DNA of 64,000 nt. It comes from Candidatus Peribacteria bacterium (lineage in GTDB: Bacteria; Patescibacteriota; Gracilibacteria; UBA1369; LOWO2-01-FULL-3). Of the stretch, positions 1 through 64,000 are shown in pieces. Position numbers and translations under genes: made by a program. Every line of letters starts with the position of its first letter. The stretch's first letter is position 1. Location of the stretch: positions 17,730 to 81,729 of the forward strand of contig CALREX010000002.1 of assembly GCA_943356465.1 (NCBI GenBank), written 5' to 3'. A model generated the notes under the pieces. The model was not told the origin of the DNA. It ran no database searches and was given only the letters and a program-made list of their open reading frames with translations.

Positions 1-1003
1 AATTTGGTTGTTTAATTGATGGAATATTCATTGTTGTTGCTGATGGTGTTGATAAACTTCCCATGCTGTTGAATGTGGATCCGGTAAGGATTGATGGAAT
101 ATTCATTGTTGTTGCTGATGGTGTTGATAAACTTCCCATGCTGTTGAATGTGAATCCATTGCTAGTGAAAAATACGCTCGAAGAAGCTCGCTTTAAGCTG
201 TCTAGTTTATCTTCAACTTCTTGTTTTATTTTGGGTTCTAATTTTGCTTTTTTTATCTTCTTTTCAAGTGATTCAATTGTTTCTTTATATTTGTTTAGTT
301 CGTTTTTTAAATTAAGAATCTTTGTTCCCATTTCATCGGAACTACCTGATAATCTGTTTAATACACTTGAGAATTGGCCTAGGAGAGTATTGTTTAGGTT
401 ATGTGGGTAGCTTACGGTATGATCAATTTCGCTCCAGGCCTCTTCGTAAATTGTGCGTGCTTGAATCTCGGCTAAACAAACTGATTTGGGAATTGGTGGT
501 TTAACTATATAATGAACTGATCTGTATCCACGGTCATGTTCTGCAGTTTTACAATCATTTTTTTTGAAAATTTCTATAGATTCATCGGGGTCTCCTATAC
601 GAAAATATGCAATTGGCTCGTCTTGCATTTCAAATTTATCTATTATAAATCTGTGAATTGGACTCCAATCTTCCTTAAACAAATGAAGTACTCTTACTCC
701 GATTAGGTCCGTTATTTCTTCTTTGTAATTTTTTAGACCTATTTCTCTGTTGGGATTTTCTATTTTTTTCCTAATTATTTTTGCAATAAGAGCGTCAGTA
801 TTTTTTAGTCTAAAGCGTATAGCATGAATTTTGTCAAAACCATGAAGAATCTCAGCTATATGCTTGGCTGCGAGTTCTAAATCTGGTTTTATGTTTATAT
901 AATCTTTCTTAATTTCAACTAATGTATCCCAATTTAGTTGTGTGTTTTTAAAATTTTCTTTGCTTATGTTGTATTTGTGAAGCAGATCGTTGAGTTCGCT
1001 CAT
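1..1003 (-). CDS. RelA/SpoT-family alarmone (p)ppGpp synthetase-like protein, C-terminus cut by window edge
   Basis: I translated the minus strand from the ATG at 1003; it stays open for 334 codons and runs off the left edge. Residues about 60-175 show the RelA/SpoT synthetase fold: an R-F-R-L-K basic segment, ITDLIGVRVLHLF, GYRSVHYIV and EIQARTIYEEAWSEIDH, which correspond to the nucleotide-binding and catalytic motifs of the family. There is no N-terminal HD hydrolase domain, so it resembles a small alarmone synthetase, with a predicted coiled coil after the domain (rich in K/E near residues 225-265). The visible tail is an S/T/N-rich tandem repeat. It would transfer pyrophosphate from ATP to GDP or GTP. 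It is divergent from the downstream lipoprotein gene. Membership of the family is clear; whether it is an active synthetase or a defence-type toxin is not. Confidence 0.8.
   Translation of the reverse strand, partial: MSELNDLLHKYNISKENFKNTQLNWDTLVEIKKDYINIKPDLELAAKHIAEILHGFDKIHAIRFRLKNTDALIAKIIRKKIENPNREIGLKNYKEEITDLIGVRVLHLFKEDWSPIHRFIIDKFEMQDEPIAYFRIGDPDESIEIFKKNDCKTAEHDRGYRSVHYIVKPPIPKSVCLAEIQARTIYEEAWSEIDHTVSYPHNLNNTLLGQFSSVLNRLSGSSDEMGTKILNLKNELNKYKETIESLEKKIKKAKLEPKIKQEVEDKLDSLKRASSSVFFTSNGFTFNSMGSLSTPSATTMNIPSILTGSTFNSMGSLSTPSATTMNIPSIKQPN
15..164. repeat. 75-bp in-frame tandem repeat, two copies
   Basis: Two 75-bp units start at 15 and 90. The first 63 bases are identical and the last dozen diverge. 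The unit is 25 codons long, so it repeats a peptide rich in S, T, N and P in the tail of the RelA/SpoT-like protein. More copies may lie outside the window. Confidence 0.9.
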
Positions 1004-1064
1004 ATCATGTTTTTGAATTTCTTACTGGATTATATCCCCACTTTACAAACAACTAAAGATTATT

Positions 1065-1093
1065 TTGATTTATGGTCTAAAGACGACTACAAT
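1065..1093 (+). promoter_or_regulatory. sigma70-type promoter for the lipoprotein gene
   Basis: TTGATT at 1065-1070 and TACAAT at 1088-1093 are separated by 17 bp. The start of transcription would fall near 1100, leaving a leader of about 60 nt before the ATG at 1160. Confidence 0.5.
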
Positions 1094-1159
1094 CTATTTG
1101 TTTGACTGTGTTGCAAGCGCAGTTGAGGTAAAAAATTCAATATTTTTAAATTTACGAAT

Positions 1160-1618
1160 ATGAAGAAATTACTTTCGTATATCTTACTTTCGTTTTTGTT
1201 TCTTGTGGGGTGTACTAGCAATCTTGGTTCTGTAAATTCTGAGTCCAAGGCGTCTCTTTTGCAATATGATTCGGCGACTGTTGGGCAAGCTAAAGATGAG
1301 GTTAAAACTGAACCATCTGTTACTGTTAATAAACAGGTAAAACCAGAGGTTAGTTCTCAGACCTCAAATTCTTCGCAGAAAGTAAATACTTATGAGGCGA
1401 CAAGTTATAGCGAAAAGACTAGTGCTGTTGAGAAGATAAATTCTTTGTCTAACGACAATTTTTATACAAATGTAGATGGCAATCAGGTTCATTCTCCGGC
1501 ATATTCAAACTCTGTGCCATCTGGGGCTACGGCTTTATGTAACGATGGTGAATATAGTTTTAGTAAACATAGGAGAGGGACTTGTTCTGGGCATGGGGGA
1601 GTGGCGCAGTGGTTGTAA
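1160..1618 (+). CDS. small lipoprotein with C-terminal DUF3761-like domain
   Basis: The N-terminus is a lipoprotein signal: two lysines, a hydrophobic stretch and the lipobox LVGC with Cys18 as the lipidated residue. Residues 19-115 are low-complexity, rich in S, T, K, E and N, and probably a flexible linker. The last 35 residues (GATALCNDGEYSFSKHRRGTCSGHGGVAQWL; two Cys, three His) match what I know of DUF3761, a short domain of unknown function found at the end of secreted proteins. The protein should be anchored on the outer face of the membrane with the domain exposed. It ends 11 bp before the SRA-HNH gene, so the two may be co-transcribed. Function unknown. Confidence 0.75.
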   Translation: MKKLLSYILLSFLFLVGCTSNLGSVNSESKASLLQYDSATVGQAKDEVKTEPSVTVNKQVKPEVSSQTSNSSQKVNTYEATSYSEKTSAVEKINSLSNDNFYTNVDGNQVHSPAYSNSVPSGATALCNDGEYSFSKHRRGTCSGHGGVAQWL

Positions 1619-1629
1619 AATTACTAAAT

Positions 1630-2319
1630 ATGATTGATCAAATATATTCGTATCGGGAAATGTGTGATCTTGAAAATGTGCAGACCTTGCAAAGAGGGAT
1701 GAATTTTCATATGAATCCTGGTTATTCTGTGATTCTTATGTCACGTCGATCAAATGCGCCTTATTCCGATAAAATTTCAGAAGATGGAATTACTATTGAG
1801 TACGAAGGGCATGATGAACCTAAAATATCTTACGAAATGAATCCTAAAACAATGGATCAGCCGTATAAGACTAAGAATGGGACTTTAACTCAAAATGGTA
1901 AATTTATTGAAGCTGTTGAAAAATATAAGGAAAGGGCTGTTAATCCTGAAATAGTAAAAGTTTATGAGAAAATACTGCCTGGTGTGTGGTCATTAAAAGG
2001 TTTATTTGGTTTAGTTGATTATCGAGTGCAGCACGATGGACAAAGGAATGTATATATTTTTTCATTAAGGTTATCTGAAGAACAGGATATTGAAACTGAT
2101 ATTCATATTGATTTGGCTCATACTAGGTTGATTCCAAGCGAAGTGAAAAAAGATGTATGGAAAAGAGACGGAGGAAAATGTGTTATATGCGGATCAGTGA
2201 AAAATTTACATTTTGATCATGATTTGCCTTTTTCAAAAGGTGGTACAAGTTTAACAGCAAAGAATATTAGGCTTTTATGTGCTAAATGTAATTTGGCAAA
2301 GTCTGACAAGATAGAGTAA
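1630..2319 (+). CDS. SRA-like domain plus HNH endonuclease (putative modification-dependent restriction enzyme)
   Basis: The 229-residue protein has an N-terminal half resembling the YDG/SRA fold that flips modified bases: GMNFHMNPGYSVILMS, then YEGHDEP at about residues 58-64. The C-terminal half is an HNH nuclease, with CxxC at 184-187, FDHD at 196-199, an N at 212 and CAKCN at 217-221, giving a zinc-bound beta-beta-alpha-metal active site. The same order occurs in ScoMcrA-type type IV restriction enzymes that cut methylated or phosphorothioated DNA. I use the ATG at 1630 because the upstream in-frame ATG at 1582 would overlap the conserved end of the lipoprotein gene. The nuclease call is firm; the modified-DNA target is inferred. 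Confidence 0.78.
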   Translation: MIDQIYSYREMCDLENVQTLQRGMNFHMNPGYSVILMSRRSNAPYSDKISEDGITIEYEGHDEPKISYEMNPKTMDQPYKTKNGTLTQNGKFIEAVEKYKERAVNPEIVKVYEKILPGVWSLKGLFGLVDYRVQHDGQRNVYIFSLRLSEEQDIETDIHIDLAHTRLIPSEVKKDVWKRDGGKCVICGSVKNLHFDHDLPFSKGGTSLTAKNIRLLCAKCNLAKSDKIE

Positions 2320-2425
2320 AAAACACTGTATTTTTATTTTACGAAAATTTTAAGATTATTTAATAAAAATTTAATCTCTCTTTGCTAGCGTCTGTATGTG
2401 TCGTATTTTTTAATCGTAAAAACAT

Positions 2426-2770
2426 ATGCAAGACGTTAATATTTTTGGAGATGAAGAGGTTAGAAAGGTTTTTCATGAAGGAGAGTGGTGGTTCGCGGTG
2501 GAGGATGTGGTCTTATCGTTAACAACTTCACGAAATCCGATGGATTATATTGTTGAAATGCTGTCGGTAGATTTGGCCTTAAACAAGGCATGGAGTACAC
2601 TTACTAAGATTCTTGATGTTGACGATATAGGAATGACAACAAAATTACTTTGTGCTAACCTAGAAGGTGTTTTCCGTATAATTCAGTCGATAAATTCTCC
2701 AAAGGCGGAACCTTTTAAGTTGTGGATGGCAAAGTTGGCGAAGGAAAGAATTGATGAACTTAGAATTTGA
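2426..2770 (+). CDS. short Bro-N domain protein, probable truncated paralogue
   Basis: The 114 residues are almost only a Bro-N domain: GEWWFAVEDVV near the start, then a LEGVFRIIQSINSPKAEPFKLW block. The same blocks occur in the 275-residue Bro-N protein at 5965-6792, and the two align until about residue 110, where this one stops at a TGA. It lacks the C-terminal region of its paralogue. Bro-N domains bind DNA in phage antirepressors and the DinD family. It may be a free-standing DNA-binding subunit for the genes that follow or a decaying copy. The start follows an A-rich stretch with no Shine-Dalgarno. Confidence 0.65.
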   Translation: MQDVNIFGDEEVRKVFHEGEWWFAVEDVVLSLTTSRNPMDYIVEMLSVDLALNKAWSTLTKILDVDDIGMTTKLLCANLEGVFRIIQSINSPKAEPFKLWMAKLAKERIDELRI

Positions 2771-2809
2771 GATTTAATTTTCATTGAGATAGTGATACTT
2801 TTATTTCAT

Positions 2810-3157
2810 ATGAAAGACATAAATTCTCTTATAAAAAGAATTTTAAAATTCCGTGATGAAAGGGATTGGAAGCAATTTCATAATCCAAAAGATGTGGCTA
2901 TTTCTTTGGTGCTTGAGGCAAGTGAAGTCATGGAGCATTTCCAGTGGAAAAGCGAGAAAGAAATTGCTGAATATGTTTCTACAAATAAATCTGAAATAGG
3001 GGAGGAGCTTGCTGATGTTTTATATTGGGTGCTTTTGATGAGCCATGATCTTAATATCGATGTTTTGGAGGCTCTTGATAAAAAAATTACGAAAAATGAA
3101 AGTAAATATCCAATTGAGAAAGCCAAAGGAAAGCATACTAAATACAACAAACTTTAA
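2810..3157 (+). CDS. MazG-like nucleotide pyrophosphohydrolase
   Basis: The 115-residue protein from the ATG at 2810 has the MazG/RS21-C6 all-alpha pattern: LVLEASEVMEHFQW, with two acidic residues one helical turn apart, followed by EIGEELADVLYWVLLMSHDLNID, which supplies the second acidic metal-binding pair. Such enzymes hydrolyse (d)NTPs to the monophosphate and pyrophosphate and are used in nucleotide-pool cleaning. A GTG at 2792 in the same frame would add six residues; the ATG fits the family better. The stop is 3 bp before the DUF2075 gene, so the two are translationally coupled and probably act together. Confidence 0.85.
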   Translation: MKDINSLIKRILKFRDERDWKQFHNPKDVAISLVLEASEVMEHFQWKSEKEIAEYVSTNKSEIGEELADVLYWVLLMSHDLNIDVLEALDKKITKNESKYPIEKAKGKHTKYNKL

Positions 3158-3160
3158 TCT

Positions 3161-5020
3161 ATGATTGTATATCAAAATACAAAAGATAATTTTTTGAAAG
3201 ACGTTTCTGAGCAAAACATTGAGGATATTGTTTTGGAATGGGTTCAGAATAAATTGAAAATCAGTGTAGGAAAAAATGAAAGAAATTCATGGAAAAATTC
3301 TTTGAAGGAAATGTTTTTCGTGCTTGATGACAAGGATATTCCCGGAGATTCTGGAGTCGCTATTGAGTATCGCATTCCTCAAACTTCTAAAAGAATAGAT
3401 TTTATTTTGACTGGAGAAGATGAAAATCTTACAGAACAGGCGATTCTTGTCGAATTAAAACAGTGGGATAAAGTTGAAATTACGGATAAGGATGCGATTG
3501 TTGTTACGCGTTTTAGTCATGGTCTTAGCGAAGAAAGTCATCCGTCATATCAAGCTTGGTCTTATGCTTCGTTGATAAATAGTTTTAATCAAACTGTTTA
3601 CGAGGAAAATATCAAAATAAATCCTTGTGCGTATTTGCATAACTATATTGATGATGGAGTTATAACTAATACTTTTTATGCTGATTATATCGCTAAAGCT
3701 CCTGTTTTTTTGAAGAATGACAAGCTTAAACTTAGAGAATTTATAAAAAAATATGTTAGGCATGGAGATAAAAAAGATACGATGTACAGGATTGATAACG
3801 GCAAGATAAAGCCTTCTAAAAGTCTTGCGGATAGTTTGTCGTCAATGCTGAAAGGAAATGCTGAATTTGTGATGATTGATGATCAAAAAGTTTTGTATGA
3901 AACTGCGCTTGTTTTAGCGAGAAAATCGAGTGAGGTCGCAAATAACGTTTTAATTGTTTCCGGTGGTCCTGGAACTGGGAAATCAGTTGTTGCGATAAAT
4001 CTTTTGGTGGCTTTTACGAAGCTTGGGTTAATTGCAAAATATGTAACTAAAAATGCGGCTCCGCGAAATGTTTATGAAAGTATGTTAACTGGACATTTTA
4101 AGAAAACTGACATCTCAAATATGTTCAGTGGTTCTGGTGAATTTATAAATACTGAAGATAATATTTTTGATGTTCTGATAGTTGATGAAGCCCATAGACT
4201 TAACGAAAAATCAGGTATGTTTAAAAATCTTGGAGAAAACCAAGTTAAAGAGATTATAAAATCTGCGAAATTTAGTATTTTCTTTATTGATGAAGATCAA
4301 AAAGTTACATGGCATGATATTGGAGCGAAAGAAGAAATTGTGAAATGGTCGAAATATCCGGGTTGTAATGTTACTTTTATGGAATTGTCGTCTCAGTTTC
4401 GCTGTAATGGCTCTGATGGTTATTTGGCTTGGCTTGATGAGGTGCTTGGGATTAGAGAAACTGCGAATACTGTTTTTGATTTGAAAGACTATGATTTTAG
4501 GGTTTTAAGTTCGCCGAATGAACTTCGTGACCTTATTTTTGAAAAAAACAAAATAAAAAATAAGGCTAGGCTTGTTGCTGGATATTGCTGGGATTGGGTT
4601 AGCAAGAAAAATTCAAATGCTAAAGATATTGTTATTCCTGAATATGATTTTGGTATGAAATGGAATCTTGCCAGTGATGGGAATCTTTGGATACTTAAGC
4701 CAGAATCTGTGACTGAGATTGGATGTATCCATACTTGCCAAGGTCTAGACATGGATTATGTTGGGGTTATCGTTGGCTCGGATTTTATTGTCCGTGATGG
4801 AAAAGTTATTACTGATCCATCAAAACGTGCGAAGACAGATGCTTCTTTGAAAGGTTATAAAAAAGATTTAAAAATAAATCCTGTCGAAACGAAGGAAAAG
4901 GCTGATAAAATTATTAAAAATACATATCGAACATTGATGACCCGTGGAATGAAAGGTTGTTATGTTTATTTTACGGATAAGGAAACGGAGAAGTATTTTA
5001 GAGATAGGATAAATTCTTAA
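3161..5020 (+). CDS. DUF2075 nuclease-helicase-like protein: PD-(D/E)XK-like N-domain plus SF1-type ATPase
   Basis: The 619-residue protein has two parts. Residues 1-200 contain KRIDFIL (D80) and ILVELKQW (E98, K100), spaced as in PD-(D/E)XK nucleases. Residues 260-619 form a superfamily-1-like ATPase: Walker A GGPGTGKS at 268-275, Walker B VLIVDEAH at 338-345, FFIDEDQK at 374-381, SSQFRC at 410-415, IHTCQGLD at 523-530 and YRTLMTRGMKG at 589-599. This is the arrangement of DUF2075 (COG3410) proteins, whose substrate is unknown to me. It follows a MazG-like gene by 3 bp and precedes a RecB-like nuclease by 11 bp, suggesting a three-gene cassette. A role in DNA defence or repair is inferred from domains and neighbours. 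Confidence 0.82.
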   Translation: MIVYQNTKDNFLKDVSEQNIEDIVLEWVQNKLKISVGKNERNSWKNSLKEMFFVLDDKDIPGDSGVAIEYRIPQTSKRIDFILTGEDENLTEQAILVELKQWDKVEITDKDAIVVTRFSHGLSEESHPSYQAWSYASLINSFNQTVYEENIKINPCAYLHNYIDDGVITNTFYADYIAKAPVFLKNDKLKLREFIKKYVRHGDKKDTMYRIDNGKIKPSKSLADSLSSMLKGNAEFVMIDDQKVLYETALVLARKSSEVANNVLIVSGGPGTGKSVVAINLLVAFTKLGLIAKYVTKNAAPRNVYESMLTGHFKKTDISNMFSGSGEFINTEDNIFDVLIVDEAHRLNEKSGMFKNLGENQVKEIIKSAKFSIFFIDEDQKVTWHDIGAKEEIVKWSKYPGCNVTFMELSSQFRCNGSDGYLAWLDEVLGIRETANTVFDLKDYDFRVLSSPNELRDLIFEKNKIKNKARLVAGYCWDWVSKKNSNAKDIVIPEYDFGMKWNLASDGNLWILKPESVTEIGCIHTCQGLDMDYVGVIVGSDFIVRDGKVITDPSKRAKTDASLKGYKKDLKINPVETKEKADKIIKNTYRTLMTRGMKGCYVYFTDKETEKYFRDRINS

Positions 5021-5022
5021 TT

Positions 5023-5031
5023 CCCCCCCCC
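5023..5031. repeat. nine-C homopolymer abutting a start codon
   Basis: Nine consecutive C residues lie directly before the ATG at 5032, in a genome where G/C runs of this size are otherwise absent from the window. It replaces the expected ribosome-binding region. Confidence 0.95.
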
Positions 5032-5784
5032 ATGTCCCAATACTACAACCCACAACGCACAAAAAATCTCTATGATCCGAAATCCAAGAAGCCTTTTCGA
5101 TTGAGCAGGTCGAAGATTGATTTGTTTATCAAGTGTCCGAGGTGTTTTTATTTGGATCGCAGGCTTGGAATAGGGCAACCTCCTGGTTATCCTTTTAGCC
5201 TCAATTCGGCGGTGGATAAATTGCTTAAAAAAGAATTTGATGTGCATAGGGCGAATGGGACGGCGCATCCGTTGATGAAGGCGTATGGCCTTACAGCTGT
5301 GCCGATGGCGCATGAGAAGATTGATGAATGGCGGGATTCGCTACGTCGTGGGATTACTTTTCATTTTCCAAAAACAAATCTTTTGATTACGGGAGGTGTT
5401 GATGATGTGTGGGTGACACCTAAGGGTGAGCTTATTATTGTCGATTACAAGGCGACTTCAAAGGAAGATGAAGTCACGCTCGACGCACAGTGGCAGGACG
5501 GCTACAAACGCCAAATGGAAATCTATCAATGGCTTTTTCGCAAGAATGGTTTTAAGGTTTCTAAGGTTGGGTATTTCGTGTATTGCAACGGTAGGGCGGA
5601 CTCTGCCGCATTTGACGGAAAGCTAGAATTTGACATCAAGTTAATTCCGTATGTGGGGGATGATGGGTGGGTGGATGGAGTGGTTCGGGAGTTATGGGGA
5701 TGCTTGAAGAGTGATAAAATACCATCCTCTGGAGAGGATTGCGATTATTGCAAGTATGTGGGGGCGGTTGAGAAGGTTATTTAA
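5032..5784 (+). CDS. PD-(D/E)XK (RecB/Cas4-like) nuclease with four cysteines
   Basis: The 250-residue protein starts with FRLSRSKIDLFIKCPRCFYLDRRLG, the usual opening of RecB-family nucleases. The catalytic set is visible: GGVDDVW (D124/D125), ELIIVDYKA (D138, K140) and QMEIYQWLF (Q161, Y165). Two CxxC pairs, C35/C38 and C237/C240, bracket the domain and could bind a 4Fe-4S cluster as in AddB or Cas4. The codon choice is visibly richer in G and C than in the two genes upstream, hinting at a different origin. No cas1/cas2 or repeat array is nearby, so it is not called Cas4. It likely processes DNA ends with the upstream helicase. Confidence 0.82.
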   Translation: MSQYYNPQRTKNLYDPKSKKPFRLSRSKIDLFIKCPRCFYLDRRLGIGQPPGYPFSLNSAVDKLLKKEFDVHRANGTAHPLMKAYGLTAVPMAHEKIDEWRDSLRRGITFHFPKTNLLITGGVDDVWVTPKGELIIVDYKATSKEDEVTLDAQWQDGYKRQMEIYQWLFRKNGFKVSKVGYFVYCNGRADSAAFDGKLEFDIKLIPYVGDDGWVDGVVRELWGCLKSDKIPSSGEDCDYCKYVGAVEKVI

Positions 5785-5786
5785 TG

Positions 5787-5927
5787 TTACCGAATTCGGT
5801 AAGTTTAAAGGTGTCGAAATCGACACCTTTAACTGGTGATTTCCTAATTATGGCGAATTTGCCATAATTAAATTGTATTCGCAATTAAATCCTTCGAAAT
5901 ATTATTGACGGTGAGCGTATGCTCACC
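5787..5927. repeat. array of four unlike palindromes in a 180-bp gap
   Basis: Four independent inverted repeats follow each other: a perfect 16-bp palindrome at 5787-5802; 13-bp arms with a 2-nt loop at 5805-5832 (TTAAAGGTGTCGA and its complement); 10-bp arms with a 6-nt loop at 5845-5870 (TAATTATGGC and its complement); and 7-bp arms with a 4-nt loop at 5910-5927 (GGTGAGC and its complement). Their sequences are unrelated to one another. The first two could be terminators for the nuclease gene, although no T tract follows. The other role could be protein-binding sites for the Bro-N protein downstream. Confidence 0.85.
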
Positions 5928-5964
5928 TATGATGCTGGCGTAGTACTATTTAACTCAAAATATT

Positions 5965-6792
5965 ATGGGGACAACAAAAATTGCTTTATTCATGGGGAAG
6001 GAAATAAGGAAAATTATTCATGGTGGTGAATGGTGGTTTTCTGTTGTGGATGTCGTTGCTTCTCTTACTGAAAGTACAAATCCACGTGATTATTGGTTTA
6101 AGATGAAAATTAGGGTTAATGAAGAGGATGGATTTGAACCGTCGACAATTTGTCGACAGTTCAAATTGTCGGCTCCAGATGGGAAGATGCGTGAGACTGA
6201 TTGTGCTAATACTGAGGGGCTTTTCCGAATTATTCAGTCTATTCCTTCTCCAAAAGCTGAACCGTTTAAGTTATGGCTTGCAAAGGTTGGCTATGAACGA
6301 ATACAAGAAATAGAAGATCCTGAGTTGGCGACTAAACGAACGCGTGAATTATATAAACTGAAAGGATATTCAGATGCATGGATTGAAAAACGTATGAGGG
6401 GCATTTCTATTCGTGAAGAGCTGACTGATGAGTGGCAGAATCGTGGAGCTAAAGATCATAATGATTATCAGATTTTGACTTCTGAAATTTCAAAGGCTAC
6501 ATTTGGGCTCACTCCGACGGAATATAAAAAAGTAAAAGGACTTAAGCGTGAAAATTTGCGCGATCATATGAGTGATCTTGAGCTTATTTTTAATATGCTT
6601 GGTGAACGTGCTACTACCGAAATTCATAGAAGTGAAGATTCAAAAGGAATTGAAAAATTGAAAATTGATGCAAAAGCCGGTGGTGATATTGCCGGTGGTG
6701 CACGTGAAAAACTTGAGGCAAAATTAGGGCGATCTGTTGTTACAAGGCAGAATTTTCTTAATGAGCCTGAGTGGAAGAAGAGATTAAATTAG
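5965..6792 (+). CDS. Bro-N domain protein, DinD-like
   Basis: The N-terminal 120 residues form a Bro-N DNA-binding domain (GGEWWFSVVDVVASL; CANTEGLFRIIQSIPSPKAEPFKLW). The rest contains a block YQILTSEISKATFGLTPTEYKKVKGLKRENLRDHMSDLELIFNMLGE (about 169-214), which resembles the C-terminal region of DNA-damage-inducible protein D. DinD interferes with RecA filaments in E. coli; that role is not proven here. It sits after the palindrome array and its paralogue lies 3.2 kb upstream, so the two Bro-N genes bracket the MazG-helicase-nuclease cassette. An extended hairpin follows the stop. Confidence 0.75.
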   Translation: MGTTKIALFMGKEIRKIIHGGEWWFSVVDVVASLTESTNPRDYWFKMKIRVNEEDGFEPSTICRQFKLSAPDGKMRETDCANTEGLFRIIQSIPSPKAEPFKLWLAKVGYERIQEIEDPELATKRTRELYKLKGYSDAWIEKRMRGISIREELTDEWQNRGAKDHNDYQILTSEISKATFGLTPTEYKKVKGLKRENLRDHMSDLELIFNMLGERATTEIHRSEDSKGIEKLKIDAKAGGDIAGGAREKLEAKLGRSVVTRQNFLNEPEWKKRLN

Positions 6793-6830
6793 GCCTGGTG
6801 AAGCCGACGGGATTTGAATATTTATCTTCT

Positions 6831-6888
6831 GGGTGGCGAACCGATGTGTGGGGTGTTGGTAAAAACACCCCACTTCAATTTGCCACCC
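6831..6888 (+). terminator. nested hairpin, likely terminator
   Basis: Inner arms GTGGGGTGTT (6848-6857) and AACACCCCAC (6864-6873) pair perfectly over a 6-nt loop, and outer arms GGGTGGC (6831-6837) and GCCACCC (6882-6888) extend the structure. It lies 39 bp after the DinD-like gene and marks the boundary between the accessory island and core genes. No clean T tract follows. Confidence 0.6.
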
Positions 6889-6920
6889 CACTCCTCATTT
6901 GATATTATTCACCTTGTTCC

Positions 6921-6926
6921 TATAAC
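6921..6926 (+). promoter_or_regulatory. -10 box of purC, possibly leaderless
   Basis: TATAAC lies 9 bp before the purC ATG, so transcription would start within about 3 nt of the start codon. Confidence 0.4.
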
Positions 6927-6935
6927 TTCAAAAAA

Positions 6936-7901
6936 ATGATTATACAAGACAAACTTCTTGCGCAGATTCCTTTCTGCTTGAATGCGACGGATTTTCCGAC
7001 GCTTGGGGCGAAATACGAGGGCAAGGTTCGCGACAATTACACAAAGGATGGCAAACGCTTCATCATCGTGACCGATAGGCTTTCGGCTTTTGATAGAGTG
7101 ATTACACTCATTCCATTTAAAGGACAGGTGCTTAATCAAATGGCAAAATTTTGGTTTGAGCAGACAAAAGATATCATCGGCAATCACGTCATCGATTTTC
7201 CGGATCCAAATGTTGTCGTCGGAGTCGAATGTAAAGCGCTTCCTGTAGAGCTTGTTGTTCGCGGATACTTGACCGGAGTGACTTCTACAAGCGTTTGGAC
7301 TCATTATAAAAATGGTTCTCGTGAATTTTGTGGTAATAAACTTCCGGACGGCATGAAACGTGATCAGAAATTTGATAAACCTATTTTGACGCCTTCTACA
7401 AAAGCAGAACACGGTTCACATGATGAATCAGTTTCTCGCGAACAAATTCTTGCTCATGGAATTATCACTGCAGAGCAATTCGATTTTATCGCTGATGCTG
7501 CAATGAAACTATATGCTCGAGGTGTTGAGATTGCGGCAAAGCAGGGGATTATATTAGTAGATACGAAGTATGAATTTGGTGTTACTCCTGAGGGAAAAAT
7601 CGTATTGATTGACGAAATGCACACTCCGGATTCTTCACGTTTTTGGTTTGCGGATGAGTATGAAAAACGTTTCGCTGAAGGGCAAGATCAGAAAAAAATT
7701 GATAAAGAATATTTGAGGGAATGGCTTGCGGAAAGGGGATTCACGGGTGAGGGTGAGATTCCGGTTGTTCCTGACGAAATCAAAGTAGAAACTGCACGAA
7801 GATATATCGAGGCATATGAGCTTATTACAGGCCAAACTTTTGTTGCGGAAGTTGGTGATGTCGGGGCAAGACTGGCGCAAAATTTATCAAAATACTTATA
7901 A
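6936..7901 (+). CDS. purC: phosphoribosylaminoimidazole-succinocarboxamide synthase (SAICAR synthase)
   Basis: PurC joins CAIR and aspartate using ATP in purine synthesis. At 321 residues it is the longer, yeast Ade1-like form, not the 237-residue form common in bacteria. Landmarks are GAKYEGKVRDNY (about 24-35), RFIIVTDRLSAFDRV (about 41-55), ELVVRGYLTGV (104-114), SHDESVS (about 167-173) and the substrate-binding segment VLIDEMHTPDSSRFW near 224-238. It is followed 10 bp later by purE and then purB, so three consecutive steps, AIR to AICAR, are encoded together. No other purine gene is in the window. Identity is certain from motifs and context. Confidence 0.96.
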   Translation: MIIQDKLLAQIPFCLNATDFPTLGAKYEGKVRDNYTKDGKRFIIVTDRLSAFDRVITLIPFKGQVLNQMAKFWFEQTKDIIGNHVIDFPDPNVVVGVECKALPVELVVRGYLTGVTSTSVWTHYKNGSREFCGNKLPDGMKRDQKFDKPILTPSTKAEHGSHDESVSREQILAHGIITAEQFDFIADAAMKLYARGVEIAAKQGIILVDTKYEFGVTPEGKIVLIDEMHTPDSSRFWFADEYEKRFAEGQDQKKIDKEYLREWLAERGFTGEGEIPVVPDEIKVETARRYIEAYELITGQTFVAEVGDVGARLAQNLSKYL

Positions 7902-7902
7902 T
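7897..7902 (+). promoter_or_regulatory. -10 box between purC and purE
   Basis: TATAAT at the end of purC lies 9 bp before the purE ATG, the same spacing as the TATAAC before purC. It could give purE its own leaderless transcript. Confidence 0.35.
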
Positions 7903-7911
7903 CAAAATATT

Positions 7912-8364
7912 ATGAAAACAATTTTTCTTTTGGGTTCTGAATCAGATAAGGAATTTACGCAACAAATGGTTGACGGGCTTAAAGAGTGGGGGATTGAAAC
8001 AGAGGTGATAGTGGCTTCTGCTCACAAAGTTCCTATTAAGGTGCTTGATATTGTTGAAAAACATAATCTTATTCAAGATATTGTTTTTGTCGGTGTTGCA
8101 GGACGTTCAAATGCTTTATCCGGCGTGATTGCGGCAAACAGTGTTCACCCTGTTTTTGCTTGTCCTCCTCTTAAGGAAAAAGCTGATTTACAAATAAATA
8201 TTTTTAGTTCGCTTATGATGCCTAGCGATACGCCTGTTATGACTGTTGTTGATCCGAGCAATTTGGTTCTTTCTGTTGTTAAAATTTTTGCCGAAAAAAA
8301 TGCCGATTTACAAAAGAAAGTTGTAGATAGAATCAAAGAAGTTAAAAAAAGTTTTGATAAATAA
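7912..8364 (+). CDS. purE: class II 5-(carboxyamino)imidazole ribonucleotide / AIR carboxylase
   Basis: The 150-residue protein has the PurE flavodoxin-like fold with GSESD near residue 8 and SAHKVP near 36-41. Class I PurE (N5-CAIR mutase) normally has SAHRTP; the lysine and the GRSNALSGVIAANSVHPVFACPP and SSLMMPS segments match the class II, animal PAICS-like enzyme that fixes CO2 on AIR directly. A class II enzyme needs no PurK. An upstream in-frame start at 7816 lies inside purC and is rejected; the ATG at 7912 gives a full-length family member. purB follows at a 12-bp gap. Confidence 0.92.
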   Translation: MKTIFLLGSESDKEFTQQMVDGLKEWGIETEVIVASAHKVPIKVLDIVEKHNLIQDIVFVGVAGRSNALSGVIAANSVHPVFACPPLKEKADLQINIFSSLMMPSDTPVMTVVDPSNLVLSVVKIFAEKNADLQKKVVDRIKEVKKSFDK

Positions 8365-8376
8365 TTTATAAATATT

Positions 8377-9813
8377 ATGGAAAACAGTTTGCTTGCGATT
8401 TCGCCTTTGGATGGAAGATACAGCGATAAAGTGTCTTACCTTTCGCAGTATTTTGCGGAGGCGTCGCTTATCAGATATCGAGTTCTTATCGAGATTGAAT
8501 GGTTTATTTTTATTTTCAATGAACTTGATTTGGCGGGTGTTGCTCTGGATTCGAAGAAAATTAGAACTCTTCGCGAAATTTATGAGGATTTTGATCTTGA
8601 CTGCGCTAAACGTGTCAAAGAAATTGAAAAAACTACGAATCATGACGTGAAAGCTGTTGAATATTTTATAAAAGAAAAGCTAAAAGGTACGGATCTTGAA
8701 AAATACTGCGAGTTCGTGCATTTCGCATGTACTTCAGAAGATATCAATAATTTGGCTTATTCTTGTTCTGTAAGGGACTTTCTTGAGAGAGAATTTCTGG
8801 TAACTGTTCGCGACACAGTAAAAGAGATTTATGCCCTTGCTTCAGCGAATAAAGGAGTTGCGATGCTTTCAAGAACCCATGGACAAACTGCTACGCCTAC
8901 GACACTTGGAAAAGAGATGATCAATTTTGTAGTAAGACTTGAAAAAGAGATCGAGATTATGGCAAGTTTCACTGCTTTGCCCGCAAAAATAAACGGTGCT
9001 GTAGGAAATTACAACGCTCATATTGTGGCTTATCCTAAGGTTGACTGGCAAGATGCCGGAAAGAAATTCACAGAATCTTTAGGTCTTAGTTTTAATCCTT
9101 ACACGACACAAATAGAACCACATGATGGTTTTGCATTTGTTTTTGATTCTGCAAAAAGATTAAACACAATTTTGCTAGATTTCGACCGTGATATGTGGAC
9201 ATATATAAGCCTTGGATATTTTGGTCAAAGCACTGTTAAAGGTGAGATTGGATCTTCGACTATGCCGCATAAAGTAAATCCAATTGATTTTGAAAATAGT
9301 GAAGGAAATCTTGGAGTCGCGAATGCGCTTTTATCTCATATGTCGGAAAAACTTCCTATTTCCAGGATGCAAAGAGATTTGACGGATTCGACTGTTTTGC
9401 GAAATATCGGATCTGCTTTTTCTTACTCGATTTTGGCTTACAAGAGCACTATAAAAGGTATTTCGAAATGCGAGGTGAATAAGAAAGTTATACAAGATGA
9501 TTTGAAAGACAGATGGGAGGTTTTGGCTGAGCCGATTCAAGTTGTCATGAGAAAAAATCTGGTGAAAAATTCTTATGAGCAACTAAAGGAATTGACTCGT
9601 GGAAAAGGTGGAATCTCAAAAACCACTGTCCAAAGTTTCATCAAAAAACTAAAAATCAAAGCTGAAGATAAAAAAGCTCTGCTTGATCTTACTCCTGAAA
9701 AATATATAGGGCTTGCTACAAAACTTGTGGATAATTACGAATTAAAATCGACTGAAGGCCTTGGTGGATGTGGCTCGGGAGGTTGCGGAAGTTGTGGTGG
9801 TGGATGCCACTAA
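8377..9813 (+). CDS. purB: adenylosuccinate lyase with Cys/Gly-rich C-terminal tail
   Basis: PurB splits SAICAR to AICAR and adenylosuccinate to AMP, releasing fumarate. The sequence follows the E. coli type: AISPLDGRYSDKV at the start, TSEDINNLAYS (about 114-124), SRTHGQTATPTTLGKE (166-181), and the signature loop GSSTMPHKVNPIDFENSEGN (about 292-311). The fold should end near VDNYELK (about 451-457). Beyond this lies a short tail, GGCGSGGCGSCGGGCH, with four Cys and one His, which E. coli PurB does not have. The tail could bind a metal or iron-sulfur cluster or be a degron; nothing in the window explains it. Confidence 0.95.
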   Translation: MENSLLAISPLDGRYSDKVSYLSQYFAEASLIRYRVLIEIEWFIFIFNELDLAGVALDSKKIRTLREIYEDFDLDCAKRVKEIEKTTNHDVKAVEYFIKEKLKGTDLEKYCEFVHFACTSEDINNLAYSCSVRDFLEREFLVTVRDTVKEIYALASANKGVAMLSRTHGQTATPTTLGKEMINFVVRLEKEIEIMASFTALPAKINGAVGNYNAHIVAYPKVDWQDAGKKFTESLGLSFNPYTTQIEPHDGFAFVFDSAKRLNTILLDFDRDMWTYISLGYFGQSTVKGEIGSSTMPHKVNPIDFENSEGNLGVANALLSHMSEKLPISRMQRDLTDSTVLRNIGSAFSYSILAYKSTIKGISKCEVNKKVIQDDLKDRWEVLAEPIQVVMRKNLVKNSYEQLKELTRGKGGISKTTVQSFIKKLKIKAEDKKALLDLTPEKYIGLATKLVDNYELKSTEGLGGCGSGGCGSCGGGCH

Positions 9814-9881
9814 GGTATAATTTTTGCTGGCGAAGTTTTATTTTTGAGAGTAAAATTTCTCTGTTTTTTTAATAAAAATGT

Positions 9882-12800
9882 ATGTTTAAGAAGGTAGATC
9901 CAAAACAGAGTTTTCCTGAGATGGAGGAGAGTATTTTGACGACATGGAATAAGGAGAAAATTTTTGAGGAATCATTAAAACAAAGAAAAGACAATAAAAA
10001 ATATGTGTTTTTTGACGGGCCTCCTTTTGCGAATGGTTTGCCTCATTACGGTCATATTTTGGCGAATGTTTTGAAAGATGCCATAACTCGATATTGGACG
10101 ATGAAGGGCTTGTACGTGCCAAGAACAAACGGATGGGATTGTCACGGACTTCCTGTGGAATACGAAATCGAAAAAGAACTCGAACTTTCCGGAAGAAAGG
10201 CCATAGTCGATTACGGCATCGAAAATTTTAATTCAAAATGCAAAGAATCTGTTTTTAAATATACAAAAGAATGGGAAGAGACTTTGAAAAGAATTGGGCG
10301 ATGGGTTGATTTTGGTGATACATATGCGACGCTGGATAATACTTACATGGAATCAATCTGGTGGGTTTTCAAACAAATTTGGGACAAGAAAATGGTTTAT
10401 TCCGGATATAAAGCGATGCATATTTGTCCAAGATGTGAGACTCCGCTTTCAAATTTTGAGGTTTCTCAAGGGTATAAAGATGTTACTGATTTATCTGCAA
10501 TCGCAAAATTTAAACTAAAAGAAGATGCGTTAACTGCAATCGGCGCAGTGGGGGAGAGCATCTATGTTTTGGCTTGGACAACTACTCCTTGGACACTTCC
10601 TGGAAATGTTGCGTTGGCATTTGGACCTGAGATTGAATATGTAAAAGTTGTTGGATCTTTGGCAAAACCGGAAGAAAAAACTGACGCTACTGATCCGAAA
10701 AAAATCGAAGTTGGAACTTATATTTTGGCAAAAAATTTAGTTGAAAAAGTTTTTGCCGGAGGAAGTCATGTTGTTATTTGCGATATAAATCCAAAAGATC
10801 TTGAAGGCAAACATTACGAACCACTTTTTGATTATTATTTGAACAAAGGAATCGAAGGCGAGCTTTACAGTATCGCATTGGCGGACTTTGTTACGACTGA
10901 GGATGGTACTGGAATTGTGCATATTGCTCCGATGTTTGGTGAGGATGATTATAACCTCGGAAAAGAAAAAGGTTTCGGAATCATTCAGCACGTTGCGATG
11001 AATGGAACTTTCAATCCGGAAGTTACTGATTTTGCAGGAAAATTCGTGAAGGGGCAGGATGGAAATGTTGCGAAATTTTTGGAGGACAAAGGACTTTTGT
11101 TTAAGAAAGAAAATTATCGACATAGCTATCCACATTGTTGGAGATGTGATACGCCTTTGTTGAATTATGCGACAAGATCTTTGTTTATTCGTGTGAGCGA
11201 AATTCGCGACAAACTTTTGAATAATAATGAAAAAATTCATTGGCAACCTGAGCATATAAAAGATGGACGTTTCGGAAGATGGCTTGAGCAAGCCAGAGAT
11301 TGGGGTATTTCAAGAAACAGATTTTGGGGATGTGCGATTCCGGTTTGGGAATGTGATTGCGGAAATATGACTTGTGTAGGCTCTATTGAAGAACTTAAAA
11401 ATTTGTCTGGTGGGAAGACGCCTGTAAATAAAGGAGAACTTGATTTACATAAACCTTACATAGACGACATCACTATAAAATGTGATAAATGTAGCGATAC
11501 GATGAAGAGAATTCCTGATGTTTTTGATTGCTGGTTTGAAAGTGGGTCGATGCCTTATGCGCAACTACATTATCCTTTTGAAAATAAAAAAGAATTTGAA
11601 GAAAATTTTCCTGCGGATTTTATCGCGGAGGGCTTGGATCAGACACGTGGATGGTTTTATACACTTCATGTTCTTTCCACAATTCTTTTCGATAAACCTG
11701 CATTTAAAAATGTAATTGTGAATGGAATTTTGCTTGCGGCGGATGGTGAAAAACTTTCAAAGAGAAAGAAAAATTATCCTGATCCAAATCTACTTTTCAA
11801 TACAAAAGGTGTGGATAGCACGAGATATTTCTTATGTAGTTCGACAGCACCTTTGGCCGAAGACGTGCGATTTTCCGAGGATCATGTCGATGAAATTGTG
11901 AAGAAAGTTACCTTAACTTTGTGGAATACTTACAGCTTTTTCGTGACTTATGCGATGATCGATAAATTCGAAGCTGACAGGGAATTTGATAAATTTTATC
12001 CTGATAATAAGCTTGATAAATGGATTTTGTCTGAGCTAAACACGTTGATCAAAAATGTGACTGAGCAGATGGATGATTATAATATGACAAAAGCGACTCG
12101 TCCTATTTCTGATTTTTTGGAGAATCTTTCGAATTGGTACGTGAGAAGGTCTAGAAGGAGGTTTTGGAAGAGCGAAAATGATGGAGATAAGAAGCAAGCA
12201 TATCAAACTCTTTACACTGTTTTGGTGCAATTGTCTAAAGTTATGGCTCCTTTTATGCCATTTATTTCCGATGAAATTTATAAAAATTTGACCGGTGACG
12301 CATCCGTACATCTTTGTGATTGGCCTTTAGCCAACGCAAATTTGATTGATGAAAAATTGAATGGTGAAATCCACTTGGTTAGAACTATTGTAAATCTTGG
12401 ACATAGTGTTCGCAGTAAGGCAAAAATCAAGGTTCGTCAGCCTTTGGCAAAAGTCAGTGTCGCCTTGCCTAAGGGAATAGACGTGGAACTTGTACTTGAT
12501 CAGAAAGATGTGATTTTGGAGGAATTGAATGTCAAAAATATTGAAATTTTGAAAGATGCAGGAGAGATTGCACAGTACGTTGTGGTTGCGAATGCGAAGG
12601 CTCTTGGCCCAAAATATGGCGCTGATGTGCAATTTATTATTCAAAAAATAAAAGCCGGAGAATTCGAACTTCTTGAAACCGGTGAAGTGAAAGTCTTGCA
12701 ATTTGTTTTGCAAAAAGATGAAGTTTCTGTTGGATTTAAGGGAAAAGAAGGCTTCGATGTCGAAAGTGAAGGCGGAATCACCGTTGCACTTGATACGACG

Positions 12801-13076
12801 ATCACGGAAGAACTTAAAAAAGAGGGATATGCTCGCGATATAATCAGATTCATTCAGGAAATGAGAAAAGAGGCTGATTTTCAGGTTGATGACAGAATTT
12901 ATGTTTTGATTGAGGCCCCTGCTGAAATTGCTGAAGCTGTAAGCGCATTTGCTGATTATATAAAAAATGAAACTTTGGCGGTAGAAATTCAGCAGAGTGG
13001 AAATCTTGAATGGGACAAGGAAAAAGTTGTGCAACTTGAAGAAAAAGATGTTAAAATCGCTATAAAGAAAGCTTAA
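9882..13076 (+). CDS. ileS: isoleucyl-tRNA synthetase
   Basis: The 1064-residue class I synthetase charges tRNA-Ile. It has the HIGH-equivalent HYGH at 55-58, the GWDCHGLPVE segment that follows it, an inserted editing domain (TTTPWTLPGNVA region), and the KMSKS-equivalent KLSKR at 624-628 followed by KKNYPDP. The KLSKR-KNYPDP form and the WDCHGLPVEYEIEKEL segment fit the eukaryote-like IleS2 group, which in other bacteria is naturally mupirocin-tolerant. No zinc-finger tail as in E. coli IleS is seen. It is preceded by an AT-rich gap after purB and followed 4 bp later by a membrane-protein gene. Confidence 0.96.
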   Translation: MFKKVDPKQSFPEMEESILTTWNKEKIFEESLKQRKDNKKYVFFDGPPFANGLPHYGHILANVLKDAITRYWTMKGLYVPRTNGWDCHGLPVEYEIEKELELSGRKAIVDYGIENFNSKCKESVFKYTKEWEETLKRIGRWVDFGDTYATLDNTYMESIWWVFKQIWDKKMVYSGYKAMHICPRCETPLSNFEVSQGYKDVTDLSAIAKFKLKEDALTAIGAVGESIYVLAWTTTPWTLPGNVALAFGPEIEYVKVVGSLAKPEEKTDATDPKKIEVGTYILAKNLVEKVFAGGSHVVICDINPKDLEGKHYEPLFDYYLNKGIEGELYSIALADFVTTEDGTGIVHIAPMFGEDDYNLGKEKGFGIIQHVAMNGTFNPEVTDFAGKFVKGQDGNVAKFLEDKGLLFKKENYRHSYPHCWRCDTPLLNYATRSLFIRVSEIRDKLLNNNEKIHWQPEHIKDGRFGRWLEQARDWGISRNRFWGCAIPVWECDCGNMTCVGSIEELKNLSGGKTPVNKGELDLHKPYIDDITIKCDKCSDTMKRIPDVFDCWFESGSMPYAQLHYPFENKKEFEENFPADFIAEGLDQTRGWFYTLHVLSTILFDKPAFKNVIVNGILLAADGEKLSKRKKNYPDPNLLFNTKGVDSTRYFLCSSTAPLAEDVRFSEDHVDEIVKKVTLTLWNTYSFFVTYAMIDKFEADREFDKFYPDNKLDKWILSELNTLIKNVTEQMDDYNMTKATRPISDFLENLSNWYVRRSRRRFWKSENDGDKKQAYQTLYTVLVQLSKVMAPFMPFISDEIYKNLTGDASVHLCDWPLANANLIDEKLNGEIHLVRTIVNLGHSVRSKAKIKVRQPLAKVSVALPKGIDVELVLDQKDVILEELNVKNIEILKDAGEIAQYVVVANAKALGPKYGADVQFIIQKIKAGEFELLETGEVKVLQFVLQKDEVSVGFKGKEGFDVESEGGITVALDTTITEELKKEGYARDIIRFIQEMRKEADFQVDDRIYVLIEAPAEIAEAVSAFADYIKNETLAVEIQQSGNLEWDKEKVVQLEEKDVKIAIKKA

Positions 13077-13080
13077 AACT

Positions 13081-13446
13081 ATGGGATTTTTGATTTCGCC
13101 AATTATAGGTATCGCGTTGAATAGTATTACTCTTTATGTGATTACTACTTTTGTAGATGGAGTTACTTTTACTGGAGGTATCAAGTTTTTTATTATTGGT
13201 GGAGCTGTTATAGGTATTCTTAATTTTATTTTAAAACCTATTTTGAAATTGGCTGTACTTCCGATTTTGATTATTAGTGGAGGACTTTTCTTTATGATTG
13301 TCAACGGTATTCTTTTGTGGTCATTAACCTATATTTTAAACTATTTACATCTTTCAGGCGTGTCAATTAACTTCCCAAATCTTGGCAGTTATGTTATAGG
13401 TGCTGTAGTATTTGGAATAGTAAATTGGCTCGTTAACTTAATATAA
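13081..13446 (+). CDS. four-helix membrane protein, phage-holin-4-like family
   Basis: The 121-residue protein is nearly all membrane helices: about residues 3-25, 30-50, 55-78 and 98-120. The GIxNxILKPILKLAVLPI segment between helices 2 and 3 is typical of the PF04020 family (mycobacterial-type four-TM phage holin superfamily), common as single chromosomal genes in bacteria without any phage. It is squeezed between ileS and secG with 4-bp gaps, so it is part of a housekeeping operon. Function unknown; lysis activity is not implied. Confidence 0.8.
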   Translation: MGFLISPIIGIALNSITLYVITTFVDGVTFTGGIKFFIIGGAVIGILNFILKPILKLAVLPILIISGGLFFMIVNGILLWSLTYILNYLHLSGVSINFPNLGSYVIGAVVFGIVNWLVNLI

Positions 13447-13450
13447 TAAT

Positions 13451-13669
13451 ATGCAAACTATACTGACAACAATTCAGGTTGTGCTTTCACTTCTTCTTTC
13501 TGTGGCTGTTTTGACACAGCAGAGAGGAACAGGACTTTCTTCAACTTTTGGAGGAAGCGGAACTTTCTATACAAGCAAAAGAGGTGCTGAAAAAGTGCTT
13601 TTTAATGCTACTGTTGGGCTTGGTATTCTTTTTGTAGCTAACTCAATCGCTTATTTATTTTTTGTTTAA
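13451..13669 (+). CDS. secG: preprotein translocase subunit SecG
   Basis: A 72-residue protein with two membrane helices (about 3-22 and 52-71) joined by a loop containing QQRGTGLSSTFGGSGTFYTSKRGAEK, the conserved SecG loop. SecG assists SecYEG in export of unfolded proteins across the cytoplasmic membrane. It starts 4 bp after the holin-like gene and precedes a solute-binding protein gene by 10 bp. Confidence 0.93.
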   Translation: MQTILTTIQVVLSLLLSVAVLTQQRGTGLSSTFGGSGTFYTSKRGAEKVLFNATVGLGILFVANSIAYLFFV

Positions 13670-13679
13670 GAAATCTTAA

Positions 13680-15365
13680 ATGAAGCTTTTAAAGTGGATT
13701 ATTAAGGTTTTTAAGTCTTATACTTATGCAGATAAGATAGTTTCTGTCTTTTGTGTTCTGGCTTTTTTGTTGATGATTGTGAAGATGATGGTGTTTCCAT
13801 ATGGATTTTTTAGTTTTGGGTCTTCGGATACTTATGCCGAAGGGATTGTTGCTAAAAATGGAATTCAAAATATAAATCCTTTATTTGTTGATTATAATGA
13901 TGCAGATAGAGAAGTATCCACTCTGGTTTTTTCTGGTTTGATGAAATATGATCCTTCAAAGAAAGCAGTTGTGGATGATATGGGAACGATGACCTTAAAT
14001 GCAAGTAAAACTGAATATACTTTTAAACTTAGAAGTGGAATAAAATGGCATGATGGAAAGGATTTTTCTGTTGATGACGTGTATTTCACGTATCATGATA
14101 TTGTTATGGATAAAGATTTTCCAAATGAAATTCTTAAGGCAAATTTTGATGGTGTAACTGTGGAAAAAATGGACACTTCTACTATCAAATTCAAACTTCT
14201 AAAGCCGAATATTTTCTTTACCACAAATCTTACCACTGGAATTTTGCCTAAGCATATTTTAAATGGAATAAAATCTTATGATTTGCTTCAAAATACATTT
14301 AATAAACTTCCTGTTGGTACTGGCCCTTATATGGTTACAAGTCCTGTTGAGTCTTTTCCTGATGGAAGAACGCAGATTACGCTTACTGTTAATCCGTATT
14401 ACTACAATCCGATTTCTGAAATTACTAATTTGAGAATTATTGCTTACCCTACTGCGGATTTATTGACGCAAAATATGAGTTCTTACAATGCTTCTCCTCG
14501 TGTCACAGGTGAAGTTGCGGATGCTTTCAGGGATAATCCAAGATTTAAACTTTTATCTTATGAACTTCCGCAATATACCGCTGTGTTTTTCAATCTTGAT
14601 AAGGATCCTATTAAAGATAATAAAAAGCTTAGACTTGCTCTTCAGAAGGCGATAGATAAGGATAAACTTGTTGGGCAAAATGGTATCTTGAAGGATAAAG
14701 TTCGTGTGGATACTCCTATGATGGAACTTGATCAAACTTCATGGATTTATAAATCCAGCCAGGAGGAAGCGCAGGTGGCGCTTAAGGATGCCGGATATAC
14801 TTTTTCGAGAGAGAAACTTGAGGATGTCAGGTATGGAAAAGACTTAAAACCTTTGAAGTTGAATTTGATTGCAAGGCTTAATGACGAAGGAACTCCTCAG
14901 TATGCTGAGACTAAGGCTGTTGTTGAGTTTTTGAAATCTTCATGGGAGGCTGTTGGAGTCGGAATAGACGTAGAGTTTTTGTCTCAGGATGATTTTAAAA
15001 CCCGCGTTATGACCAGAAAATATGACTTGCTGCTTGTTGGACAAAGCTTGGGGTATAACTTGGATACTTATTCTTTCTGGCATTCTTCTCAGGCAAATGC
15101 GACCGGACAGAATTTCTCAAATTATAAAAGTTTTGCTGTGGATAGCTTGATTGAGGATTTGAGATCTGTGTTTAATATTGAGAAAAGGAGTAAGGAGATT
15201 GTCCAATTGGCTAATTTTATTAAGGATGATGTTCCTGCAGTTTTTCTTTATCGGCCTTTATATTCTTATGCTACGGATGGCAAAGTCTCTGGTATTGCTA
15301 TGGACGGAGCTACATTTACTTCTGACAGGTTTTTCAATATCGGAGATTGGAAATTTGCGAGATAA
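13680..15365 (+). CDS. membrane-anchored family-5 (peptide/oligopeptide) solute-binding protein
   Basis: The 561-residue protein has an N-terminal hydrophobic helix at about 21-45 with no lipobox Cys, so it is probably an uncleaved anchor with the binding domain outside. The body matches SBP_bac_5: YTFKLRSGIKWHDGKDFSVDDVYFTYHDI near 114-142, LPVGTGPYMV near 214-223, and LRLALQKAIDKDKLV near 320-334. These proteins feed peptides to Opp/Dpp ABC permeases, but no permease or ATPase gene is nearby. Its place between secG and rplI suggests a role in housekeeping or scavenging not tied to a local transporter. Confidence 0.88.
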   Translation: MKLLKWIIKVFKSYTYADKIVSVFCVLAFLLMIVKMMVFPYGFFSFGSSDTYAEGIVAKNGIQNINPLFVDYNDADREVSTLVFSGLMKYDPSKKAVVDDMGTMTLNASKTEYTFKLRSGIKWHDGKDFSVDDVYFTYHDIVMDKDFPNEILKANFDGVTVEKMDTSTIKFKLLKPNIFFTTNLTTGILPKHILNGIKSYDLLQNTFNKLPVGTGPYMVTSPVESFPDGRTQITLTVNPYYYNPISEITNLRIIAYPTADLLTQNMSSYNASPRVTGEVADAFRDNPRFKLLSYELPQYTAVFFNLDKDPIKDNKKLRLALQKAIDKDKLVGQNGILKDKVRVDTPMMELDQTSWIYKSSQEEAQVALKDAGYTFSREKLEDVRYGKDLKPLKLNLIARLNDEGTPQYAETKAVVEFLKSSWEAVGVGIDVEFLSQDDFKTRVMTRKYDLLLVGQSLGYNLDTYSFWHSSQANATGQNFSNYKSFAVDSLIEDLRSVFNIEKRSKEIVQLANFIKDDVPAVFLYRPLYSYATDGKVSGIAMDGATFTSDRFFNIGDWKFAR

Positions 15366-15431
15366 GGCAAATTTCTCTTTACTTTATGTCAATTATTAGG
15401 TATTTATATATGGCCTTTAATCAAAAAAACA

Positions 15432-15878
15432 ATGAAAGTCTTATTAAATAAAGATGTTAAAAAATTAGGATACAGAGGAGATATTGTGAATGTAAAAACA
15501 GGATATTTCACAAATTATCTGTTGCCGGAAGGATTCGCTATTATCGCTGATGCAAGCGTTGTTAAGCTTCAAGATTCAAGAAAATCCAAGCTTATCATGA
15601 AGAATGAACAGCTAAAAGAAAATGCTAAAGAAGTTCTTAAAAAACTTAAAGGACTTACTGTTACAATTGCTAAGAAAATCACTTCAAAAGGGAAGCTTTA
15701 TGGTGGTCTTTCTGCTGAGGATATCGCAGAGGCTATTATGGCCAAGACAAACATAAAACTTGAACCTTCATATATTAAATCAGAACACATTAAGGAAGTT
15801 GGCGAGCATGAGGTGCTTGTTCATATTACTGAAGGTGCTGAGGAAACTATCAAAGTTGTGGTTGAAGCGAAGAAATAA
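15432..15878 (+). CDS. rplI: 50S ribosomal protein L9
   Basis: A full-length 148-residue L9. The N-domain shows MKVLLNKDVKKLGYRGDIVNVKTGYFTNYLLPEGFA, the standard opening, followed by the long connecting helix and the C-domain with ITSKGKLYGGLSAEDIAEAI. L9 binds 23S rRNA at the L1-stalk side. Some candidate-phyla lineages lack L9, so its presence is a mild taxonomic marker. A 66-bp AT-rich gap separates it from the binding-protein gene; ruvX follows 12 bp later. Confidence 0.97.
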   Translation: MKVLLNKDVKKLGYRGDIVNVKTGYFTNYLLPEGFAIIADASVVKLQDSRKSKLIMKNEQLKENAKEVLKKLKGLTVTIAKKITSKGKLYGGLSAEDIAEAIMAKTNIKLEPSYIKSEHIKEVGEHEVLVHITEGAEETIKVVVEAKK

Positions 15879-15890
15879 TAAATCTTCCTT

Positions 15891-16319
15891 ATGTCTAAAG
15901 GGAAGGCTGTATGTATAGATTATGGTAAAAAACGTATCGGTGTAGCTACCGGTGTTTTAGATATGAAAATGGCTTTTCCAAGAGAAGTTTTTGAGAACAA
16001 AGGGATTGAAAAGGTAGTCTCAAGAGTTATTGAGCTTGTTTCTGAGCTTAATGCCACCATTGTTGTAATAGGATATCCACTTAGTATGAATGATGGACAA
16101 AAAAATATTATGATGAGTGAGGTGGAAAAACTGAGTGAAACTCTTAAAAATGCTTTGCCAAAAGAGATTGAGGTGGTGCTTTTTGACGAGAGACTTACTT
16201 CTTTTGAGGCTCAGAATGTTTTTAAAGATGTTAGGGAGAAGGGGATTGTGCCTCGTGGGACTGCCGATGACGCTTACGCCGCTCAAATTACTCTTCAAAG
16301 GTATTTCGATAGACTTTGA
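15891..16319 (+). CDS. ruvX: RuvX/YqgF-family putative Holliday junction resolvase / pre-16S rRNA nuclease
   Basis: The 142-residue RNase H-like protein has all expected motifs: VCIDYGKKRIGVA (catalytic Asp near residue 9), IVVIGYPLSMNDGQ, VVLFDERLTSFEAQ and the closing DDAYAAQITLQRYFD. Family members trim the 5' end of 16S rRNA in E. coli and have been proposed as resolvases. The gene ends 3 bp before the VirD4-like gene. Confidence 0.93.
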   Translation: MSKGKAVCIDYGKKRIGVATGVLDMKMAFPREVFENKGIEKVVSRVIELVSELNATIVVIGYPLSMNDGQKNIMMSEVEKLSETLKNALPKEIEVVLFDERLTSFEAQNVFKDVREKGIVPRGTADDAYAAQITLQRYFDRL

Positions 16320-16322
16320 TGT

Positions 16323-18659
16323 ATGAAGAATAAAGTTGTTTTACAGATAAGACTTCCAAAAGATAATGAAAGCGGTCCGATTGTTGCGGAACAGATTTTT
16401 GCTACTTTGCATGCTTTTTCGAAGGAAATTGTGAGTTTTGAGATAGCAAATGTTGGCAAAAGTATAAGGTTTTTCGTGACTTTACCCAAGAAATTGGTTG
16501 ATTTGGTGGAAAGCCAGATTTATGCGCAATATCCTGATGCCGAGGTTGAAGAAGTTTCTGATTATGCTAAAAAAACTCATGATTTGGAAAATGCACTGAT
16601 GGTTGAACTAAAAATGAAAAACAGCGATGTATATCCTATAAAAAGATATTCTCAATTTGAAGATAGGCTTTCAAAAATGGCTGTTGATCCTATTGCCGGA
16701 ATTACTTCTGCTTTGGTGAAATTATCAAGTGTTGATGATCAGATTTGGATTCAGATTGTTATGACTCCTTTGTCTGATAAATGGAAAAATATTTTTGTGA
16801 AATGTATTAAGATTTTGGATGATGGGATTTTTGGACGTATTGAATCTTTGGAGATTTTATATGCCAGAGCATTTATAACACGTAAAATTTGGCCTAAAAT
16901 TCTGTTTTTCCCGCTTTATTTTCTGTTTTGGCTTCATGGACTCTTTGTGAATGCGAGTGTTGATAAGAAGACGAATCTGGAGCTTACAGAGCTTACCTCT
17001 AAATCTCATGATAGGGAAAGTAATATAGATGCGGCGATTGATAAGGTGGTTCGGCCTTTATTTGATGTTTCTATCAGAATTCTTTATTTGCCGAAAAATA
17101 AAAATAAAGAATTTTCTAAAGTAAAACTTACTGAAGTTGTTGGTGCATTCAAGCAATTTAATTTTCCTCATTTAAATGGGTTTGAAGTTGGTGATTTTGT
17201 TTATGGCAAGAAGGCTTATAAAATTTATGAATCGAGAAATCTTCTGGATGGAATGGCTTTGAATAATGAAGAACTTGCAACAATCTTTCATTTGCCAAAT
17301 GTCTCTGTTAAGACACCTATGCTTTATTTTGTAATGAATAAAAAGGTTGAACCGCCGGTGAATTTGCCTGTTTTAGAGTCTGACTTTAGTGATGTAACGC
17401 TTTTGGGTCGTACGAATTTTCGTGGAATGATTCAAAATTTTGGAATCAAACAAGAAGATCGTAGGAGGCATATGTATATAGTTGGAAAAACAGGAATGGG
17501 AAAAAGTGTTCTTATGGAAAACATGGTGGTTTCTGATATTATCGCCGGTCGTGGTGTTGGGCTTATTGATCCGCATGGAGATCTTATTGAAAATGTTTTG
17601 AAAAGGATTCCCGCAAATCGTACAAATGACACAGTCTTGATTGATCCTTCCGATATGGATTATGCTGTTGGATTTAATATGTTTGAAAATGATGATGATT
17701 CAAAAAGGTCTATTATTTGCAGTGGAATTATCGGAATTTTTAAAAAACTTTATGCTGAAAGTTGGGGGCCAAGACTTGAACATATTTTGAGAAACACTGT
17801 TTTAGCTCTGTTGGAAGCTAAAGGAATGACTATGCTAGGTATTCCTAGAATGCTTTGTGATGAGGATTTTAGAGCAAAAATTGTTTCAAAAATCAAAGAT
17901 CCTGTTGTGAAAAAGTTTTGGATTGATGAATTTGGCAAAATGCAGGAACGTCTTCGAGTAGAGGCTATTTCACCTATACTGAATAAAGTAGGACAATTCC
18001 TTTCAAGTAATGTAATTCGAAATATTGTCGGACAGGCGAAAAGTACCGTTGATTTTAGATTTTTGATGGATAATGGAAAAATTGTTTTGATAAATCTTTC
18101 AAAAGGCAAAATAGGGGAGGATAATAGTATGCTTCTTGGTTCTATGTTTGTTACAAAATTTCAAATTGATGCTATGGGAAGGGCTGATAGCAAAGATAAA
18201 GATCGTAAGGATTTTTATTTATATGTTGATGAATTTCAGAATTTTGCGACTGATTCTTTTGCAACTATTCTGTCTGAAGCGAGAAAGTATAAATTAAATC
18301 TTACAATTGCAAATCAATATATTGCTCAAATGCCTGAAGAAGTTAAGGATGCTGTTTTTGGAAATGTTGGTAGTATTTTGTCTTTTCAAGTTGGATATGA
18401 GGATGGTGAATATCTTTCACAGCAGTTTGGTGAAGATGTTTTGCCTGTGGATTTAGCTGCTTTGAATAAATATAATGCTTATATGAAGCTTCTTATAGAT
18501 GGTATGCCTTCAAAAACTTTTTCTTTGTCTACTTTGCCTGCTTCAGGTAATATTGCTGACGAATTTTATCTGCAAAAGATTTTAAGAGTTTCCAGAGAGA
18601 GATATGCGAAAAAGGCTAAAGATGTAGAGGAAAAAATTAAAAAATGGACTTTAAATTAA
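16323..18659 (+). CDS. VirD4/TraG-like type IV secretion ATPase
   Basis: The 778-residue protein has a hydrophobic segment near 193-213 (KILFFPLYFLFWLHGLFV), which probably anchors it in the membrane. The ATPase domain follows: Walker A GKTGMGKS at 388-395, then GLIDPHGDL, and Walker B YVDEFQNF around 634-641, with ARKYKLNLTIANQY and a C-terminal GNVGSILSFQVGYEDGEY segment. This is the TraM-recognition/TraG-D family that couples DNA or protein to type IV secretion. No relaxase or other channel gene is next to it; such solitary copies are frequent in candidate-phyla genomes. Substrate unknown. Confidence 0.88.
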   Translation: MKNKVVLQIRLPKDNESGPIVAEQIFATLHAFSKEIVSFEIANVGKSIRFFVTLPKKLVDLVESQIYAQYPDAEVEEVSDYAKKTHDLENALMVELKMKNSDVYPIKRYSQFEDRLSKMAVDPIAGITSALVKLSSVDDQIWIQIVMTPLSDKWKNIFVKCIKILDDGIFGRIESLEILYARAFITRKIWPKILFFPLYFLFWLHGLFVNASVDKKTNLELTELTSKSHDRESNIDAAIDKVVRPLFDVSIRILYLPKNKNKEFSKVKLTEVVGAFKQFNFPHLNGFEVGDFVYGKKAYKIYESRNLLDGMALNNEELATIFHLPNVSVKTPMLYFVMNKKVEPPVNLPVLESDFSDVTLLGRTNFRGMIQNFGIKQEDRRRHMYIVGKTGMGKSVLMENMVVSDIIAGRGVGLIDPHGDLIENVLKRIPANRTNDTVLIDPSDMDYAVGFNMFENDDDSKRSIICSGIIGIFKKLYAESWGPRLEHILRNTVLALLEAKGMTMLGIPRMLCDEDFRAKIVSKIKDPVVKKFWIDEFGKMQERLRVEAISPILNKVGQFLSSNVIRNIVGQAKSTVDFRFLMDNGKIVLINLSKGKIGEDNSMLLGSMFVTKFQIDAMGRADSKDKDRKDFYLYVDEFQNFATDSFATILSEARKYKLNLTIANQYIAQMPEEVKDAVFGNVGSILSFQVGYEDGEYLSQQFGEDVLPVDLAALNKYNAYMKLLIDGMPSKTFSLSTLPASGNIADEFYLQKILRVSRERYAKKAKDVEEKIKKWTLN

Positions 18660-18666
18660 TATTATT

Positions 18667-19398
18667 ATGTTTGAATTTTTCAGATCTGTTAAAATGAGAT
18701 ATGTTGCTGTTTCGAAGCAAAAATATTTTTGGACAGCTGCAATTATTTCTGCCGGGATTCTTTTTTCTGGCTATCTTGTGAATTTTTATGCCAGTGAGTT
18801 TAATGATACATTTATTTATCCATCTGTTGGCGATTCAATTCTGGATAATATTCCTACGTATAATTTAGAATTTTTATATGTTTCCGGCATTTATCTTTTG
18901 ATTATAATAATTTTATTTTATGCGTTTTTGTTAGTGCCGGAGAGAGGACCTTTTGTTCTTAAAACTTATGGTATCTTGCTTTTTGTTCGTGGTGTTTTTA
19001 TTTTACTTACCAATTATGGTCCACCTGATGGATCTTTTTATGCTAATGGTGTTGTACCTTGGAGTTCTATTATGCAAAGATTTTTATTTAAAAATGATTT
19101 GTTTTTTTCAGGTCATGTGGCGATTCCATTTTTAGCGTTTTTATTGTTTAGAGGTACAAATAAATTTTTCGAATGGTTTCTTCTATTAGGATCTTTTGTT
19201 ATGGGTGTCACTGTTTTGCTTATGCATGTGCATTATTCTATCGATGTTTTTGCGGCATACTTCATAACTTATGGAGTTTATGCTGTTAGCAATGAAATCT
19301 TTGTAAGAATAAATGAAAGATTTTTTGGATGGCAAGGATTTTGTTGCGAACATAAAAAGAGTGAAACTGTTATAAATATCGCCGACAAAAAGAAATAG
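18667..19398 (+). CDS. PAP2-family membrane phosphatase-like protein
   Basis: A 243-residue protein with about six membrane helices. The catalytic signature of the PAP2_C subgroup is visible: FFSGHVAIPFLAFLLF near 148-163 and HVHYSIDVFAAYFITYGVYA near 187-206, giving His, His and Asp. Members dephosphorylate or transfer phosphate head groups of lipids at the outer membrane face. The C-terminus has a cytoplasmic Cys-Cys segment (GFCCEH). It ends convergently 16 bp from pgk. Confidence 0.8.
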   Translation: MFEFFRSVKMRYVAVSKQKYFWTAAIISAGILFSGYLVNFYASEFNDTFIYPSVGDSILDNIPTYNLEFLYVSGIYLLIIIILFYAFLLVPERGPFVLKTYGILLFVRGVFILLTNYGPPDGSFYANGVVPWSSIMQRFLFKNDLFFSGHVAIPFLAFLLFRGTNKFFEWFLLLGSFVMGVTVLLMHVHYSIDVFAAYFITYGVYAVSNEIFVRINERFFGWQGFCCEHKKSETVINIADKKK

Positions 19399-19414
19399 GG
19401 AAGTTGTTTCTATT

Positions 19415-20608
19415 CTATTTTCTTAAGATTTCTATACCAGGAAGTTTCTCTCCTGATAAAAATTCTATGCATGCGCCGCCGCCTGTCGAGATGTGTGTGA
19501 ATTTTTCATGTGGAATTCCAAGTTTTTTTACAGCATCTGCTGTATCTCCACCGCCGATAATTGAGATGCATTTTGTGTTTGCTATAGCTTCTGCAACTTC
19601 TTTAGTGCCATTCATGAAAGGTTTGAATTCATAAACTCCAACAGGTCCGTTCCAAATCACTGTGCCTGATTTTCTTATGATTTCACTGAAATGTTTTGCT
19701 GTTTTTGAGCCAATATCTAGAATTTTCATTCCATCAGGAAGATTTTCTATAGATACTTCCTCCGTTTGTGCTTCGTTTGAAATTTCTTTTGCTATTACTA
19801 CATCTGTCGGCAAATTTAATGCGCCTTCTTTTGAATTTAATTTTTCTATGATTTGTTTCGCGATGTCTATTTTATCTTTTTCACAAAGTGAATTTCCAAT
19901 GTTGACGCCTTTTGCAAATAAGAATGTGTTAGCCAGTCCACCGCCTATGAGAAAATAATCAGCTTTATCCAGAAAGTGCTGTATTATTCCGATTTTTGTA
20001 TCTATTTTTGAGCCTCCAAAAATCATCGTGATGGGTCTTGGAGGTGTCTCGTATAAAACTTTTGATAACTGTGTTATTTCTTTTTCCATCAAAAATCCTG
20101 CGTATGAAGGCAAATAGTTTGCTAAACCCGCTGTAGATGCGTGTTTTCTGTGTGCTGTGCCAAATGCATCGTTTACGAAAACTTCTCCAAATGACGCTAA
20201 TTCTTTTGTAAAATTTGGTTCACATTCTTCTTCCTCTTTTCTAAATCTCATGTTTTCAAGTAGAATTATGTCTCCGTTTTGCATTTTTGAAATTTCCATT
20301 TTTACATTGTTGCTCAAAACTTCGTCTAATTTCTTTACTGGCTTGTTTAATAGTTTTGAGAGATCTTCTCCAACTTTTGTTAGCCTTACGTCTTCTTTGA
20401 CTTCTCCATCGGGTCTTCCTAGATGAGACATTATTATTATTTTTGCTCCCTTCTCAATGAGAAATTTTATTGTTGGTAATGATTCCACTATTCTTGTGTT
20501 ATCATCAATTTCTCCAGTAGTTTTATTTGTTGGGACATTGAAATCGACTCTAAGAAGTACCTTTTTCCCTGCTAGATTTTCTATGTCTTTGATTGTTCTG
20601 ATCTCCAT
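19415..20608 (-). CDS. pgk: phosphoglycerate kinase
   Basis: A 397-residue glycolytic kinase that makes ATP from 1,3-bisphosphoglycerate. Motifs are complete: KVLLRVDFNVPTNK near 15-28, IIIMSHLGRPDG near 57-68, FVNDAFGTAHRKHAST (145-160), GGSKIDTKIGI near 201-211, and the C-terminal GGGDTADAVKK and HISTGGGACIEFLSG. It lies 5 bp downstream of ribH on the same strand, an unusual partner. Confidence 0.97.
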   Translation of the reverse strand: MEIRTIKDIENLAGKKVLLRVDFNVPTNKTTGEIDDNTRIVESLPTIKFLIEKGAKIIIMSHLGRPDGEVKEDVRLTKVGEDLSKLLNKPVKKLDEVLSNNVKMEISKMQNGDIILLENMRFRKEEEECEPNFTKELASFGEVFVNDAFGTAHRKHASTAGLANYLPSYAGFLMEKEITQLSKVLYETPPRPITMIFGGSKIDTKIGIIQHFLDKADYFLIGGGLANTFLFAKGVNIGNSLCEKDKIDIAKQIIEKLNSKEGALNLPTDVVIAKEISNEAQTEEVSIENLPDGMKILDIGSKTAKHFSEIIRKSGTVIWNGPVGVYEFKPFMNGTKEVAEAIANTKCISIIGGGDTADAVKKLGIPHEKFTHISTGGGACIEFLSGEKLPGIEILRK

Positions 20609-20613
20609 ATTTT

Positions 20614-21078
20614 TTATTTAAAATTTGCTTGTAGAAGTGCTGCTATTGCATATTCTTTTCCCTTGTTTAATTTGTTTTTTGAAACTCTTTCTTTTACTTG
20701 TTTCTCGTTTTCGCATGCAAGAATTCCGAAAGAAATCGGTGTGTTTTTTGTCATCTGCAAATCCATCAATGCTTTATGTGTTGTTTTCGTGACAAGATCA
20801 AAATGCGATGTTTCTCCTCGAATTACTATACCAAGTGCTATGATGGCATCTGGTTTGTATTTTTCTATTATTTTTTTGCAAGTGAATGGAATTTCAAGTG
20901 TTCCGGCGCATCTGAATAATTTTATATTTTTTCCTTGTACTTTGTTTCTAATCAATTCTTCTTTTGTGTTTTCTAGCATTTCTAGTCCATATTGTTCGTT
21001 GAAATATGGTAGCACTATTGCAATTTTGAATTTTTCCCCATTTATGCCTAGCTCTTCCTGAAGTCCTTTTTTTGTCAT
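20614..21078 (-). CDS. ribH: 6,7-dimethyl-8-ribityllumazine synthase
   Basis: The 154-residue protein forms the shell-like lumazine synthase that condenses the pyrimidine product of RibD with dihydroxybutanone phosphate. It shows FKIAIVLPYFNE, CAGTLEIPFTCKKI, DAIIALGIVIRGETSHFDLV and PISFGILACENEKQ. The family usually has GAVIRGETPHFDYV at the active site. Its ATG overlaps the stop of ribE by 4 bp, indicating translational coupling. No FMN riboswitch is visible upstream of the pair. Confidence 0.95.
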   Translation of the reverse strand: MTKKGLQEELGINGEKFKIAIVLPYFNEQYGLEMLENTKEELIRNKVQGKNIKLFRCAGTLEIPFTCKKIIEKYKPDAIIALGIVIRGETSHFDLVTKTTHKALMDLQMTKNTPISFGILACENEKQVKERVSKNKLNKGKEYAIAALLQANFK

Positions 21079-21665
21079 TTTGTTGTTATTATCTTGTGGA
21101 GATATCTCGCAATCATATCGGCTTCAAGATTCACTATATCATTTTTTTTGATCTTGGATAAATTTGTGTTTTTAAGTGTATGCGGGATTATATCGATGCT
21201 GAATTTTTTATCTTCTACGTCAGAAATTGTCAAAGATATTCCGTTTATGGAAATAGAGCCTTTATAAGCCACGAATGGTCTCATTTCTTTTGATAATGAA
21301 ATTGTTATTCTTGTTCTTTTCTTGTCAATTTTTATGCTCAAAACTTTAGCTGTTTCATCGATATGTCCTTGTACGAAATGTCCGTCTATTTTTTCGTTCC
21401 ATTTTATTGATTTTTCTAGATTTACAAGAAATCCCTTTTTAAGTTTTTTGAAGTTGGTTTTTTTTAGAGTTTCTTCGATCGTTTCAAATGCGAAGCAATT
21501 TTTTTCTAGATCTACGACTGTTGTGCATACACCGTTCACAGCTATTGAATCACCTTTTTTTACGTCTTTCAGAAATTTTTCTATTTCTATTTCAAATTTC
21601 CATGCTTTATTGTTTTTCTTGATGGCGATTATTTTTCCCTGTTTTTGTATTATTCCTGTAAACAT
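21075..21665 (-). CDS. ribE: riboflavin synthase, alpha subunit
   Basis: A 196-residue protein with the duplicated lumazine-binding barrel: MFTGIIQKQGKI at the start, GDSIAVNGVCTTVV near 40-53, HFVQGHIDETAKVL near 96-109, and SISINGISLTISDV in the second half. It dismutates two dimethyl-ribityllumazine molecules into riboflavin. Together with ribH, and ribBA-ribD 38 kb away, the window encodes all recognised riboflavin enzymes except the phosphatase. Confidence 0.95.
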   Translation of the reverse strand: MFTGIIQKQGKIIAIKKNNKAWKFEIEIEKFLKDVKKGDSIAVNGVCTTVVDLEKNCFAFETIEETLKKTNFKKLKKGFLVNLEKSIKWNEKIDGHFVQGHIDETAKVLSIKIDKKRTRITISLSKEMRPFVAYKGSISINGISLTISDVEDKKFSIDIIPHTLKNTNLSKIKKNDIVNLEADMIARYLHKIITTK

Positions 21666-21723
21666 GTTTGATTTATTTCGGCTTTAAATCTACCATATAA
21701 TTGCCTTAAACCCAAGACTTGAG

Positions 21724-23022
21724 ATGCTTAAAAAAGCTTATAAAATTTTTTTCTATTTATTTTTCGCTTTTTTGCCATTTCAAGTAGGTGTCTTTTTGTT
21801 TGGTTCCGGTGTTTATGATTCAGGTTTCTTTAATCCATATTTGAGTCATTTCTTGTATTTATCTGATTTAATGTTGATTTTCGGTCTTATGTTTTTTGCT
21901 TTAGATATGGTGTTTTCCAGAGATTCTTACGTGGTTAAAAATTTTTCTTTTGGAAATAAGAAGATTTTTTATTCTCTTTGTTTGATGCTTTTGTCTTTTT
22001 TGATTTCGCTTTTTTTCTCTGTAAATTTAGTTAATTCGATTTTTTATATCCTGAGATTTTGTGAATTTTTTGTTATTTATCTTTTTGTCATTAATGGAAT
22101 TATTGATGTTAAAAAAGTTTTGCTTGTTATTTGCGCTGTGATGTTTATGGAAGCGGTTATTGGCATTTCTCAGTATGTTTTACAGGAATCGCTTGGTCTT
22201 AGATTTTTTGGAGAACCTGTTGTGAATTCGAGTATTCTTGGTGTGGCGAAAGTTGATTTAATGAATATGAAATTCCTGCGTTCTTATGGTACTTTTCCTC
22301 ATCCAAATATTTTTGCCGGTTATTTAGTTTTTGCAATTTTTTCTGCGATTCGTCTTTTTAAAAGTGCTCCTAAGATTTTTTCTTTTTTAATTTTTATCTT
22401 CTTCCTGTCTTTGATCTTAACTTTTTCGAGGACAGGGCTGATTGCTTTTCTTGTAGGAATTTTTATATTTTCAATATTTTCTTTTAAAAAACTTGATAAA
22501 TTGAAATTATTTAGAAGAGTTTTATATATAATTGTTAGTGCTGTATTTATGTTATTTGTTTTGAAAGCTTTTCCTTTATTTATTGATCGAATCAATTCTA
22601 TAGATGCCCAATCTTTGGATTATAGAGTTTTATATTTGCTTATTGGATTTGCTATGTTTTTTCAGAATCCTTTTGGTGTTGGTATTGGAAATTTTACTGA
22701 TTTAATGCAAAATTTTTCTTTTTTAAAATTGTCCCCCTGGGATATACAGCCTGTTCATAATATATTTGTTTTGACTCTATCCGAGCTTGGAATTCTTGGA
22801 TTTGTTATTGTTCTTTCTTTTTTTGTTTACCTTTTTATTTATTCTTTTAAGAGAAAGAATCCATTTTTTATTTCTATATGTTTTATGCTTTTGATATTAG
22901 GCTCTTTCGATCATTATCTCTTTACACTATATCAAGGTCAGGCGCTTTTCTGGCTTTCTATTTGCGCTTTATATCCGTTTAGGAATTCTTTCTCTGACAT
23001 AGGATTCTTGCCTTCCAGTTGA
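21724..23022 (+). CDS. O-antigen ligase / Wzy-like membrane polymerase
   Basis: The 432-residue protein has ten or more membrane helices. The Wzy_C pattern is visible: FSRTGLIAFLVGIFIF near 237-252, then a loop with DAQSLDYRVLYLLIGFAMFFQNPFGVGIGNF and PVHNIFVLTLSELGILGF near 340-358, with the conserved His in PVHN. Such proteins ligate or polymerise surface polysaccharide on lipid carriers. A TATAAT at 21696-21701 may drive it. Its last 85 bp overlap the end of fmt on the other strand. Confidence 0.82.
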   Translation: MLKKAYKIFFYLFFAFLPFQVGVFLFGSGVYDSGFFNPYLSHFLYLSDLMLIFGLMFFALDMVFSRDSYVVKNFSFGNKKIFYSLCLMLLSFLISLFFSVNLVNSIFYILRFCEFFVIYLFVINGIIDVKKVLLVICAVMFMEAVIGISQYVLQESLGLRFFGEPVVNSSILGVAKVDLMNMKFLRSYGTFPHPNIFAGYLVFAIFSAIRLFKSAPKIFSFLIFIFFLSLILTFSRTGLIAFLVGIFIFSIFSFKKLDKLKLFRRVLYIIVSAVFMLFVLKAFPLFIDRINSIDAQSLDYRVLYLLIGFAMFFQNPFGVGIGNFTDLMQNFSFLKLSPWDIQPVHNIFVLTLSELGILGFVIVLSFFVYLFIYSFKRKNPFFISICFMLLILGSFDHYLFTLYQGQALFWLSICALYPFRNSFSDIGFLPSS

Positions 23023-23867
23023 AGTTTTTTAGGAAGAATGTTCCCGTTTTTTGCTGAAATTTTTACTGTTCCTGATTCGACGAAAAATTTTCCTGCTTCT
23101 ATCTTGGATTCTTTTTTTTCAAATCCTGCTTCCAATATTTTTATTTCTTTTCCATTGAATTTTGTGTGAGCACATGGCCAAATACTATATGCTCTGATCA
23201 TGTTGTGTATTTTTTCTACATCCATTTCCCAATTTATTTCTCCATTTTTTTTCTCTATTTTTTTACAATATGTCGCTTTTGATTCAATTTGTGCGAGTGG
23301 ATAAAGTGTTCCTTCTGCAATATCTATTAGTACTGGAGATATCATTTTTGCGCTTAATGTCTGTAATTTTCTGCTTAAAGTTTCTAAATCGTCTAAATCT
23401 TCTATTTCTATTCTCTGAAGTAAGTATACAGGTCCTTGGTCTAATTTTTCCCCCATTTTCATGATGCTTATCCCAGTGCTTTTGTCTCCGTTTAATAATG
23501 CTTCCTGGATAGGAGATGCACCTCTATATTTGGGAAGTAATGATGCATGAATGTTTATGCATCCGTATTTTGGTATTTCTAGAACATCTTTTTCTAAAAT
23601 CATTCCAAAGGCTAAAACTACGAAGAAGTCAGCCTTGATGTCTTTTAATTTGTCTCTTAATTCTTTCTTGTTTTTTGGTTGAATTACTTTGATTCCAAGT
23701 TTTTCCGCAGATATTTTTACTGGTGGGGGAGTAACTATTTGTTTTCTGCCGACTTTTTTGTCGGGCTGGGTAACAACTGATATGACATCCATATCTTTTG
23801 CCAAAGATTCTAAAGTTGGCACTGCAAACTCCGGTGTTCCGAAAAATACTATTTTCATGTTGTCCAT
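22938..23867 (-). CDS. fmt: methionyl-tRNA formyltransferase
   Basis: The 309-residue enzyme formylates initiator Met-tRNA. KIVFFGTPEFAVPTLESL opens it; the N10-formyl-THF site appears as GCINIHASLLPKYRGASPIQEALLNGD near 103-129 with the catalytic Asn-His pair, followed by TGISIMKMGEKLDQGPVY. The C-terminal OB-like domain is present. Its last 28 codons are antisense to the end of the Wzy-like gene. MKIVFF four codons in could also be the start. Confidence 0.96.
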   Translation of the reverse strand: MDNMKIVFFGTPEFAVPTLESLAKDMDVISVVTQPDKKVGRKQIVTPPPVKISAEKLGIKVIQPKNKKELRDKLKDIKADFFVVLAFGMILEKDVLEIPKYGCINIHASLLPKYRGASPIQEALLNGDKSTGISIMKMGEKLDQGPVYLLQRIEIEDLDDLETLSRKLQTLSAKMISPVLIDIAEGTLYPLAQIESKATYCKKIEKKNGEINWEMDVEKIHNMIRAYSIWPCAHTKFNGKEIKILEAGFEKKESKIEAGKFFVESGTVKISAKNGNILPKKLQLEGKNPMSEKEFLNGYKAQIESQKSA

Positions 23868-23893
23868 CTTATCATATCTGAGCTAAAAATAAC

Positions 23894-23921
23894 TTGATTT
23901 ATTTTGATTTTGATGTATAAT
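23894..23921 (+). promoter_or_regulatory. sigma70-type promoter for the DHH phosphoesterase gene
   Basis: TTGATT at 23894-23899 and TATAAT at 23916-23921 are separated by 16 bp, in the gap between divergent fmt and the DHH gene. The leader would be about 18 nt. Confidence 0.6.
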
Positions 23922-23945
23922 TTACCCTTTTAGAATGAATTAAAT

Positions 23946-24941
23946 ATGAAAATGGAAATGAATGAGTTGTTTAAAAAGGCGAATGATGGCTTAATGAAGG
24001 CGAGTAGAGTGCTTGTGGTTTCTCATAGGAAGCCAGATAGTGATACTCTTGGAGCTGCTATTGCTGTTAAGATTTGGCTTGAGAAAGTTGGTAAAATTGT
24101 TACTTTGGCTTGTGCGGATAAACCTTCGAGAGTTTTTTCTTTTTTGCCTTCAATCAAGGAATATAGAGATGAATTTGAACTTAAAGATTTTGATTATATT
24201 GTTTGTGTTGATTGTGGTGCATCCTATATGACTAATTTTCATTTAAAATATCCTGATTTTTTCACATCTGGTATTCCTATTTTAAATATAGATCATCACG
24301 CTTCCAATGATAATTTTGGAACTATAAATCTTGTTGATATTTCCGCGCCTTCTGCGACTACAATCGTTTATAGATTTTTTAAATTTATTGGTATTGAAAT
24401 TGATAAAGATATTGCAACTTGTCTTCTTTCCGGTGTTTATAGCGATACTGGCAGTTTTATGCATTCGAATACTTGTCAGGAAGTTTTTGAAATAGCTGCC
24501 GATTTGATTTCTGTAGGAGCTGATTTTAAAACTATAGTAAAATCTTTGTTTAAATCAAATACTGTAACTGGACTTAAATTATGGGGACGTGTTTTGGAAA
24601 AGGCTTTTAAAACTCCTGATGATGTGGTTGTTTCTGTGATAAAAGAGGATGAATATTCTACTTGTGATGCCTCTCCTGATCAGTTGTCTGGTGTTATAGA
24701 TTATTTAAATATGGTACCTGATACGCGCTTTGCTGTTTTGCTTAATGAAGATCGAAATGGAAATGTGAAAGGTTCTTTCAGAACACGTCTTGATGATATT
24801 GATTTATCAAAGATTGTTTCTGATTTTGGAGGCGGTGGTCACCCTAAGGCTTCAGGGTTTTCTATGAAAGGAAAACTTGTAGAAGAGATGAAATATTCTA
24901 TTATTGATGAAAATTCCAATAAAAAGATTTTGGAATTTTAG
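23946..24941 (+). CDS. DHH-family phosphoesterase, NrnA-like
   Basis: The 331-residue protein carries SHRKPDSDTLGAA (27-39), FDYIVCVDCG, LNIDHHASND with the DHH motif near 117-119, and the DHHA1 signature FGGGGHPKASGF near 296-307. NrnA-type enzymes degrade short RNA oligonucleotides and remove the 3' phosphate from pAp; others cleave c-di-AMP products. The domain order and length fit NrnA better than GdpP or RecJ. Confidence 0.9.
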   Translation: MKMEMNELFKKANDGLMKASRVLVVSHRKPDSDTLGAAIAVKIWLEKVGKIVTLACADKPSRVFSFLPSIKEYRDEFELKDFDYIVCVDCGASYMTNFHLKYPDFFTSGIPILNIDHHASNDNFGTINLVDISAPSATTIVYRFFKFIGIEIDKDIATCLLSGVYSDTGSFMHSNTCQEVFEIAADLISVGADFKTIVKSLFKSNTVTGLKLWGRVLEKAFKTPDDVVVSVIKEDEYSTCDASPDQLSGVIDYLNMVPDTRFAVLLNEDRNGNVKGSFRTRLDDIDLSKIVSDFGGGGHPKASGFSMKGKLVEEMKYSIIDENSNKKILEF

Positions 24942-24963
24942 ATTTTGTTGCTAAAATTTCCTC

Positions 24964-25848
24964 ATGATTAGAAAAATTTTGGCTGGTGTTCTTTTGTCTG
25001 TTTTTGTTATTTCCTCTGTTTTATTTTATACGGTAATTGTTTTATATCTTACTGTTTTTAATAAAGATTTTTATTCCAGTGATGAATTTACTGCATATTC
25101 TTATGATCTTGCTTTATCTGAATTGCCGAAATATTTTGATGGCAATCTTCCGGAAGGTTTTTCTCCTGAATATGTTTCAGATGTTATAAAAAAATATATT
25201 ACTGCTGCCGAGCTTAAGCCGCTTATTGCTGATTTTGGAATGCAAATTAGTGAGGCTATAAAAATTGGAGGTAATCGTGTGTTTACTCTTGATTTAGGTG
25301 TTTTCAGGGATAAAAGAAATTTGATTGTTGAAGAATTTGCAAATCATTTGGTTGGAAATTTGAATACTTGTATTGATTCTTCTGTTTATGTTCTTGAAAA
25401 TCCAAGATGTATTCCAACTGGTATCTCCAAAAATGATTTTATCAGACAATTTAAATCAACTTTAGATCGAAAATTATTTTCTCAGGTGCCTGATCAATTT
25501 ACATTTTCCTTGAATCTTCCAAGTGTTGAAAAATCTGGAATTTTTGAGCTTTCTTATCTTCTTGTTTATGTTTATCTTTCAATTCTTATAATATTGCTTA
25601 TTCTAGTTGGTTTGCTTGTTTTTAAGCCATTTGTCCGTATTCTAAAGTGGATTATATTTGGTATTTTAAGCTCCTTGATTTTATTTGCTATTTTTGTTTT
25701 TGTTCCTACTGTTTTGCCTATAAAAACAATTCCTGCTCTATTTAATCTGTTGTTTGGTAAGGTTTTTATTTATCTTTTTGTTTTAGTCCTTATATTTTTG
25801 GTATTATTTATTTGGACTGTTATTTCTGATAAACAGGAAGTTGTATGA
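24964..25848 (+). CDS. membrane protein with large outside domain, unknown
   Basis: The 294-residue protein has one N-terminal helix (about 5-31), a hydrophilic domain of some 165 residues with two Cys (in NLNTCIDSS and ENPRCIP) that may form a disulfide, and three C-terminal helices (about 200-225, 230-255 and 263-288). I do not recognise the family. Its last codon overlaps the uracil-DNA glycosylase start by 4 bp, so they are translated together, but no functional link follows from this. Confidence 0.75.
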   Translation: MIRKILAGVLLSVFVISSVLFYTVIVLYLTVFNKDFYSSDEFTAYSYDLALSELPKYFDGNLPEGFSPEYVSDVIKKYITAAELKPLIADFGMQISEAIKIGGNRVFTLDLGVFRDKRNLIVEEFANHLVGNLNTCIDSSVYVLENPRCIPTGISKNDFIRQFKSTLDRKLFSQVPDQFTFSLNLPSVEKSGIFELSYLLVYVYLSILIILLILVGLLVFKPFVRILKWIIFGILSSLILFAIFVFVPTVLPIKTIPALFNLLFGKVFIYLFVLVLIFLVLFIWTVISDKQEVV

Positions 25849-26432
25849 CAATTACGGAAGAGCTTATAAATAAAATTAATGTTTGTACTAAATGCTCTTT
25901 GCATAAAGGTAGAACTCATGCTGTGCCTGGAGAGGGGAGTTATAATGCGGAAATTATGTTTATTGGAGAGGGGCCTGGCAGAGATGAGGATTTGCAGGGA
26001 AAGCCTTTTGTTGGTGCCTCGGGGAAGCTTTTGACTGAACTTATAAAGAGTATTGGGCTTTCACGTGATGATGTTTTTATAGCTAATGTCGTAAAATGCA
26101 GGCCTCCCGAGAATAGAGATCCATTGCCTGAAGAAATAGCAGCTTGTTGGCCATATTTAGATCAACAAGTAAGAATTATCAAGCCTTTGCTTATAGTTAC
26201 CCTTGGAAAACACTCTATGGGCCGTTTTTTGCCAGGGCTTAAAATTTCTGATGTTCATGGACAGCCGAAAAGAGCGAAAGGTATTTTTAATGAAAGGCAG
26301 GTGTATTTACCGCTTTATCATCCGGCTGTTGCCTTGTATGATCCTAGGAAGAAAGATATACTTTTTGAGGATTTTAAAAAAATTCCTTTAATTTTAAAAC
26401 AAATAAAGAAATCAAAGAATGACATACAATAA
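25845..26432 (+). CDS. type 4 (Fe-S) uracil-DNA glycosylase
   Basis: The 195-residue enzyme removes uracil from DNA. Four Cys at 14, 17, 85 and 101 match the 4Fe-4S ligands of family-4 UDG. GEGPGRDEDLQGKPFVG at 41-57 is the water-activating motif, and YHPAVALY near 158-165 is the second motif. It overlaps the upstream membrane-protein gene by 4 bp and the downstream one by 14 bp. Confidence 0.94.
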   Translation: MTITEELINKINVCTKCSLHKGRTHAVPGEGSYNAEIMFIGEGPGRDEDLQGKPFVGASGKLLTELIKSIGLSRDDVFIANVVKCRPPENRDPLPEEIAACWPYLDQQVRIIKPLLIVTLGKHSMGRFLPGLKISDVHGQPKRAKGIFNERQVYLPLYHPAVALYDPRKKDILFEDFKKIPLILKQIKKSKNDIQ

Positions 26433-26802
26433 ATATATCTCAATCATAGGATTTGCTGGAATTATGGCTTGGTTTGGTTTTATTGTTGTGATAAATAAAA
26501 TTAGCCCTGTCGAATCCATGGGGCTTGCTTTGTCATTTTTCTTTATTACATTATTTATTGCTCTTGTTTGTACTTTTACTGTTCTTGGTTTCTATTTTAG
26601 ATTATGGCTTTATAGAAATGAAATTTTTTACAAACATATTGGTGTGTCTTTTAGGCAGGCGCTTCTTTTGAGTGTTGTTACTGTCTTTTGTTTTGCATTC
26701 CAAATGATGAGAGTTCTGACTTGGTGGTCAGGACTCTTGCTCGTTGCTATTATTATTTTATTGGAATCCTATTTTTCTTCCAGAGATTCCGAATTGGCTT
26801 GA
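26419..26802 (+). CDS. small three- or four-helix membrane protein, unknown
   Basis: A 127-residue hydrophobic protein with helices near 7-26, 33-58, 75-95 and 98-116. Its start lies inside the end of the glycosylase gene (14-bp overlap), and its end overlaps lepB on the opposite strand by 34 bp. No family recognised. Confidence 0.65.
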   Translation: MTYNKYISIIGFAGIMAWFGFIVVINKISPVESMGLALSFFFITLFIALVCTFTVLGFYFRLWLYRNEIFYKHIGVSFRQALLLSVVTVFCFAFQMMRVLTWWSGLLLVAIIILLESYFSSRDSELA

Positions 26803-27449
26803 TAAATCGGATTGTTTATCAATCTCATGTTTTGAAGTGGCCACCAGGCTACGAATGCTTTTCCTCTTATAAGTTCTTTTTTTACAAATGCTTTTTCCGG
26901 AGAATCTTTGCATGATTCATTTATTGACTGCATGAAACAGCTTCTTGAATCTGTGCTTTCTCTGCGATTGTCTCCCAACATAAAATAGCTTCCTTCAGGG
27001 ACTTTAAATGTAGCTAAGTCGCTAAAGTATGCTGTTGTTTTGCCTTTGTTGTTTTCATTTAAATAATCTTCATTTAGTTTTAATGTCTTTTTATTTTCTT
27101 TGTCTGTTATGTATACTTCACCGTTTTTTATTTGTATTGTTTCACCAGGTAACCCAATAACTCTTTTTATAAAATATTTGTCTTCGTCCGGGTGTGGTTT
27201 AAATACTACGACATCCCCACGAACTGGCTCATTGAAAAGATAGGTGGCTTCATTGATTATTATTTTCTCTCCATATCCTGTCTCACATTTTTCTTTTATA
27301 AAATTAAATGTGTTGCACATTGATGCACCGGATATATCAAATGGAGCTATTATCCATTTTTGTATAACAAATACCAATACAGCAATTATTCCAAGATTTA
27401 TTCCTAAATCGATTGTCCAAAGCAGAATATTTTTTATTTTTTTATTCAT
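26769..27449 (-). CDS. lepB: signal peptidase I
   Basis: The 226-residue type I signal peptidase cleaves secretory signal peptides at the outer membrane face. One N-terminal helix (about 9-34) is followed by SGASMCNTF with the catalytic Ser43, then KYFIKRVIGLPGE with the catalytic Lys95, and GDNRRESTDSR. The usual SMxPT motif reads SMCNT. The end overlaps the neighbouring membrane-protein gene antisense. Confidence 0.95.
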   Translation of the reverse strand: MNKKIKNILLWTIDLGINLGIIAVLVFVIQKWIIAPFDISGASMCNTFNFIKEKCETGYGEKIIINEATYLFNEPVRGDVVVFKPHPDEDKYFIKRVIGLPGETIQIKNGEVYITDKENKKTLKLNEDYLNENNKGKTTAYFSDLATFKVPEGSYFMLGDNRRESTDSRSCFMQSINESCKDSPEKAFVKKELIRGKAFVAWWPLQNMRLINNPIYQANSESLEEK

Positions 27450-27493
27450 GAAGTTTTATATGTGCCGTGTCATCTTATAATTTTTGCTTTGTG

Positions 27494-27523
27494 TTTACAA
27501 TAGGATGTATCAAGATTTATAAT
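27494..27523 (+). promoter_or_regulatory. promoter for the PH-domain operon
   Basis: TTTACA at 27494-27499 and TATAAT at 27518-27523 with an 18-bp spacer, giving a leader of about 16 nt before the ATG at 27546. Confidence 0.5.
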
Positions 27524-27545
27524 TGTTTATGTAATTTTTGTTTCT

Positions 27546-28142
27546 ATGAATTTTAAACAATACCTGTTTGGCAGATATTTGGATGATGGTGAGAGAATTT
27601 TGCATGTTGCACATAAACATCCAATCGTGTTGAAAGTTTCTACGGCTAAAGTTTCCACTTTTGGGATTATGGTTCCAATAGGTTTGTATTTTCTTTTTCC
27701 AAAAATGTTTTTTATACTGATTATATGGGGTATCATAGGTGTTTTTGGATGGATTTATCATTTTTTGGATTGGTATTTTGACGTTTGGCTTCTTACAAAT
27801 GCTGGAGTTGTTGAGGTTAAAAGAAATGGTCTTTTGGATTTTACCTCAAAGCGTATTGAGTATCATATGATAGAAGGTATTTCCTATACCATCAGAGGTT
27901 TCCTTCAGACAATTTTTAATTATGGAGATACTCAAATAGATAAAATGGGATCTCAAATTTCTATTATCCTTGAGGATGCAGCCTCTCCTAAAAAACTTGA
28001 AAGGTTGATCATGAAGTATCAGGAAAAATATGTTTATGATCGAAGTGTTAGAGATCATCAAATGCTTAAATCCATGTTGTCTGACATGATTGCTTATAAT
28101 GTCCAGAATGAGAAGATAAAAATTCCTAAGAAAGATAAATGA
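27546..28142 (+). CDS. bacterial PH-domain membrane protein
   Basis: A 198-residue protein. The start GERILHVAHKHPIVL is followed by two helices (about 37-58 and 60-80) and then a bPH_2-like domain, with VWLLTNAGVVEVKRNGLLDFTSKRIEYHMIEGISYTIRGFLQTIFNYGDTQIDKMG around 80-135. Such proteins are common in Gram-positives and candidate phyla; function unknown. First gene of a run continuing to gatB. Confidence 0.78.
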   Translation: MNFKQYLFGRYLDDGERILHVAHKHPIVLKVSTAKVSTFGIMVPIGLYFLFPKMFFILIIWGIIGVFGWIYHFLDWYFDVWLLTNAGVVEVKRNGLLDFTSKRIEYHMIEGISYTIRGFLQTIFNYGDTQIDKMGSQISIILEDAASPKKLERLIMKYQEKYVYDRSVRDHQMLKSMLSDMIAYNVQNEKIKIPKKDK

Positions 28143-28555
28143 TTACTGAAAATTTTCTTGGTGTAATAACTTTGTTCCTTGTTGTTTTTGTTTTGTTTAT
28201 TTTCTTTTTGATTTTTTTGAAAAAGAGAACTTCTGTTTTTACAAGCAAGGAACTTGAATATATTAAATCTCATTGGATAAGAATAATTGATATGTTCCAT
28301 TCTTATCCTAAAGAAGCTGTTTTGGATGGAGATAAATTGCTTGATTATGCTTTAAGTAAAAAAGGATACGAAGGATCTCTAGGTGAAAAATTAAAATTAT
28401 CCTGTCGACTTTTTTCTGATATAGATTCTGTTTGGTCTGCTCATAAAGTGCGCAATTCTATAGCTCATGAAATGGTCGAAATAGGCGAAAAAGATCTCAA
28501 AGTTGCTTTGCATTCTTATAAAAAGGCATTGAATGATTTAGGTGCAAAATTATGA
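28139..28555 (+). CDS. membrane-anchored HEPN-like protein
   Basis: The 138-residue protein has one N-terminal helix (about 5-29) and a helical cytoplasmic domain ending in HKVRNSIAHEMVEIGEKDLKVALHSYKKAL. VRNSIAH fits the R-x4-H pattern of HEPN domains, which include RNases of toxin and defence systems as well as non-catalytic versions. Starts and stops overlap both neighbours by 4 bp (ATGA). I do not recognise a named family, and activity is unproven. Confidence 0.6.
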   Translation: MITENFLGVITLFLVVFVLFIFFLIFLKKRTSVFTSKELEYIKSHWIRIIDMFHSYPKEAVLDGDKLLDYALSKKGYEGSLGEKLKLSCRLFSDIDSVWSAHKVRNSIAHEMVEIGEKDLKVALHSYKKALNDLGAKL

Positions 28556-29064
28556 TTATATGGCTTACAGGATGGCAGGGGAGTGGTAAATCTCTTGTTA
28601 TGGAATTTTTGAAAGAGATGGGTTTTTCTTGTATTTATGCTGATAAAATAGTTCATAATCTTTATAAGTCCGGTAATGATGGAGAGATATTGATTACTAA
28701 AAATTTCGGCAATGAATTTTTGAATAAGCAGGGAAATGTTTGTAGGAAAAAATTGAAAAAACTTATTTTCATGGACGTGCAAAATATTGAAAAGTTAAAT
28801 GAGTTGATACATCCACTGGTTTATAAAAAAATAAGCGAATTGATTGATGAATGTTTGGCTTTAGGCAAAGAAAATGTCGCAATTGAGGCTGTTTATTTTG
28901 ATGATAATAAGTTTGGGCAGATTGTTGATAAAGTTGTTTGGGTTGACCGTGAAAATCGGAAAAAAGAATTTTTTATAAATAAACCTTCGAGGGTTGATTG
29001 CATTCTTAACAATAATGGTTCTATTGCCGATTTGAAAAAATCTGTTTATTATCTTGTTCGTTAA
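28552..29064 (+). CDS. coaE: dephospho-CoA kinase-like P-loop kinase
   Basis: At 170 residues it is a little shorter than typical CoaE (about 200). The P-loop reads LTGWQGSGKSLVMEFL (about 5-20), then IYADKIVHNLYK, which carries the substrate Asp in the DxxxH pattern, and NELIHPLVYKKI near 83-94, with the conserved HP. The final segment with VVWVDRENRKKEFF is the usual hydrophobic strand and lid. The last step of coenzyme A synthesis is the likely role; the shortened end and W-Q-G replacing G-I-G leave some doubt. Confidence 0.78.
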   Translation: MIIWLTGWQGSGKSLVMEFLKEMGFSCIYADKIVHNLYKSGNDGEILITKNFGNEFLNKQGNVCRKKLKKLIFMDVQNIEKLNELIHPLVYKKISELIDECLALGKENVAIEAVYFDDNKFGQIVDKVVWVDRENRKKEFFINKPSRVDCILNNNGSIADLKKSVYYLVR

Positions 29065-29073
29065 CTAATTTAT

Positions 29074-30519
29074 ATGGAATTCGAGGCTGTTATAGGTTTG
29101 GAAATTCATGCTCAAATGTCTACAAAAACTAAAATGTTTTGTAGCTGTGACAATGATTCTTTTGATAAAGCTCCAAATATAAATGCTTGTCCTATTTGTA
29201 TGGGGTTTCCCGGGCAACTTCCGGTTGTTAATGAAGAAGCTTTAAAAAAAGGTGTAAAAGCTGCGCTTGCCCTAAATTGTGAAATTCAACTACATTCTAA
29301 GTTTGATAGAAAAAATTATTTTTATCCTGATAATCCGAAAGGGTTTCAGATTTCCCAGTATGATGAGCCTGTGTCTAAAAATGGCTTTATTGAGGTAGAA
29401 GTAAGAGATGCCGAAAATAATATTAGAAAGGTTAGAGTTGGGATTACCCGTTTGCATTTAGAGGATGATGCAGGAAAATTGACGCATGTTCGTGATGGAT
29501 CTTTGGTTGATTTTAATAGAGCTGGAACTCCACTTATGGAGATTGTTTCTGAGCCTGATATGAGAAATGCCCAAGAAGCCTGTACTTATGCGAGAGAAAT
29601 ACAAAAAATTGTTCGTTATGTCGGAAGTAGTGATGCTGATATGGAGAAGGGGATGATGCGTTTTGATGCCAGTGTTTCTATTAGGCCAAAAGGAGAAATA
29701 AAACTTTATCCACGTGCTGAGATTAAAAATTTGAATTCCTTCAAGATGCTTGAGAATGCAGTTGAGTATGAAATTAAAAGACAAATTTCTGCTTGGGAGG
29801 AGGGTAATCCTGTGAAATCTCCTGTTACGATGGGATGGAATGATGAAAAAAAAGAGACGTATTTCATGAGAGATAAGGAAGAAAGTGATGATTATAGATA
29901 TTTTCCTGAACCGGATTTACCTATGCTTATTTTGGATGAGGATATGGTTGCTGATATAAGGAAAGCTTTACCGGAGTTACCGAATGTTAAAAGAAAAAAA
30001 TACGTAGAAAATTTTGGAATTTCTGAAGATGAGGCCCGTATACTTTCAGATGATCCTGTGATGGCTGTTTATTTTGAAAAAGTTGTTGAAATTTGCGAGG
30101 ATCCGAAGAAGGCTGCTTCTTTTATTACTACTATTTTGATTGCAAAATTAAAGGAATATTTAGTAGAAATAAATCAGCAAAAAATCTCTGCAGAAATGAT
30201 GGCTGAACTTATAAAATTGGTCAATTCTAATGTGATTTCAAACAATACTGCAAAAGGAGATGTGTTTGAGGAAATGTATAAAAACGGGACTGCTCCCGCT
30301 CAAATTGTTGAAGATAAGGGACTAAAGCAGGTGTCCGATACTTCTGAAATAGAACGTGTTTGCAGTGAAGTTATCGATGAAAATCCTGAACCTGTTTCTG
30401 ACGTGAAAGCTGGAAAAGAAAAGGCTATGGCATTTTTGGTTGGACAAGCTATGAAGAAATCAAAAGGCAAGGCAAATCCGCAAATGGTGAATGATGTCTT
30501 GAAGAAGCTTATTGTTTGA
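29074..30519 (+). CDS. gatB: aspartyl/glutamyl-tRNA amidotransferase subunit B
   Basis: The 481-residue subunit binds misacylated Glu-tRNA-Gln or Asp-tRNA-Asn. It has EAVIGLEIHAQMSTKTKMFCSC at the start (two zinc Cys, plus ACPICMG), FYPDNPKGFQISQYDEP near 87-103, and a C-terminal Yqey-like tail domain. gatA and gatC are not in the window. Its presence implies the indirect route to Gln-tRNA or Asn-tRNA. Confidence 0.97.
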   Translation: MEFEAVIGLEIHAQMSTKTKMFCSCDNDSFDKAPNINACPICMGFPGQLPVVNEEALKKGVKAALALNCEIQLHSKFDRKNYFYPDNPKGFQISQYDEPVSKNGFIEVEVRDAENNIRKVRVGITRLHLEDDAGKLTHVRDGSLVDFNRAGTPLMEIVSEPDMRNAQEACTYAREIQKIVRYVGSSDADMEKGMMRFDASVSIRPKGEIKLYPRAEIKNLNSFKMLENAVEYEIKRQISAWEEGNPVKSPVTMGWNDEKKETYFMRDKEESDDYRYFPEPDLPMLILDEDMVADIRKALPELPNVKRKKYVENFGISEDEARILSDDPVMAVYFEKVVEICEDPKKAASFITTILIAKLKEYLVEINQQKISAEMMAELIKLVNSNVISNNTAKGDVFEEMYKNGTAPAQIVEDKGLKQVSDTSEIERVCSEVIDENPEPVSDVKAGKEKAMAFLVGQAMKKSKGKANPQMVNDVLKKLIV

Positions 30520-30559
30520 TCTATTATTACTATGGTTTTATCCTCTTAACCATTTTCCT

Positions 30560-30838
30560 ATGTTCGCAACTTCTGCAGATATATTAAATATGTCGTTGGC
30601 TATGGGTTTTATAGTCCTTGTTATATTTTTGTGTATTACTCTTTTTTATGCAATTTTGATTTTGCGTGATTTTTCAAGTGTTAGTAATGAGATCAAGACT
30701 ACTGTGGTAAAGATTCACGATACGATAGCTCAGCCGCTTATGGCAATTGAGTTTATTGTGGATAAAATTCGTCCTTATATAGAAATGTTTGTTGATAAGA
30801 GAATCAATGGCGGAAAAGCTTCCACAAGGAAAAAATAA
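30560..30838 (+). CDS. small single-helix membrane protein, DUF948-like
   Basis: The 92-residue protein has one helix (about 8-33) followed by an amphipathic region and a basic tail. I use the ATG at 30560; an in-frame upstream ATG at 30512 overlaps gatB by 8 bp and adds a second hydrophobic stretch. Function unknown. It ends 1 bp before the convergent glycosyltransferase gene. Confidence 0.55.
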   Translation: MFATSADILNMSLAMGFIVLVIFLCITLFYAILILRDFSSVSNEIKTTVVKIHDTIAQPLMAIEFIVDKIRPYIEMFVDKRINGGKASTRKK

Positions 30839-30839
30839 T

Positions 30840-31580
30840 TTATTTTTTTCTTCTTATGATTTCGTATGGAAAGCGGATTGTTGCATTGTAAATTCTTTTT
30901 ATGCGTTTAGGTTCCTGAATAAATCTTATTAGCCATTCGAGACCTAATTTTCTGAATATTTTTGGTGCTCTTTTCTTTATTCCTGCGATGAAATCAAATG
31001 CTCCTCCAACTCCTATGGCAAGTTTTACTGAGGTTAATTTTTGTAGGTTTCTTGAGATCCAAAGTTCTTGTTTTGGTGCTCCAAATGCAACAAATAATAT
31101 ATCTGCGTTTGAGTGATTTATTGTTTCGATTATTTCTTTTTCGTCTTCTGCTCTTGGACTTTTGCTTAGTCTTCCGACAATCTTGATGTTTGGATATTTT
31201 TCTTCAAGATGTTGTTTTGCCTTTTTTCCTGCGCTTTCGCTTGCTCCTAATAAAAATATTTTTAAATTTTCATAGCCTGATCTTTTGCAGATTTCCAGCA
31301 TTAAGTCTATTCCTGTGACACGTTCTTTTAAAACTTTTTGTTTTGATAGGTACCTGCTTGCTAATAAGATTCCTGTTCCATCCGGAATATTTAATGCTGA
31401 ATTGTTTAAAACTTCCAAGAAAATTGGATTTTTTATTGCTTTAAGTACTATTTCCGGATTTGGAGTCGTTATGTATGTTTTTGAATTTCCCTTGGCCAAT
31501 TTTATGGCTTTTAATGCGGCTTCTTGAAGATTGACATTGTCGAATCTGACTCCTAAAATTTCTATTTTTTCTTTCTGCAT
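30840..31580 (-). CDS. WecG/TagA/CpsF-family glycosyltransferase
   Basis: The 246-residue GT26-family enzyme shows ILGVRFDNV near the start, TPNPEIVLKA (around 39-48), NIPDGTGILLASRYL with the catalytic Asp region, LLGASESAGKKAKQHL, and FVAFGAPKQELWISRN, ending with GLEWLIRFIQEPKRIKRI. It adds N-acetylmannosaminuronate-like or N-acetylmannosamine residues to a lipid-linked sugar at the inner membrane face. Its ATG overlaps the end of the methyltransferase gene by 19 bp. Confidence 0.9.
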   Translation of the reverse strand: MQKEKIEILGVRFDNVNLQEAALKAIKLAKGNSKTYITTPNPEIVLKAIKNPIFLEVLNNSALNIPDGTGILLASRYLSKQKVLKERVTGIDLMLEICKRSGYENLKIFLLGASESAGKKAKQHLEEKYPNIKIVGRLSKSPRAEDEKEIIETINHSNADILFVAFGAPKQELWISRNLQKLTSVKLAIGVGGAFDFIAGIKKRAPKIFRKLGLEWLIRFIQEPKRIKRIYNATIRFPYEIIRRKK

Positions 31581-32236
31581 ATGAATACTATATTATTATT
31601 TTTCTCTTTTTCCAGTATTTCAAACTCATTTTTTTTTAGCAATTTTTGAAGTTCATCTTCTTTAAATGCATAGTAATATCTTTCTGTTTTTTTTCCCCAT
31701 GGAATGAATGTATCTCTACTCTCGTATTTCCCTAATGTTATTATTGCTCTAATAAAAGCTTTTTTTAGGTATTTTATATATTTTGGTTGAAATAAATTCC
31801 ATACACTGACTATAAAAATCCCATTTTTCTTTAGTACTCTGCTTACTTCTTTTATTGCTTTTTCTCTTAATTTTGCTGATGGTATGTGGTGAAGTGATGC
31901 TATTTCCAGCACTGTATTTACGCTTTCTTTTTTTAGTGGAATTTTAAGCAAATCTCCTTTTATAAATTTTGCATTTTTTTCTTTTTTGGTTTTTTCAAGT
32001 AGTTTTTTGTTGTTATCTATGCCTATATATTTTGTCTTTCTATGTTTTTTTAGAAATTGATAAAATCTGCCGTTTCCGCATCCTACATCTGCAACTACGT
32101 TGTTATCTTTTATGTATTTCAAAAATTTATCAAATTCTTCCCATTTGTTTTTTCTTGTTTTATCGAATTCTTCTGAAATTTCCGTGTAGTCTTTTACTAC
32201 TTTTTTTAGTAAGCTAATTGCTGTTGTTTCTCGCAT
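31562..32236 (-). CDS. Trm9/ALKBH8-like SAM methyltransferase (putative tRNA wobble-uridine)
   Basis: The 224-residue class I methyltransferase has motif I VADVGCGNGRFYQF near 50-63 and IGIDNNKKLL. Beyond the general fold it shows features I associate with Trm9/ALKBH8: SLHHIPSAKLREKAIKEVSRVLKKNGIFIVSVWN, then DTFIPWG and TERYYYAFKEDELQKLL (eukaryotic members have DVFVPW and QRYYHVFKEGEL). Trm9 methylates 5-carboxymethyluridine at tRNA position 34. Its divergent neighbour is elp3, which starts that same modification, so the pair supports the assignment. No Trm112-like partner is seen. Confidence 0.78.
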   Translation of the reverse strand: MRETTAISLLKKVVKDYTEISEEFDKTRKNKWEEFDKFLKYIKDNNVVADVGCGNGRFYQFLKKHRKTKYIGIDNNKKLLEKTKKEKNAKFIKGDLLKIPLKKESVNTVLEIASLHHIPSAKLREKAIKEVSRVLKKNGIFIVSVWNLFQPKYIKYLKKAFIRAIITLGKYESRDTFIPWGKKTERYYYAFKEDELQKLLKKNEFEILEKEKNNNIVFICRKKK

Positions 32237-32240
32237 GTAT

Positions 32241-32252
32241 CAATTATAATTG
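32241..32252. promoter_or_regulatory. symmetric bidirectional -10 element between the Trm9-like gene and elp3
   Basis: The 12-bp perfect palindrome CAATTATAATTG carries TATAAT on both strands. It sits 6 bp upstream of the methyltransferase ATG (minus) and 8 bp upstream of the elp3 ATG (plus), so both mRNAs could be leaderless. No strong -35 box is visible for either direction. Confidence 0.6.
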
Positions 32253-32258
32253 TTCTGT

Positions 32259-33884
32259 ATGGATTTTGCGAATTTAAATCTGGATGACAATCAGGAGCTT
32301 GCAAGAAATATTATAATCGAGGCCTCAAAAAAAACTTTCAAAACAAGGTCTGATTTTGAGCATTTTAGAAATGGAATTGTGAAAACATTTAAGGGGAAAA
32401 TTTTTCACAATCTTTATTTTATTAGGGCTTATGAGGATTTACTTAAGGAGAAAAAAATAAAGAATAATCCATCTCTTCTTTCCTTTCTTAGAAAAAGGGG
32501 AGTGCGAACTTTGAGTGGTGTAACCCCTGTAACTGTTCTTACAAAGCCATATCCGTGCCCAGGGAAGTGTGTTTATTGCCCTACAGATGTTAGAATGCCG
32601 AAAAGTTATCTGCCTTCGCAACCTGCCGCTCAAAGGGCATTAAGGCAAAATTTTGATCCATATACTCAGGTTTTTGTTAGATTGAAGGCTCTTACTATAA
32701 CCGGACATGAAGTTTCAAAAGTTGAGTTACGTGTGATAGGTGGTACTTTCAGTTCTTATCCGAGAGCTTATCAAACATGGTTTATAAAAAGATGTCTTAC
32801 TGCAATGAACGACTTTTCTTTGCTTATCTTATTAAAAAAGCCATTGAAGGAAAAACTTTCTTTTGCCAATACTATAAAGAAAAATGAAACTTCAGATGTT
32901 AGATGTATAGGTATAAATATAGAGACCAGACCTGATTTTATCGATAAAACTGAGGTTAGACGTCTACGAATGCTTTGTGTGACTAAAATTGAGCTTGGAG
33001 TACAGACTACTGATGAAAGAATACAGGAATTAACGAAGAGGGGGCATGATTTGAAATCTGTGAAAGATGCTACAGGTCTGTTAAAAGATAGCGGATTTAA
33101 AATCGGATATCATATGATGCCGAATTTGCCAGGATCTACGCCTGATTTTGATAAAAAAATGGTTGGAGAACTTTTTACAGACTCTGGTTTTCAACCTGAT
33201 TATTTGAAAATTTACCCTTGTGTGGTTGTGCCCAAAACTCAACTTTTCTACACTTTTAAACGTGGTGAATTTCAACCTTATGATGATAAAACTCTGGAAG
33301 AAATTCTTTTGGCCGAAATGTTGTCTGTGCCTGAGTGGTGTCGAGTTGATCGTGTTGCCAGAGATATTCCTGCGCCTGATATAACCGCCGGCTCAAAAGT
33401 GTCTAATATAAGGCAAATTCTTGAAGAAAAATATATGAAAAGTACTGGAAAAACTTTTCGTGAAATACGTGCACGTGAGATCAAAAATGAATCTTTTAAG
33501 GAAAAAGATGTGAAATTGATTGTTCGAGAATATGATGCCAATGGTGGAAAAGAGTTTTTTATCTCTTTTGAAGATATCAAATATGATAAGCTCATAGCCC
33601 TTATTAGGTTGAGATTCCCATTTAAAACATTTATTCCTGAATTGAAAAATGCTGCTTTGGTAAGGGAAATACATGTTTATGGAAAACAAGTTGCAGTAGG
33701 GAAGAGGAGTGGCAAAGAAAAACAACATGGTGGATTCGGTTCCAAGCTTATGAAATATGCTGAGGATTTTGCAAAAAAGAATGGATATAAGAAACTTGCT
33801 GTCATAGCTGGAATAGGAACGAGAGAATATTATAAAAAATTGGGATACAGACTTAAAGGGACTTATATGTTGAAGGGAATATAA
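32259..33884 (+). CDS. Elp3-like tRNA uridine(34) acetyltransferase / radical SAM protein
   Basis: A full-length bacterial Elp3. The radical-SAM part has PYPCPGKCVYCPTDVRMPKSYLPS (4Fe-4S Cys cluster) near 105-115, VIGGTFSSYP, IETRPDF, ELGVQTTDERIQELTKRGH and YHMMPNLPGSTPDFD. The C-terminal third is a GNAT acetyl-CoA domain: HGGFGSKLMKYAEDFAKKNGYKKLAVIAGIGTREYYKKLGY. It makes 5-carboxymethyluridine at wobble U34. I choose the ATG at 32259; a TTG three codons upstream falls within the -10 element. It is followed by a perfect hairpin. Confidence 0.95.
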   Translation: MDFANLNLDDNQELARNIIIEASKKTFKTRSDFEHFRNGIVKTFKGKIFHNLYFIRAYEDLLKEKKIKNNPSLLSFLRKRGVRTLSGVTPVTVLTKPYPCPGKCVYCPTDVRMPKSYLPSQPAAQRALRQNFDPYTQVFVRLKALTITGHEVSKVELRVIGGTFSSYPRAYQTWFIKRCLTAMNDFSLLILLKKPLKEKLSFANTIKKNETSDVRCIGINIETRPDFIDKTEVRRLRMLCVTKIELGVQTTDERIQELTKRGHDLKSVKDATGLLKDSGFKIGYHMMPNLPGSTPDFDKKMVGELFTDSGFQPDYLKIYPCVVVPKTQLFYTFKRGEFQPYDDKTLEEILLAEMLSVPEWCRVDRVARDIPAPDITAGSKVSNIRQILEEKYMKSTGKTFREIRAREIKNESFKEKDVKLIVREYDANGGKEFFISFEDIKYDKLIALIRLRFPFKTFIPELKNAALVREIHVYGKQVAVGKRSGKEKQHGGFGSKLMKYAEDFAKKNGYKKLAVIAGIGTREYYKKLGYRLKGTYMLKGI

Positions 33885-33892
33885 GCAGAAAG

Positions 33893-33918
33893 GTTTGCAC
33901 AATGTATCTTGTGCAAAC
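33893..33918 (+). terminator. terminator hairpin after elp3
   Basis: Arms GTTTGCACAA and TTGTGCAAAC pair perfectly over a 6-nt loop, starting 9 bp past the elp3 stop. A T-rich stretch follows further downstream. Confidence 0.65.
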
Positions 33919-34036
33919 TTGGATTGATTTTTGATTTAGAATGTTATTTTGTATGTTTTTCATGGTTTTTGTTCTTTTCTATTAATTATTATTTTTATTT
34001 ATTATTCTCTCTCTGGCTGTATTTTCTTATTTTTAA

Positions 34037-34159
34037 TCATTTTTTTGTGGCTTTTTTGGTTTCTTGCTTGATTCCCCTTTTGTTGTGAAATTCAACAAAA
34101 AGATGTCTTAAAATTTGCGTTTTAACGCGTTTAAATAAAAAAGACAGGTGTTTGGTCAT
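34037..34159 (-). CDS. candidate 40-residue basic small protein
   Basis: An ATG at 34159 opens 40 codons to a TGA at 34037. The peptide begins MTKHLSFLFKRVKTQILRHL and ends KQETKKATKK, with a very high share of K, R and H. It could be a nucleic-acid-binding peptide or chance. A perfect 8-bp-arm hairpin lies just upstream at 34168-34187. No family recognised. Confidence 0.25.
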   Translation of the reverse strand: MTKHLSFLFKRVKTQILRHLFVEFHNKRGIKQETKKATKK

Positions 34160-34167
34160 CGATGTGG

Positions 34168-34187
34168 AAAACAAGAAGTCTTGTTTT
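34168..34187 (-). terminator. hairpin downstream of recG
   Basis: AAAACAAG and CTTGTTTT flank a 4-nt loop. It lies 59 nt past the recG stop on the minus strand and may end the tyrS-recG transcript. Confidence 0.4.
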
Positions 34188-34245
34188 TTGGCTTTCTTTA
34201 GGTCTTAATCTAACGTCTAAAATTTTATAAAAATTTTATATTTTT

Positions 34246-36291
34246 TTAATCATTTACGAAAACTTCTTGAATTTCTGTGATTTTCGCTGCTAATTTTGGA
34301 AATGTTTTTAATAATGGATCTTGAGAGATGATTTTTGATGCGCTATTTCTAGCCTTTTCGATATTTATGGAATCTGTCAAGCTTGCCATTTTTAGGTCTG
34401 GAATGCCACTTTGACGTATTCCGTAAACTTCCCCTGGTCCTCTTAATTGCATGTCGATTTCAGCTAGTTTAAAGCCGCTTGAGTGTTTTTCCATGGATTG
34501 CATTCTTGTTTTTCCTTCCTCTGATAAATTGCCTGTGAACAGGAAGCAATATGATTGATGCACTCCCCTTCCAACTCTTCCGCGAAACTGGTGTAGCTGG
34601 GATAGTCCAAATCTTTCAGATCCTTCTATCAGCATTATTGTTGCATTTGGTACGTCTATTCCGACTTCAACTACGGATGTAGAAACTAAAATATTTATTT
34701 TATTGTTTTTAAAATCTTCCATCACTTGATCTTTTTCTTCTTGTTTAAGCCTTCCGTGAAGAAGTCCCAGTTTTAATTTTGGAAAAATAAATTCTTGTAA
34801 ATGTGCGTATTCTTGAGTTACTGATTTTACTTCTATTGTGTCTGATTCGTCTATGAGTGGGCAAATCACAAAAGCTTGTCTTCCTTTTGCAATTTGATCT
34901 TCGATCCATCTGTAAGCTTCTGTTCGTTTGTTTTCCGGAACTACTCTTGTGATGATTTCTTGTCTGCCTTTGGGCATTTCATCTATTACTGATAGATCCT
35001 GATCTCCGTAAACAACTATAGCTAGTGTTCGTGGAATTGGTGTTGCTGTCATGCTTAAAAGATGTGGAGAATTGTAACTTTTTAAAACTTCTCTCTGTTT
35101 AACTCCAAACCTGTGTTGTTCATCTATTATTGCAAGTCCTAAGTTTCTAAATCCTATATCTTCTTGAATCAATGAATGTGTTCCTATGACTACGTCGACA
35201 GTTCCTGTTTTCATTTGCCTGACAACATCTTCTTTCATTTTTTTACTTGTTGAGCCTGAAATGAATTGAATGTTTAAATTATACTTTGTAAGTGTTTTTA
35301 CAAATGTTGAGTAATGTTGTTTTGCCAAGATTTCAGTTGGTGCCATTATTGCAACTTGGTAGCCTTTTTTGACTACATTTAATGTTGCTAAGGCTGCTAC
35401 TACTGTTTTTCCAGATCCAACGTCTCCTTGTATCAATCGGCTTGCCGGATAGGGTTTTTGCAAATCATCAAGAACGTCTTTAAGTGCTTTTTTCTGTGCA
35501 TTTGTAAGTTCAAATGGAAGTCCAGAGATTGCTTCTTTTACTATTTCTAAATCTGTTTCTATTATTTTTGACTCTCTTTCTTCTACGTTTTGCCAATGCC
35601 ATTTTCTTTGTAAAACTTTTAATTGTAGTAAAAAAAGTTCATCAAATCCTAGGCGTTCTCTTGCTTGCAATAAAAGCTTTTCGCTTTCAGGAAAATGCAC
35701 GTTTTTTATTGCATCTTTTATGCTCATTAAGTTGTGTTCTTTTAGAACTTCTTCAGGTAAATATTCTTCGAAAAAAGTTAGCCATTCATCTACAAGTGGT
35801 TTTATTTTTTCTCTTATCCATTTTGATGTTATTCCTTCAGTTTCGTGATATACAGGTGCTATTATGCCGCTGTGGACTTGTTTTTCGTATGGTTTTATTA
35901 TTTCATGAGTTGGATTTTGAAGTGCAATTTTTTTAAAACCTGTTTTTGCTTTTCCGCTAAGGATTATTTCTGTTGTTCTTGGCAACATTCTTGTGAGATG
36001 TGGCTGGTTAAACCAAACTACTTCTATTGATCCTGTTGAATCTGTGAAAACTCCTCGAGTAATTTTTTTTCCGAATTTTGTGCTTATATTGAAAAGTGAA
36101 GTCAATTTTCCTTTTATTGTACTTACTTCGTTTGGGATGATATCTTTTATTTTTGTGAATTCTCTTGTGTCGTTGTAATCACGTGGAAAATAAAGAAGCA
36201 AATCTTCAACTGTTTTTACGCCAAGGGAAGACAATTTTTCCAGGTGTTTTTTTGTTGTCTTTAGTACTTTTTCAAGATTTTTCTGGAGCAT
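34246..36291 (-). CDS. recG: ATP-dependent DNA helicase RecG
   Basis: The 681-residue protein has the wedge/OB domain (TIKGKLTSLFN near 73-83), Walker A LIQGDVGSGKTVVA near 288-301, DEQH near 391-394, and the closing motifs EVGIDVPNATIMLIEGSERFGLSQLHQFRGRVGRG, followed by the typical QLRGPGEVYGIRQSG segment. RecG remodels stalled replication forks and Holliday junctions. It overlaps tyrS by 1 bp (stop and start share a base). Confidence 0.97.
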   Translation of the reverse strand: MLQKNLEKVLKTTKKHLEKLSSLGVKTVEDLLLYFPRDYNDTREFTKIKDIIPNEVSTIKGKLTSLFNISTKFGKKITRGVFTDSTGSIEVVWFNQPHLTRMLPRTTEIILSGKAKTGFKKIALQNPTHEIIKPYEKQVHSGIIAPVYHETEGITSKWIREKIKPLVDEWLTFFEEYLPEEVLKEHNLMSIKDAIKNVHFPESEKLLLQARERLGFDELFLLQLKVLQRKWHWQNVEERESKIIETDLEIVKEAISGLPFELTNAQKKALKDVLDDLQKPYPASRLIQGDVGSGKTVVAALATLNVVKKGYQVAIMAPTEILAKQHYSTFVKTLTKYNLNIQFISGSTSKKMKEDVVRQMKTGTVDVVIGTHSLIQEDIGFRNLGLAIIDEQHRFGVKQREVLKSYNSPHLLSMTATPIPRTLAIVVYGDQDLSVIDEMPKGRQEIITRVVPENKRTEAYRWIEDQIAKGRQAFVICPLIDESDTIEVKSVTQEYAHLQEFIFPKLKLGLLHGRLKQEEKDQVMEDFKNNKINILVSTSVVEVGIDVPNATIMLIEGSERFGLSQLHQFRGRVGRGVHQSYCFLFTGNLSEEGKTRMQSMEKHSSGFKLAEIDMQLRGPGEVYGIRQSGIPDLKMASLTDSINIEKARNSASKIISQDPLLKTFPKLAAKITEIQEVFVND

Positions 36292-37478
36292 TATTTTCCT
36301 ATCACTTTTATAAATTTCCTTTTTCCGGCTTGTATCAGACGTTCTTTGCTTATATCTAATACAAAATCCATTTCTGTTATTTTTTCGTCATCGACTCTTA
36401 TTCCTCCCTGTTCGATAAGTCTTCTTGCTTCACTTTTTGAGGCTGTTAGTTTTGTTTCGACGAGTAAATCTACAAGTTTATGTTTTTTTCCGGAAAGAAA
36501 TGTTTTTTCTATCTCTTCCGGTTTTCCTTTGTTTGAAAATACTTCTGTAAATTCTTGTTCTGCTGACTCTGCTGATTTTTTATCATGATATAGAGTCACT
36601 AATTCTCTTGCCAGCATCATTTTTAAGTTTTTTGGGTTTTCGCCTTCTTTTAGTGCTTTTGCTAGTTTTTTAATTTCTTCTAGCGGTATATCTGTTGCAA
36701 GTTCTAAATATGGAATTATTAAATCGTCCGGTATAGACATTGTTTTTCCATACATATCTTTTGGTGATTCATTTACCCCTATGTAGTTGTTTAAACTTTT
36801 TCCCATTTTATCTTTTCCGTCAGTTCCAACTAATAGTGGGACTGTTAGTACACTTTGTGGTTCTTGCCCATATGCTCTTTGTATTTCTCTTCCGGCTAAT
36901 AGATTGAATGTTTGATCGGTTCCGCCTAGCTCTAAATCTGATTTTAATGCTACTGAATCGTATCCCTGCATTAATGGATATAGAAATTCGTGCATGTATA
37001 TCGGTTGATTTTTTTTGATTCTTTCTTGGTACATATCTCTTTCCAGCATTTGATGAACTGTGAAAACCTGTGCTAATTTAATTACGTCTGCAAAACTTAA
37101 TTTTCCGAGCCAATCTGCGTTCCATACAACTTCAACATTTTTCATATCCAATATTTTACCGGCTTGCTCCATGTATTTTTTTGCATTTTCTTCAAGTTCT
37201 GCTTGAGTTTTTGGTTTTCGTGCATTTAGTTTATCTGTTGGATCTCCGATTTGTCCCGTAAAATTTCCAAATAAAAGCATTATATGATGTCCTGCTGCTT
37301 GAAATTCTCTTAATTTTTTAATTACTACCATGTGTCCTATATGCAAATCTGCGCCTGAAGGGTCTATTCCAAGTTTGATTCTTAGTTTTTTTCCTGAATT
37401 TAATTTCTTTTCCAATTCTGCTTTTATAATCACATCTACTACTCCCCTTTCCAGCAAATTTTTATTGTCTTTTGCCAT
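36291..37478 (-). CDS. tyrS: tyrosyl-tRNA synthetase
   Basis: A 395-residue class Ic synthetase with LGIDPSGADLHIGHMVVIKKL near 37-57 (HIGH motif), GNFTGQIGDPTDK, LGGTDQTFNLLAGR near 182-195, and KMGKSLNNYI (KMSKS-equivalent) near 227-236. The last 70 residues form an S4 RNA-binding domain (SEARRLIEQGGIRVDDEKI). The overall type is TyrZ-like. Confidence 0.96.
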   Translation of the reverse strand: MAKDNKNLLERGVVDVIIKAELEKKLNSGKKLRIKLGIDPSGADLHIGHMVVIKKLREFQAAGHHIMLLFGNFTGQIGDPTDKLNARKPKTQAELEENAKKYMEQAGKILDMKNVEVVWNADWLGKLSFADVIKLAQVFTVHQMLERDMYQERIKKNQPIYMHEFLYPLMQGYDSVALKSDLELGGTDQTFNLLAGREIQRAYGQEPQSVLTVPLLVGTDGKDKMGKSLNNYIGVNESPKDMYGKTMSIPDDLIIPYLELATDIPLEEIKKLAKALKEGENPKNLKMMLARELVTLYHDKKSAESAEQEFTEVFSNKGKPEEIEKTFLSGKKHKLVDLLVETKLTASKSEARRLIEQGGIRVDDEKITEMDFVLDISKERLIQAGKRKFIKVIGK

Positions 37479-37561
37479 TTATTTGATTGTTATTTGTTTC
37501 GTTTTTCAGGATACCAAACTGTACTTTAAAATGCAAAACGGAGATTGTTGGTCAAAAGATG

Positions 37562-37591
37562 TTGACATATTCATCTTTGTGGTTGTAGAAT
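37562..37591 (+). promoter_or_regulatory. near-consensus promoter for the TrmB-type regulator
   Basis: TTGACA at 37562-37567 and TAGAAT at 37586-37591 with an 18-bp spacer. Transcription would begin near 37598, about 24 nt before the ATG. Confidence 0.6.
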
Positions 37592-37621
37592 TGCCCTCCT
37601 GTATTCGATGTTTATATTTAT

Positions 37622-38380
37622 ATGCTGCAGGATTATCTGTGTCAAATAGGCTTTACCAGTAATGAGTCAAAAGTTTATCTGGAACTTCTCCAGATTGGTG
37701 CTCAACCTGTTACTTTGCTTGCGAAGAGGCTTTCTATGAATCGTACTTCTGTTTGGAGTATTATTAAAACTTTAGAGCAAAAGGGTGTGGTTTCCTCTTA
37801 TTCTGCTAAGAAAATTCAATATTTTGTGGCTAATGATCCCAATTTTCTTATAGGTTATATTGATCGTAAATGTCGTGTTTTTGATTATTATAGAGATAAG
37901 CTTATTTCTGTTCTTCCTCAGTTTAGAGGTGTTTCTGATAATTTTATTTTTCATAAACCTGTTGTTTCTTTTTTTGATGGATGTGAGGGGGTTAAGCAAG
38001 TGATCCATGACTTTCTTAAGGCAAATTGTGAAAAAAGAGGTTATTTATCTTTTGATAAATATTTATTGATTGAAGATAATTTCTCTGATTTTTTTAGAGA
38101 ATCTTTGAAAAGAAAAACTTTGAAGTCTTTTAAAATAATTTTGCCAAATCTTGATGAAATAAAAAATACATTTAATTTTAAGAATAAAAATGTTGAAGTT
38201 TTGTGTCTTGATAAGGCTGATTTTGGAAAACTTTTTGAGAATGAAATGGCTATTTATGACAATAAGGTTTGTATTTTAAATCTTCAAAAGGGTGCAGAAT
38301 ATGGAATTGTTATAGATAGCCCAAGAACTGCGGATATGCATAAGATGATTTTCGATATGGTCTGGAATAGTATACAATAG
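37622..38380 (+). CDS. TrmB-family transcriptional regulator
   Basis: The 252-residue protein has an N-terminal winged helix: LCQIGFTSNESKVYLELLQIGAQPVTLLAKRLSMNRTSVWSIIKTLEQKGVVSSY (about 6-60), the standard TrmB opening. The rest resembles the TrmB effector domain, with a coiled linker (90-105). TrmB proteins repress or activate sugar-uptake genes in Archaea; in candidate-phyla bacteria their targets are unknown. rluA-like starts 4 bp after the stop. Confidence 0.82.
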   Translation: MLQDYLCQIGFTSNESKVYLELLQIGAQPVTLLAKRLSMNRTSVWSIIKTLEQKGVVSSYSAKKIQYFVANDPNFLIGYIDRKCRVFDYYRDKLISVLPQFRGVSDNFIFHKPVVSFFDGCEGVKQVIHDFLKANCEKRGYLSFDKYLLIEDNFSDFFRESLKRKTLKSFKIILPNLDEIKNTFNFKNKNVEVLCLDKADFGKLFENEMAIYDNKVCILNLQKGAEYGIVIDSPRTADMHKMIFDMVWNSIQ

Positions 38381-38384
38381 GGAT

Positions 38385-39089
38385 ATGGTTAATATTCTAT
38401 TCGAAAACAAGGATTATATGGTTGTGGAAAAGCCTTCGGGAATTTCTGTGCATCCTTCTGATACTTCCCATGAGCCTACCCTTATTGATGCCCTTAAGTC
38501 AAAAATTGATTTAAATGGATTGAATCCTATTCGTCCAGGTATTGTTCATAGGCTTGATAAAAATACATCAGGAATTTTAATCGTTGCTAAGAATAAGGCT
38601 TCCTATGATTATTTTGTGAAGCTTTTTAAGGCTAGGAAAGTTGAAAAGCATTATTATGTGCTTGTGAGAGGTGTTTTGAAGCATAAGAAGGCGGTTATTG
38701 ATTCTCCTATATCAAGAGATCTGAATCATAGAACAAGGATGAATGTGTCGGCTAGCATAGGGGCTAAAAATGCTGTTAGTGTTTATGAAGTGCTTCATGA
38801 GTATAAAATTTCTTTTGGTACCGTAACTCTTCTTGATGTTGATATAAAAACGGGTCGTACTCATCAAATAAGGGTCCATATGAAGGCAATAGATCATCCT
38901 GTGGTTATGGATGAGACTTATGGAGATAAGAGGTTTAATGAATCGTTTTTTGAAATATTTGGTCTTAAGAGGCAATTTCTGCATGCCTATATGCTTAAAT
39001 TTAAGGATCCTGATGGTAATTCAAAAATCTTCAGGACTGATTTGCCCGAAGATTTAAATGATATTGTTGTTAAACTTAAAGCTTTATAG
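38385..39089 (+). CDS. RluA-family pseudouridine synthase
   Basis: The 234-residue protein starts directly with the catalytic domain; the usual N-terminal S4 domain is missing. It shows YMVVEKPSGISVHPS, GIVHRLDKNTSGILIVAKN with the catalytic Asp in HRLDKNTSG (near 61), and TGRTHQIRVHMKAIDHPVVMDETYGD. It converts uridine to pseudouridine in rRNA or tRNA. Which site cannot be told. Confidence 0.9.
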   Translation: MVNILFENKDYMVVEKPSGISVHPSDTSHEPTLIDALKSKIDLNGLNPIRPGIVHRLDKNTSGILIVAKNKASYDYFVKLFKARKVEKHYYVLVRGVLKHKKAVIDSPISRDLNHRTRMNVSASIGAKNAVSVYEVLHEYKISFGTVTLLDVDIKTGRTHQIRVHMKAIDHPVVMDETYGDKRFNESFFEIFGLKRQFLHAYMLKFKDPDGNSKIFRTDLPEDLNDIVVKLKAL

Positions 39090-39091
39090 CT

Positions 39092-39544
39092 TTATTCTTC
39101 TTTTTTCTTTGAAGCTGATTTTTTAGTTGCAGGTTTTTTTGCTGCTGCAGTTTTTTCTGTTTTTGGCTTTTTTGCCGGTTTTGCTTTCTTTTCTACTACT
39201 ATTTTTTCTTTTTTCTCGACCGGTTTTGCTCCTGAAGCTGAAATATTCAATACTTCTACTTTTGTAAGTTTTTGTCTATGTCCTTGTTTCTTTTGATAGT
39301 TTTTCTTTGCTTTCATCTTGTATACAAATATTTTGTCTCCTTTTGTTTGTTCTATTACTTTTACTTCTGCAAAAGCACCATCTATGTATGGTGTTCCAAG
39401 TTTCATATTGTCTCCGTCTACGATTAAAACCACTTTGTCGATTTCTATTTTATCCTCTGAGTTTAATTCTAATTTTTCTATTTCAAGAATTGATCCTTTC
39501 TCGACTTTGTATTGTTTTCCTCCTGTTTCTATTATTGCGAACAT
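39092..39544 (-). CDS. rplU: 50S ribosomal protein L21 with basic tail
   Basis: Residues 1-103 are L21 (FAIIETGGKQYKVEKGSIL; YKMKAKKNYQKKQGHRQKLTKVEVLNI). The last 45 or so are a Lys/Ala/Pro-rich extension (KAKPAKKPKTEKTAAAKK), absent from most L21. The tail is probably disordered and rRNA-binding. The gene has its own promoter. Confidence 0.95.
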   Translation of the reverse strand: MFAIIETGGKQYKVEKGSILEIEKLELNSEDKIEIDKVVLIVDGDNMKLGTPYIDGAFAEVKVIEQTKGDKIFVYKMKAKKNYQKKQGHRQKLTKVEVLNISASGAKPVEKKEKIVVEKKAKPAKKPKTEKTAAAKKPATKKSASKKKEE

Positions 39545-39579
39545 TTTGATTGTGTTTAATACTTAAAATTTGCGTAGGT

Positions 39580-39608
39580 AATCTACGTAAAAATCTTGAA
39601 TTGGTCAA
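39580..39608 (-). promoter_or_regulatory. promoter of rplU
   Basis: On the minus strand TTGACC (39608-39603) and TAGATT (39585-39580) with a 17-bp spacer. The -10 overlaps a small hairpin with CGTAG/CTACG arms. Confidence 0.6.
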
Positions 39609-39610
39609 GC

Positions 39611-40174
39611 TTATTTTGAGATTACCAGTTTTTTTAATTCGTTTATTCCTTCTTCTATTGCTTTTTTTACTTCTGAAAGCTCCTCTTCTTTAAATCTGGA
39701 AAGTACAAAATCGCTAATATCTTGTTGTTTTGGGCTTGATACTCCCCTACTTTCTATTCCTATCCGAATTCTTGTGAAATTTTCTGTCCCTAGTTGTTGA
39801 ATTACAGACTTTATTCCGTTGTGTGTTCCTGCTGAACCCTTGTCCCTTATTCTTATTTTCCCGAGCGGGAGGTCTACGTCGTCATATATTACAAATAAAT
39901 TTTCTGGAGATTCTTTGTAAAAATTTAGTATTTTCGAAATTGCTTCTCCTGACAAATTCATGAATGTTGTTGGTTTTACCAATAAAAAATCTTCTCCATT
40001 GTATGAAAATTTTCCTATTTGAGCTTTGAATTTAGGATTTTCTACCATTTCTACTGTTTTATGAAGTTTCTTCTCTATCTCGTTGATTACTTCCGAAATG
40101 AACATAAAACCTACATTGTGACGTGTATTCTCATATTTTTCACCTATATTTCCTAATCCGACTATAATTTTCAT
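39611..40174 (-). CDS. pth: peptidyl-tRNA hydrolase
   Basis: The 187-residue enzyme recycles peptidyl-tRNA. It shows KIIVGLGNIGEKYENTRHNVGFMF with the catalytic His near 20, KPTTFMNLSGEAI, VIYDDVDLPLGKIRIRDKGSAGTHNGIKSVIQQLG. It ends where rplU's promoter begins and starts 1 nt from the obgE stop. Confidence 0.96.
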   Translation of the reverse strand: MKIIVGLGNIGEKYENTRHNVGFMFISEVINEIEKKLHKTVEMVENPKFKAQIGKFSYNGEDFLLVKPTTFMNLSGEAISKILNFYKESPENLFVIYDDVDLPLGKIRIRDKGSAGTHNGIKSVIQQLGTENFTRIRIGIESRGVSSPKQQDISDFVLSRFKEEELSEVKKAIEEGINELKKLVISK

Positions 40175-41485
40175 TTATTTTCTATAAGGTATTTTTTTGC
40201 CGCTTATTTCTATGAAATCCCCGAATGTTGCGCCTTTTTTGTTTATTAATTTTTTGATGCCAAATTTCTCTATGTATATATACATTCTTTCAAGTCCTTC
40301 CGGATTTCTTATGTCTGTCATTACTGCGAGTCTATTTATCTTTGTTCCTGTTATCTTGAATGTTTTTTGAGTTTTTGTTTTCTTTATTTTTTCAAGTATA
40401 AATGGTGCTTTTTCTAGATGTGGTCTTAATACAGGCATTTCTACAACTTCTTCCGGTGGATTATTTCTCAAATCTCTCTTGAGTTCTTTAATGCGTTTGC
40501 ATATTTCAAATAAAAGCGGTTTTAATCCTTTGTGTGTTGCTGCTGAAATTTCAAATATTTCTCCTTTCTTGTATGCTTTTCTCAGTTCTTTCTTCTTTGC
40601 TGCTAACGTTTCTTCGTTAAGTAGATCTATCTTATTAATAACGACTATTTGTGGTTTTTTGGCTAGTGTCTTATCAAAATCTTTTAGCTCTTTGTTTATT
40701 GTTTTGTAGTTTATGTCAGCATTTTCTAAATATCCATCTATTACATGGATAAGTATTTGAGTTCTTGCAATGTGTTTCAAAAATTGATGTCCTAAGCCTT
40801 TTCCTTGGCTTGCTCCTTCTATTAATCCTGGAATATCAGCTACTAAAAATGATTCTGTGGAATCCCCTCCAAATTTCGACATATCGACAAGTCCTAAATT
40901 TGGAATTAGTGTCGTGAAATGATATTCGGCGATTTTAGGTTTGGCATTGCTTATGACAGATATTAATGTCGATTTTCCGGCTGATGGAAGTCCTATAATG
41001 CCTACGTCTGCAACAAGTTTGAGCTCCATTATTATTTCTTTTTCTTCTCCAGGTTCCCCGTTTTCCGCAAACCTTGGAGCTTGTCTGATTGAAGAAACGA
41101 AATGAGCATTTCCCATGCCGCCTTTTCCGCCTTTTGCTATAACTATTTCATCTCCTTCTTTTGATAGGTCTGCTACTACCTTTGATTTGTCTGAATTGAA
41201 AATAATTGTTCCAACTGGAACTTCTATTTCCAAGCTTTCTCCTCTTTTCCCGTACATGTTTGATCCCATTCCATTTTCTCCTTTTTGAGCTTTATATGCT
41301 TTTTTATGAGCAAGATGACTTAATGTGTTTAAGTTTGGGTTTGTTTTTATAAGTATATCTCCGCCATTTCCCCCATCTCCACCATTTGGTCCTCCTCTGG
41401 CGACAAATTTTTCTCGGCGAAAGGCTATACACCCATCTCCACCGTTACCTGCTTGTAGCTTTATTTTTAATTCATCACAAAACAT
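40175..41485 (-). CDS. obgE: Obg GTPase
   Basis: A 436-residue GTPase for large-subunit assembly. The Gly-rich Obg domain is followed by the G1 loop GLPSAGKSTLI, G3 DIPGLIEGAS and G4 NKID. The C-terminal OCT domain is present (KTFKITGTKINRLAVMTDIRNPEG). Full length for the family. Confidence 0.97.
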   Translation of the reverse strand: MFCDELKIKLQAGNGGDGCIAFRREKFVARGGPNGGDGGNGGDILIKTNPNLNTLSHLAHKKAYKAQKGENGMGSNMYGKRGESLEIEVPVGTIIFNSDKSKVVADLSKEGDEIVIAKGGKGGMGNAHFVSSIRQAPRFAENGEPGEEKEIIMELKLVADVGIIGLPSAGKSTLISVISNAKPKIAEYHFTTLIPNLGLVDMSKFGGDSTESFLVADIPGLIEGASQGKGLGHQFLKHIARTQILIHVIDGYLENADINYKTINKELKDFDKTLAKKPQIVVINKIDLLNEETLAAKKKELRKAYKKGEIFEISAATHKGLKPLLFEICKRIKELKRDLRNNPPEEVVEMPVLRPHLEKAPFILEKIKKTKTQKTFKITGTKINRLAVMTDIRNPEGLERMYIYIEKFGIKKLINKKGATFGDFIEISGKKIPYRK

Positions 41486-41505
41486 GCGTACAGAGTAGCA
41501 ATCTT

Positions 41506-41534
41506 TTGACTTATTATCAATTGTTTGTTAATTT
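41506..41534 (+). promoter_or_regulatory. tRNA-Leu promoter
   Basis: TTGACT at 41506-41511 and TAATTT at 41529-41534, spacer 17 bp, placed about 20 bp before the tRNA. Confidence 0.45.
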
Positions 41535-41555
41535 TACACTCGCTTTTTACAAAAT

Positions 41556-41642
41556 GCCCAGGTGGCGGAATTGGTAGACGCGCGGGACTCAAAATCCCGT
41601 GGTGGCAACATCGTGAGGGTTCGATTCCCTCCTTGGGCACCA
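41556..41642 (+). tRNA. tRNA-Leu (anticodon CAA), CCA encoded
   Basis: An 87-nt class II tRNA. The acceptor stem GCCCAGG pairs with CTTGGGC (one G-T pair). The D arm has the GGCGGAATTGGTAGACGC sequence, the anticodon loop is CTCAAAA, giving CAA, and a long variable arm (GGTGGCAACATC region) precedes the T arm with GGTTCGATTCC. The discriminator is A, typical of Leu, and CCA is genomic. It decodes UUG. Confidence 0.96.
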
Positions 41643-41667
41643 TATTTCACTTAAGAATATCTTATCA

Positions 41668-42288
41668 ATGGAGTTGTTAATAACAAAATTGTTGGCGTTA
41701 ACTGCTCATATTGGATATGGAGGGATTTTCTTTCTTATGGCTGTTGAAAGTTCCTTTATCCCTTTGCCTTCTGAACTTATTGTACCGCCTGCTGCGTATT
41801 TGGCTTCTAAAGGAGAAATGAATGTTTTCTTGATTGTGATTTTGGCCGGCCTTGGAAGTGTTCTTGGTGCATCTTTTAATTATCTTTTAGGAAGAGTTCT
41901 TGGTAGGCCTATTGTTTATGCTATTGCTGAAAAGAAATGGGCTAAATTTATATTTCTCAAAAAATCTCATATAGAAAATGCTGAAAAATATTTTTCTGAA
42001 AGAGGAAATATGGCTACCTTCCTTGGTAGATTTGTGCCTGGTGTAAGGCATCTGATCTCAATTCCTGCAGGATTTGCTAAAATGAATTATTTATCTTTTA
42101 TTTCTTGTACATTTTTGGGGTCTATTATTTGGGCTTCAGTATTGGCTTCGCTGGGATATTTTTTTGGCGAAAATCAAGAATTTATTTTGAAATATGCTAA
42201 AATCATTGGATTTGGTTTTTTTATATTTTTTGTTCTATTTTTCTTTTTCTTGTTTTTAATCGGAAAAATTAAAAAAGCAAGGAATTGA
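41668..42288 (+). CDS. DedA-family membrane protein
   Basis: A 206-residue protein with four or five helices. It has the DedA/VTT pattern: MAVESSFIPLPSELIVPPAAYLASKGE, GSVLGASFNYLLGRVLGR, and FLGRFVPGVRHLISIPAGFAKM with the Arg-Pro-Arg segment. Members act as lipid flippases or scramblases for undecaprenyl phosphate and others. Ends antisense to pabC with a 20-bp overlap. Confidence 0.9.
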   Translation: MELLITKLLALTAHIGYGGIFFLMAVESSFIPLPSELIVPPAAYLASKGEMNVFLIVILAGLGSVLGASFNYLLGRVLGRPIVYAIAEKKWAKFIFLKKSHIENAEKYFSERGNMATFLGRFVPGVRHLISIPAGFAKMNYLSFISCTFLGSIIWASVLASLGYFFGENQEFILKYAKIIGFGFFIFFVLFFFFLFLIGKIKKARN

Positions 42289-43027
42289 TTTCTTTAATTA
42301 TTGTTTTTGTATTTGTCCCTACTTCACCTTTGTTTATTTTTGTTATGTCTATTTTTGTTATAGGTACGACTAAATTCACACTTTGACTTAAAAATACTTC
42401 CTTCTGTTTCTTCAAATCTTTCAGTTTTATTGTTTTAAATTTAATTTTGAATTTTGTATTTTTCAATATGATTCCTCTTGTTATTCCAGGAAGTACTTTG
42501 TTTTTCCGTGTGCATAATGTGTTTTTTTCAAACCAAAAAATATTACTATATGCGCCTTCGTAGACTTCATTTAAATCATCTATGAGTAGTGCATCGAAGA
42601 AACCTTTTTTTACTGCGTTTTCATGAGCTAAAAAAGATGGTAGATATGATAATGATTTGATTCTAGGACTCTTCCTTTGAAGCTTTATACTTTTTAATGC
42701 TACTCCTGAGTATATTTTTTTATCTATTTTTGCTTTTTTTGATGTTATGATTAAGTTGTTCGATGTTGCTACTATCTTTATTCTTTGTGTTTTATTTTGA
42801 GATTTTTTTATAACTTTTTTTAGCATTATTAATATTTCTTTTTTGCTGTATTGTATTTTGAGATTTATTTTTTTTGCTGAATTGAAAAATCTTTTTAAAT
42901 GTAATTCTATTAATATGGGCTTTTTATTGAAGGTTCTTAATGTTTCGAAAATCCCCTTTTTTTTAGATGGTCCAATGGCTTCTATAGGAGCTTTTTTTAT
43001 GAATTTGTTGTTTTGTAAAATTATCAT
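42269..43027 (-). CDS. pabC: class IV aminotransferase fold, probable aminodeoxychorismate lyase
   Basis: The 252-residue PLP protein has KKGIFETLRTF at the start, IKSLSYLPSFLAHENAVKKGFFDALLIDD with the PLP Lys, and YEGAYSNIFWFEKNTLCTRKNKVLPGITR. BCAT, DAAT and PabC share this fold, but its 4-bp overlap with pabB in a pab/fol cluster makes the lyase, which gives p-aminobenzoate and pyruvate, the best call. Confidence 0.82.
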   Translation of the reverse strand: MIILQNNKFIKKAPIEAIGPSKKKGIFETLRTFNKKPILIELHLKRFFNSAKKINLKIQYSKKEILIMLKKVIKKSQNKTQRIKIVATSNNLIITSKKAKIDKKIYSGVALKSIKLQRKSPRIKSLSYLPSFLAHENAVKKGFFDALLIDDLNEVYEGAYSNIFWFEKNTLCTRKNKVLPGITRGIILKNTKFKIKFKTIKLKDLKKQKEVFLSQSVNLVVPITKIDITKINKGEVGTNTKTIIKEINSLLF

Positions 43028-44280
43028 AATATTTTCATGAATGATTTTGCCTTGTGTAGTGTTTCTTCAAATTCATCTTTGTTTTTTGAATCTGCTACTA
43101 TTCCACCTCCAACTTGCAGGTAAAGATCTTCTCCTTTTCTTATTATTGTTCTTATAGCGATACTGAAATCCATATTATTTTTATTTGTTATTTCTCCGAT
43201 GATTCCAGTATAAATGCCGCGCGTTGTTGGTTCTATTTCGTCTATTATTTCTATTGCTCGTTTCTTTGGGCATCCTGTTATTGATCCGCCTGGGAGCATT
43301 GATATAAGCCCTTTTATCGGATTTGTTTTTTTATCTATTTCCCCTGAAATCTTACTCATTGTATGCCAGACATTGCTATATTTTTTTATTAATCTTTGTT
43401 TTTCAACTTTTACACTTCCTGTTTTGCAGAATTCTCCAAGATCGTTTCTTAATAAATCTGTAATCATATTTAATTCTGCTTTTTCTTTTTTGTTTTTTTT
43501 AAGGTCGTTTCTTAGTTTTATGTCTTCTTTTTTTGTCTTTCCTCTTGGACGCGTTCCTTTTATTGGGCTTGTCTCTATTTTATTCCCTTTTATTCGAATA
43601 AAACGTTCTGGTGATGCACTAAGTATTTCGAAGTTTTTCTCTTTAATATAAGCTAAAAATCCCACCTCGTTTTCTTCTATTATTTTTTGAAATATTTCTG
43701 TTGAAGATTTCTTTGTTTTTGTATGAAGTCTATGTGTTAAATTTAGTTGATATATATCACCTTCTTTTATATGTTTTTTGATTTGAAAATAACCTTTGTT
43801 GTAGGATTCTCTGGTTTGTTCCGCTGTAAAATTTTTATCTGATAATCTTGAGTTGGATTGTATTTTTCTTTCTAATATTTTTGATATTTTTTTTTGAAAA
43901 TTTTCTTTTTTAAAATGTAGTCTTATGCAATTTTTTTCTTCGGTAATCCATTCTTCGAAAGACATTAAAAGGATATCTGGTAGCATTAAATCATCTCTTG
44001 CTGTGCTTTTTATTCTATATGTTTTGTGTCCAATGTCGTAAGAAAAATATCCAAATACTTTTCTTTTTTTATTTGTTTCCTTGTTTATGAATTTTATGAT
44101 GTTTTTTTCAAAATCTTTCTCTGAAATTTTATATGAAAACTTTTTTTTTGGATTTATTGCTAATACTTTCTCCCATCCGTCTTTTTGTCTGCTATAAAAG
44201 AAACATACGTTTTTTTCCTTTTCTGTAACGTTTTTGAATATATCTAATAATTTCTTGTTTTTTATTATTTCACTTTTCAT
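43024..44280 (-). CDS. pabB: aminodeoxychorismate synthase component I
   Basis: The 418-residue chorismate-binding enzyme shows EGDIYQLNLTHRLH, the PIKGTRPRGK motif whose Lys marks PabB against anthranilate synthase, and PGGSITGCPKKRAIEIIDEIEPTTRGIYTG. It aminates chorismate with ammonia from PabA. Start overlaps the end of pabA by 11 bp. Confidence 0.93.
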   Translation of the reverse strand: MKSEIIKNKKLLDIFKNVTEKEKNVCFFYSRQKDGWEKVLAINPKKKFSYKISEKDFEKNIIKFINKETNKKRKVFGYFSYDIGHKTYRIKSTARDDLMLPDILLMSFEEWITEEKNCIRLHFKKENFQKKISKILERKIQSNSRLSDKNFTAEQTRESYNKGYFQIKKHIKEGDIYQLNLTHRLHTKTKKSSTEIFQKIIEENEVGFLAYIKEKNFEILSASPERFIRIKGNKIETSPIKGTRPRGKTKKEDIKLRNDLKKNKKEKAELNMITDLLRNDLGEFCKTGSVKVEKQRLIKKYSNVWHTMSKISGEIDKKTNPIKGLISMLPGGSITGCPKKRAIEIIDEIEPTTRGIYTGIIGEITNKNNMDFSIAIRTIIRKGEDLYLQVGGGIVADSKNKDEFEETLHKAKSFMKIL

Positions 44281-44830
44281 TTAGAAAATTTTTCATGATT
44301 TTTACTCCTTGGTCTGTCATAAATGACTCTGGGTGAAATTGTACTCCAAAAAGTTTATAATTTTTGTGTTTTACTCCCATAATTTCTCCTTCTAAAGTCC
44401 ATGCTGTAAGTATGAAATCTTTTGGTGTTTTGTTGACAATCAATGAGTGATATCTGGCTCCACTGAAAGGATTTTGGATATTTTTAAATATAGATTTTTT
44501 GTCGTGGTATATTTTTGATGTTTTTCCGTGCATCATTTTTTTTGCATGTATTACATTAGATCCAAATATTTCTCCTATACATTGGTGTCCGAGGCATACT
44601 CCAAGTATTGGAATTTCTTTATAAAAAGTCTCTATCACTTTTTTGGATATTCCTGAATTTTTTGGGCTTCCCGGTCCTGGAGATATTATTATTTTGGAAG
44701 GTTTTAGTTTTTTTATTTCTTTTATATCAATCTCGTCGTTCTTTACGACTTTTGTTTCCTCCCCCAGACTTTCTATCAGTTGATAGAGGTTGTATGTGAA
44801 GGAATCGTAGTTGTCTATTAGTAAAATCAC
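44270..44830 (-). CDS. pabA: aminodeoxychorismate synthase glutamine amidotransferase
   Basis: A 186-residue class I amidotransferase: ILLIDNYDSFTYNLYQLIE, ISPGPGSPKNSGIS, GVCLGHQCIGEIFG with the catalytic Cys, and GVQFHPESF with His and Glu. Adjacent to pabB and folE, so it serves folate and not tryptophan. Overlaps folE by 4 bp. Confidence 0.93.
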   Translation of the reverse strand: MILLIDNYDSFTYNLYQLIESLGEETKVVKNDEIDIKEIKKLKPSKIIISPGPGSPKNSGISKKVIETFYKEIPILGVCLGHQCIGEIFGSNVIHAKKMMHGKTSKIYHDKKSIFKNIQNPFSGARYHSLIVNKTPKDFILTAWTLEGEIMGVKHKNYKLFGVQFHPESFMTDQGVKIMKNFLNEK

Positions 44831-45378
44831 TCTATCAGTCTTAAAAATTCACTTCTTGTTTTAAGTTTCTTTTTGAAAAGTCCGGTAAATGATGATGTCG
44901 TCATCGATGCATTTTGTTTTTCCACTCCTCTTGCCATTGTGCATAAATGTTGAGCTTCTACCACCACTCCAACTCCTTGAGGTTTCAATAATGCGTTTAA
45001 AGTATTTGCTATCTGCATTGTCATGCGTTCCTGATTCTGTAGTCTGCGACTGAATATTTCCACTATTCTTGGTAGTTTTGATATTCCAATTATTTTTTTA
45101 TTTGGTATATATCCGATTGATATTTTTCCGAAGAATGGAATCATATGATGTTCACATGTTGAATAAAAATCTATATTTTTACAGATGATCATTTCGTCGT
45201 AATTTTCCCCGTCAAATTCTGTGAGAATATCTTCAGGTTTCTTATCGTACCCTCCAAATAATTTTTCAAATGATCTTGCTACTCTTTCTGGGGTTTTTGA
45301 TAAACCTTCTCGTTTTGTGTCTTCACCTATTGCTTTAAGAAGATCTTTTGCTATTTTTTCGATTTTTTGTGTGTCCAT
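44827..45378 (-). CDS. folE: GTP cyclohydrolase I
   Basis: The 183-residue type IA enzyme makes dihydroneopterin triphosphate. It has DFYSTCEHHMIPFFGKISIGYIP (zinc Cys and His), then RLQNQERMTMQIANTL and EAQHLCTMARGVEK with the second zinc Cys. The first pteridine step, placed in the pab/fol run. Start overlaps folK by 28 bp. Confidence 0.96.
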   Translation of the reverse strand: MDTQKIEKIAKDLLKAIGEDTKREGLSKTPERVARSFEKLFGGYDKKPEDILTEFDGENYDEMIICKNIDFYSTCEHHMIPFFGKISIGYIPNKKIIGISKLPRIVEIFSRRLQNQERMTMQIANTLNALLKPQGVGVVVEAQHLCTMARGVEKQNASMTTSSFTGLFKKKLKTRSEFLRLIE

Positions 45379-45824
45379 TGTGAAATTTTTTCCTTTTTAT
45401 CCAATAATTCAAGTAGAGGTATTAGAACGAATTTTCGTTCGTACATTCTTGGGTGCGGTATTTTTAGGTTTACTTCGTCGACTATTGTATCCTCAAATGT
45501 CAAAATGTCTATATCTATTGTTCTTGGGCCATTTTTTATTTTCTTTTCTCTTCCCAACTTCTTTTCTATTTCTTGAAGTTTTGCAAATAATTCTTGTGAA
45601 ATAAGCGTTGTTTCTATCTTTATGGCCATATTTAAAAAATCTCTTTGTTTTTTGTATCCCACCGGAGATGTTTCGTAAATCTTAGATTTTTTAATAATTT
45701 TTGCTATTTTTTTTATTTCTAAAATAGCTTTTTTTAGAAAATTTTCTCTGTTTTCTATGTTTGACCCTAGGCTTAAATATGCTTTATTTGCCTTCATATT
45801 CGCAATAATAATCTTCTGTTTCAA
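45351..45824 (-). CDS. folK: 2-amino-4-hydroxy-6-hydroxymethyldihydropteridine pyrophosphokinase
   Basis: The 157-residue HPPK has AYLSLGSNIENRENFLKKAI, YETSPVGYKKQRDFLNMAIKIET, GPRTIDIDILTFEDTIV and PHPRMYERKFVLIPLLEL. It activates hydroxymethyldihydropterin for FolP. Overlaps both folE and the PTPS gene, 28 and 41 bp. Confidence 0.95.
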   Translation of the reverse strand: MKQKIIIANMKANKAYLSLGSNIENRENFLKKAILEIKKIAKIIKKSKIYETSPVGYKKQRDFLNMAIKIETTLISQELFAKLQEIEKKLGREKKIKNGPRTIDIDILTFEDTIVDEVNLKIPHPRMYERKFVLIPLLELLDKKEKISQWTHKKSKK

Positions 45825-46134
45825 AAACTGTTAATTTTATTAACGGTAACTCATCTTTTAACTTATCCCATATCCATATTGCTAAGTTCTCTGCTGATGG
45901 ATTATCTATGATATCGTTTAAATGATGATGGTCAACTATTTTCAGGACTTTCTCTTCTGCTATTTGCTTTATCTCTTTGAAATCCATGGCCATCCCGCTA
46001 TCTTTAACTGTATCTTCGATTGTAATTATCAGTTTATAGTTATGACCATGTAGATTTTCGCATTTACCTTTATATTTTGTTAGAAAATGTGAAGCTGCAA
46101 ATGTAACGACACAATTTAGTTTTACTATTGGCAT
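45784..46134 (-). CDS. 6-pyruvoyltetrahydropterin synthase / QueD homologue, likely FolB replacement
   Basis: The 116-residue protein of the COG0720 family has zinc His16, His29 and His31, and DHHHLNDI in the second half. The active-site segment is CENLHGH (Cys25, Glu26). QueD uses Cys in CxxxHGH; PTPS-III enzymes that stand in for dihydroneopterin aldolase use Glu in the neighbouring place. This one has both. No folB is present between folE, folK and folP, and this gene lies between folP and folK with overlaps on both sides, so folate synthesis is the likelier role than queuosine. Confidence 0.8.
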   Translation of the reverse strand: MPIVKLNCVVTFAASHFLTKYKGKCENLHGHNYKLIITIEDTVKDSGMAMDFKEIKQIAEEKVLKIVDHHHLNDIIDNPSAENLAIWIWDKLKDELPLIKLTVFETEDYYCEYEGK

Positions 46135-46925
46135 ATTAAGTTTAAATAATTTCTAAGTCCACCAACGTTGTGGGTTCTTATTATATTGGCTCCGTTAATA
46201 TATGCAATAGCGCTTAATGTTTTTGCTTTTTCTTCGCGTGATGATATTTCTTCTTTTAAAAATGATTTTTTTGATATTCCTACTAGGATTGGTTTTTTTA
46301 AAACTTCCAACTCTGACATTCTGGCTATTATTTCAAAACTATAATATGGAATATTACTTATGTATTGCCCCATTCCAGGATCTAATATTATCTGGTCGCC
46401 TTTTATGCCTTTTGATTTTGCATACTTTATTCTTTCGTCAAAAAACTTTTTTATTGTTTGCATTACATCTGTATATTTTTTATCTTTTGTTGTTGTTCGA
46501 GGGGAGTTGTCTTTTGAATACATCATTATTATCGGGCATTTATACTTTTTTACGACATCTGCCATTTTTGGGTCTTCTCTCATTGCACTTACGTCGTTTA
46601 TCATGTCTGCCCCACTTTTTATTGCATCTATCGCTACGTTTGCTTTGTATGTATCTATAGATATTGGTATATGTGAAAATTCTCTAATAGCTTTTATTAC
46701 CGGAATAACTCGTGAAAGTTCTTCTTCTTGTGTTACGAATTTTGAATTTGGGCCCGTTGATTCCCCTCCTATATCTAGAATATCTGCTCCTTCTTCGATG
46801 ATTTTTTTTGCTTGTTTAATAGCTTCTTCTAATGTCATAAATTTTCCCCCATCACTAAAAGAGTCAGGAGTGATGTTTAATATGCCCATAATGAGTGGGC
46901 CTTTTCTTGAATTTATTTTTTTCAT
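46125..46925 (-). CDS. folP: dihydropteroate synthase
   Basis: The 266-residue enzyme shows MGILNITPDSFSDGG near 13-27, DIGGESTGPNS, MINDVSAMREDPKMADV, ILDPGMGQYISN, GISKKSFL and the closing RTHNV. It couples p-aminobenzoate to the pterin. Sulfonamides target the family. First fol gene after the SLH protease (7-bp gap). Confidence 0.96.
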   Translation of the reverse strand: MKKINSRKGPLIMGILNITPDSFSDGGKFMTLEEAIKQAKKIIEEGADILDIGGESTGPNSKFVTQEEELSRVIPVIKAIREFSHIPISIDTYKANVAIDAIKSGADMINDVSAMREDPKMADVVKKYKCPIIMMYSKDNSPRTTTKDKKYTDVMQTIKKFFDERIKYAKSKGIKGDQIILDPGMGQYISNIPYYSFEIIARMSELEVLKKPILVGISKKSFLKEEISSREEKAKTLSAIAYINGANIIRTHNVGGLRNYLNLICQ

Positions 46926-46932
46926 TATTGGC

Positions 46933-48300
46933 CTAGTTTAATTTTGTAATATATAGCGCGAGTCTGTATATGTTTTCGCTAATTCCGCCGCGTGTTATAA
47001 GTGCGGCAGGTCCGTATACTTTTCCTGTTTCTTCCAGTATTCCCATGTTTTTTGCTGTTTCTATGTATTTTGAATACCAAGCTTCTGTATTTACGTCTGA
47101 AAATGGATTTGTTTTTGGCTTTGCCAATGGTATTTGGAATGTTTCAAGTAGCATTTTCATTGCTTCCACTTTATTTATCTCGTTTGATGGTTTAAATGTT
47201 CCGTCCGGATATCCGCTTACCCATCCTTTCTCTTTTGCAAGACATACGTATTTTGCAAACCATTCTTGGCCTACATCCGGAAAACAATTTCTATATTTTG
47301 TTTTATCTATTTTATCTCCTTCTCCTGTTGGTAATGCGCTGTTCACTAGTATTTTTAGAAGTTCAGCTCTGTTTAATGGATTTTCAGGCTTGAAACTTCC
47401 GTCGTCATACCCTGATATGATATTTACGCTTTTTAAGTAAGAAATTGCCTCTGCATTCTTTGTGTTTAAATCGACATCACTAAAAATTTTTGTATTTTTA
47501 TTTTCTAAAGATTTATAATCGTTTGAAAATATATTTGTTACGAAATCCTTGTTTAATATTTTTTGTTTTACTAAATCCTGAAACCATAGATATACAATTT
47601 CATTTGAGATTATGTAGCCATAATTCCCTCCTATTCCTGTTGTTGATACTGCTGACACTACTCCGACTACTTTTTCATTTTTGTCGTATGCTGGACCGCC
47701 TGAGTTACCAGGATTTATTGTTGCATCTGTCGTATATGCCCAAGTTATGTCTTTGTTTAAAGGTATAAAACCGCTTATAGCTCCTTTTGTCAGTGTGATT
47801 GCTGTTGACATTGCGGCTTGTGGAAATCCTAAAATATCAATGTCATCTGATAAATGTGGCTTGTTGTCTGCAAAATCTACATATGGTAATTTCAATGCTT
47901 GTGCCTCAGCGACTGTTATTTGTTTTCCTGTTTTTTTTCTATTTGAATCCATTACGTAATCCGGATATATCATTGCAAGGTCTAACTCTGTGTCATACGC
48001 CAATACTCCTGCAAGGAAATAGCACCATGGTGCGCTGTATTCCGATTCAATTGTGCATATTTCTATGTGATCTGCGGGTTTATTTGTTGCAGGATCTATA
48101 ATTACGTGTGCAGCGGTTAGAATTATGGCGTCATTGCTGATTGTAAATCCTGATCCTGTATAAACATCACCTTTTGAATCTATTACCTGAATATATACTA
48201 CGCTTGGCACAGTTGCCGGTAGTGAAATGGCTGAGGCTGTTGAGCTAAATAATGAAAGGATGCTTATACCAACTAATATTTTTGTGATAATTTTTTGCAT
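46933..48300 (-). CDS. secreted trypsin-like serine protease with three S-layer homology domains
   Basis: The 455-residue protein has a signal peptide (cleavage near ASA24). The S1C protease domain has the triad H65 (LTAAHVI), D107 (ELDLAMI) and S200 (NPGNSGGP). From about 274 three SLH repeats follow, with FSDV/FPDV starts and the GYDDGSFKPENPLNRAE and GYPDGTFKPSNEINKVE cores; the third is less typical. SLH domains bind pyruvylated wall polymers, so the enzyme is probably held on the cell surface. The gene lies between uvrC and folP on the same strand. Confidence 0.9.
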   Translation of the reverse strand: MQKIITKILVGISILSLFSSTASAISLPATVPSVVYIQVIDSKGDVYTGSGFTISNDAIILTAAHVIIDPATNKPADHIEICTIESEYSAPWCYFLAGVLAYDTELDLAMIYPDYVMDSNRKKTGKQITVAEAQALKLPYVDFADNKPHLSDDIDILGFPQAAMSTAITLTKGAISGFIPLNKDITWAYTTDATINPGNSGGPAYDKNEKVVGVVSAVSTTGIGGNYGYIISNEIVYLWFQDLVKQKILNKDFVTNIFSNDYKSLENKNTKIFSDVDLNTKNAEAISYLKSVNIISGYDDGSFKPENPLNRAELLKILVNSALPTGEGDKIDKTKYRNCFPDVGQEWFAKYVCLAKEKGWVSGYPDGTFKPSNEINKVEAMKMLLETFQIPLAKPKTNPFSDVNTEAWYSKYIETAKNMGILEETGKVYGPAALITRGGISENIYRLALYITKLN

Positions 48301-48317
48301 ATTTTTTAATTTAAAGA

Positions 48318-50441
48318 TTATTTAAACATTTTCTTGGAACGTCTTTCTTTATTATATGTTATAGCAAATCTATGTGCTTCGTCACGGATTCTTTGTAATA
48401 ATTTTAATGCCGCATTTGTTTTATCAAGTATAATTGATGTTTTATTCCCTTCGGTGAAAATCTCTTCGAGTTGTTTTGCAAGTGAGATATGTGGAATTTT
48501 CAACTCCAATTCTTCCATTACTTTTGTTGCAATACCAAGTTGTCCTTTACCACCGTCTATTATAATCAGATCCGGAATTTGAATGAATGATTCGTCGGGT
48601 TTGTGTTTATTTTTGTCATATAGCAGTGCTTTTTTGACAGTTTTTTGTATTTCTTTTGGAATTTGTTTTATTTCTTCAAAACCTAATATAAGGTAATAAT
48701 CCTTTAATTCTTCTTTGCACGATATGTATATTCTTTTTGATTTTGTTTTTGCTATGATATTTTTCAATAATTTTCTTCCTATTTTATTTCCTCTTTCTTT
48801 TGGCATTACGAATAATGCATTTATTTCGGCAACGCTATTCTCGTGTTCACGAAGTGCTGCGAATGCTGCAAGTGATTTTCCTTTTTTTTCGAGAATGTAA
48901 AAATTCTTTATATCTATCCCCTGTTGTAAATTATTTTTTTTAATTTGTTTGTTTATTTCTTTCTCGTATTTTTTTGTAGCTTTTTTAAATGTGTAATCTT
49001 TTGCTTTGTAATCATCTGCTATTTTTGAAAATCTTCTTGTTAAAACTTCTTCCATTGATTTGTAATCGTCAGGATATCCCTCAACTGTGCGTAATTTGAA
49101 TTTTCTATATAGATCGTTTTTAGGAATTCCGTTTTGAAAAGCCACCATTGATCCGACTGTTTCTGTGCCTGACAAATGAGAAATATCGTAACACTCTATT
49201 CGTTTCAATGGTGAGGCAATGTTTAGTAATGTTTGTAGTTCCTGAATTCCATCTTTACTGAATTCACTTTCTGTTTTCCAGCTTGGTTTTTGTCTGTCTG
49301 CGTAAATTTTTGCATTGTTCATGCTCATTTCAAGAAGTTTGTTTTTGTTTCCAATTTTAGGAATTGCAAGCCAAACTTTCGATTTCTTTTCTTCGCTTAA
49401 TGTTTTTTCTATTTCATTAATATTTTCTATTTCGTGTGGGATTAGTATTTCTTTTGGGATATCTGTTGCAATTTTATAGTATTGATTTACGAATGCTGAT
49501 AATACTTCTTTGTTATCGTTTTCTTCCGCGGCTTCTGCTGATAGAGTAAAATTTTCTTGTCCTATTAATTTGCCATCCCTTATTTGGAATAAATTAAAAT
49601 ATGCTTTATTTTGTGTGATGTGATAATTTATTACATCTTTATCTTCTTGATTTGGATCTGATACTTTTTGTTTTTCTAGTATTTCTTCAACTTTTTTGAG
49701 TTTATCTCTAAGTTTTGCGGCTTTTTCAAATTCTCTGTTTGTTGCAAGTCGTTGCATTTTTTCTTTCATGTCTTTTACTATTGAGTCTGCTTTTCCAGCT
49801 AAAAAATTTTCCACATTTTTTATTATTTCTCCGTATTCTTCTTTTGAAACTTTACCTATGCATGGTGCTGCACATGTTTTTATGTAATAGTCCAAACATG
49901 GGTATTTGATGACTTTATTTGTAACTTCAACTTCATTGTCGATTTCGAGTTTTTTAATGAATTTTATGTCCAAGTTGCAATGTCTGAACGGAAAAATTTT
50001 CTTTAACATTTTGAATGTCGTTTCTACCTTGTGTGCCGCTGTTTTTGGTCCGATATATTTTGCTCCGTCTTTTTCTACTTTTCTTACTATTTGAACTCTT
50101 GGAAAAGCTTCATTTGTTATTTTTATGTAAACGTAGTTTTTATCATCTTTAAGTAAAATATTGTATTTTGGTTGAAGTTGTTTTATCAAATTTGATTCAA
50201 AAATAATGGCTTCCAGTTCTGTGTCTACAGATATGAAGTCTATTTTTGTGGCATTTTCCAGAAGTTTTCTTGTGCGTGTTGAATGTTGATAATCTTTCTG
50301 GAAATATTGTCGTAATCTCTTTTTTAAATCTTTTGCTTTTCCTATATATAGCACAGTCCCCTCTTCGTTTATCATTTTATATATTCCTGGAGAAGAAGGT
50401 GCTCTTTGTAGTATTCCTTTTGCTTCTTTTTCGCTTATCAT
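48318..50441 (-). CDS. uvrC: excinuclease UvrC with internal GNAT-like domain, lacking the HhH tail
   Basis: The 707-residue protein has the GIY-YIG nuclease (SSPGIYKMINEEGTVLYIGKAKDLKKR, 16-42), a Cys-rich linker, a UVR motif near 222-257, and the RNase H-like nuclease starting at RIECYDISHLSG (Asp419). UvrC usually passes within about 10 residues from RRYSR-type to LPDLIIIDGGKG; here residues 478-618 are inserted, and within them 510-590 look like a GNAT acetyltransferase (AEINALFVMPKERGNKIGRKLLKNII, YYLILGFEEI). The protein ends at YNKERRSKKMFK where the (HhH)2 domain would start, and no remnant follows. It makes both incisions in nucleotide excision repair. Confidence 0.92.
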   Translation of the reverse strand: MISEKEAKGILQRAPSSPGIYKMINEEGTVLYIGKAKDLKKRLRQYFQKDYQHSTRTRKLLENATKIDFISVDTELEAIIFESNLIKQLQPKYNILLKDDKNYVYIKITNEAFPRVQIVRKVEKDGAKYIGPKTAAHKVETTFKMLKKIFPFRHCNLDIKFIKKLEIDNEVEVTNKVIKYPCLDYYIKTCAAPCIGKVSKEEYGEIIKNVENFLAGKADSIVKDMKEKMQRLATNREFEKAAKLRDKLKKVEEILEKQKVSDPNQEDKDVINYHITQNKAYFNLFQIRDGKLIGQENFTLSAEAAEENDNKEVLSAFVNQYYKIATDIPKEILIPHEIENINEIEKTLSEEKKSKVWLAIPKIGNKNKLLEMSMNNAKIYADRQKPSWKTESEFSKDGIQELQTLLNIASPLKRIECYDISHLSGTETVGSMVAFQNGIPKNDLYRKFKLRTVEGYPDDYKSMEEVLTRRFSKIADDYKAKDYTFKKATKKYEKEINKQIKKNNLQQGIDIKNFYILEKKGKSLAAFAALREHENSVAEINALFVMPKERGNKIGRKLLKNIIAKTKSKRIYISCKEELKDYYLILGFEEIKQIPKEIQKTVKKALLYDKNKHKPDESFIQIPDLIIIDGGKGQLGIATKVMEELELKIPHISLAKQLEEIFTEGNKTSIILDKTNAALKLLQRIRDEAHRFAITYNKERRSKKMFK

Positions 50442-50465
50442 AAGTTTTTTTGTTTTGCTTTAAGT

Positions 50466-50473
50466 AGTATACT
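50466..50473. promoter_or_regulatory. symmetric -10 element between uvrC and the nucleotidyltransferase
   Basis: The palindrome AGTATACT gives TATACT on both strands. On the plus strand it ends 6 bp before the ATG at 50480 (leaderless); on the minus strand it would give uvrC a leader of roughly 17 nt. Confidence 0.5.
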
Positions 50474-50479
50474 TCAAAC

Positions 50480-51208
50480 ATGAAGGAAATAGAAAATAAG
50501 TTATGGAATAAGGCTAGGAAATATATTAGAATTTTACAAATTGTTCCTTTTTTGAGAATGGTTTGTGTTTGTAATAATCTTGCTTTTGGTCTTGCAGATG
50601 AGGAAAGTGATATAGATCTATTTGTTGTGGCAAAGAGCGGAAGACTTTTTATTGTTAGAACTTTTGTTACTTTAATTCTTACCTTTTTTGGTGTTAGAAG
50701 GCATGGAGATAAGATTAAGCAAAGATTTTGTTTGAGTTTTTTTATTGATGATACTGCTCTTGATCTCTCGAAAGTGGCTATAAATAATGACGTTTATCTC
50801 GCATATTGGATAAAGTCACAAGTTCCTTTTTTGGATGATGGTATTTCTTTCAGATTGCTTACAGAAAATGAATGGGCAAAAAAATATTTTGAACATCAAA
50901 ATGATTTTTTTATTCGTAAAAATGAAATTTTGCCAGTTTATAAGAGATATGTTTTTTTTAGATCTATTTTTAAATTTATTTTGTCTGGATTTTTTGGAGA
51001 TATTTCAGAAAAGATTTTAAAAAAATGGCAGATAAAAAGGGCCTTGTATAAGGCAAAAAAACTTCCTGATTCTTCCGGAATTATTGTTTCTGAACATATG
51101 CTAAAATTTCACAATATAGATATGCGTAAACATTTTCAAAAATTGTGGACTACAAAATATGGTGATTCCAAAATCACTGATGATAGACTGCTTAAACTTT
51201 ATTCTTGA
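50480..51208 (+). CDS. nucleotidyltransferase-fold protein
   Basis: The 242-residue protein has NLAFGLADEESDIDLFVVAKSG near 34-55, the G-x-D-x-D pattern of the DNA polymerase beta superfamily with the GS replaced by GL. The rest is helical and hydrophobic near 58-72. Substrate unknown. Overlaps the end of der by 17 bp on the opposite strand. Confidence 0.7.
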   Translation: MKEIENKLWNKARKYIRILQIVPFLRMVCVCNNLAFGLADEESDIDLFVVAKSGRLFIVRTFVTLILTFFGVRRHGDKIKQRFCLSFFIDDTALDLSKVAINNDVYLAYWIKSQVPFLDDGISFRLLTENEWAKKYFEHQNDFFIRKNEILPVYKRYVFFRSIFKFILSGFFGDISEKILKKWQIKRALYKAKKLPDSSGIIVSEHMLKFHNIDMRKHFQKLWTTKYGDSKITDDRLLKLYS

Positions 51209-52532
51209 ATTTAAGGTTGATGCTTGTTCCTGTAAATCCATATTCTCTACGTAGTTCATTTTCGATGAATCTTGGGTAGGAAAAATGTAATGTTTCGGCA
51301 AATTTGAAAAATAAAACGAAACTTGGTGGAGAAATTCCAACTTGAGTAACGTAAAGAAACTTTGGTTTTCTTACGTTTGAACTTGCTGGTAAATGTTTGT
51401 TTGTTATTTTCTGCATGAAGCTGTTGAGCTCCGCTGTATTTATTTTCTTATTCCTTTCTTTTGATATCTCATCAGCTAATTCAAAAATTTTGGTTATATT
51501 GGTTTTGTTTTTTGCTGATATGAAAAGTACTGGAGCCCATGGAACAAATGCGAATTTTTGTCTTAGTCTGTAAATTATCATTCCTTTCTTCTCTTCATCT
51601 TGTTCTTTGTCAAAATCATCTATTTTATTTATGACAATGATAAGTCCTTTTTTCATTTCCAGTGCGTATTCTACTATGTGTGCATCTTGTTTTGATATTC
51701 TTTCTGTGCCATCTATCAAAAGAATTGCTATATCTGATCTTTCAAGTGCGTTTAAACAGCGCAATGCGCTGAATTGCTCTATCCCCTGCTCTCTTTTTCC
51801 AGCCCGTCTAAGTCCTGCCGTGTCTATTAAGTTGTATTTTTTATCATTATGCTCTACTAGTGTGTCTGTGTGATCACGTGTTGTTCCAGCAATGTCAGAC
51901 ACTATTATTTTTCTTGTTCCTGTTATTGCGTTCACTAATGATGATTTCCCAGCATTTGGTCTTCCAAGAATACATATGCTTAAAGTCCCGTCATCTTCTT
52001 TTGCTTTTGTTCTTTTTTTCTTAAATTTTAATTTTTTTAGAGTTTTTTCTATCGCAAATTCCAAATCTAACAGGCCTGTTGTATGAATTGCTGATATTTT
52101 TATGGCTTCTCCAAAGCCAAGTTCCAATGTTTCGTAACTATTTCCTTCCGCCCCTTTTGCGTCTGATTTATTTGCAACAAATAAAACTTCTTTTTTTGAT
52201 TTTCGAAGTACGTTTGCTGCTAATTTGTCGTTTGGATTGATTCCTTCTGATAAGTCTACAAGAAAGATTATTAAATCCGCTTCTTCTATAGCTAATGCTG
52301 CCTGTGATTGTACATCTTTTTCTATATTTTCGTGTTTTCCGTATTCAAGTCCTCCTGTGTCTACAAGTGTAACTTCATATCCTGAAATTTCGCATTTTTT
52401 GTAGATTCTGTCGCGTGTCGTGCCCGCGATATCGGATGTTATCGCATATTTCTCCATGACTAATCTATTGAATAGTGTTGATTTGCCTACATTTGGTCTT
52501 CCTACTATAGCTATTACCGGTAAAGCGTCCAT
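51192..52532 (-). CDS. der: ribosome-associated GTPase Der (EngA)
   Basis: The 446-residue protein from the ATG at 52532 has two G domains: GRPNVGKSTLF and DTGGLEYG, then GRPNAGKSSLV and DTAGLRR, ending in the KH-like domain. Upstream in-frame starts would add about 60 residues without family similarity and are rejected. It acts in 50S assembly. Confidence 0.97.
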   Translation of the reverse strand: MDALPVIAIVGRPNVGKSTLFNRLVMEKYAITSDIAGTTRDRIYKKCEISGYEVTLVDTGGLEYGKHENIEKDVQSQAALAIEEADLIIFLVDLSEGINPNDKLAANVLRKSKKEVLFVANKSDAKGAEGNSYETLELGFGEAIKISAIHTTGLLDLEFAIEKTLKKLKFKKKRTKAKEDDGTLSICILGRPNAGKSSLVNAITGTRKIIVSDIAGTTRDHTDTLVEHNDKKYNLIDTAGLRRAGKREQGIEQFSALRCLNALERSDIAILLIDGTERISKQDAHIVEYALEMKKGLIIVINKIDDFDKEQDEEKKGMIIYRLRQKFAFVPWAPVLFISAKNKTNITKIFELADEISKERNKKINTAELNSFMQKITNKHLPASSNVRKPKFLYVTQVGISPPSFVLFFKFAETLHFSYPRFIENELRREYGFTGTSINLKFKNKV

Positions 52533-52564
52533 TTTTGTAATTTTATTTACTTGTGCTTTTGTGA

Positions 52565-52573
52565 TGATATACT
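52565..52573 (+). promoter_or_regulatory. extended -10 before the VirB2-like gene
   Basis: TGATATACT, an extended -10 box, ends 7 bp before the ATG at 52581. Transcription would start at or next to the start codon. Confidence 0.5.
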
Positions 52574-52580
52574 GTATTTG

Positions 52581-53468
52581 ATGAAATTGAAAGTCCTCTT
52601 CATATTGCCGGTTTTGGTTTTTAACGCTATTTGGTGGGCACCTTTGGCGATGGCGAATAATCCAAGTGGTGGCGGAGATCAGCAATATGATAATTCGGCA
52701 AAGAATCAGCAAATTGCTGATCTTAAAAAGCAGATAGCTACTATGCAGATTGTTGTGGATGATCTTGATAGTGAATTAAATCTTAAAGAAAATGAGCTTA
52801 TATTGGCCAAAACTGCTGCTGATAATGCTTATAAGGCAAATCCTACTGGTAAGATATATATGAGTGCTGCTTCTAAGCTTATTGATGCTATTAACGCTAA
52901 AGATGCTGCCCAGGCTGCTTTTGCCCCTAAAAAAGCTGAGCTTGATGCTAAGAAAAAAGAACTTGATGATCTTCAAAAACAAACGCCTACAGGTTCAAAC
53001 GATCAGGGAATCAGTAATTCTCAAGGAGGTGGGACTATTTTACCAGGTACTGCTTATGACTTGATTGCTGATTGTGAGGCTATTATGAGGTATGTAAACA
53101 GTCATCCCGAGGAAATAGAGAAAGCTATTGCCGAAAGGAAAGGTGAGATTTCCGGACCATCTTCTGTCCAATATAATTACAATCCAAGTTATACTGATAT
53201 TATGGGGTGTGCTATTAAAACTGGTGATGTGAAATTCTGGATGATTCCTTATTTTGCTAGATATATACTTGAGTTTATTATAGGAATTGCCGGACTGGCT
53301 TCTGTCGCTGGAATAATTTATGGAGGGTATTTGTATCTTTTTGCAGGGCTTTCAGATGATCAACAAAAAGGTAAAAGTGCTATCAAAAATAGCATAATAG
53401 CTTTGGTTCTTTCACTTTCCGCTTGGGCTATTGTGAATATAGTGATTTCCTTGGTTACAGGAATATAA
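52581..53468 (+). CDS. secreted coiled-coil protein with VirB2/TrbC-like membrane domain
   Basis: The 295-residue protein from the ATG at 52581 has a signal peptide (cleavage probably after AMA), a coiled coil near 35-130 rich in A, K, D and E, a Pro/Gln/Ser linker, and then a two-helix C-terminal region (YILEFIIGIAGLASVAGIIYGGYLYLFAG and IIALVLSLSAWAIVNIVISLVTGI) like VirB2/TrbC pilins. Two Cys (in IADCEA and MGCAI) precede it. Such pilin-like proteins are widespread in candidate phyla. The function is unknown; a surface filament subunit is the natural guess. Confidence 0.7.
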   Translation: MKLKVLFILPVLVFNAIWWAPLAMANNPSGGGDQQYDNSAKNQQIADLKKQIATMQIVVDDLDSELNLKENELILAKTAADNAYKANPTGKIYMSAASKLIDAINAKDAAQAAFAPKKAELDAKKKELDDLQKQTPTGSNDQGISNSQGGGTILPGTAYDLIADCEAIMRYVNSHPEEIEKAIAERKGEISGPSSVQYNYNPSYTDIMGCAIKTGDVKFWMIPYFARYILEFIIGIAGLASVAGIIYGGYLYLFAGLSDDQQKGKSAIKNSIIALVLSLSAWAIVNIVISLVTGI

Positions 53469-53472
53469 TTTT

Positions 53473-54597
53473 TTAGTAGTGTGTTTTTTGCCAATGCTCC
53501 CATTTATCTTTGAGGTAGTTTGAAAATTTATTTTCAAATTCTTTTTCGTCAAATTTTTCGGCGTGTTTTCTTATTTCTTGCGGAATAAAATGTTTTTTTT
53601 CTTTTTGATATTTTTCTATTGCTGTTTTTAAGTGAAGTTCATCTTGTTTATCAAAAAATATTCCTGTTTTACCATCTTCTATTGAATCCAGTGCTCCCCC
53701 ACTTTTGTATGCAATTACAGGTCGTCCAGAGGCCATCGCTTCTATTGCTGTGATTCCAAAGTCTTCCACTTGTGGAAATATTAGTGCTTCGCATTCGCTA
53801 TATAACGTTTTCAAAGTTTTATCATCAGCATCTCCTATGAATTCTATGTTTGCATTTGCAGAGGCTTTCAATTCATTTTCTGAAATTCCTGTTCCTACTA
53901 TTTTAAGTGGAAGTCCGATTTTGTTGAATGTTTCCACTATTAAATCAAATTTTTTGTATGGAGTAAGTCTTCCTACAGCTAAATAATATCCACCTGTTTT
54001 TTCAGAGACTTTGAAGTCTGAAGTTTTAACCATTGGATGGATTGTCGTAGATGTTTTGTTGTAATATTTTTCAATACGTTGTTTTGTTATCGAAGAATTT
54101 GCTATGAAGTAATCAACCCTTTCTGCTGATAATCTATCCCACATTCTAAGTTCGTGAATTCTTCTTTTTCCGAAAAATTTTAAAATCGGATTCATTTTAT
54201 ATTGGTTGATATAGCTTTGCCAATTGTCCCATGCGTATCTCATAGGTGTGTGGCAGTAGCAAATATGTAGCGTTTCCGGTTTTGTTATAATTCCCTTTGC
54301 GCATGCGTGTGAGCTTGAAATAACTATATCAAAATTACTGAGATCAAAATTTTCATAAGCATAAGGCATCATTCCTAAATATATTTGATGGTGTGTTTTT
54401 GCAAATGGAAGATTTTGAATGAAAGATGTTGTTATGGCGGCTTTTTCGAATCCTTTTACTGTTTTTGGGTTGAATATTGATGTGAAAATTGGGGCTGAAG
54501 GAAACATTTTATGTAACAATAAGTTTACTTTTTCAGCTCCGCCCGGATTTGTCATCCAGTCAAATACGAGTGCTATTTTTGCTTTTGCTAAAGACAT
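53473..54597 (-). CDS. GT4-family glycosyltransferase
   Basis: The 374-residue GT-B enzyme has VFDWMTNPGGAEKVNLLLH at the N-terminus, YCHTPMRYAWDNWQ near 120-135, LAVGRLTPYKKFDLIVE, and FPQVEDFGITAIEAMASGRPVIAYKSGGALDSI with the EX7E donor site. The CHTPMRYAWD segment resembles the WbaZ-type mannosyltransferases. It probably builds surface polysaccharide. Confidence 0.88.
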   Translation of the reverse strand: MSLAKAKIALVFDWMTNPGGAEKVNLLLHKMFPSAPIFTSIFNPKTVKGFEKAAITTSFIQNLPFAKTHHQIYLGMMPYAYENFDLSNFDIVISSSHACAKGIITKPETLHICYCHTPMRYAWDNWQSYINQYKMNPILKFFGKRRIHELRMWDRLSAERVDYFIANSSITKQRIEKYYNKTSTTIHPMVKTSDFKVSEKTGGYYLAVGRLTPYKKFDLIVETFNKIGLPLKIVGTGISENELKASANANIEFIGDADDKTLKTLYSECEALIFPQVEDFGITAIEAMASGRPVIAYKSGGALDSIEDGKTGIFFDKQDELHLKTAIEKYQKEKKHFIPQEIRKHAEKFDEKEFENKFSNYLKDKWEHWQKTHY

Positions 54598-54658
54598 GAG
54601 GAAGGAAAAAATCTTTCTTCTATACTATTGTTTTTTTGAATTAAATTCAACTGATAAC

Positions 54659-55984
54659 CTACATTTTGAATGAATCGTCTCCGGTATATTTAGACAAAAT
54701 GTCTTTTTCAGGTGCTTTTATTATACTTTCTTCTTGTTTTACTTGTGTATTCTTTGAATTTTGTACTTGAGTATTTCGATTCTTTTCTTTTTGAGTTATG
54801 TATCTTGAAATTATATTTTTATCATCTGTTGATACATCGTCTTTTGTTTTTACAACTGTACTTAAGATTGTTTTATAAGTGTCTTTGTCGTCCAATCGAT
54901 CCATTGCTTTTGCTTTGAATAATTTTATTACATTGTTATCCGGATCTCTTTCAAGAAGTCTTTCGCATATATGTATTACGTCTACATACCTTTTTTCGTT
55001 GAACCACATGCCAAGCAGTTCAACCACGACTTCTTCGTCTTTTTTCCCTAAAGTAGATTTTTGTTTTATTGAAATATCTGATGTAAGCACTAAATTTCCA
55101 GTTTTTCTGCTTAGCAGATATCTTAAATATGCATATCCAAGTATTACGAAGATTATTACCGGTAACATTTTATTGAACTGAAGAAGGTAGTTGTATGTCG
55201 CATGTATGGAAATTGCGAGAACTAATCCTTTGAGTGCCATTTTTTGTTGGAATGCCTGGCTTAATGGTAGCCCTAATACTTTTGAAATTATTTTTTCAAA
55301 AGTTGATGAGCTTGATCCTGTTATTTTATTTTGTGCAGTTATGTCTATTGCAAATTTTCCGATTCCGTAGTGATATCCGAAAATACTTGAGAAAATCATA
55401 TGTGCACAGGCTGTGAAAATAGATCTGAATACGTACATGTTTACCAAATCTCCTGTGGAAATTGTTGGCCAGTATTGATAAAGGTAATAAATGTTTTCTG
55501 CGAATGCGAATCCGAGGGCTGATGCGAGGGCAAATTTGATTGAATCTCCTAATGTTTTGATGAGAAGTGTACGTTTGTCTATTGAAATGATTACGTACAT
55601 TTTTATTATTTCTTCAAGCGCCGCAAATAATATAAACATTGCTATGAAACCGCTGTTTTCTCCTGTTATATTTGTTTCTATGAATTTGGATAGGTTGAAT
55701 TTTGATGTGATTTCCAGAATTTGCTGAAAAATGTGCGGGATTTGAATTATCTTATCCGAGAATGGTAATTGAAAAAGTCCTTGTTCTAAGGTTTCTATCG
55801 GTGGATCCCATAGCCATTGTAGTATAAGTAATGACGGTGGAGTTAAGCATCCTAGTCCAAAAATGAGGGCGACAATGCCCCTCCCCTGTTCACTTTTTTT
55901 AAAAAATATATAGAGCCATACTGCGGCAGGTATTGCCGCGAATATTGCTGATATTGTTAGTAAGAAGGTTGGATTAGATAGCAT
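54659..55984 (-). CDS. PrsW-family intramembrane metalloprotease with TPR-like tail
   Basis: The 441-residue protein has about eight membrane helices. ALEEIIKMYVI carries the EExxK motif of PrsW, followed by GFAFAENIYYL, HMIFSSIFGYHYG and SIHATYNYLLQF, which supply the other conserved His and Glu. A cytoplasmic tail with a TPR-like segment (WFNEKRYVDVIHICERLLERDPDNNVIKLFKAKAMDRL) follows. PrsW cleaves anti-sigma factors in Bacillus; here its neighbours are an STAS protein and an anti-sigma-like kinase. Confidence 0.85.
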   Translation of the reverse strand: MLSNPTFLLTISAIFAAIPAAVWLYIFFKKSEQGRGIVALIFGLGCLTPPSLLILQWLWDPPIETLEQGLFQLPFSDKIIQIPHIFQQILEITSKFNLSKFIETNITGENSGFIAMFILFAALEEIIKMYVIISIDKRTLLIKTLGDSIKFALASALGFAFAENIYYLYQYWPTISTGDLVNMYVFRSIFTACAHMIFSSIFGYHYGIGKFAIDITAQNKITGSSSSTFEKIISKVLGLPLSQAFQQKMALKGLVLAISIHATYNYLLQFNKMLPVIIFVILGYAYLRYLLSRKTGNLVLTSDISIKQKSTLGKKDEEVVVELLGMWFNEKRYVDVIHICERLLERDPDNNVIKLFKAKAMDRLDDKDTYKTILSTVVKTKDDVSTDDKNIISRYITQKEKNRNTQVQNSKNTQVKQEESIIKAPEKDILSKYTGDDSFKM

Positions 55985-56007
55985 TTTCTGTGGCTCATTT
56001 TTTAGTT

Positions 56008-56631
56008 TTAGCTTTCAAATTTATATGCTCCTGCTGATGTAACTTGTGATGGGTCTGTAGGGGCTGGTTGTGCTGGTGCAGGAGTTGGTTCTGCGACTGG
56101 AGCGGCTGGTGCTACCTCAGGTGCTGAAGCAACTGGTGCTATCTCAGGAGTTGGAGCTGGTTCTACAACTGGTGCTGGTGCAACTGGTGCTGGCTCTACT
56201 GCTGGTGCTACTTCAGGTGCAGGTGTTGGAGCTGGTGCAACCGGTGCTGGCTCTACTGCTGGTGCAGCTGGTGCACTTGATGTCATTGCAGCTTTTGCCG
56301 CTTCAAGTGAATCGTAATTTTGCATCAATTGTGTGAGTCCGACGACTTGTAAAATGTCTAAAATATTTGGTTTTGCTGAGCAGATTGCTACTTTTCCTCC
56401 AAGTTCAGTTATTTTTCCGTATAAATCTGTTAAATATCCGATGGATTTAGAATTCATATAGTCGAGGCTTTGCATGTCGAAAATCATGCTTAATCCTTTT
56501 GGAGCTTTTTCAAGTGCTTTATATATTTCTTGAATTTTTTCGTCTACATTGCTTTCGTCAAGTTGTCCTGCAATATGCGCTACTTTAAGTGTTGGATTTA
56601 TGTCTTCTACTGATATCTTTACTTCCGTCAT
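56008..56631 (-). CDS. STAS-domain (anti-anti-sigma-like) protein with Pro/Ala tail
   Basis: Residues 1-110 are a STAS domain: KVAHIAGQLDESNVDEKIQEIY and LSMIFDMQSLDYMNSKSIGYLTDLYGKITE, where a Ser in NSKS lies at the usual phosphorylation position. Residues 115-195 are tandem PAPVAPAP/EVAPA repeats, an unusual linker, and the end is TSAGAYKFES. It would bind the HATPase encoded 4 bp upstream. Confidence 0.82.
   Translation of the reverse strand: MTEVKISVEDINPTLKVAHIAGQLDESNVDEKIQEIYKALEKAPKGLSMIFDMQSLDYMNSKSIGYLTDLYGKITELGGKVAICSAKPNILDILQVVGLTQLMQNYDSLEAAKAAMTSSAPAAPAVEPAPVAPAPTPAPEVAPAVEPAPVAPAPVVEPAPTPEIAPVASAPEVAPAAPVAEPTPAPAQPAPTDPSQVTSAGAYKFES
56060..56275. repeat. Pro/Ala-coding tandem repeat
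   Basis: Degenerate units of GCTGGTGC/TCAGGTGC repeat across roughly 215 bp within the STAS gene and encode a PAP-rich tail. Confidence 0.8.
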
Positions 56632-56635
56632 TGTT

Positions 56636-57145
56636 TTAATTGTTAAGAATTAGTGTTTCTTTTTGTTGTGGTAGTCCTGATTTGAATCTAGGATCTTTAA
56701 GAAATTTTTTAACACTTACTTTTAGTCCTCCTTCAGGTCTATCTTCGAATTTTATCTCATCGCTCCATTCTCCAATGATTTTTACAAGCCCACGTCCTCT
56801 GATTCCTGTGAATTGATATGTTGGCTCTCTTCTGTCGTCGAATAATCTTTTTAATTCTTCTGCCTTCATCTTGTTTTTTCCAGTACCCGTGTCCTCAACG
56901 TCTATTTCAAGATAATCATCTTTTGCATACGTAAAAGTTATTCTAATCTCGCTCCCGGGACTTGATCCGTATTCAATTGCATTATTGCAAAGTTCGTCTA
57001 CGACTGATTGGAATCTAAACGCCCATTTCTCTTCGAAGTTGGTTGTGTTTTTGATCATATTCAGAGTGAAATCTCTGATTCCTGACATAAAATATGCATT
57101 TGTCGGAAGCGTGATCGTTATTTTTGTTTTTGTATTTTCCTCCAT
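56636..57145 (-). CDS. HATPase_c-type anti-sigma kinase-like protein
   Basis: The 169-residue protein has the GHKL ATPase pattern: the N box as VVDELCNNAIEYGSSPGSE, DVEDTGTGKNKMK for the G1 box, and FTGIRGRGLVKIIGEWSD for the G2 region. SpoIIAB/RsbW-type kinases phosphorylate STAS partners; the STAS gene follows directly. It has a strong extended -10 promoter. Confidence 0.87.
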   Translation of the reverse strand: MEENTKTKITITLPTNAYFMSGIRDFTLNMIKNTTNFEEKWAFRFQSVVDELCNNAIEYGSSPGSEIRITFTYAKDDYLEIDVEDTGTGKNKMKAEELKRLFDDRREPTYQFTGIRGRGLVKIIGEWSDEIKFEDRPEGGLKVSVKKFLKDPRFKSGLPQQKETLILNN

Positions 57146-57166
57146 TTGTTTGTTTTAGATTGTTAT

Positions 57167-57195
57167 ATTATATCATTTTGAATGTCCTAAGTCAA
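57167..57195 (-). promoter_or_regulatory. near-consensus promoter for the HATPase-STAS-PrsW run
   Basis: On the minus strand TTGACT (57195-57190), a 17-bp spacer and TATAAT (57172-57167) preceded by TGA, an extended -10. The leader would be about 15 nt. Confidence 0.75.
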
Positions 57196-57440
57196 AGTGT
57201 TTGTAGCTTCCTAGACTCAGAAATGATTTTCTTAAAAATCTGTACTTCGTATGGTGTTTTGAGCTTTTCCATGATCTCTTTTTCTCGATTTTTGTCTAGA
57301 ACTGGGATTTTCGCTAGTTTTTTGTTTTTACCTATTTCTTTGGTGACTAAAGCTCTTTTCCTGATTAAATCCAATATTTCCTCGTCTATATAGTCTATCT
57401 CTTTTCTTAATGTGTTTATTAATTTTATGTTTTTTGTCAT
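57192..57440 (-). CDS. AroQ-type chorismate mutase
   Basis: The 82-residue protein from the ATG at 57440 shows INTLRKEIDYIDEEILDLIRKRALVTKEIGKNKKLAKIPVLDKNREKEIMEKL, the classical AroQ helix 1 and loop with Arg and Lys. It converts chorismate to prephenate. A TTG four codons upstream is less likely. No other aromatic gene is in the window. Confidence 0.85.
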   Translation of the reverse strand: MTKNIKLINTLRKEIDYIDEEILDLIRKRALVTKEIGKNKKLAKIPVLDKNREKEIMEKLKTPYEVQIFKKIISESRKLQTL

Positions 57441-57446
57441 TTCGGC

Positions 57447-57475
57447 TTGCAAATAAGGTTCTTTTCTATTAGATT
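57447..57475 (+). promoter_or_regulatory. promoter of rpsB
   Basis: TTGCAA at 57447-57452 and TAGATT at 57470-57475, spacer 17 bp. It gives a leader of about 105 nt, long for this window. Confidence 0.5.
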
Positions 57476-57513
57476 ACTGCTACGTTTATTTTATTTCAAG
57501 TCTGTTTTTTAAC

Positions 57514-57554
57514 TCGTGAAATCCTGTTCGATGCAAGATCGGACCATGACACGA
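57514..57554 (+). promoter_or_regulatory. candidate structured leader of rpsB
   Basis: A 5-bp outer helix (TCGTG at 57514-57518 with CACGA at 57550-57554) encloses a 7-bp inner helix (GTTCGAT at 57526-57532 with ATCGGAC at 57538-57544, one G-U pair) over a 5-nt loop. It may bind S2 for autogenous control. Confidence 0.35.
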
Positions 57555-57587
57555 ACTAATATAAAGCAGGCGTAAACCACAAGGATT

Positions 57588-58274
57588 ATGGATAAAAAGC
57601 TTGCACAGGAAATGTTCGAGAACGCAGTTCACGTCGGACATCGCACACAAAAATGGAACCCACGTATGAAAAAATACCTGTATGGGGAAAAGGATGGTGT
57701 TCATATTATTAATTTGGAAAAAACGGCTGAAGGGCTTGAGAAAGCCCTTGCTTTCTTGGAAAAACTTGCTTCTGAAGGTAAGAATGTACTTTTTGTTAGT
57801 ACAAAGCCTCAGTCTCTAAAACTTATTGAAGAATCTGCTAGGGCATGTGGAATGCCGTATGTAGTTTCAAGATGGATTCCTGGACTTCTTACTAATTTCT
57901 CGACACTTAAGAATAGAATTAAATATTTTGTGAATCTAAAAGCTGAAATGGCTTCAGGGGAATTTGAAAAATACACAAAGAAAGAAGCTGCAAAGCTAAA
58001 GAAAATTATAGATACTCTTGAGCTGTCTTTAGGTGGTGTGCAGAATCTAAGGGGTATTCCAGATGCTGTTTTTGTTATAGATACGGTTCGTGATCAAATT
58101 GCTGTAAAAGAAGCTAAGGTTGTAGGAATTCCTATTGTTGCTATTACCGATTCGAATTCAGATCCTTCTGTCATCAGTTATCCAATTCCTGGAAATGATG
58201 ATGCTTTGAAGTCTTTGACTTATCTTGTTTCAAGGGTTGTTTCTTCTTTGAATAAAGCAAGAAAAGTTAAATAA
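57588..58274 (+). CDS. rpsB: 30S ribosomal protein S2
   Basis: A 228-residue S2: ENAVHVGHRTQKWNPRMKKYLYGEKDGVHIINLEKT, RWIPGLLTNFSTLKNRI, LRGIPDAVFVIDTVRDQIAVKEAKVVGIPIVAITDSNSDPSVISYPIPGNDDA. Followed by tsf 26 bp later, the usual order. AAGGA lies only 2 nt from the ATG, too close to act as a normal Shine-Dalgarno. Confidence 0.97.
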   Translation: MDKKLAQEMFENAVHVGHRTQKWNPRMKKYLYGEKDGVHIINLEKTAEGLEKALAFLEKLASEGKNVLFVSTKPQSLKLIEESARACGMPYVVSRWIPGLLTNFSTLKNRIKYFVNLKAEMASGEFEKYTKKEAAKLKKIIDTLELSLGGVQNLRGIPDAVFVIDTVRDQIAVKEAKVVGIPIVAITDSNSDPSVISYPIPGNDDALKSLTYLVSRVVSSLNKARKVK

Positions 58275-58300
58275 ATTTTAGTAAATAATCTAATTTTAAA

Positions 58301-59074
58301 ATGGCTATTTCAATTGACCAGGTAAAAGAATTGCGTGAAAGAACAGGTGTTTCCATGATGGCTTGTAAAAAAGCTTTGGAAGAAGCAAATGGAGATGAGA
58401 ATATGGCTGTAGATATTTTGAGAAAAAAAGGTGAGGCAAAGGCTGCCGATAGAGCTGATAGAGTTACTGGACAGGGGGTCGTTGCTGTTAGATCTGAAAA
58501 TGGTAAAACTGCTATGGTTAGTCTTCTTTGTGAAACTGATTTTGTTGCTCGTGGAGATGATTTTGTTGCACTTGCAGATAGTATTGCGGAAAAACTTTTG
58601 AAAGGTCAGATTTCTATCAACGATAAAGATCTTTCTGAAGTTAAAGATTTTGGACTTAAGGCTGGAGAAAAAATTGAAATTGGTTCAATGGAACTTATGG
58701 AAGGCAATAATATTGGTTCATATGTTCATAGTAATAGAAAAATAGGAGTTATCGTTTCTCTTGATGGTGGAAGTCCTGAACTTGCAAAAGATATTGCTAT
58801 GCAAGTCGCTGCTACTAATCCACAATTTGTTTCTCCTGAAGAAGTTTTGCCTGAATTGGTTGCCAAAGAAAAAGAGATTTGGGCTGAACAGTTAAAAAAT
58901 GAAGGAAAGCCTGCTGAAATTGTTGAAAAAATCATGACCGGAAAAGAAAAAAAGTTCAGAGAAGAAAATGCTTTACTTAAACAGGCGTTTGTTAAAGATC
59001 CGGAAAAAATTGTTGAACAATTATTACAAGCTGACAAGGCTGTATTTAAGGCTTTCAAGAGGTTTGCAATATAA
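58301..59074 (+). CDS. tsf: elongation factor Ts
   Basis: A 257-residue EF-Ts: IDQVKELRERTGVSMMACKKALEEANGDENMAVDILRKKG, then LLCETDFVARGDDF (the TDFV motif that contacts EF-Tu), and QLLQADKAVFKAFKRF at the end. It recycles EF-Tu. The middle core domain is complete. Confidence 0.97.
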   Translation: MAISIDQVKELRERTGVSMMACKKALEEANGDENMAVDILRKKGEAKAADRADRVTGQGVVAVRSENGKTAMVSLLCETDFVARGDDFVALADSIAEKLLKGQISINDKDLSEVKDFGLKAGEKIEIGSMELMEGNNIGSYVHSNRKIGVIVSLDGGSPELAKDIAMQVAATNPQFVSPEEVLPELVAKEKEIWAEQLKNEGKPAEIVEKIMTGKEKKFREENALLKQAFVKDPEKIVEQLLQADKAVFKAFKRFAI

Positions 59075-59086
59075 AAGGACACCACA

Positions 59087-60286
59087 ATGTTCAATAAAAT
59101 AGAAGATGCAATAAAGGCTATCGGTAGCGGCGGTTTTGTTGTCGTTCTTGATGATGAAGATAGAGAAAATGAAGGAGATCTTGTTATTGCTGCTGAAAAA
59201 GTTACACCGGAAGCTGTAAATTTTATGATGAAGGAAGGACGTGGTCTTATTTGTGTACCTGTTTCTTCTGAGATTGCAGACAGATTAAATTTCTATCCTA
59301 TGGTAGAAGAAAATAAAGAAGTTCACAGGTGTGATTTTACTGTTTCTGTCGATTATAGGCATGAAACTACAACCGGAATATCTGCTTCAGATAGAGCAAA
59401 AACTATTTTTGCAATTTCCGGTGTTGATTCTTTGGCTAAAGATTTTGTGAGACCCGGGCATATATTTCCTTTAAGAGCCAAGGATGGTGGTGTGCTTGTT
59501 CGTGCAGGGCATACAGAGGCCTCTGTTGATTTGGCAAAACTTGCAGGACTGTCGCCGGCCGCCTCTATTTGTGAAATTACGCGTGATGATGGCGAGATGA
59601 TGAGAAGAGATGAGCTTATTGAATTTGCAAAAAAACATAAATTTCCAATTATTACAATCAAAGATCTTATCTTTTATAGACGCAAAAAAGAAAAACTTGT
59701 GGAATTTGTTGCAGAGGCAAATTTGCCTACTGAATTTGGTGATTTTTTGATGAAGGTTTATGTGGATAATCTTCATGGCAAGGAGCATATTGCCCTTATA
59801 AAAGGTAAGATTGATAATGAAAAAGGTGTGTTACTGAGAGTTCAAAGTGAATGTGTAACCGGTGAAGTTTTTAAATCTTTGAAATGTGATTGTGGAAATC
59901 AACTTGAGTATGCTTTGAAGAAGATATCTACAGAAGGTGATGGTGTTGTTTTGTATGTAAGGCAGGAAGGTCGCGGAATTGGTCTTGCAAATAAAATTAA
60001 GGCTTATGCATTGCAAGAACAAGGCTTTGATACTGTTGAAGCAAATGAAAAACTTGGACTTCCTTCTGATTTGCGTGATTATGGAATCGGGGCTCAAATA
60101 CTTGCTGATCTTGGAATTAAAAATATCAGACTTATGACCAATAATCCTACAAAAGTTGTTGGACTTGAGGCTTATGGAATTAAAATTTTGGAAAGACTTC
60201 CTATTGAGGTTCCTTTTAATGATAAAAGTGTTTCTTATATGAAAACCAAAAAATATAAAATGGGGCATATATTAAAACATGTCTAA
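59087..60286 (+). CDS. ribBA: bifunctional 3,4-dihydroxy-2-butanone-4-phosphate synthase / GTP cyclohydrolase II
   Basis: Residues 1-200 are RibB (VVLDDEDRENEGDLVIAAEKVTPEAVNFM; AGHTEASVDLAKLAGL). Residues 205-399 are RibA with the zinc set SECVTGEVFKSLKCDCGNQLE and YVRQEGRGIGLANKIKAYALQE. AAAGGA at 59074-59079 with a 7-nt spacer is the clearest Shine-Dalgarno I found in the window. It overlaps ribD by 8 bp. Confidence 0.97.
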   Translation: MFNKIEDAIKAIGSGGFVVVLDDEDRENEGDLVIAAEKVTPEAVNFMMKEGRGLICVPVSSEIADRLNFYPMVEENKEVHRCDFTVSVDYRHETTTGISASDRAKTIFAISGVDSLAKDFVRPGHIFPLRAKDGGVLVRAGHTEASVDLAKLAGLSPAASICEITRDDGEMMRRDELIEFAKKHKFPIITIKDLIFYRRKKEKLVEFVAEANLPTEFGDFLMKVYVDNLHGKEHIALIKGKIDNEKGVLLRVQSECVTGEVFKSLKCDCGNQLEYALKKISTEGDGVVLYVRQEGRGIGLANKIKAYALQEQGFDTVEANEKLGLPSDLRDYGIGAQILADLGIKNIRLMTNNPTKVVGLEAYGIKILERLPIEVPFNDKSVSYMKTKKYKMGHILKHV

Positions 60287-61427
60287 TATGGATTTAAGTT
60301 TAATGCAAAGAGCGTATGAACTTGCAAGAAATGGTGTTGGATTTACCTCACCTAATCCTTGCGTCGGAGCGCTTATTGAAAAAGGTGGAATAATTGTGGC
60401 TGAAGGATGGCATAAAGTTTTTGGAGGTCATCATGCTGAGGTAAATGCAATTAACGATTTGATGAAAAAGTCTTTTGTGAGAACTATGGAAATAGATAAA
60501 ACACTTTTTCAAAATGCAACTTTATACGTTACTCTTGAGCCATGTTGTTTTCATGGAAAAACATCTGCGTGTACTGATCTTTTGATTAAAGCCGGATTTA
60601 AAAAAGTTTGCGTTGGAATGAAAGATCCTAATAAAAAAGTTAACGGAAAAGGAATAAAAATCTTACAAAAACATGGTATTGAGGTTGAACTTTTAGAGGA
60701 TAAGGTTTTGATTGAAAAATTAAGAAAATTAAATCAGCCTTTTTTAAAACTGATGAAGTTTGGCATGCCTTATGTGACGCTGAAAGCTGGGATGAGTTTA
60801 GACGGGAAAATTGCTACAGCAAAAGGAGAATCTAAATGGATCACTTCTGAGATTTCGAGAAAAGATGCAAAAAACATAAGAAGTCAGTGTGATGCTGTCG
60901 TTGTTGGAGGAGGAACTGTCAAAAAAGATAATCCGGAACTTGGGACAACTCTAAAATATAAAAATAAAAATTTATTACGTATTGTCCTTGATCGTGATTT
61001 ATCCGTACCGTTAGATTGTAAGATTTTTCGAGATAAAAATGTTTTTGTGGCATGTACCGATTTGGCCTCAAAAAAACGCAAAGATGGATTTAGAAAAAGT
61101 GAAATTAAATTTAAATCTTTTGGAAAAAAAGAAGTTTCTATAAAAAAACTTTTGTCTTATCTCGGATCGATTGGGATTATGAGTGTTTTTGTTGAAGGCG
61201 GATCTATAACTTTTAGTAAATTTTACGATGAAAGTTTGAAAGAAAAAAATATTTTGGATAAAATTGTGTTTTATATAGCTCCAAAAATAATTGGCGGAAC
61301 AAATGCATTACCTGTAATTGCTGGTAATGGCATAGATAACCTAAAAAATACTGTTCGATTAAGGAATTTTATTTCAGAAAAAAGTGGAAATGATATAAAA
61401 GTTTCCGGTGTCTTGAATTTTTATTAG
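60279..61427 (+). CDS. ribD: bifunctional riboflavin deaminase/reductase
   Basis: The 382-residue protein has the deaminase zinc motif HHAEVNAINDL and TLEPCCFHGKTSACTDLLI with two Cys, then a reductase domain (PYVTLKAGMSLDGKIATAKGESKWITS; VFVEGGSITFSKF). It covers steps two and three of the pyrimidine branch. Ends antisense to murJ by 4 bp. Confidence 0.96.
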   Translation: MSNMDLSLMQRAYELARNGVGFTSPNPCVGALIEKGGIIVAEGWHKVFGGHHAEVNAINDLMKKSFVRTMEIDKTLFQNATLYVTLEPCCFHGKTSACTDLLIKAGFKKVCVGMKDPNKKVNGKGIKILQKHGIEVELLEDKVLIEKLRKLNQPFLKLMKFGMPYVTLKAGMSLDGKIATAKGESKWITSEISRKDAKNIRSQCDAVVVGGGTVKKDNPELGTTLKYKNKNLLRIVLDRDLSVPLDCKIFRDKNVFVACTDLASKKRKDGFRKSEIKFKSFGKKEVSIKKLLSYLGSIGIMSVFVEGGSITFSKFYDESLKEKNILDKIVFYIAPKIIGGTNALPVIAGNGIDNLKNTVRLRNFISEKSGNDIKVSGVLNFY

Positions 61428-62974
61428 ATATTTTTTCTTGTGAACTTTTGAGTGATGAGTTTTAGCCCCGAAAGTTCTTTTGATTTTACAATGACTGCTG
61501 TTAAGAAAAATATGAAAATCGCCAGCAATATTCTTAGTAATGTTGAAACATTTGTGCTGAAAAAGTTTTCGAATTGTTGACTGTAGATTATTGCTATCGC
61601 CATTGTTGTATTGGCAAAAATTATCTTTAAAATACTCTTTGAGAACTCTTTTAAGTCAAACCCTTTCATATATTTTATAAGGAAGATTGATTGTAAAATT
61701 ACCAATAAAATAAATCCGACGCTATAACTTATTGAAAGCCACTTAATCCCTTTAGATGGAGCTATAAGTATAGTCATTATTGCTATTGTCGCGAATGATA
61801 TAATAGTTGTTACCATTGGAGTTTTCCAGTTTTTGAATGCGTAAAATCCTCTGGCAAGAATTTGTGTCAAACTTTCGAATGGAATAGATATGGCTATAGC
61901 AAACAGTAAAAGTGATGTTAATTTTGTGGAATTTTCGTCGAACGCTCCTCCGCTCAAAATAAATTTAACTATTTCTTCTGACATTAACAGTGTGCCTAAT
62001 GCTGCAGGAATTGTGTAAAATAAAATATTTTGTATTGTTTTTTGCATTCCTTCTGTGAATGATTTTTGATCGTTATTGCTTGCTGATGTTGTTAAATACG
62101 GGAATACAGCTGTTGCAAAAGATACGCCTATCAGTGCAGTCGTAAAACTTTGAATATTTCTTGCAAAATTAAACGCTGCAAGTCCTCCTGTTAGCATCCT
62201 CATCCCAACTAATGCAAAAATATATAGATTTATCTGCCACATTATAAGGCTTAATGCTCTTGGAATCATTAATTTTATTATTTTTTTGAATCCTTCTTGT
62301 TTTATATCAAGTAAAAATGAATATCTGTATTTTGTTTTTCTTGAATCAATTATCCTTACTGAGCAATGAAGAATCGCTCCGACCAGTACTCCAATAGCTG
62401 CTGAGTATATTCCAAATTTTTCATTAAAAATAAGGACTCCGGATATAATTCCTATGTTGTATAAAATCGGTGAAATTGAATATGATAGAAAGTGTTTATA
62501 GCTCATTAAAATATTTCCGAGAATATTGCTTACTGCAAAAATCATGGCTGAAGGAAGCATTAGTTTTGTCATTTGTGCTACTTCAAGCTGAATTTCAGAC
62601 GACAGATTTGGGAATAAAAAACCTATCAATGGATTTATAAAAATAAATGCGATGAGTGCGAGTATGAAAATTACCCCTGTAATTGCGTTCATCATTGTAT
62701 TGGCAAGTCTCATGGACTCCTCTTCATTTTTGCCTAAATAGTCTGAAAAAACCGGCATAAATGCTGCGGTTAAAGCTCCTGCTACGAACAAGTTAAATAT
62801 CATGTCTGGTATCAAGAATGATGCATTGTATATGTCTGTAGATACTGATGTCCCAAAATGCATGGCTATTATTTTATCTCTTGCAAGTCCTATGAAGTTG
62901 CTTAAAAGTGTAGTTATCGTGACTATTGCTGTTGCTGCCCCCATTTTTACCGGCCTGAAGATATTTTTTCCCAT
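61424..62974 (-). CDS. murJ: lipid II flippase MurJ
   Basis: A 516-residue MATE-like MVIN protein of about fourteen helices. It has GLARDKIIAMHFGTSVSTDIYNASFLIPDMIFNLFVAGALTAAFMPVFSDY near 29-80, matching MurJ's opening, with its conserved Arg and Asp residues. It moves peptidoglycan precursor lipid II outward, so the cell makes a wall. Confidence 0.93.
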   Translation of the reverse strand: MGKNIFRPVKMGAATAIVTITTLLSNFIGLARDKIIAMHFGTSVSTDIYNASFLIPDMIFNLFVAGALTAAFMPVFSDYLGKNEEESMRLANTMMNAITGVIFILALIAFIFINPLIGFLFPNLSSEIQLEVAQMTKLMLPSAMIFAVSNILGNILMSYKHFLSYSISPILYNIGIISGVLIFNEKFGIYSAAIGVLVGAILHCSVRIIDSRKTKYRYSFLLDIKQEGFKKIIKLMIPRALSLIMWQINLYIFALVGMRMLTGGLAAFNFARNIQSFTTALIGVSFATAVFPYLTTSASNNDQKSFTEGMQKTIQNILFYTIPAALGTLLMSEEIVKFILSGGAFDENSTKLTSLLLFAIAISIPFESLTQILARGFYAFKNWKTPMVTTIISFATIAIMTILIAPSKGIKWLSISYSVGFILLVILQSIFLIKYMKGFDLKEFSKSILKIIFANTTMAIAIIYSQQFENFFSTNVSTLLRILLAIFIFFLTAVIVKSKELSGLKLITQKFTRKNI

Positions 62975-62980
62975 GTTGGT

Positions 62981-62989
62981 ATCTTACCA
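62981..62989 (-). promoter_or_regulatory. extended -10 box of murJ
   Basis: On the minus strand TGGTAAGAT lies 6 bp before the murJ ATG, a leaderless position. Confidence 0.45.
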
Positions 62990-63018
62990 TTTTTACTGTT
63001 TTTCATACTCTTAAATGG

Positions 63019-63047
63019 TTGATATCTAGCCTGAAATATGGTATTAT
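63019..63047 (+). promoter_or_regulatory. promoter of the last gene
   Basis: TTGATA at 63019-63024 and TATTAT at 63042-63047, spacer 17 bp. The leader is about 17 nt before the ATG at 63071. Confidence 0.6.
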
Positions 63048-63070
63048 GTAATATAAAATAAAAACAAAAA

Positions 63071-64000
63071 ATGTTTAGAGATTTAGGGCAAATATCTGTT
63101 GTCAATAAAGTTTTAAATATAAACGAGAGGCAAGGCGTAAAGATTTTTCTATTTTGGCTTCTTAAATCAATTTATAGAGTTGGCTTTGTTGTAGGATGGA
63201 CGGCCACTATGGCTATGTTTGTGGCCAGATATGGGATAAAATCACTCCCCTATCTTTTCATATTAAATGGAATTTTTACGATTATAGGTAGTGTTTTATA
63301 CTCAGCTGTTATACATAGGATCAAAAAAAATTTGTGTCTTGTATTGACTGTATTTGCTTCAATGGGAACGTTGTTTTTAGCCTACTGGTTCAGATCTAGC
63401 CAGTTTATGTTTTTTGCCTTTTTGATAACAGCTATATCTGTTTTCTTGAGTCAATTCAGGATTGTGCTTAATTCTCTTATTGAAGATTATTTCAATCCTT
63501 TGGAAAGTGAAAAAGTTTTTCCAATTCTGGAGTCTTCCGAAACTGTAGGCGGAGTAATAGCAGGTGTTACTATCACTTTTTTTGCTTCATTTATTAAAAC
63601 TTCTACTGCTTTTATATATTTCTGGGCGGGACTTCTTGTTGTTATTGTGCCGATAATCATGATTGCTTCTGTAATTTTAGGTGATAATGAAGATCACTCA
63701 TCTCGCGGCAAAAAAAAAGAAAATCCGGATATTATTTCAAAATTCAAAACTATTTTTAAAGATAGTAAATATTTTTCTTTTATCAAAGGACTTTCTATCA
63801 TTGTGTTTTTGCAATGGGTTCTTTTCAATCTTGTTGAATTTCAATATACAAAAGCCGTTTATCAAACGACTTCGCATGTTATTCTTGAGGCAGGTAGTGG
63901 GTTTGAGCATGCTTTTTTTCATGACTTGGGAATATTGTTTATGATTTTTAGCGCCACTGCCCTATTGATTCAGTTAATTATAGGAAGTAGACTTGTTTAT
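63071..64000 (+). CDS. multi-spanning membrane transporter-like protein, cut by window end
   Basis: I translated 310 codons from the ATG at 63071 and it stays open to the right edge. It has at least seven helices: near 22-45, 52-75, 82-100, 107-125, 160-180, 185-205 and 240-260, with a charged cytoplasmic loop near 210-230 (rich in K, S and D). The pattern, with RQGVKIFLFWLLKSIYRVGF at the start and LESSETVGGVIAGV near 153-166, resembles MFS or nucleotide-carrier (NTT/Npt) proteins. I cannot name the substrate; an NTT assignment is only a suggestion. Confidence 0.6.
   Translation, partial: MFRDLGQISVVNKVLNINERQGVKIFLFWLLKSIYRVGFVVGWTATMAMFVARYGIKSLPYLFILNGIFTIIGSVLYSAVIHRIKKNLCLVLTVFASMGTLFLAYWFRSSQFMFFAFLITAISVFLSQFRIVLNSLIEDYFNPLESEKVFPILESSETVGGVIAGVTITFFASFIKTSTAFIYFWAGLLVVIVPIIMIASVILGDNEDHSSRGKKKENPDIISKFKTIFKDSKYFSFIKGLSIIVFLQWVLFNLVEFQYTKAVYQTTSHVILEAGSGFEHAFFHDLGILFMIFSATALLIQLIIGSRLVY

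Follow-up and report, generated by a model that had tools for sequence, protein, structure and literature searches.

The uvrC gene in the window (the whole 64,000-nucleotide stretch of DNA analysed here) encodes a repair nuclease in which a predicted, complete acetyltransferase (GNAT) fold is nested inside the 5'-incision domain, an architecture that we regard as solid. With a probability of about 0.5, we read the insert as an acquired acetyl-CoA-binding module that is probably competent in the window's family and structural elsewhere. Few bacterial repair proteins are as conserved as UvrC, but here one of its loops, close in sequence to a catalytic Asp of 5' incision, holds a folded enzyme domain that selection has kept across an order. 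The open-access literature searched yielded no description of a UvrC with a GNAT or other acetyltransferase domain, although absence there is not proof of novelty, and nothing on the UvrC of Peregrinibacteria was found in it.

The UvrC nuclease and its inserted domain

The features of the gene are listed below with their window coordinates.

48318..50441, minus strand: UvrC coding sequence with an internal GNAT domain and without a C-terminal (HhH)2; 707 amino acids in one uninterrupted frame (TIGR00194)
50160..50390, minus strand: GIY-YIG domain, 3' incision, residues 18-94 (PF01541, E = 5e-12)
49683..49784, minus strand: UVR motif, UvrB contact, residues 220-253 (PF02151, E = 1.5e-7)
49293..49643, minus strand: UvrC RNase H-like N domain, residues 267-383 (PF22920, E = 2.5e-31)
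49023..49235, minus strand: 5'-incision RNase H domain, first half, residues 403-473, with catalytic D419 (first stretch of PF08459; 2nrt alignment)
48579..49022, minus strand: inserted segment, predicted complete GNAT fold, residues 474-621, 148 amino acids (Pfam, AF2 model m878d0147db0b, Foldseek)
48777..48794, minus strand: putative acetyl-CoA-binding loop, R-G-N-K-I-G, residues 550-555, RGxKxG form (sequence comparison)
48678..48698, minus strand: YYLILGF, residues 582-588, whose second Tyr occupies the presumed general-acid position of GNATs (sequence comparison)
48321..48578, minus strand: RNase H domain, second half, residues 622-707, with D629 (IDGGKG) and H690 (EAHRFA) (PF08459; 2nrt alignment)
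48301..48317, no strand: intergenic gap of 17 bp to the next same-strand gene (start 48300), without an (HhH)2 remnant (sequence)

The protein scored 506 bits against TIGR00194, the NCBI equivalog model of uvrC (cut-off 285), and the GIY-YIG domain, the UVR motif and the RNase H-like triad that mark a UvrC were all found. The GIY-YIG residues Y21, Y32, G34, R42, and E77 are invariant in an alignment of 23 sequences (A4), and the D-D-H triad (D419, D629, and H690) matches the aligned residues of T. maritima UvrC, with the two halves of the RNase H domain flanking the insert. Elsewhere in the 1.08 Mb genome, we identified UvrB (986 bits) and UvrA (1435 bits). With both nuclease active sites complete and its two partner subunits encoded in the genome, the window UvrC most likely functions in repair.

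The first-pass annotation had noted about 140 extra residues (478-620) within the catalytic domain, which was close: we measured 148 (474-621), bounded by RRFSK (residues 469-473) and IPDLIIIDGGKG (residues 622-633), and the three motifs on which a GNAT-like run had been proposed (INALFVMP, ERGNKIGRKLL, and YYLILGFEEI) all lie within them. The same two boundary motifs are separated by 2 residues in the solved T. maritima UvrC and by a few in that of B. stearothermophilus. The PF08459 (UvrC RNase H) match is broken into two stretches by a GNAT match at residues 488-593. Within the insert, the Pfam GNAT match reached E = 3e-10, and Acetyltransf_10 (488-593, E = 3.4e-9), Acetyltransf_1, and Acetyltransf_7 all exceeded their curated cut-offs; when 101 homologous inserts were scanned singly, as many as 70 gave Pfam GNAT matches too. 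The structure prediction and fold search proposed as a check on that annotation were both run, the prediction on alignments of 21-23 sequences from named Peregrinibacteria and relatives. The AlphaFold2 model of the insert (21 sequences) was confident (pLDDT 86.5, pTM 0.81) and had the strand and helix order of a GNAT, and a Foldseek search of the PDB with it returned acetyltransferases at the top with a probability of 1.00 (2r8v, 3d2p, 3d8p, and ArgA 5yge). The full-length model (pLDDT 79, pTM 0.45) matched both UvrC structures and GNATs, its domain arrangement being unreliable. By profile, model, and fold search (Pfam, AF2, and Foldseek), the insert is thus a predicted GNAT-fold domain and belongs by its fold to the GNAT superfamily.

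Compared with the UvrCs of T. maritima, B. caldotenax, and E. coli (TIGR00194; 1ycz, 1yd6, 2nrt, and 3c65), the window UvrC has the same GIY-YIG, UVR, and RNase H-like parts and the same catalytic residues, whereas the insert and the absence of (HhH)2 set it apart. The insert shares its fold, the place of its loop, and the YYxxxGF Tyr with ElaA (5z6n), S. aureus 3d8p, and the GNAT of N-acetylglutamate synthase (2r8v and 3d2p); however, those GNATs are free-standing or joined end to end with another domain, while the window GNAT is nested inside a nuclease domain. In Elp3 (radical SAM plus GNAT), which acts on tRNA, a GNAT is likewise joined to a domain that acts on nucleic acid, but as a terminal fusion. 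An Elp3-like protein with a radical SAM domain and a C-terminal GNAT is encoded at 32250-33884 (plus strand) of the window, and it and UvrC are the only proteins in the genome with PF00583 matches above cut-off.

Acetyl-CoA loop and selection on the insert

The loop of the window insert, R-G-N-K-I-G, departs from the GNAT consensus Q/R-x-x-G-x-G/A in that Lys replaces the middle Gly. The first-pass annotation was right about this substitution but not in treating it as a departure from the norm, since RGxK(L/I)G is the commonest loop form across distant families of the insert and Lys occupies the same place in the solved GNATs ElaA (RGEKVG) and 3d8p (RNLKIG). A degenerative origin of the Lys was rejected on the same grounds. 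We sorted the loops of the 101 inserts, using one alignment of divergent sequences, into an RGxKxG kind with K, R, E, Q, or H at the fourth place (42), a canonical R/QxxGxG/A kind (13), partial loops (2), and lost loops (44). The RGxKxG kind was found in families f1, f5, f6, f9, f12, f15, f19, f22, f24, and f43, and because it spans so many families, it is probably ancestral to the insert family. In the window's family, the RGxKxG loop and the following Tyr are kept together in 24 of 27 members. A free-standing GNAT of the class, from family f26, shares 36% identity with the insert and carries both features as well (RGKKLG and YYKELGF).

Across the inserts, retention of the loop goes with retention of the Tyr, and loss with loss (Tyr kept/lost, 54/3 with the loop vs 17/26 without it; Fisher p = 1e-9), and the association persisted when the window's family was left out (30/3 vs 16/24, 15-fold odds). 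Locus L088 was excluded from these tests; our own profile had falsely called it a GNAT, and Pfam identifies it as nucleotidyltransferase-like. Paired comparisons on the tree ran in the same direction in 5.6 pairs and in the opposite direction in 0.1, with a median sign-test p of 0.06 from few pairs. At the presumed base position, the Glu is not conserved within the window's genus, the nearest two relatives having Q and I there. The loop state changed about 20 times on the tree, an approximate number from a quick tree. With no loop in 44 of 101 inserts and changes of state this frequent, cofactor binding would not be essential in general; the joint behaviour of loop and Tyr fits a cofactor function that some lineages preserved and others abandoned. 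As the domain persisted while its cofactor loop decayed time and again, these inserts offer a natural gradation from probable enzymes to probable scaffolds.

We then compared the substitution rates of the insert with those of the rest of the protein. In the window's genus, the insert has a dN/dS of 0.17-0.21 and the rest of the protein 0.03-0.07; in three pairs of loop-less lineages (L029/L031, L035/L036, and L036/L037), the insert has a dN/dS of 0.04-0.08. These ratios are rough, as dS is high and near saturation in several pairs, and all those computed lie far below 1. By these estimates, the insert is under purifying selection, including in lineages without the loop; it mostly evolves faster than the nuclease, yet constraint on it persists even in inserts that are unlikely to bind acetyl-CoA.

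Distribution among relatives and the missing (HhH)2 tail

Whole-genome searches found the insert at the same UvrC site in 27 of 27 sequences measured from the window's family, in all other sampled families of the order, and in most other families of the class. The named relatives that carry it are mostly Candidatus Peregrinibacteria, plus Peribacteria and Gracilibacteria. In this survey of the UvrC loop, which covered Patescibacteria and scanned the named genome collection with a narrow insert alignment only, the insert was absent from f18, f148, families reading TGA as an amino acid, and many members of f21; of the sequences examined outside the class, a few carried it and the rest did not. 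The first-pass annotation had pointed to an assembly chimera as the outcome in relatives that would undo its observation. No chimera emerged when relatives were checked: the architecture recurs at the same site in independent assemblies from dozens of genera, and the window frame is single and unbroken, so that a chimera or an annotation artefact, as an explanation of negligible probability, was ruled out.

Several records stood out in this survey. L104 (G115, family f43 of another class, 2.0 Mb genome) has a main-type GNAT insert, which may have arrived by horizontal transfer, and extra residues after its VDGGKG motif. The UvrCs of L140 and L144, titled Nitrospirota/Nitrospirae, appear to be the same as those of the window-family loci L013 and L015, and these records are probably mistitled MAGs. 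In L070 (G071) and L027 (G010), UvrC lies in two frames, split within or near the insert by a frameshift or an assembly error.

The window UvrC ends at KKMFK without the C-terminal (HhH)2 expected of a UvrC, and the 17 bp downstream hold no remnant of it, just as had been reported earlier. The HhH domain of E. coli UvrC supports 5' incision (PMC7835731). According to the portions of PMC9426483 drawn on here, HhH is reduced or lost in Helicobacter UvrCs, in which the catalytic residues are kept as in the window protein, and disruption of the HhH motif in H. pylori affected UV survival little; those portions describe no inserted domain, unlike the situation in the window. Because Helicobacter provides natural precedents for the loss, the assignment of the window protein to UvrC stands despite the missing (HhH)2.

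It had also been suggested that the insert might replace the contacts of the missing (HhH)2 DNA-binding domain, and that both traits might prove to be conserved together. Within the window's family this is so, as all 27 sequences carry the insert and lack (HhH)2; beyond it, the two are not coupled. Among the 88 tree rows with a GNAT-profile match, a count that includes the falsely called L088, 43 keep the HhH tail (for example L029 and L094, which have Pfam HHH_5 matches) and 45 lack it, and two UvrCs without the insert also lack HhH. On the core tree (111 rows, built quickly and with several open forks, so that event numbers are approximate), HhH required 15 changes and the insert 6, and in pairs that differ in HhH, the insert was unchanged in 6.6 of about 8. 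A link between an intact loop and HhH loss was rejected as well, its raw association being weak (30/14 vs 17/25) and paired comparisons giving none. By these comparisons, (HhH)2 loss is a separate, repeated event, and with the small effect of HhH disruption in the passages on H. pylori (PMC9426483) also counting against it, replacement of HhH by the insert is highly unlikely.

Possible roles of the insert and the UvrC loop as an insertion site

The acquired acetyl-CoA-binding module that we favour would have begun as a complete GNAT, acquired in-frame long ago in a short loop of the RNase H domain before the strand with the second catalytic Asp. In the window's family, this GNAT would still bind acetyl-CoA, which we consider slightly more probable than not, and would either acetylate lysines or sense acetyl-CoA near the incision complex, with UvrB, UvrC itself, and bound DNA proteins as candidate targets. 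Many sister lineages would have shed loop and presumed catalytic Tyr jointly while keeping the domain as a structural module beside the nuclease. The nested architecture makes acetyl-CoA tuning of repair incision testable. The main rival holds that the GNAT fold is purely structural in all such UvrCs, that it plays no acetyl-CoA role in the window's family or elsewhere, and that it enlarges the RNase H domain so as to reach DNA, UvrB, or a second UvrC. We consider this quite possible, though short of probable: the domain was retained in the 44 inserts that lost the loop, at the low dN/dS of the loop-less pairs, and the window's genus shows no conservation of the presumed catalytic Glu, but nearly all members of the window's family, like distant families, keep RGxKxG and Tyr, and their joint loss is what would be expected of a cofactor function that was kept and then lost.

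The same loop has taken up other domains in families f21 and f23, within a few residues of the same UvrC boundaries. In f21, the GNAT inserts of L103, L114, L115, L159, and L160 form a clade apart from the main GNAT, the insert of L088 is the nucleotidyltransferase-like domain (PF10706, E = 1.7e-6), that of L162 is a DUF559 nuclease (E = 8e-35), and other members have only 8-32 residues in the loop; in f23, L090 carries a serine alpha/beta hydrolase (PF06821, E = 7e-12). The UvrC loop is an insertion hotspot and a natural permissive site. The DUF559 insert in UvrC (L182:1923-2367, G408) is flanked by 34-nt inverted repeats that are 85% complementary and translated in-frame. In the same genome, a second DUF559 (L189, G408:C5:5284-5616) lies in-frame inside an apparent valyl-tRNA synthetase, identified by eye, beside a repeated SPLAPLIEGGNPA segment. 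Because the DUF559 insert has inverted repeats and a second DUF559 occurs in the same genome, these sequences suggest that the UvrC loop can receive small mobile reading frames in-frame. The GNAT of the main clade may have arrived long ago in the same way, a route proposed for it by analogy.

Such uptake of unrelated domains, the inverted repeats of one of them, and the presence in f21 of members with and without inserts would also be expected if the GNAT were tolerated as a mere passenger: a small gene that settled in a permissive surface loop and plays no part in repair. However, the main-clade GNAT has persisted throughout the order and in several families beyond it, at dN/dS values far below 1, and we regard a mere passenger as improbable. 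A more far-reaching proposal is that Peregrinibacteria couple their nucleotide excision repair to acetyl-CoA, with the GNAT acetylating the incision complex or gating 5' incision, and that the loop serves as a general docking port for enzymatic domains; we put this forward as speculative and rather doubtful. In L105 (G101, family f29 of another class), the same loop holds a 123-residue segment that is rich in Lys and Glu and probably forms a coiled coil.
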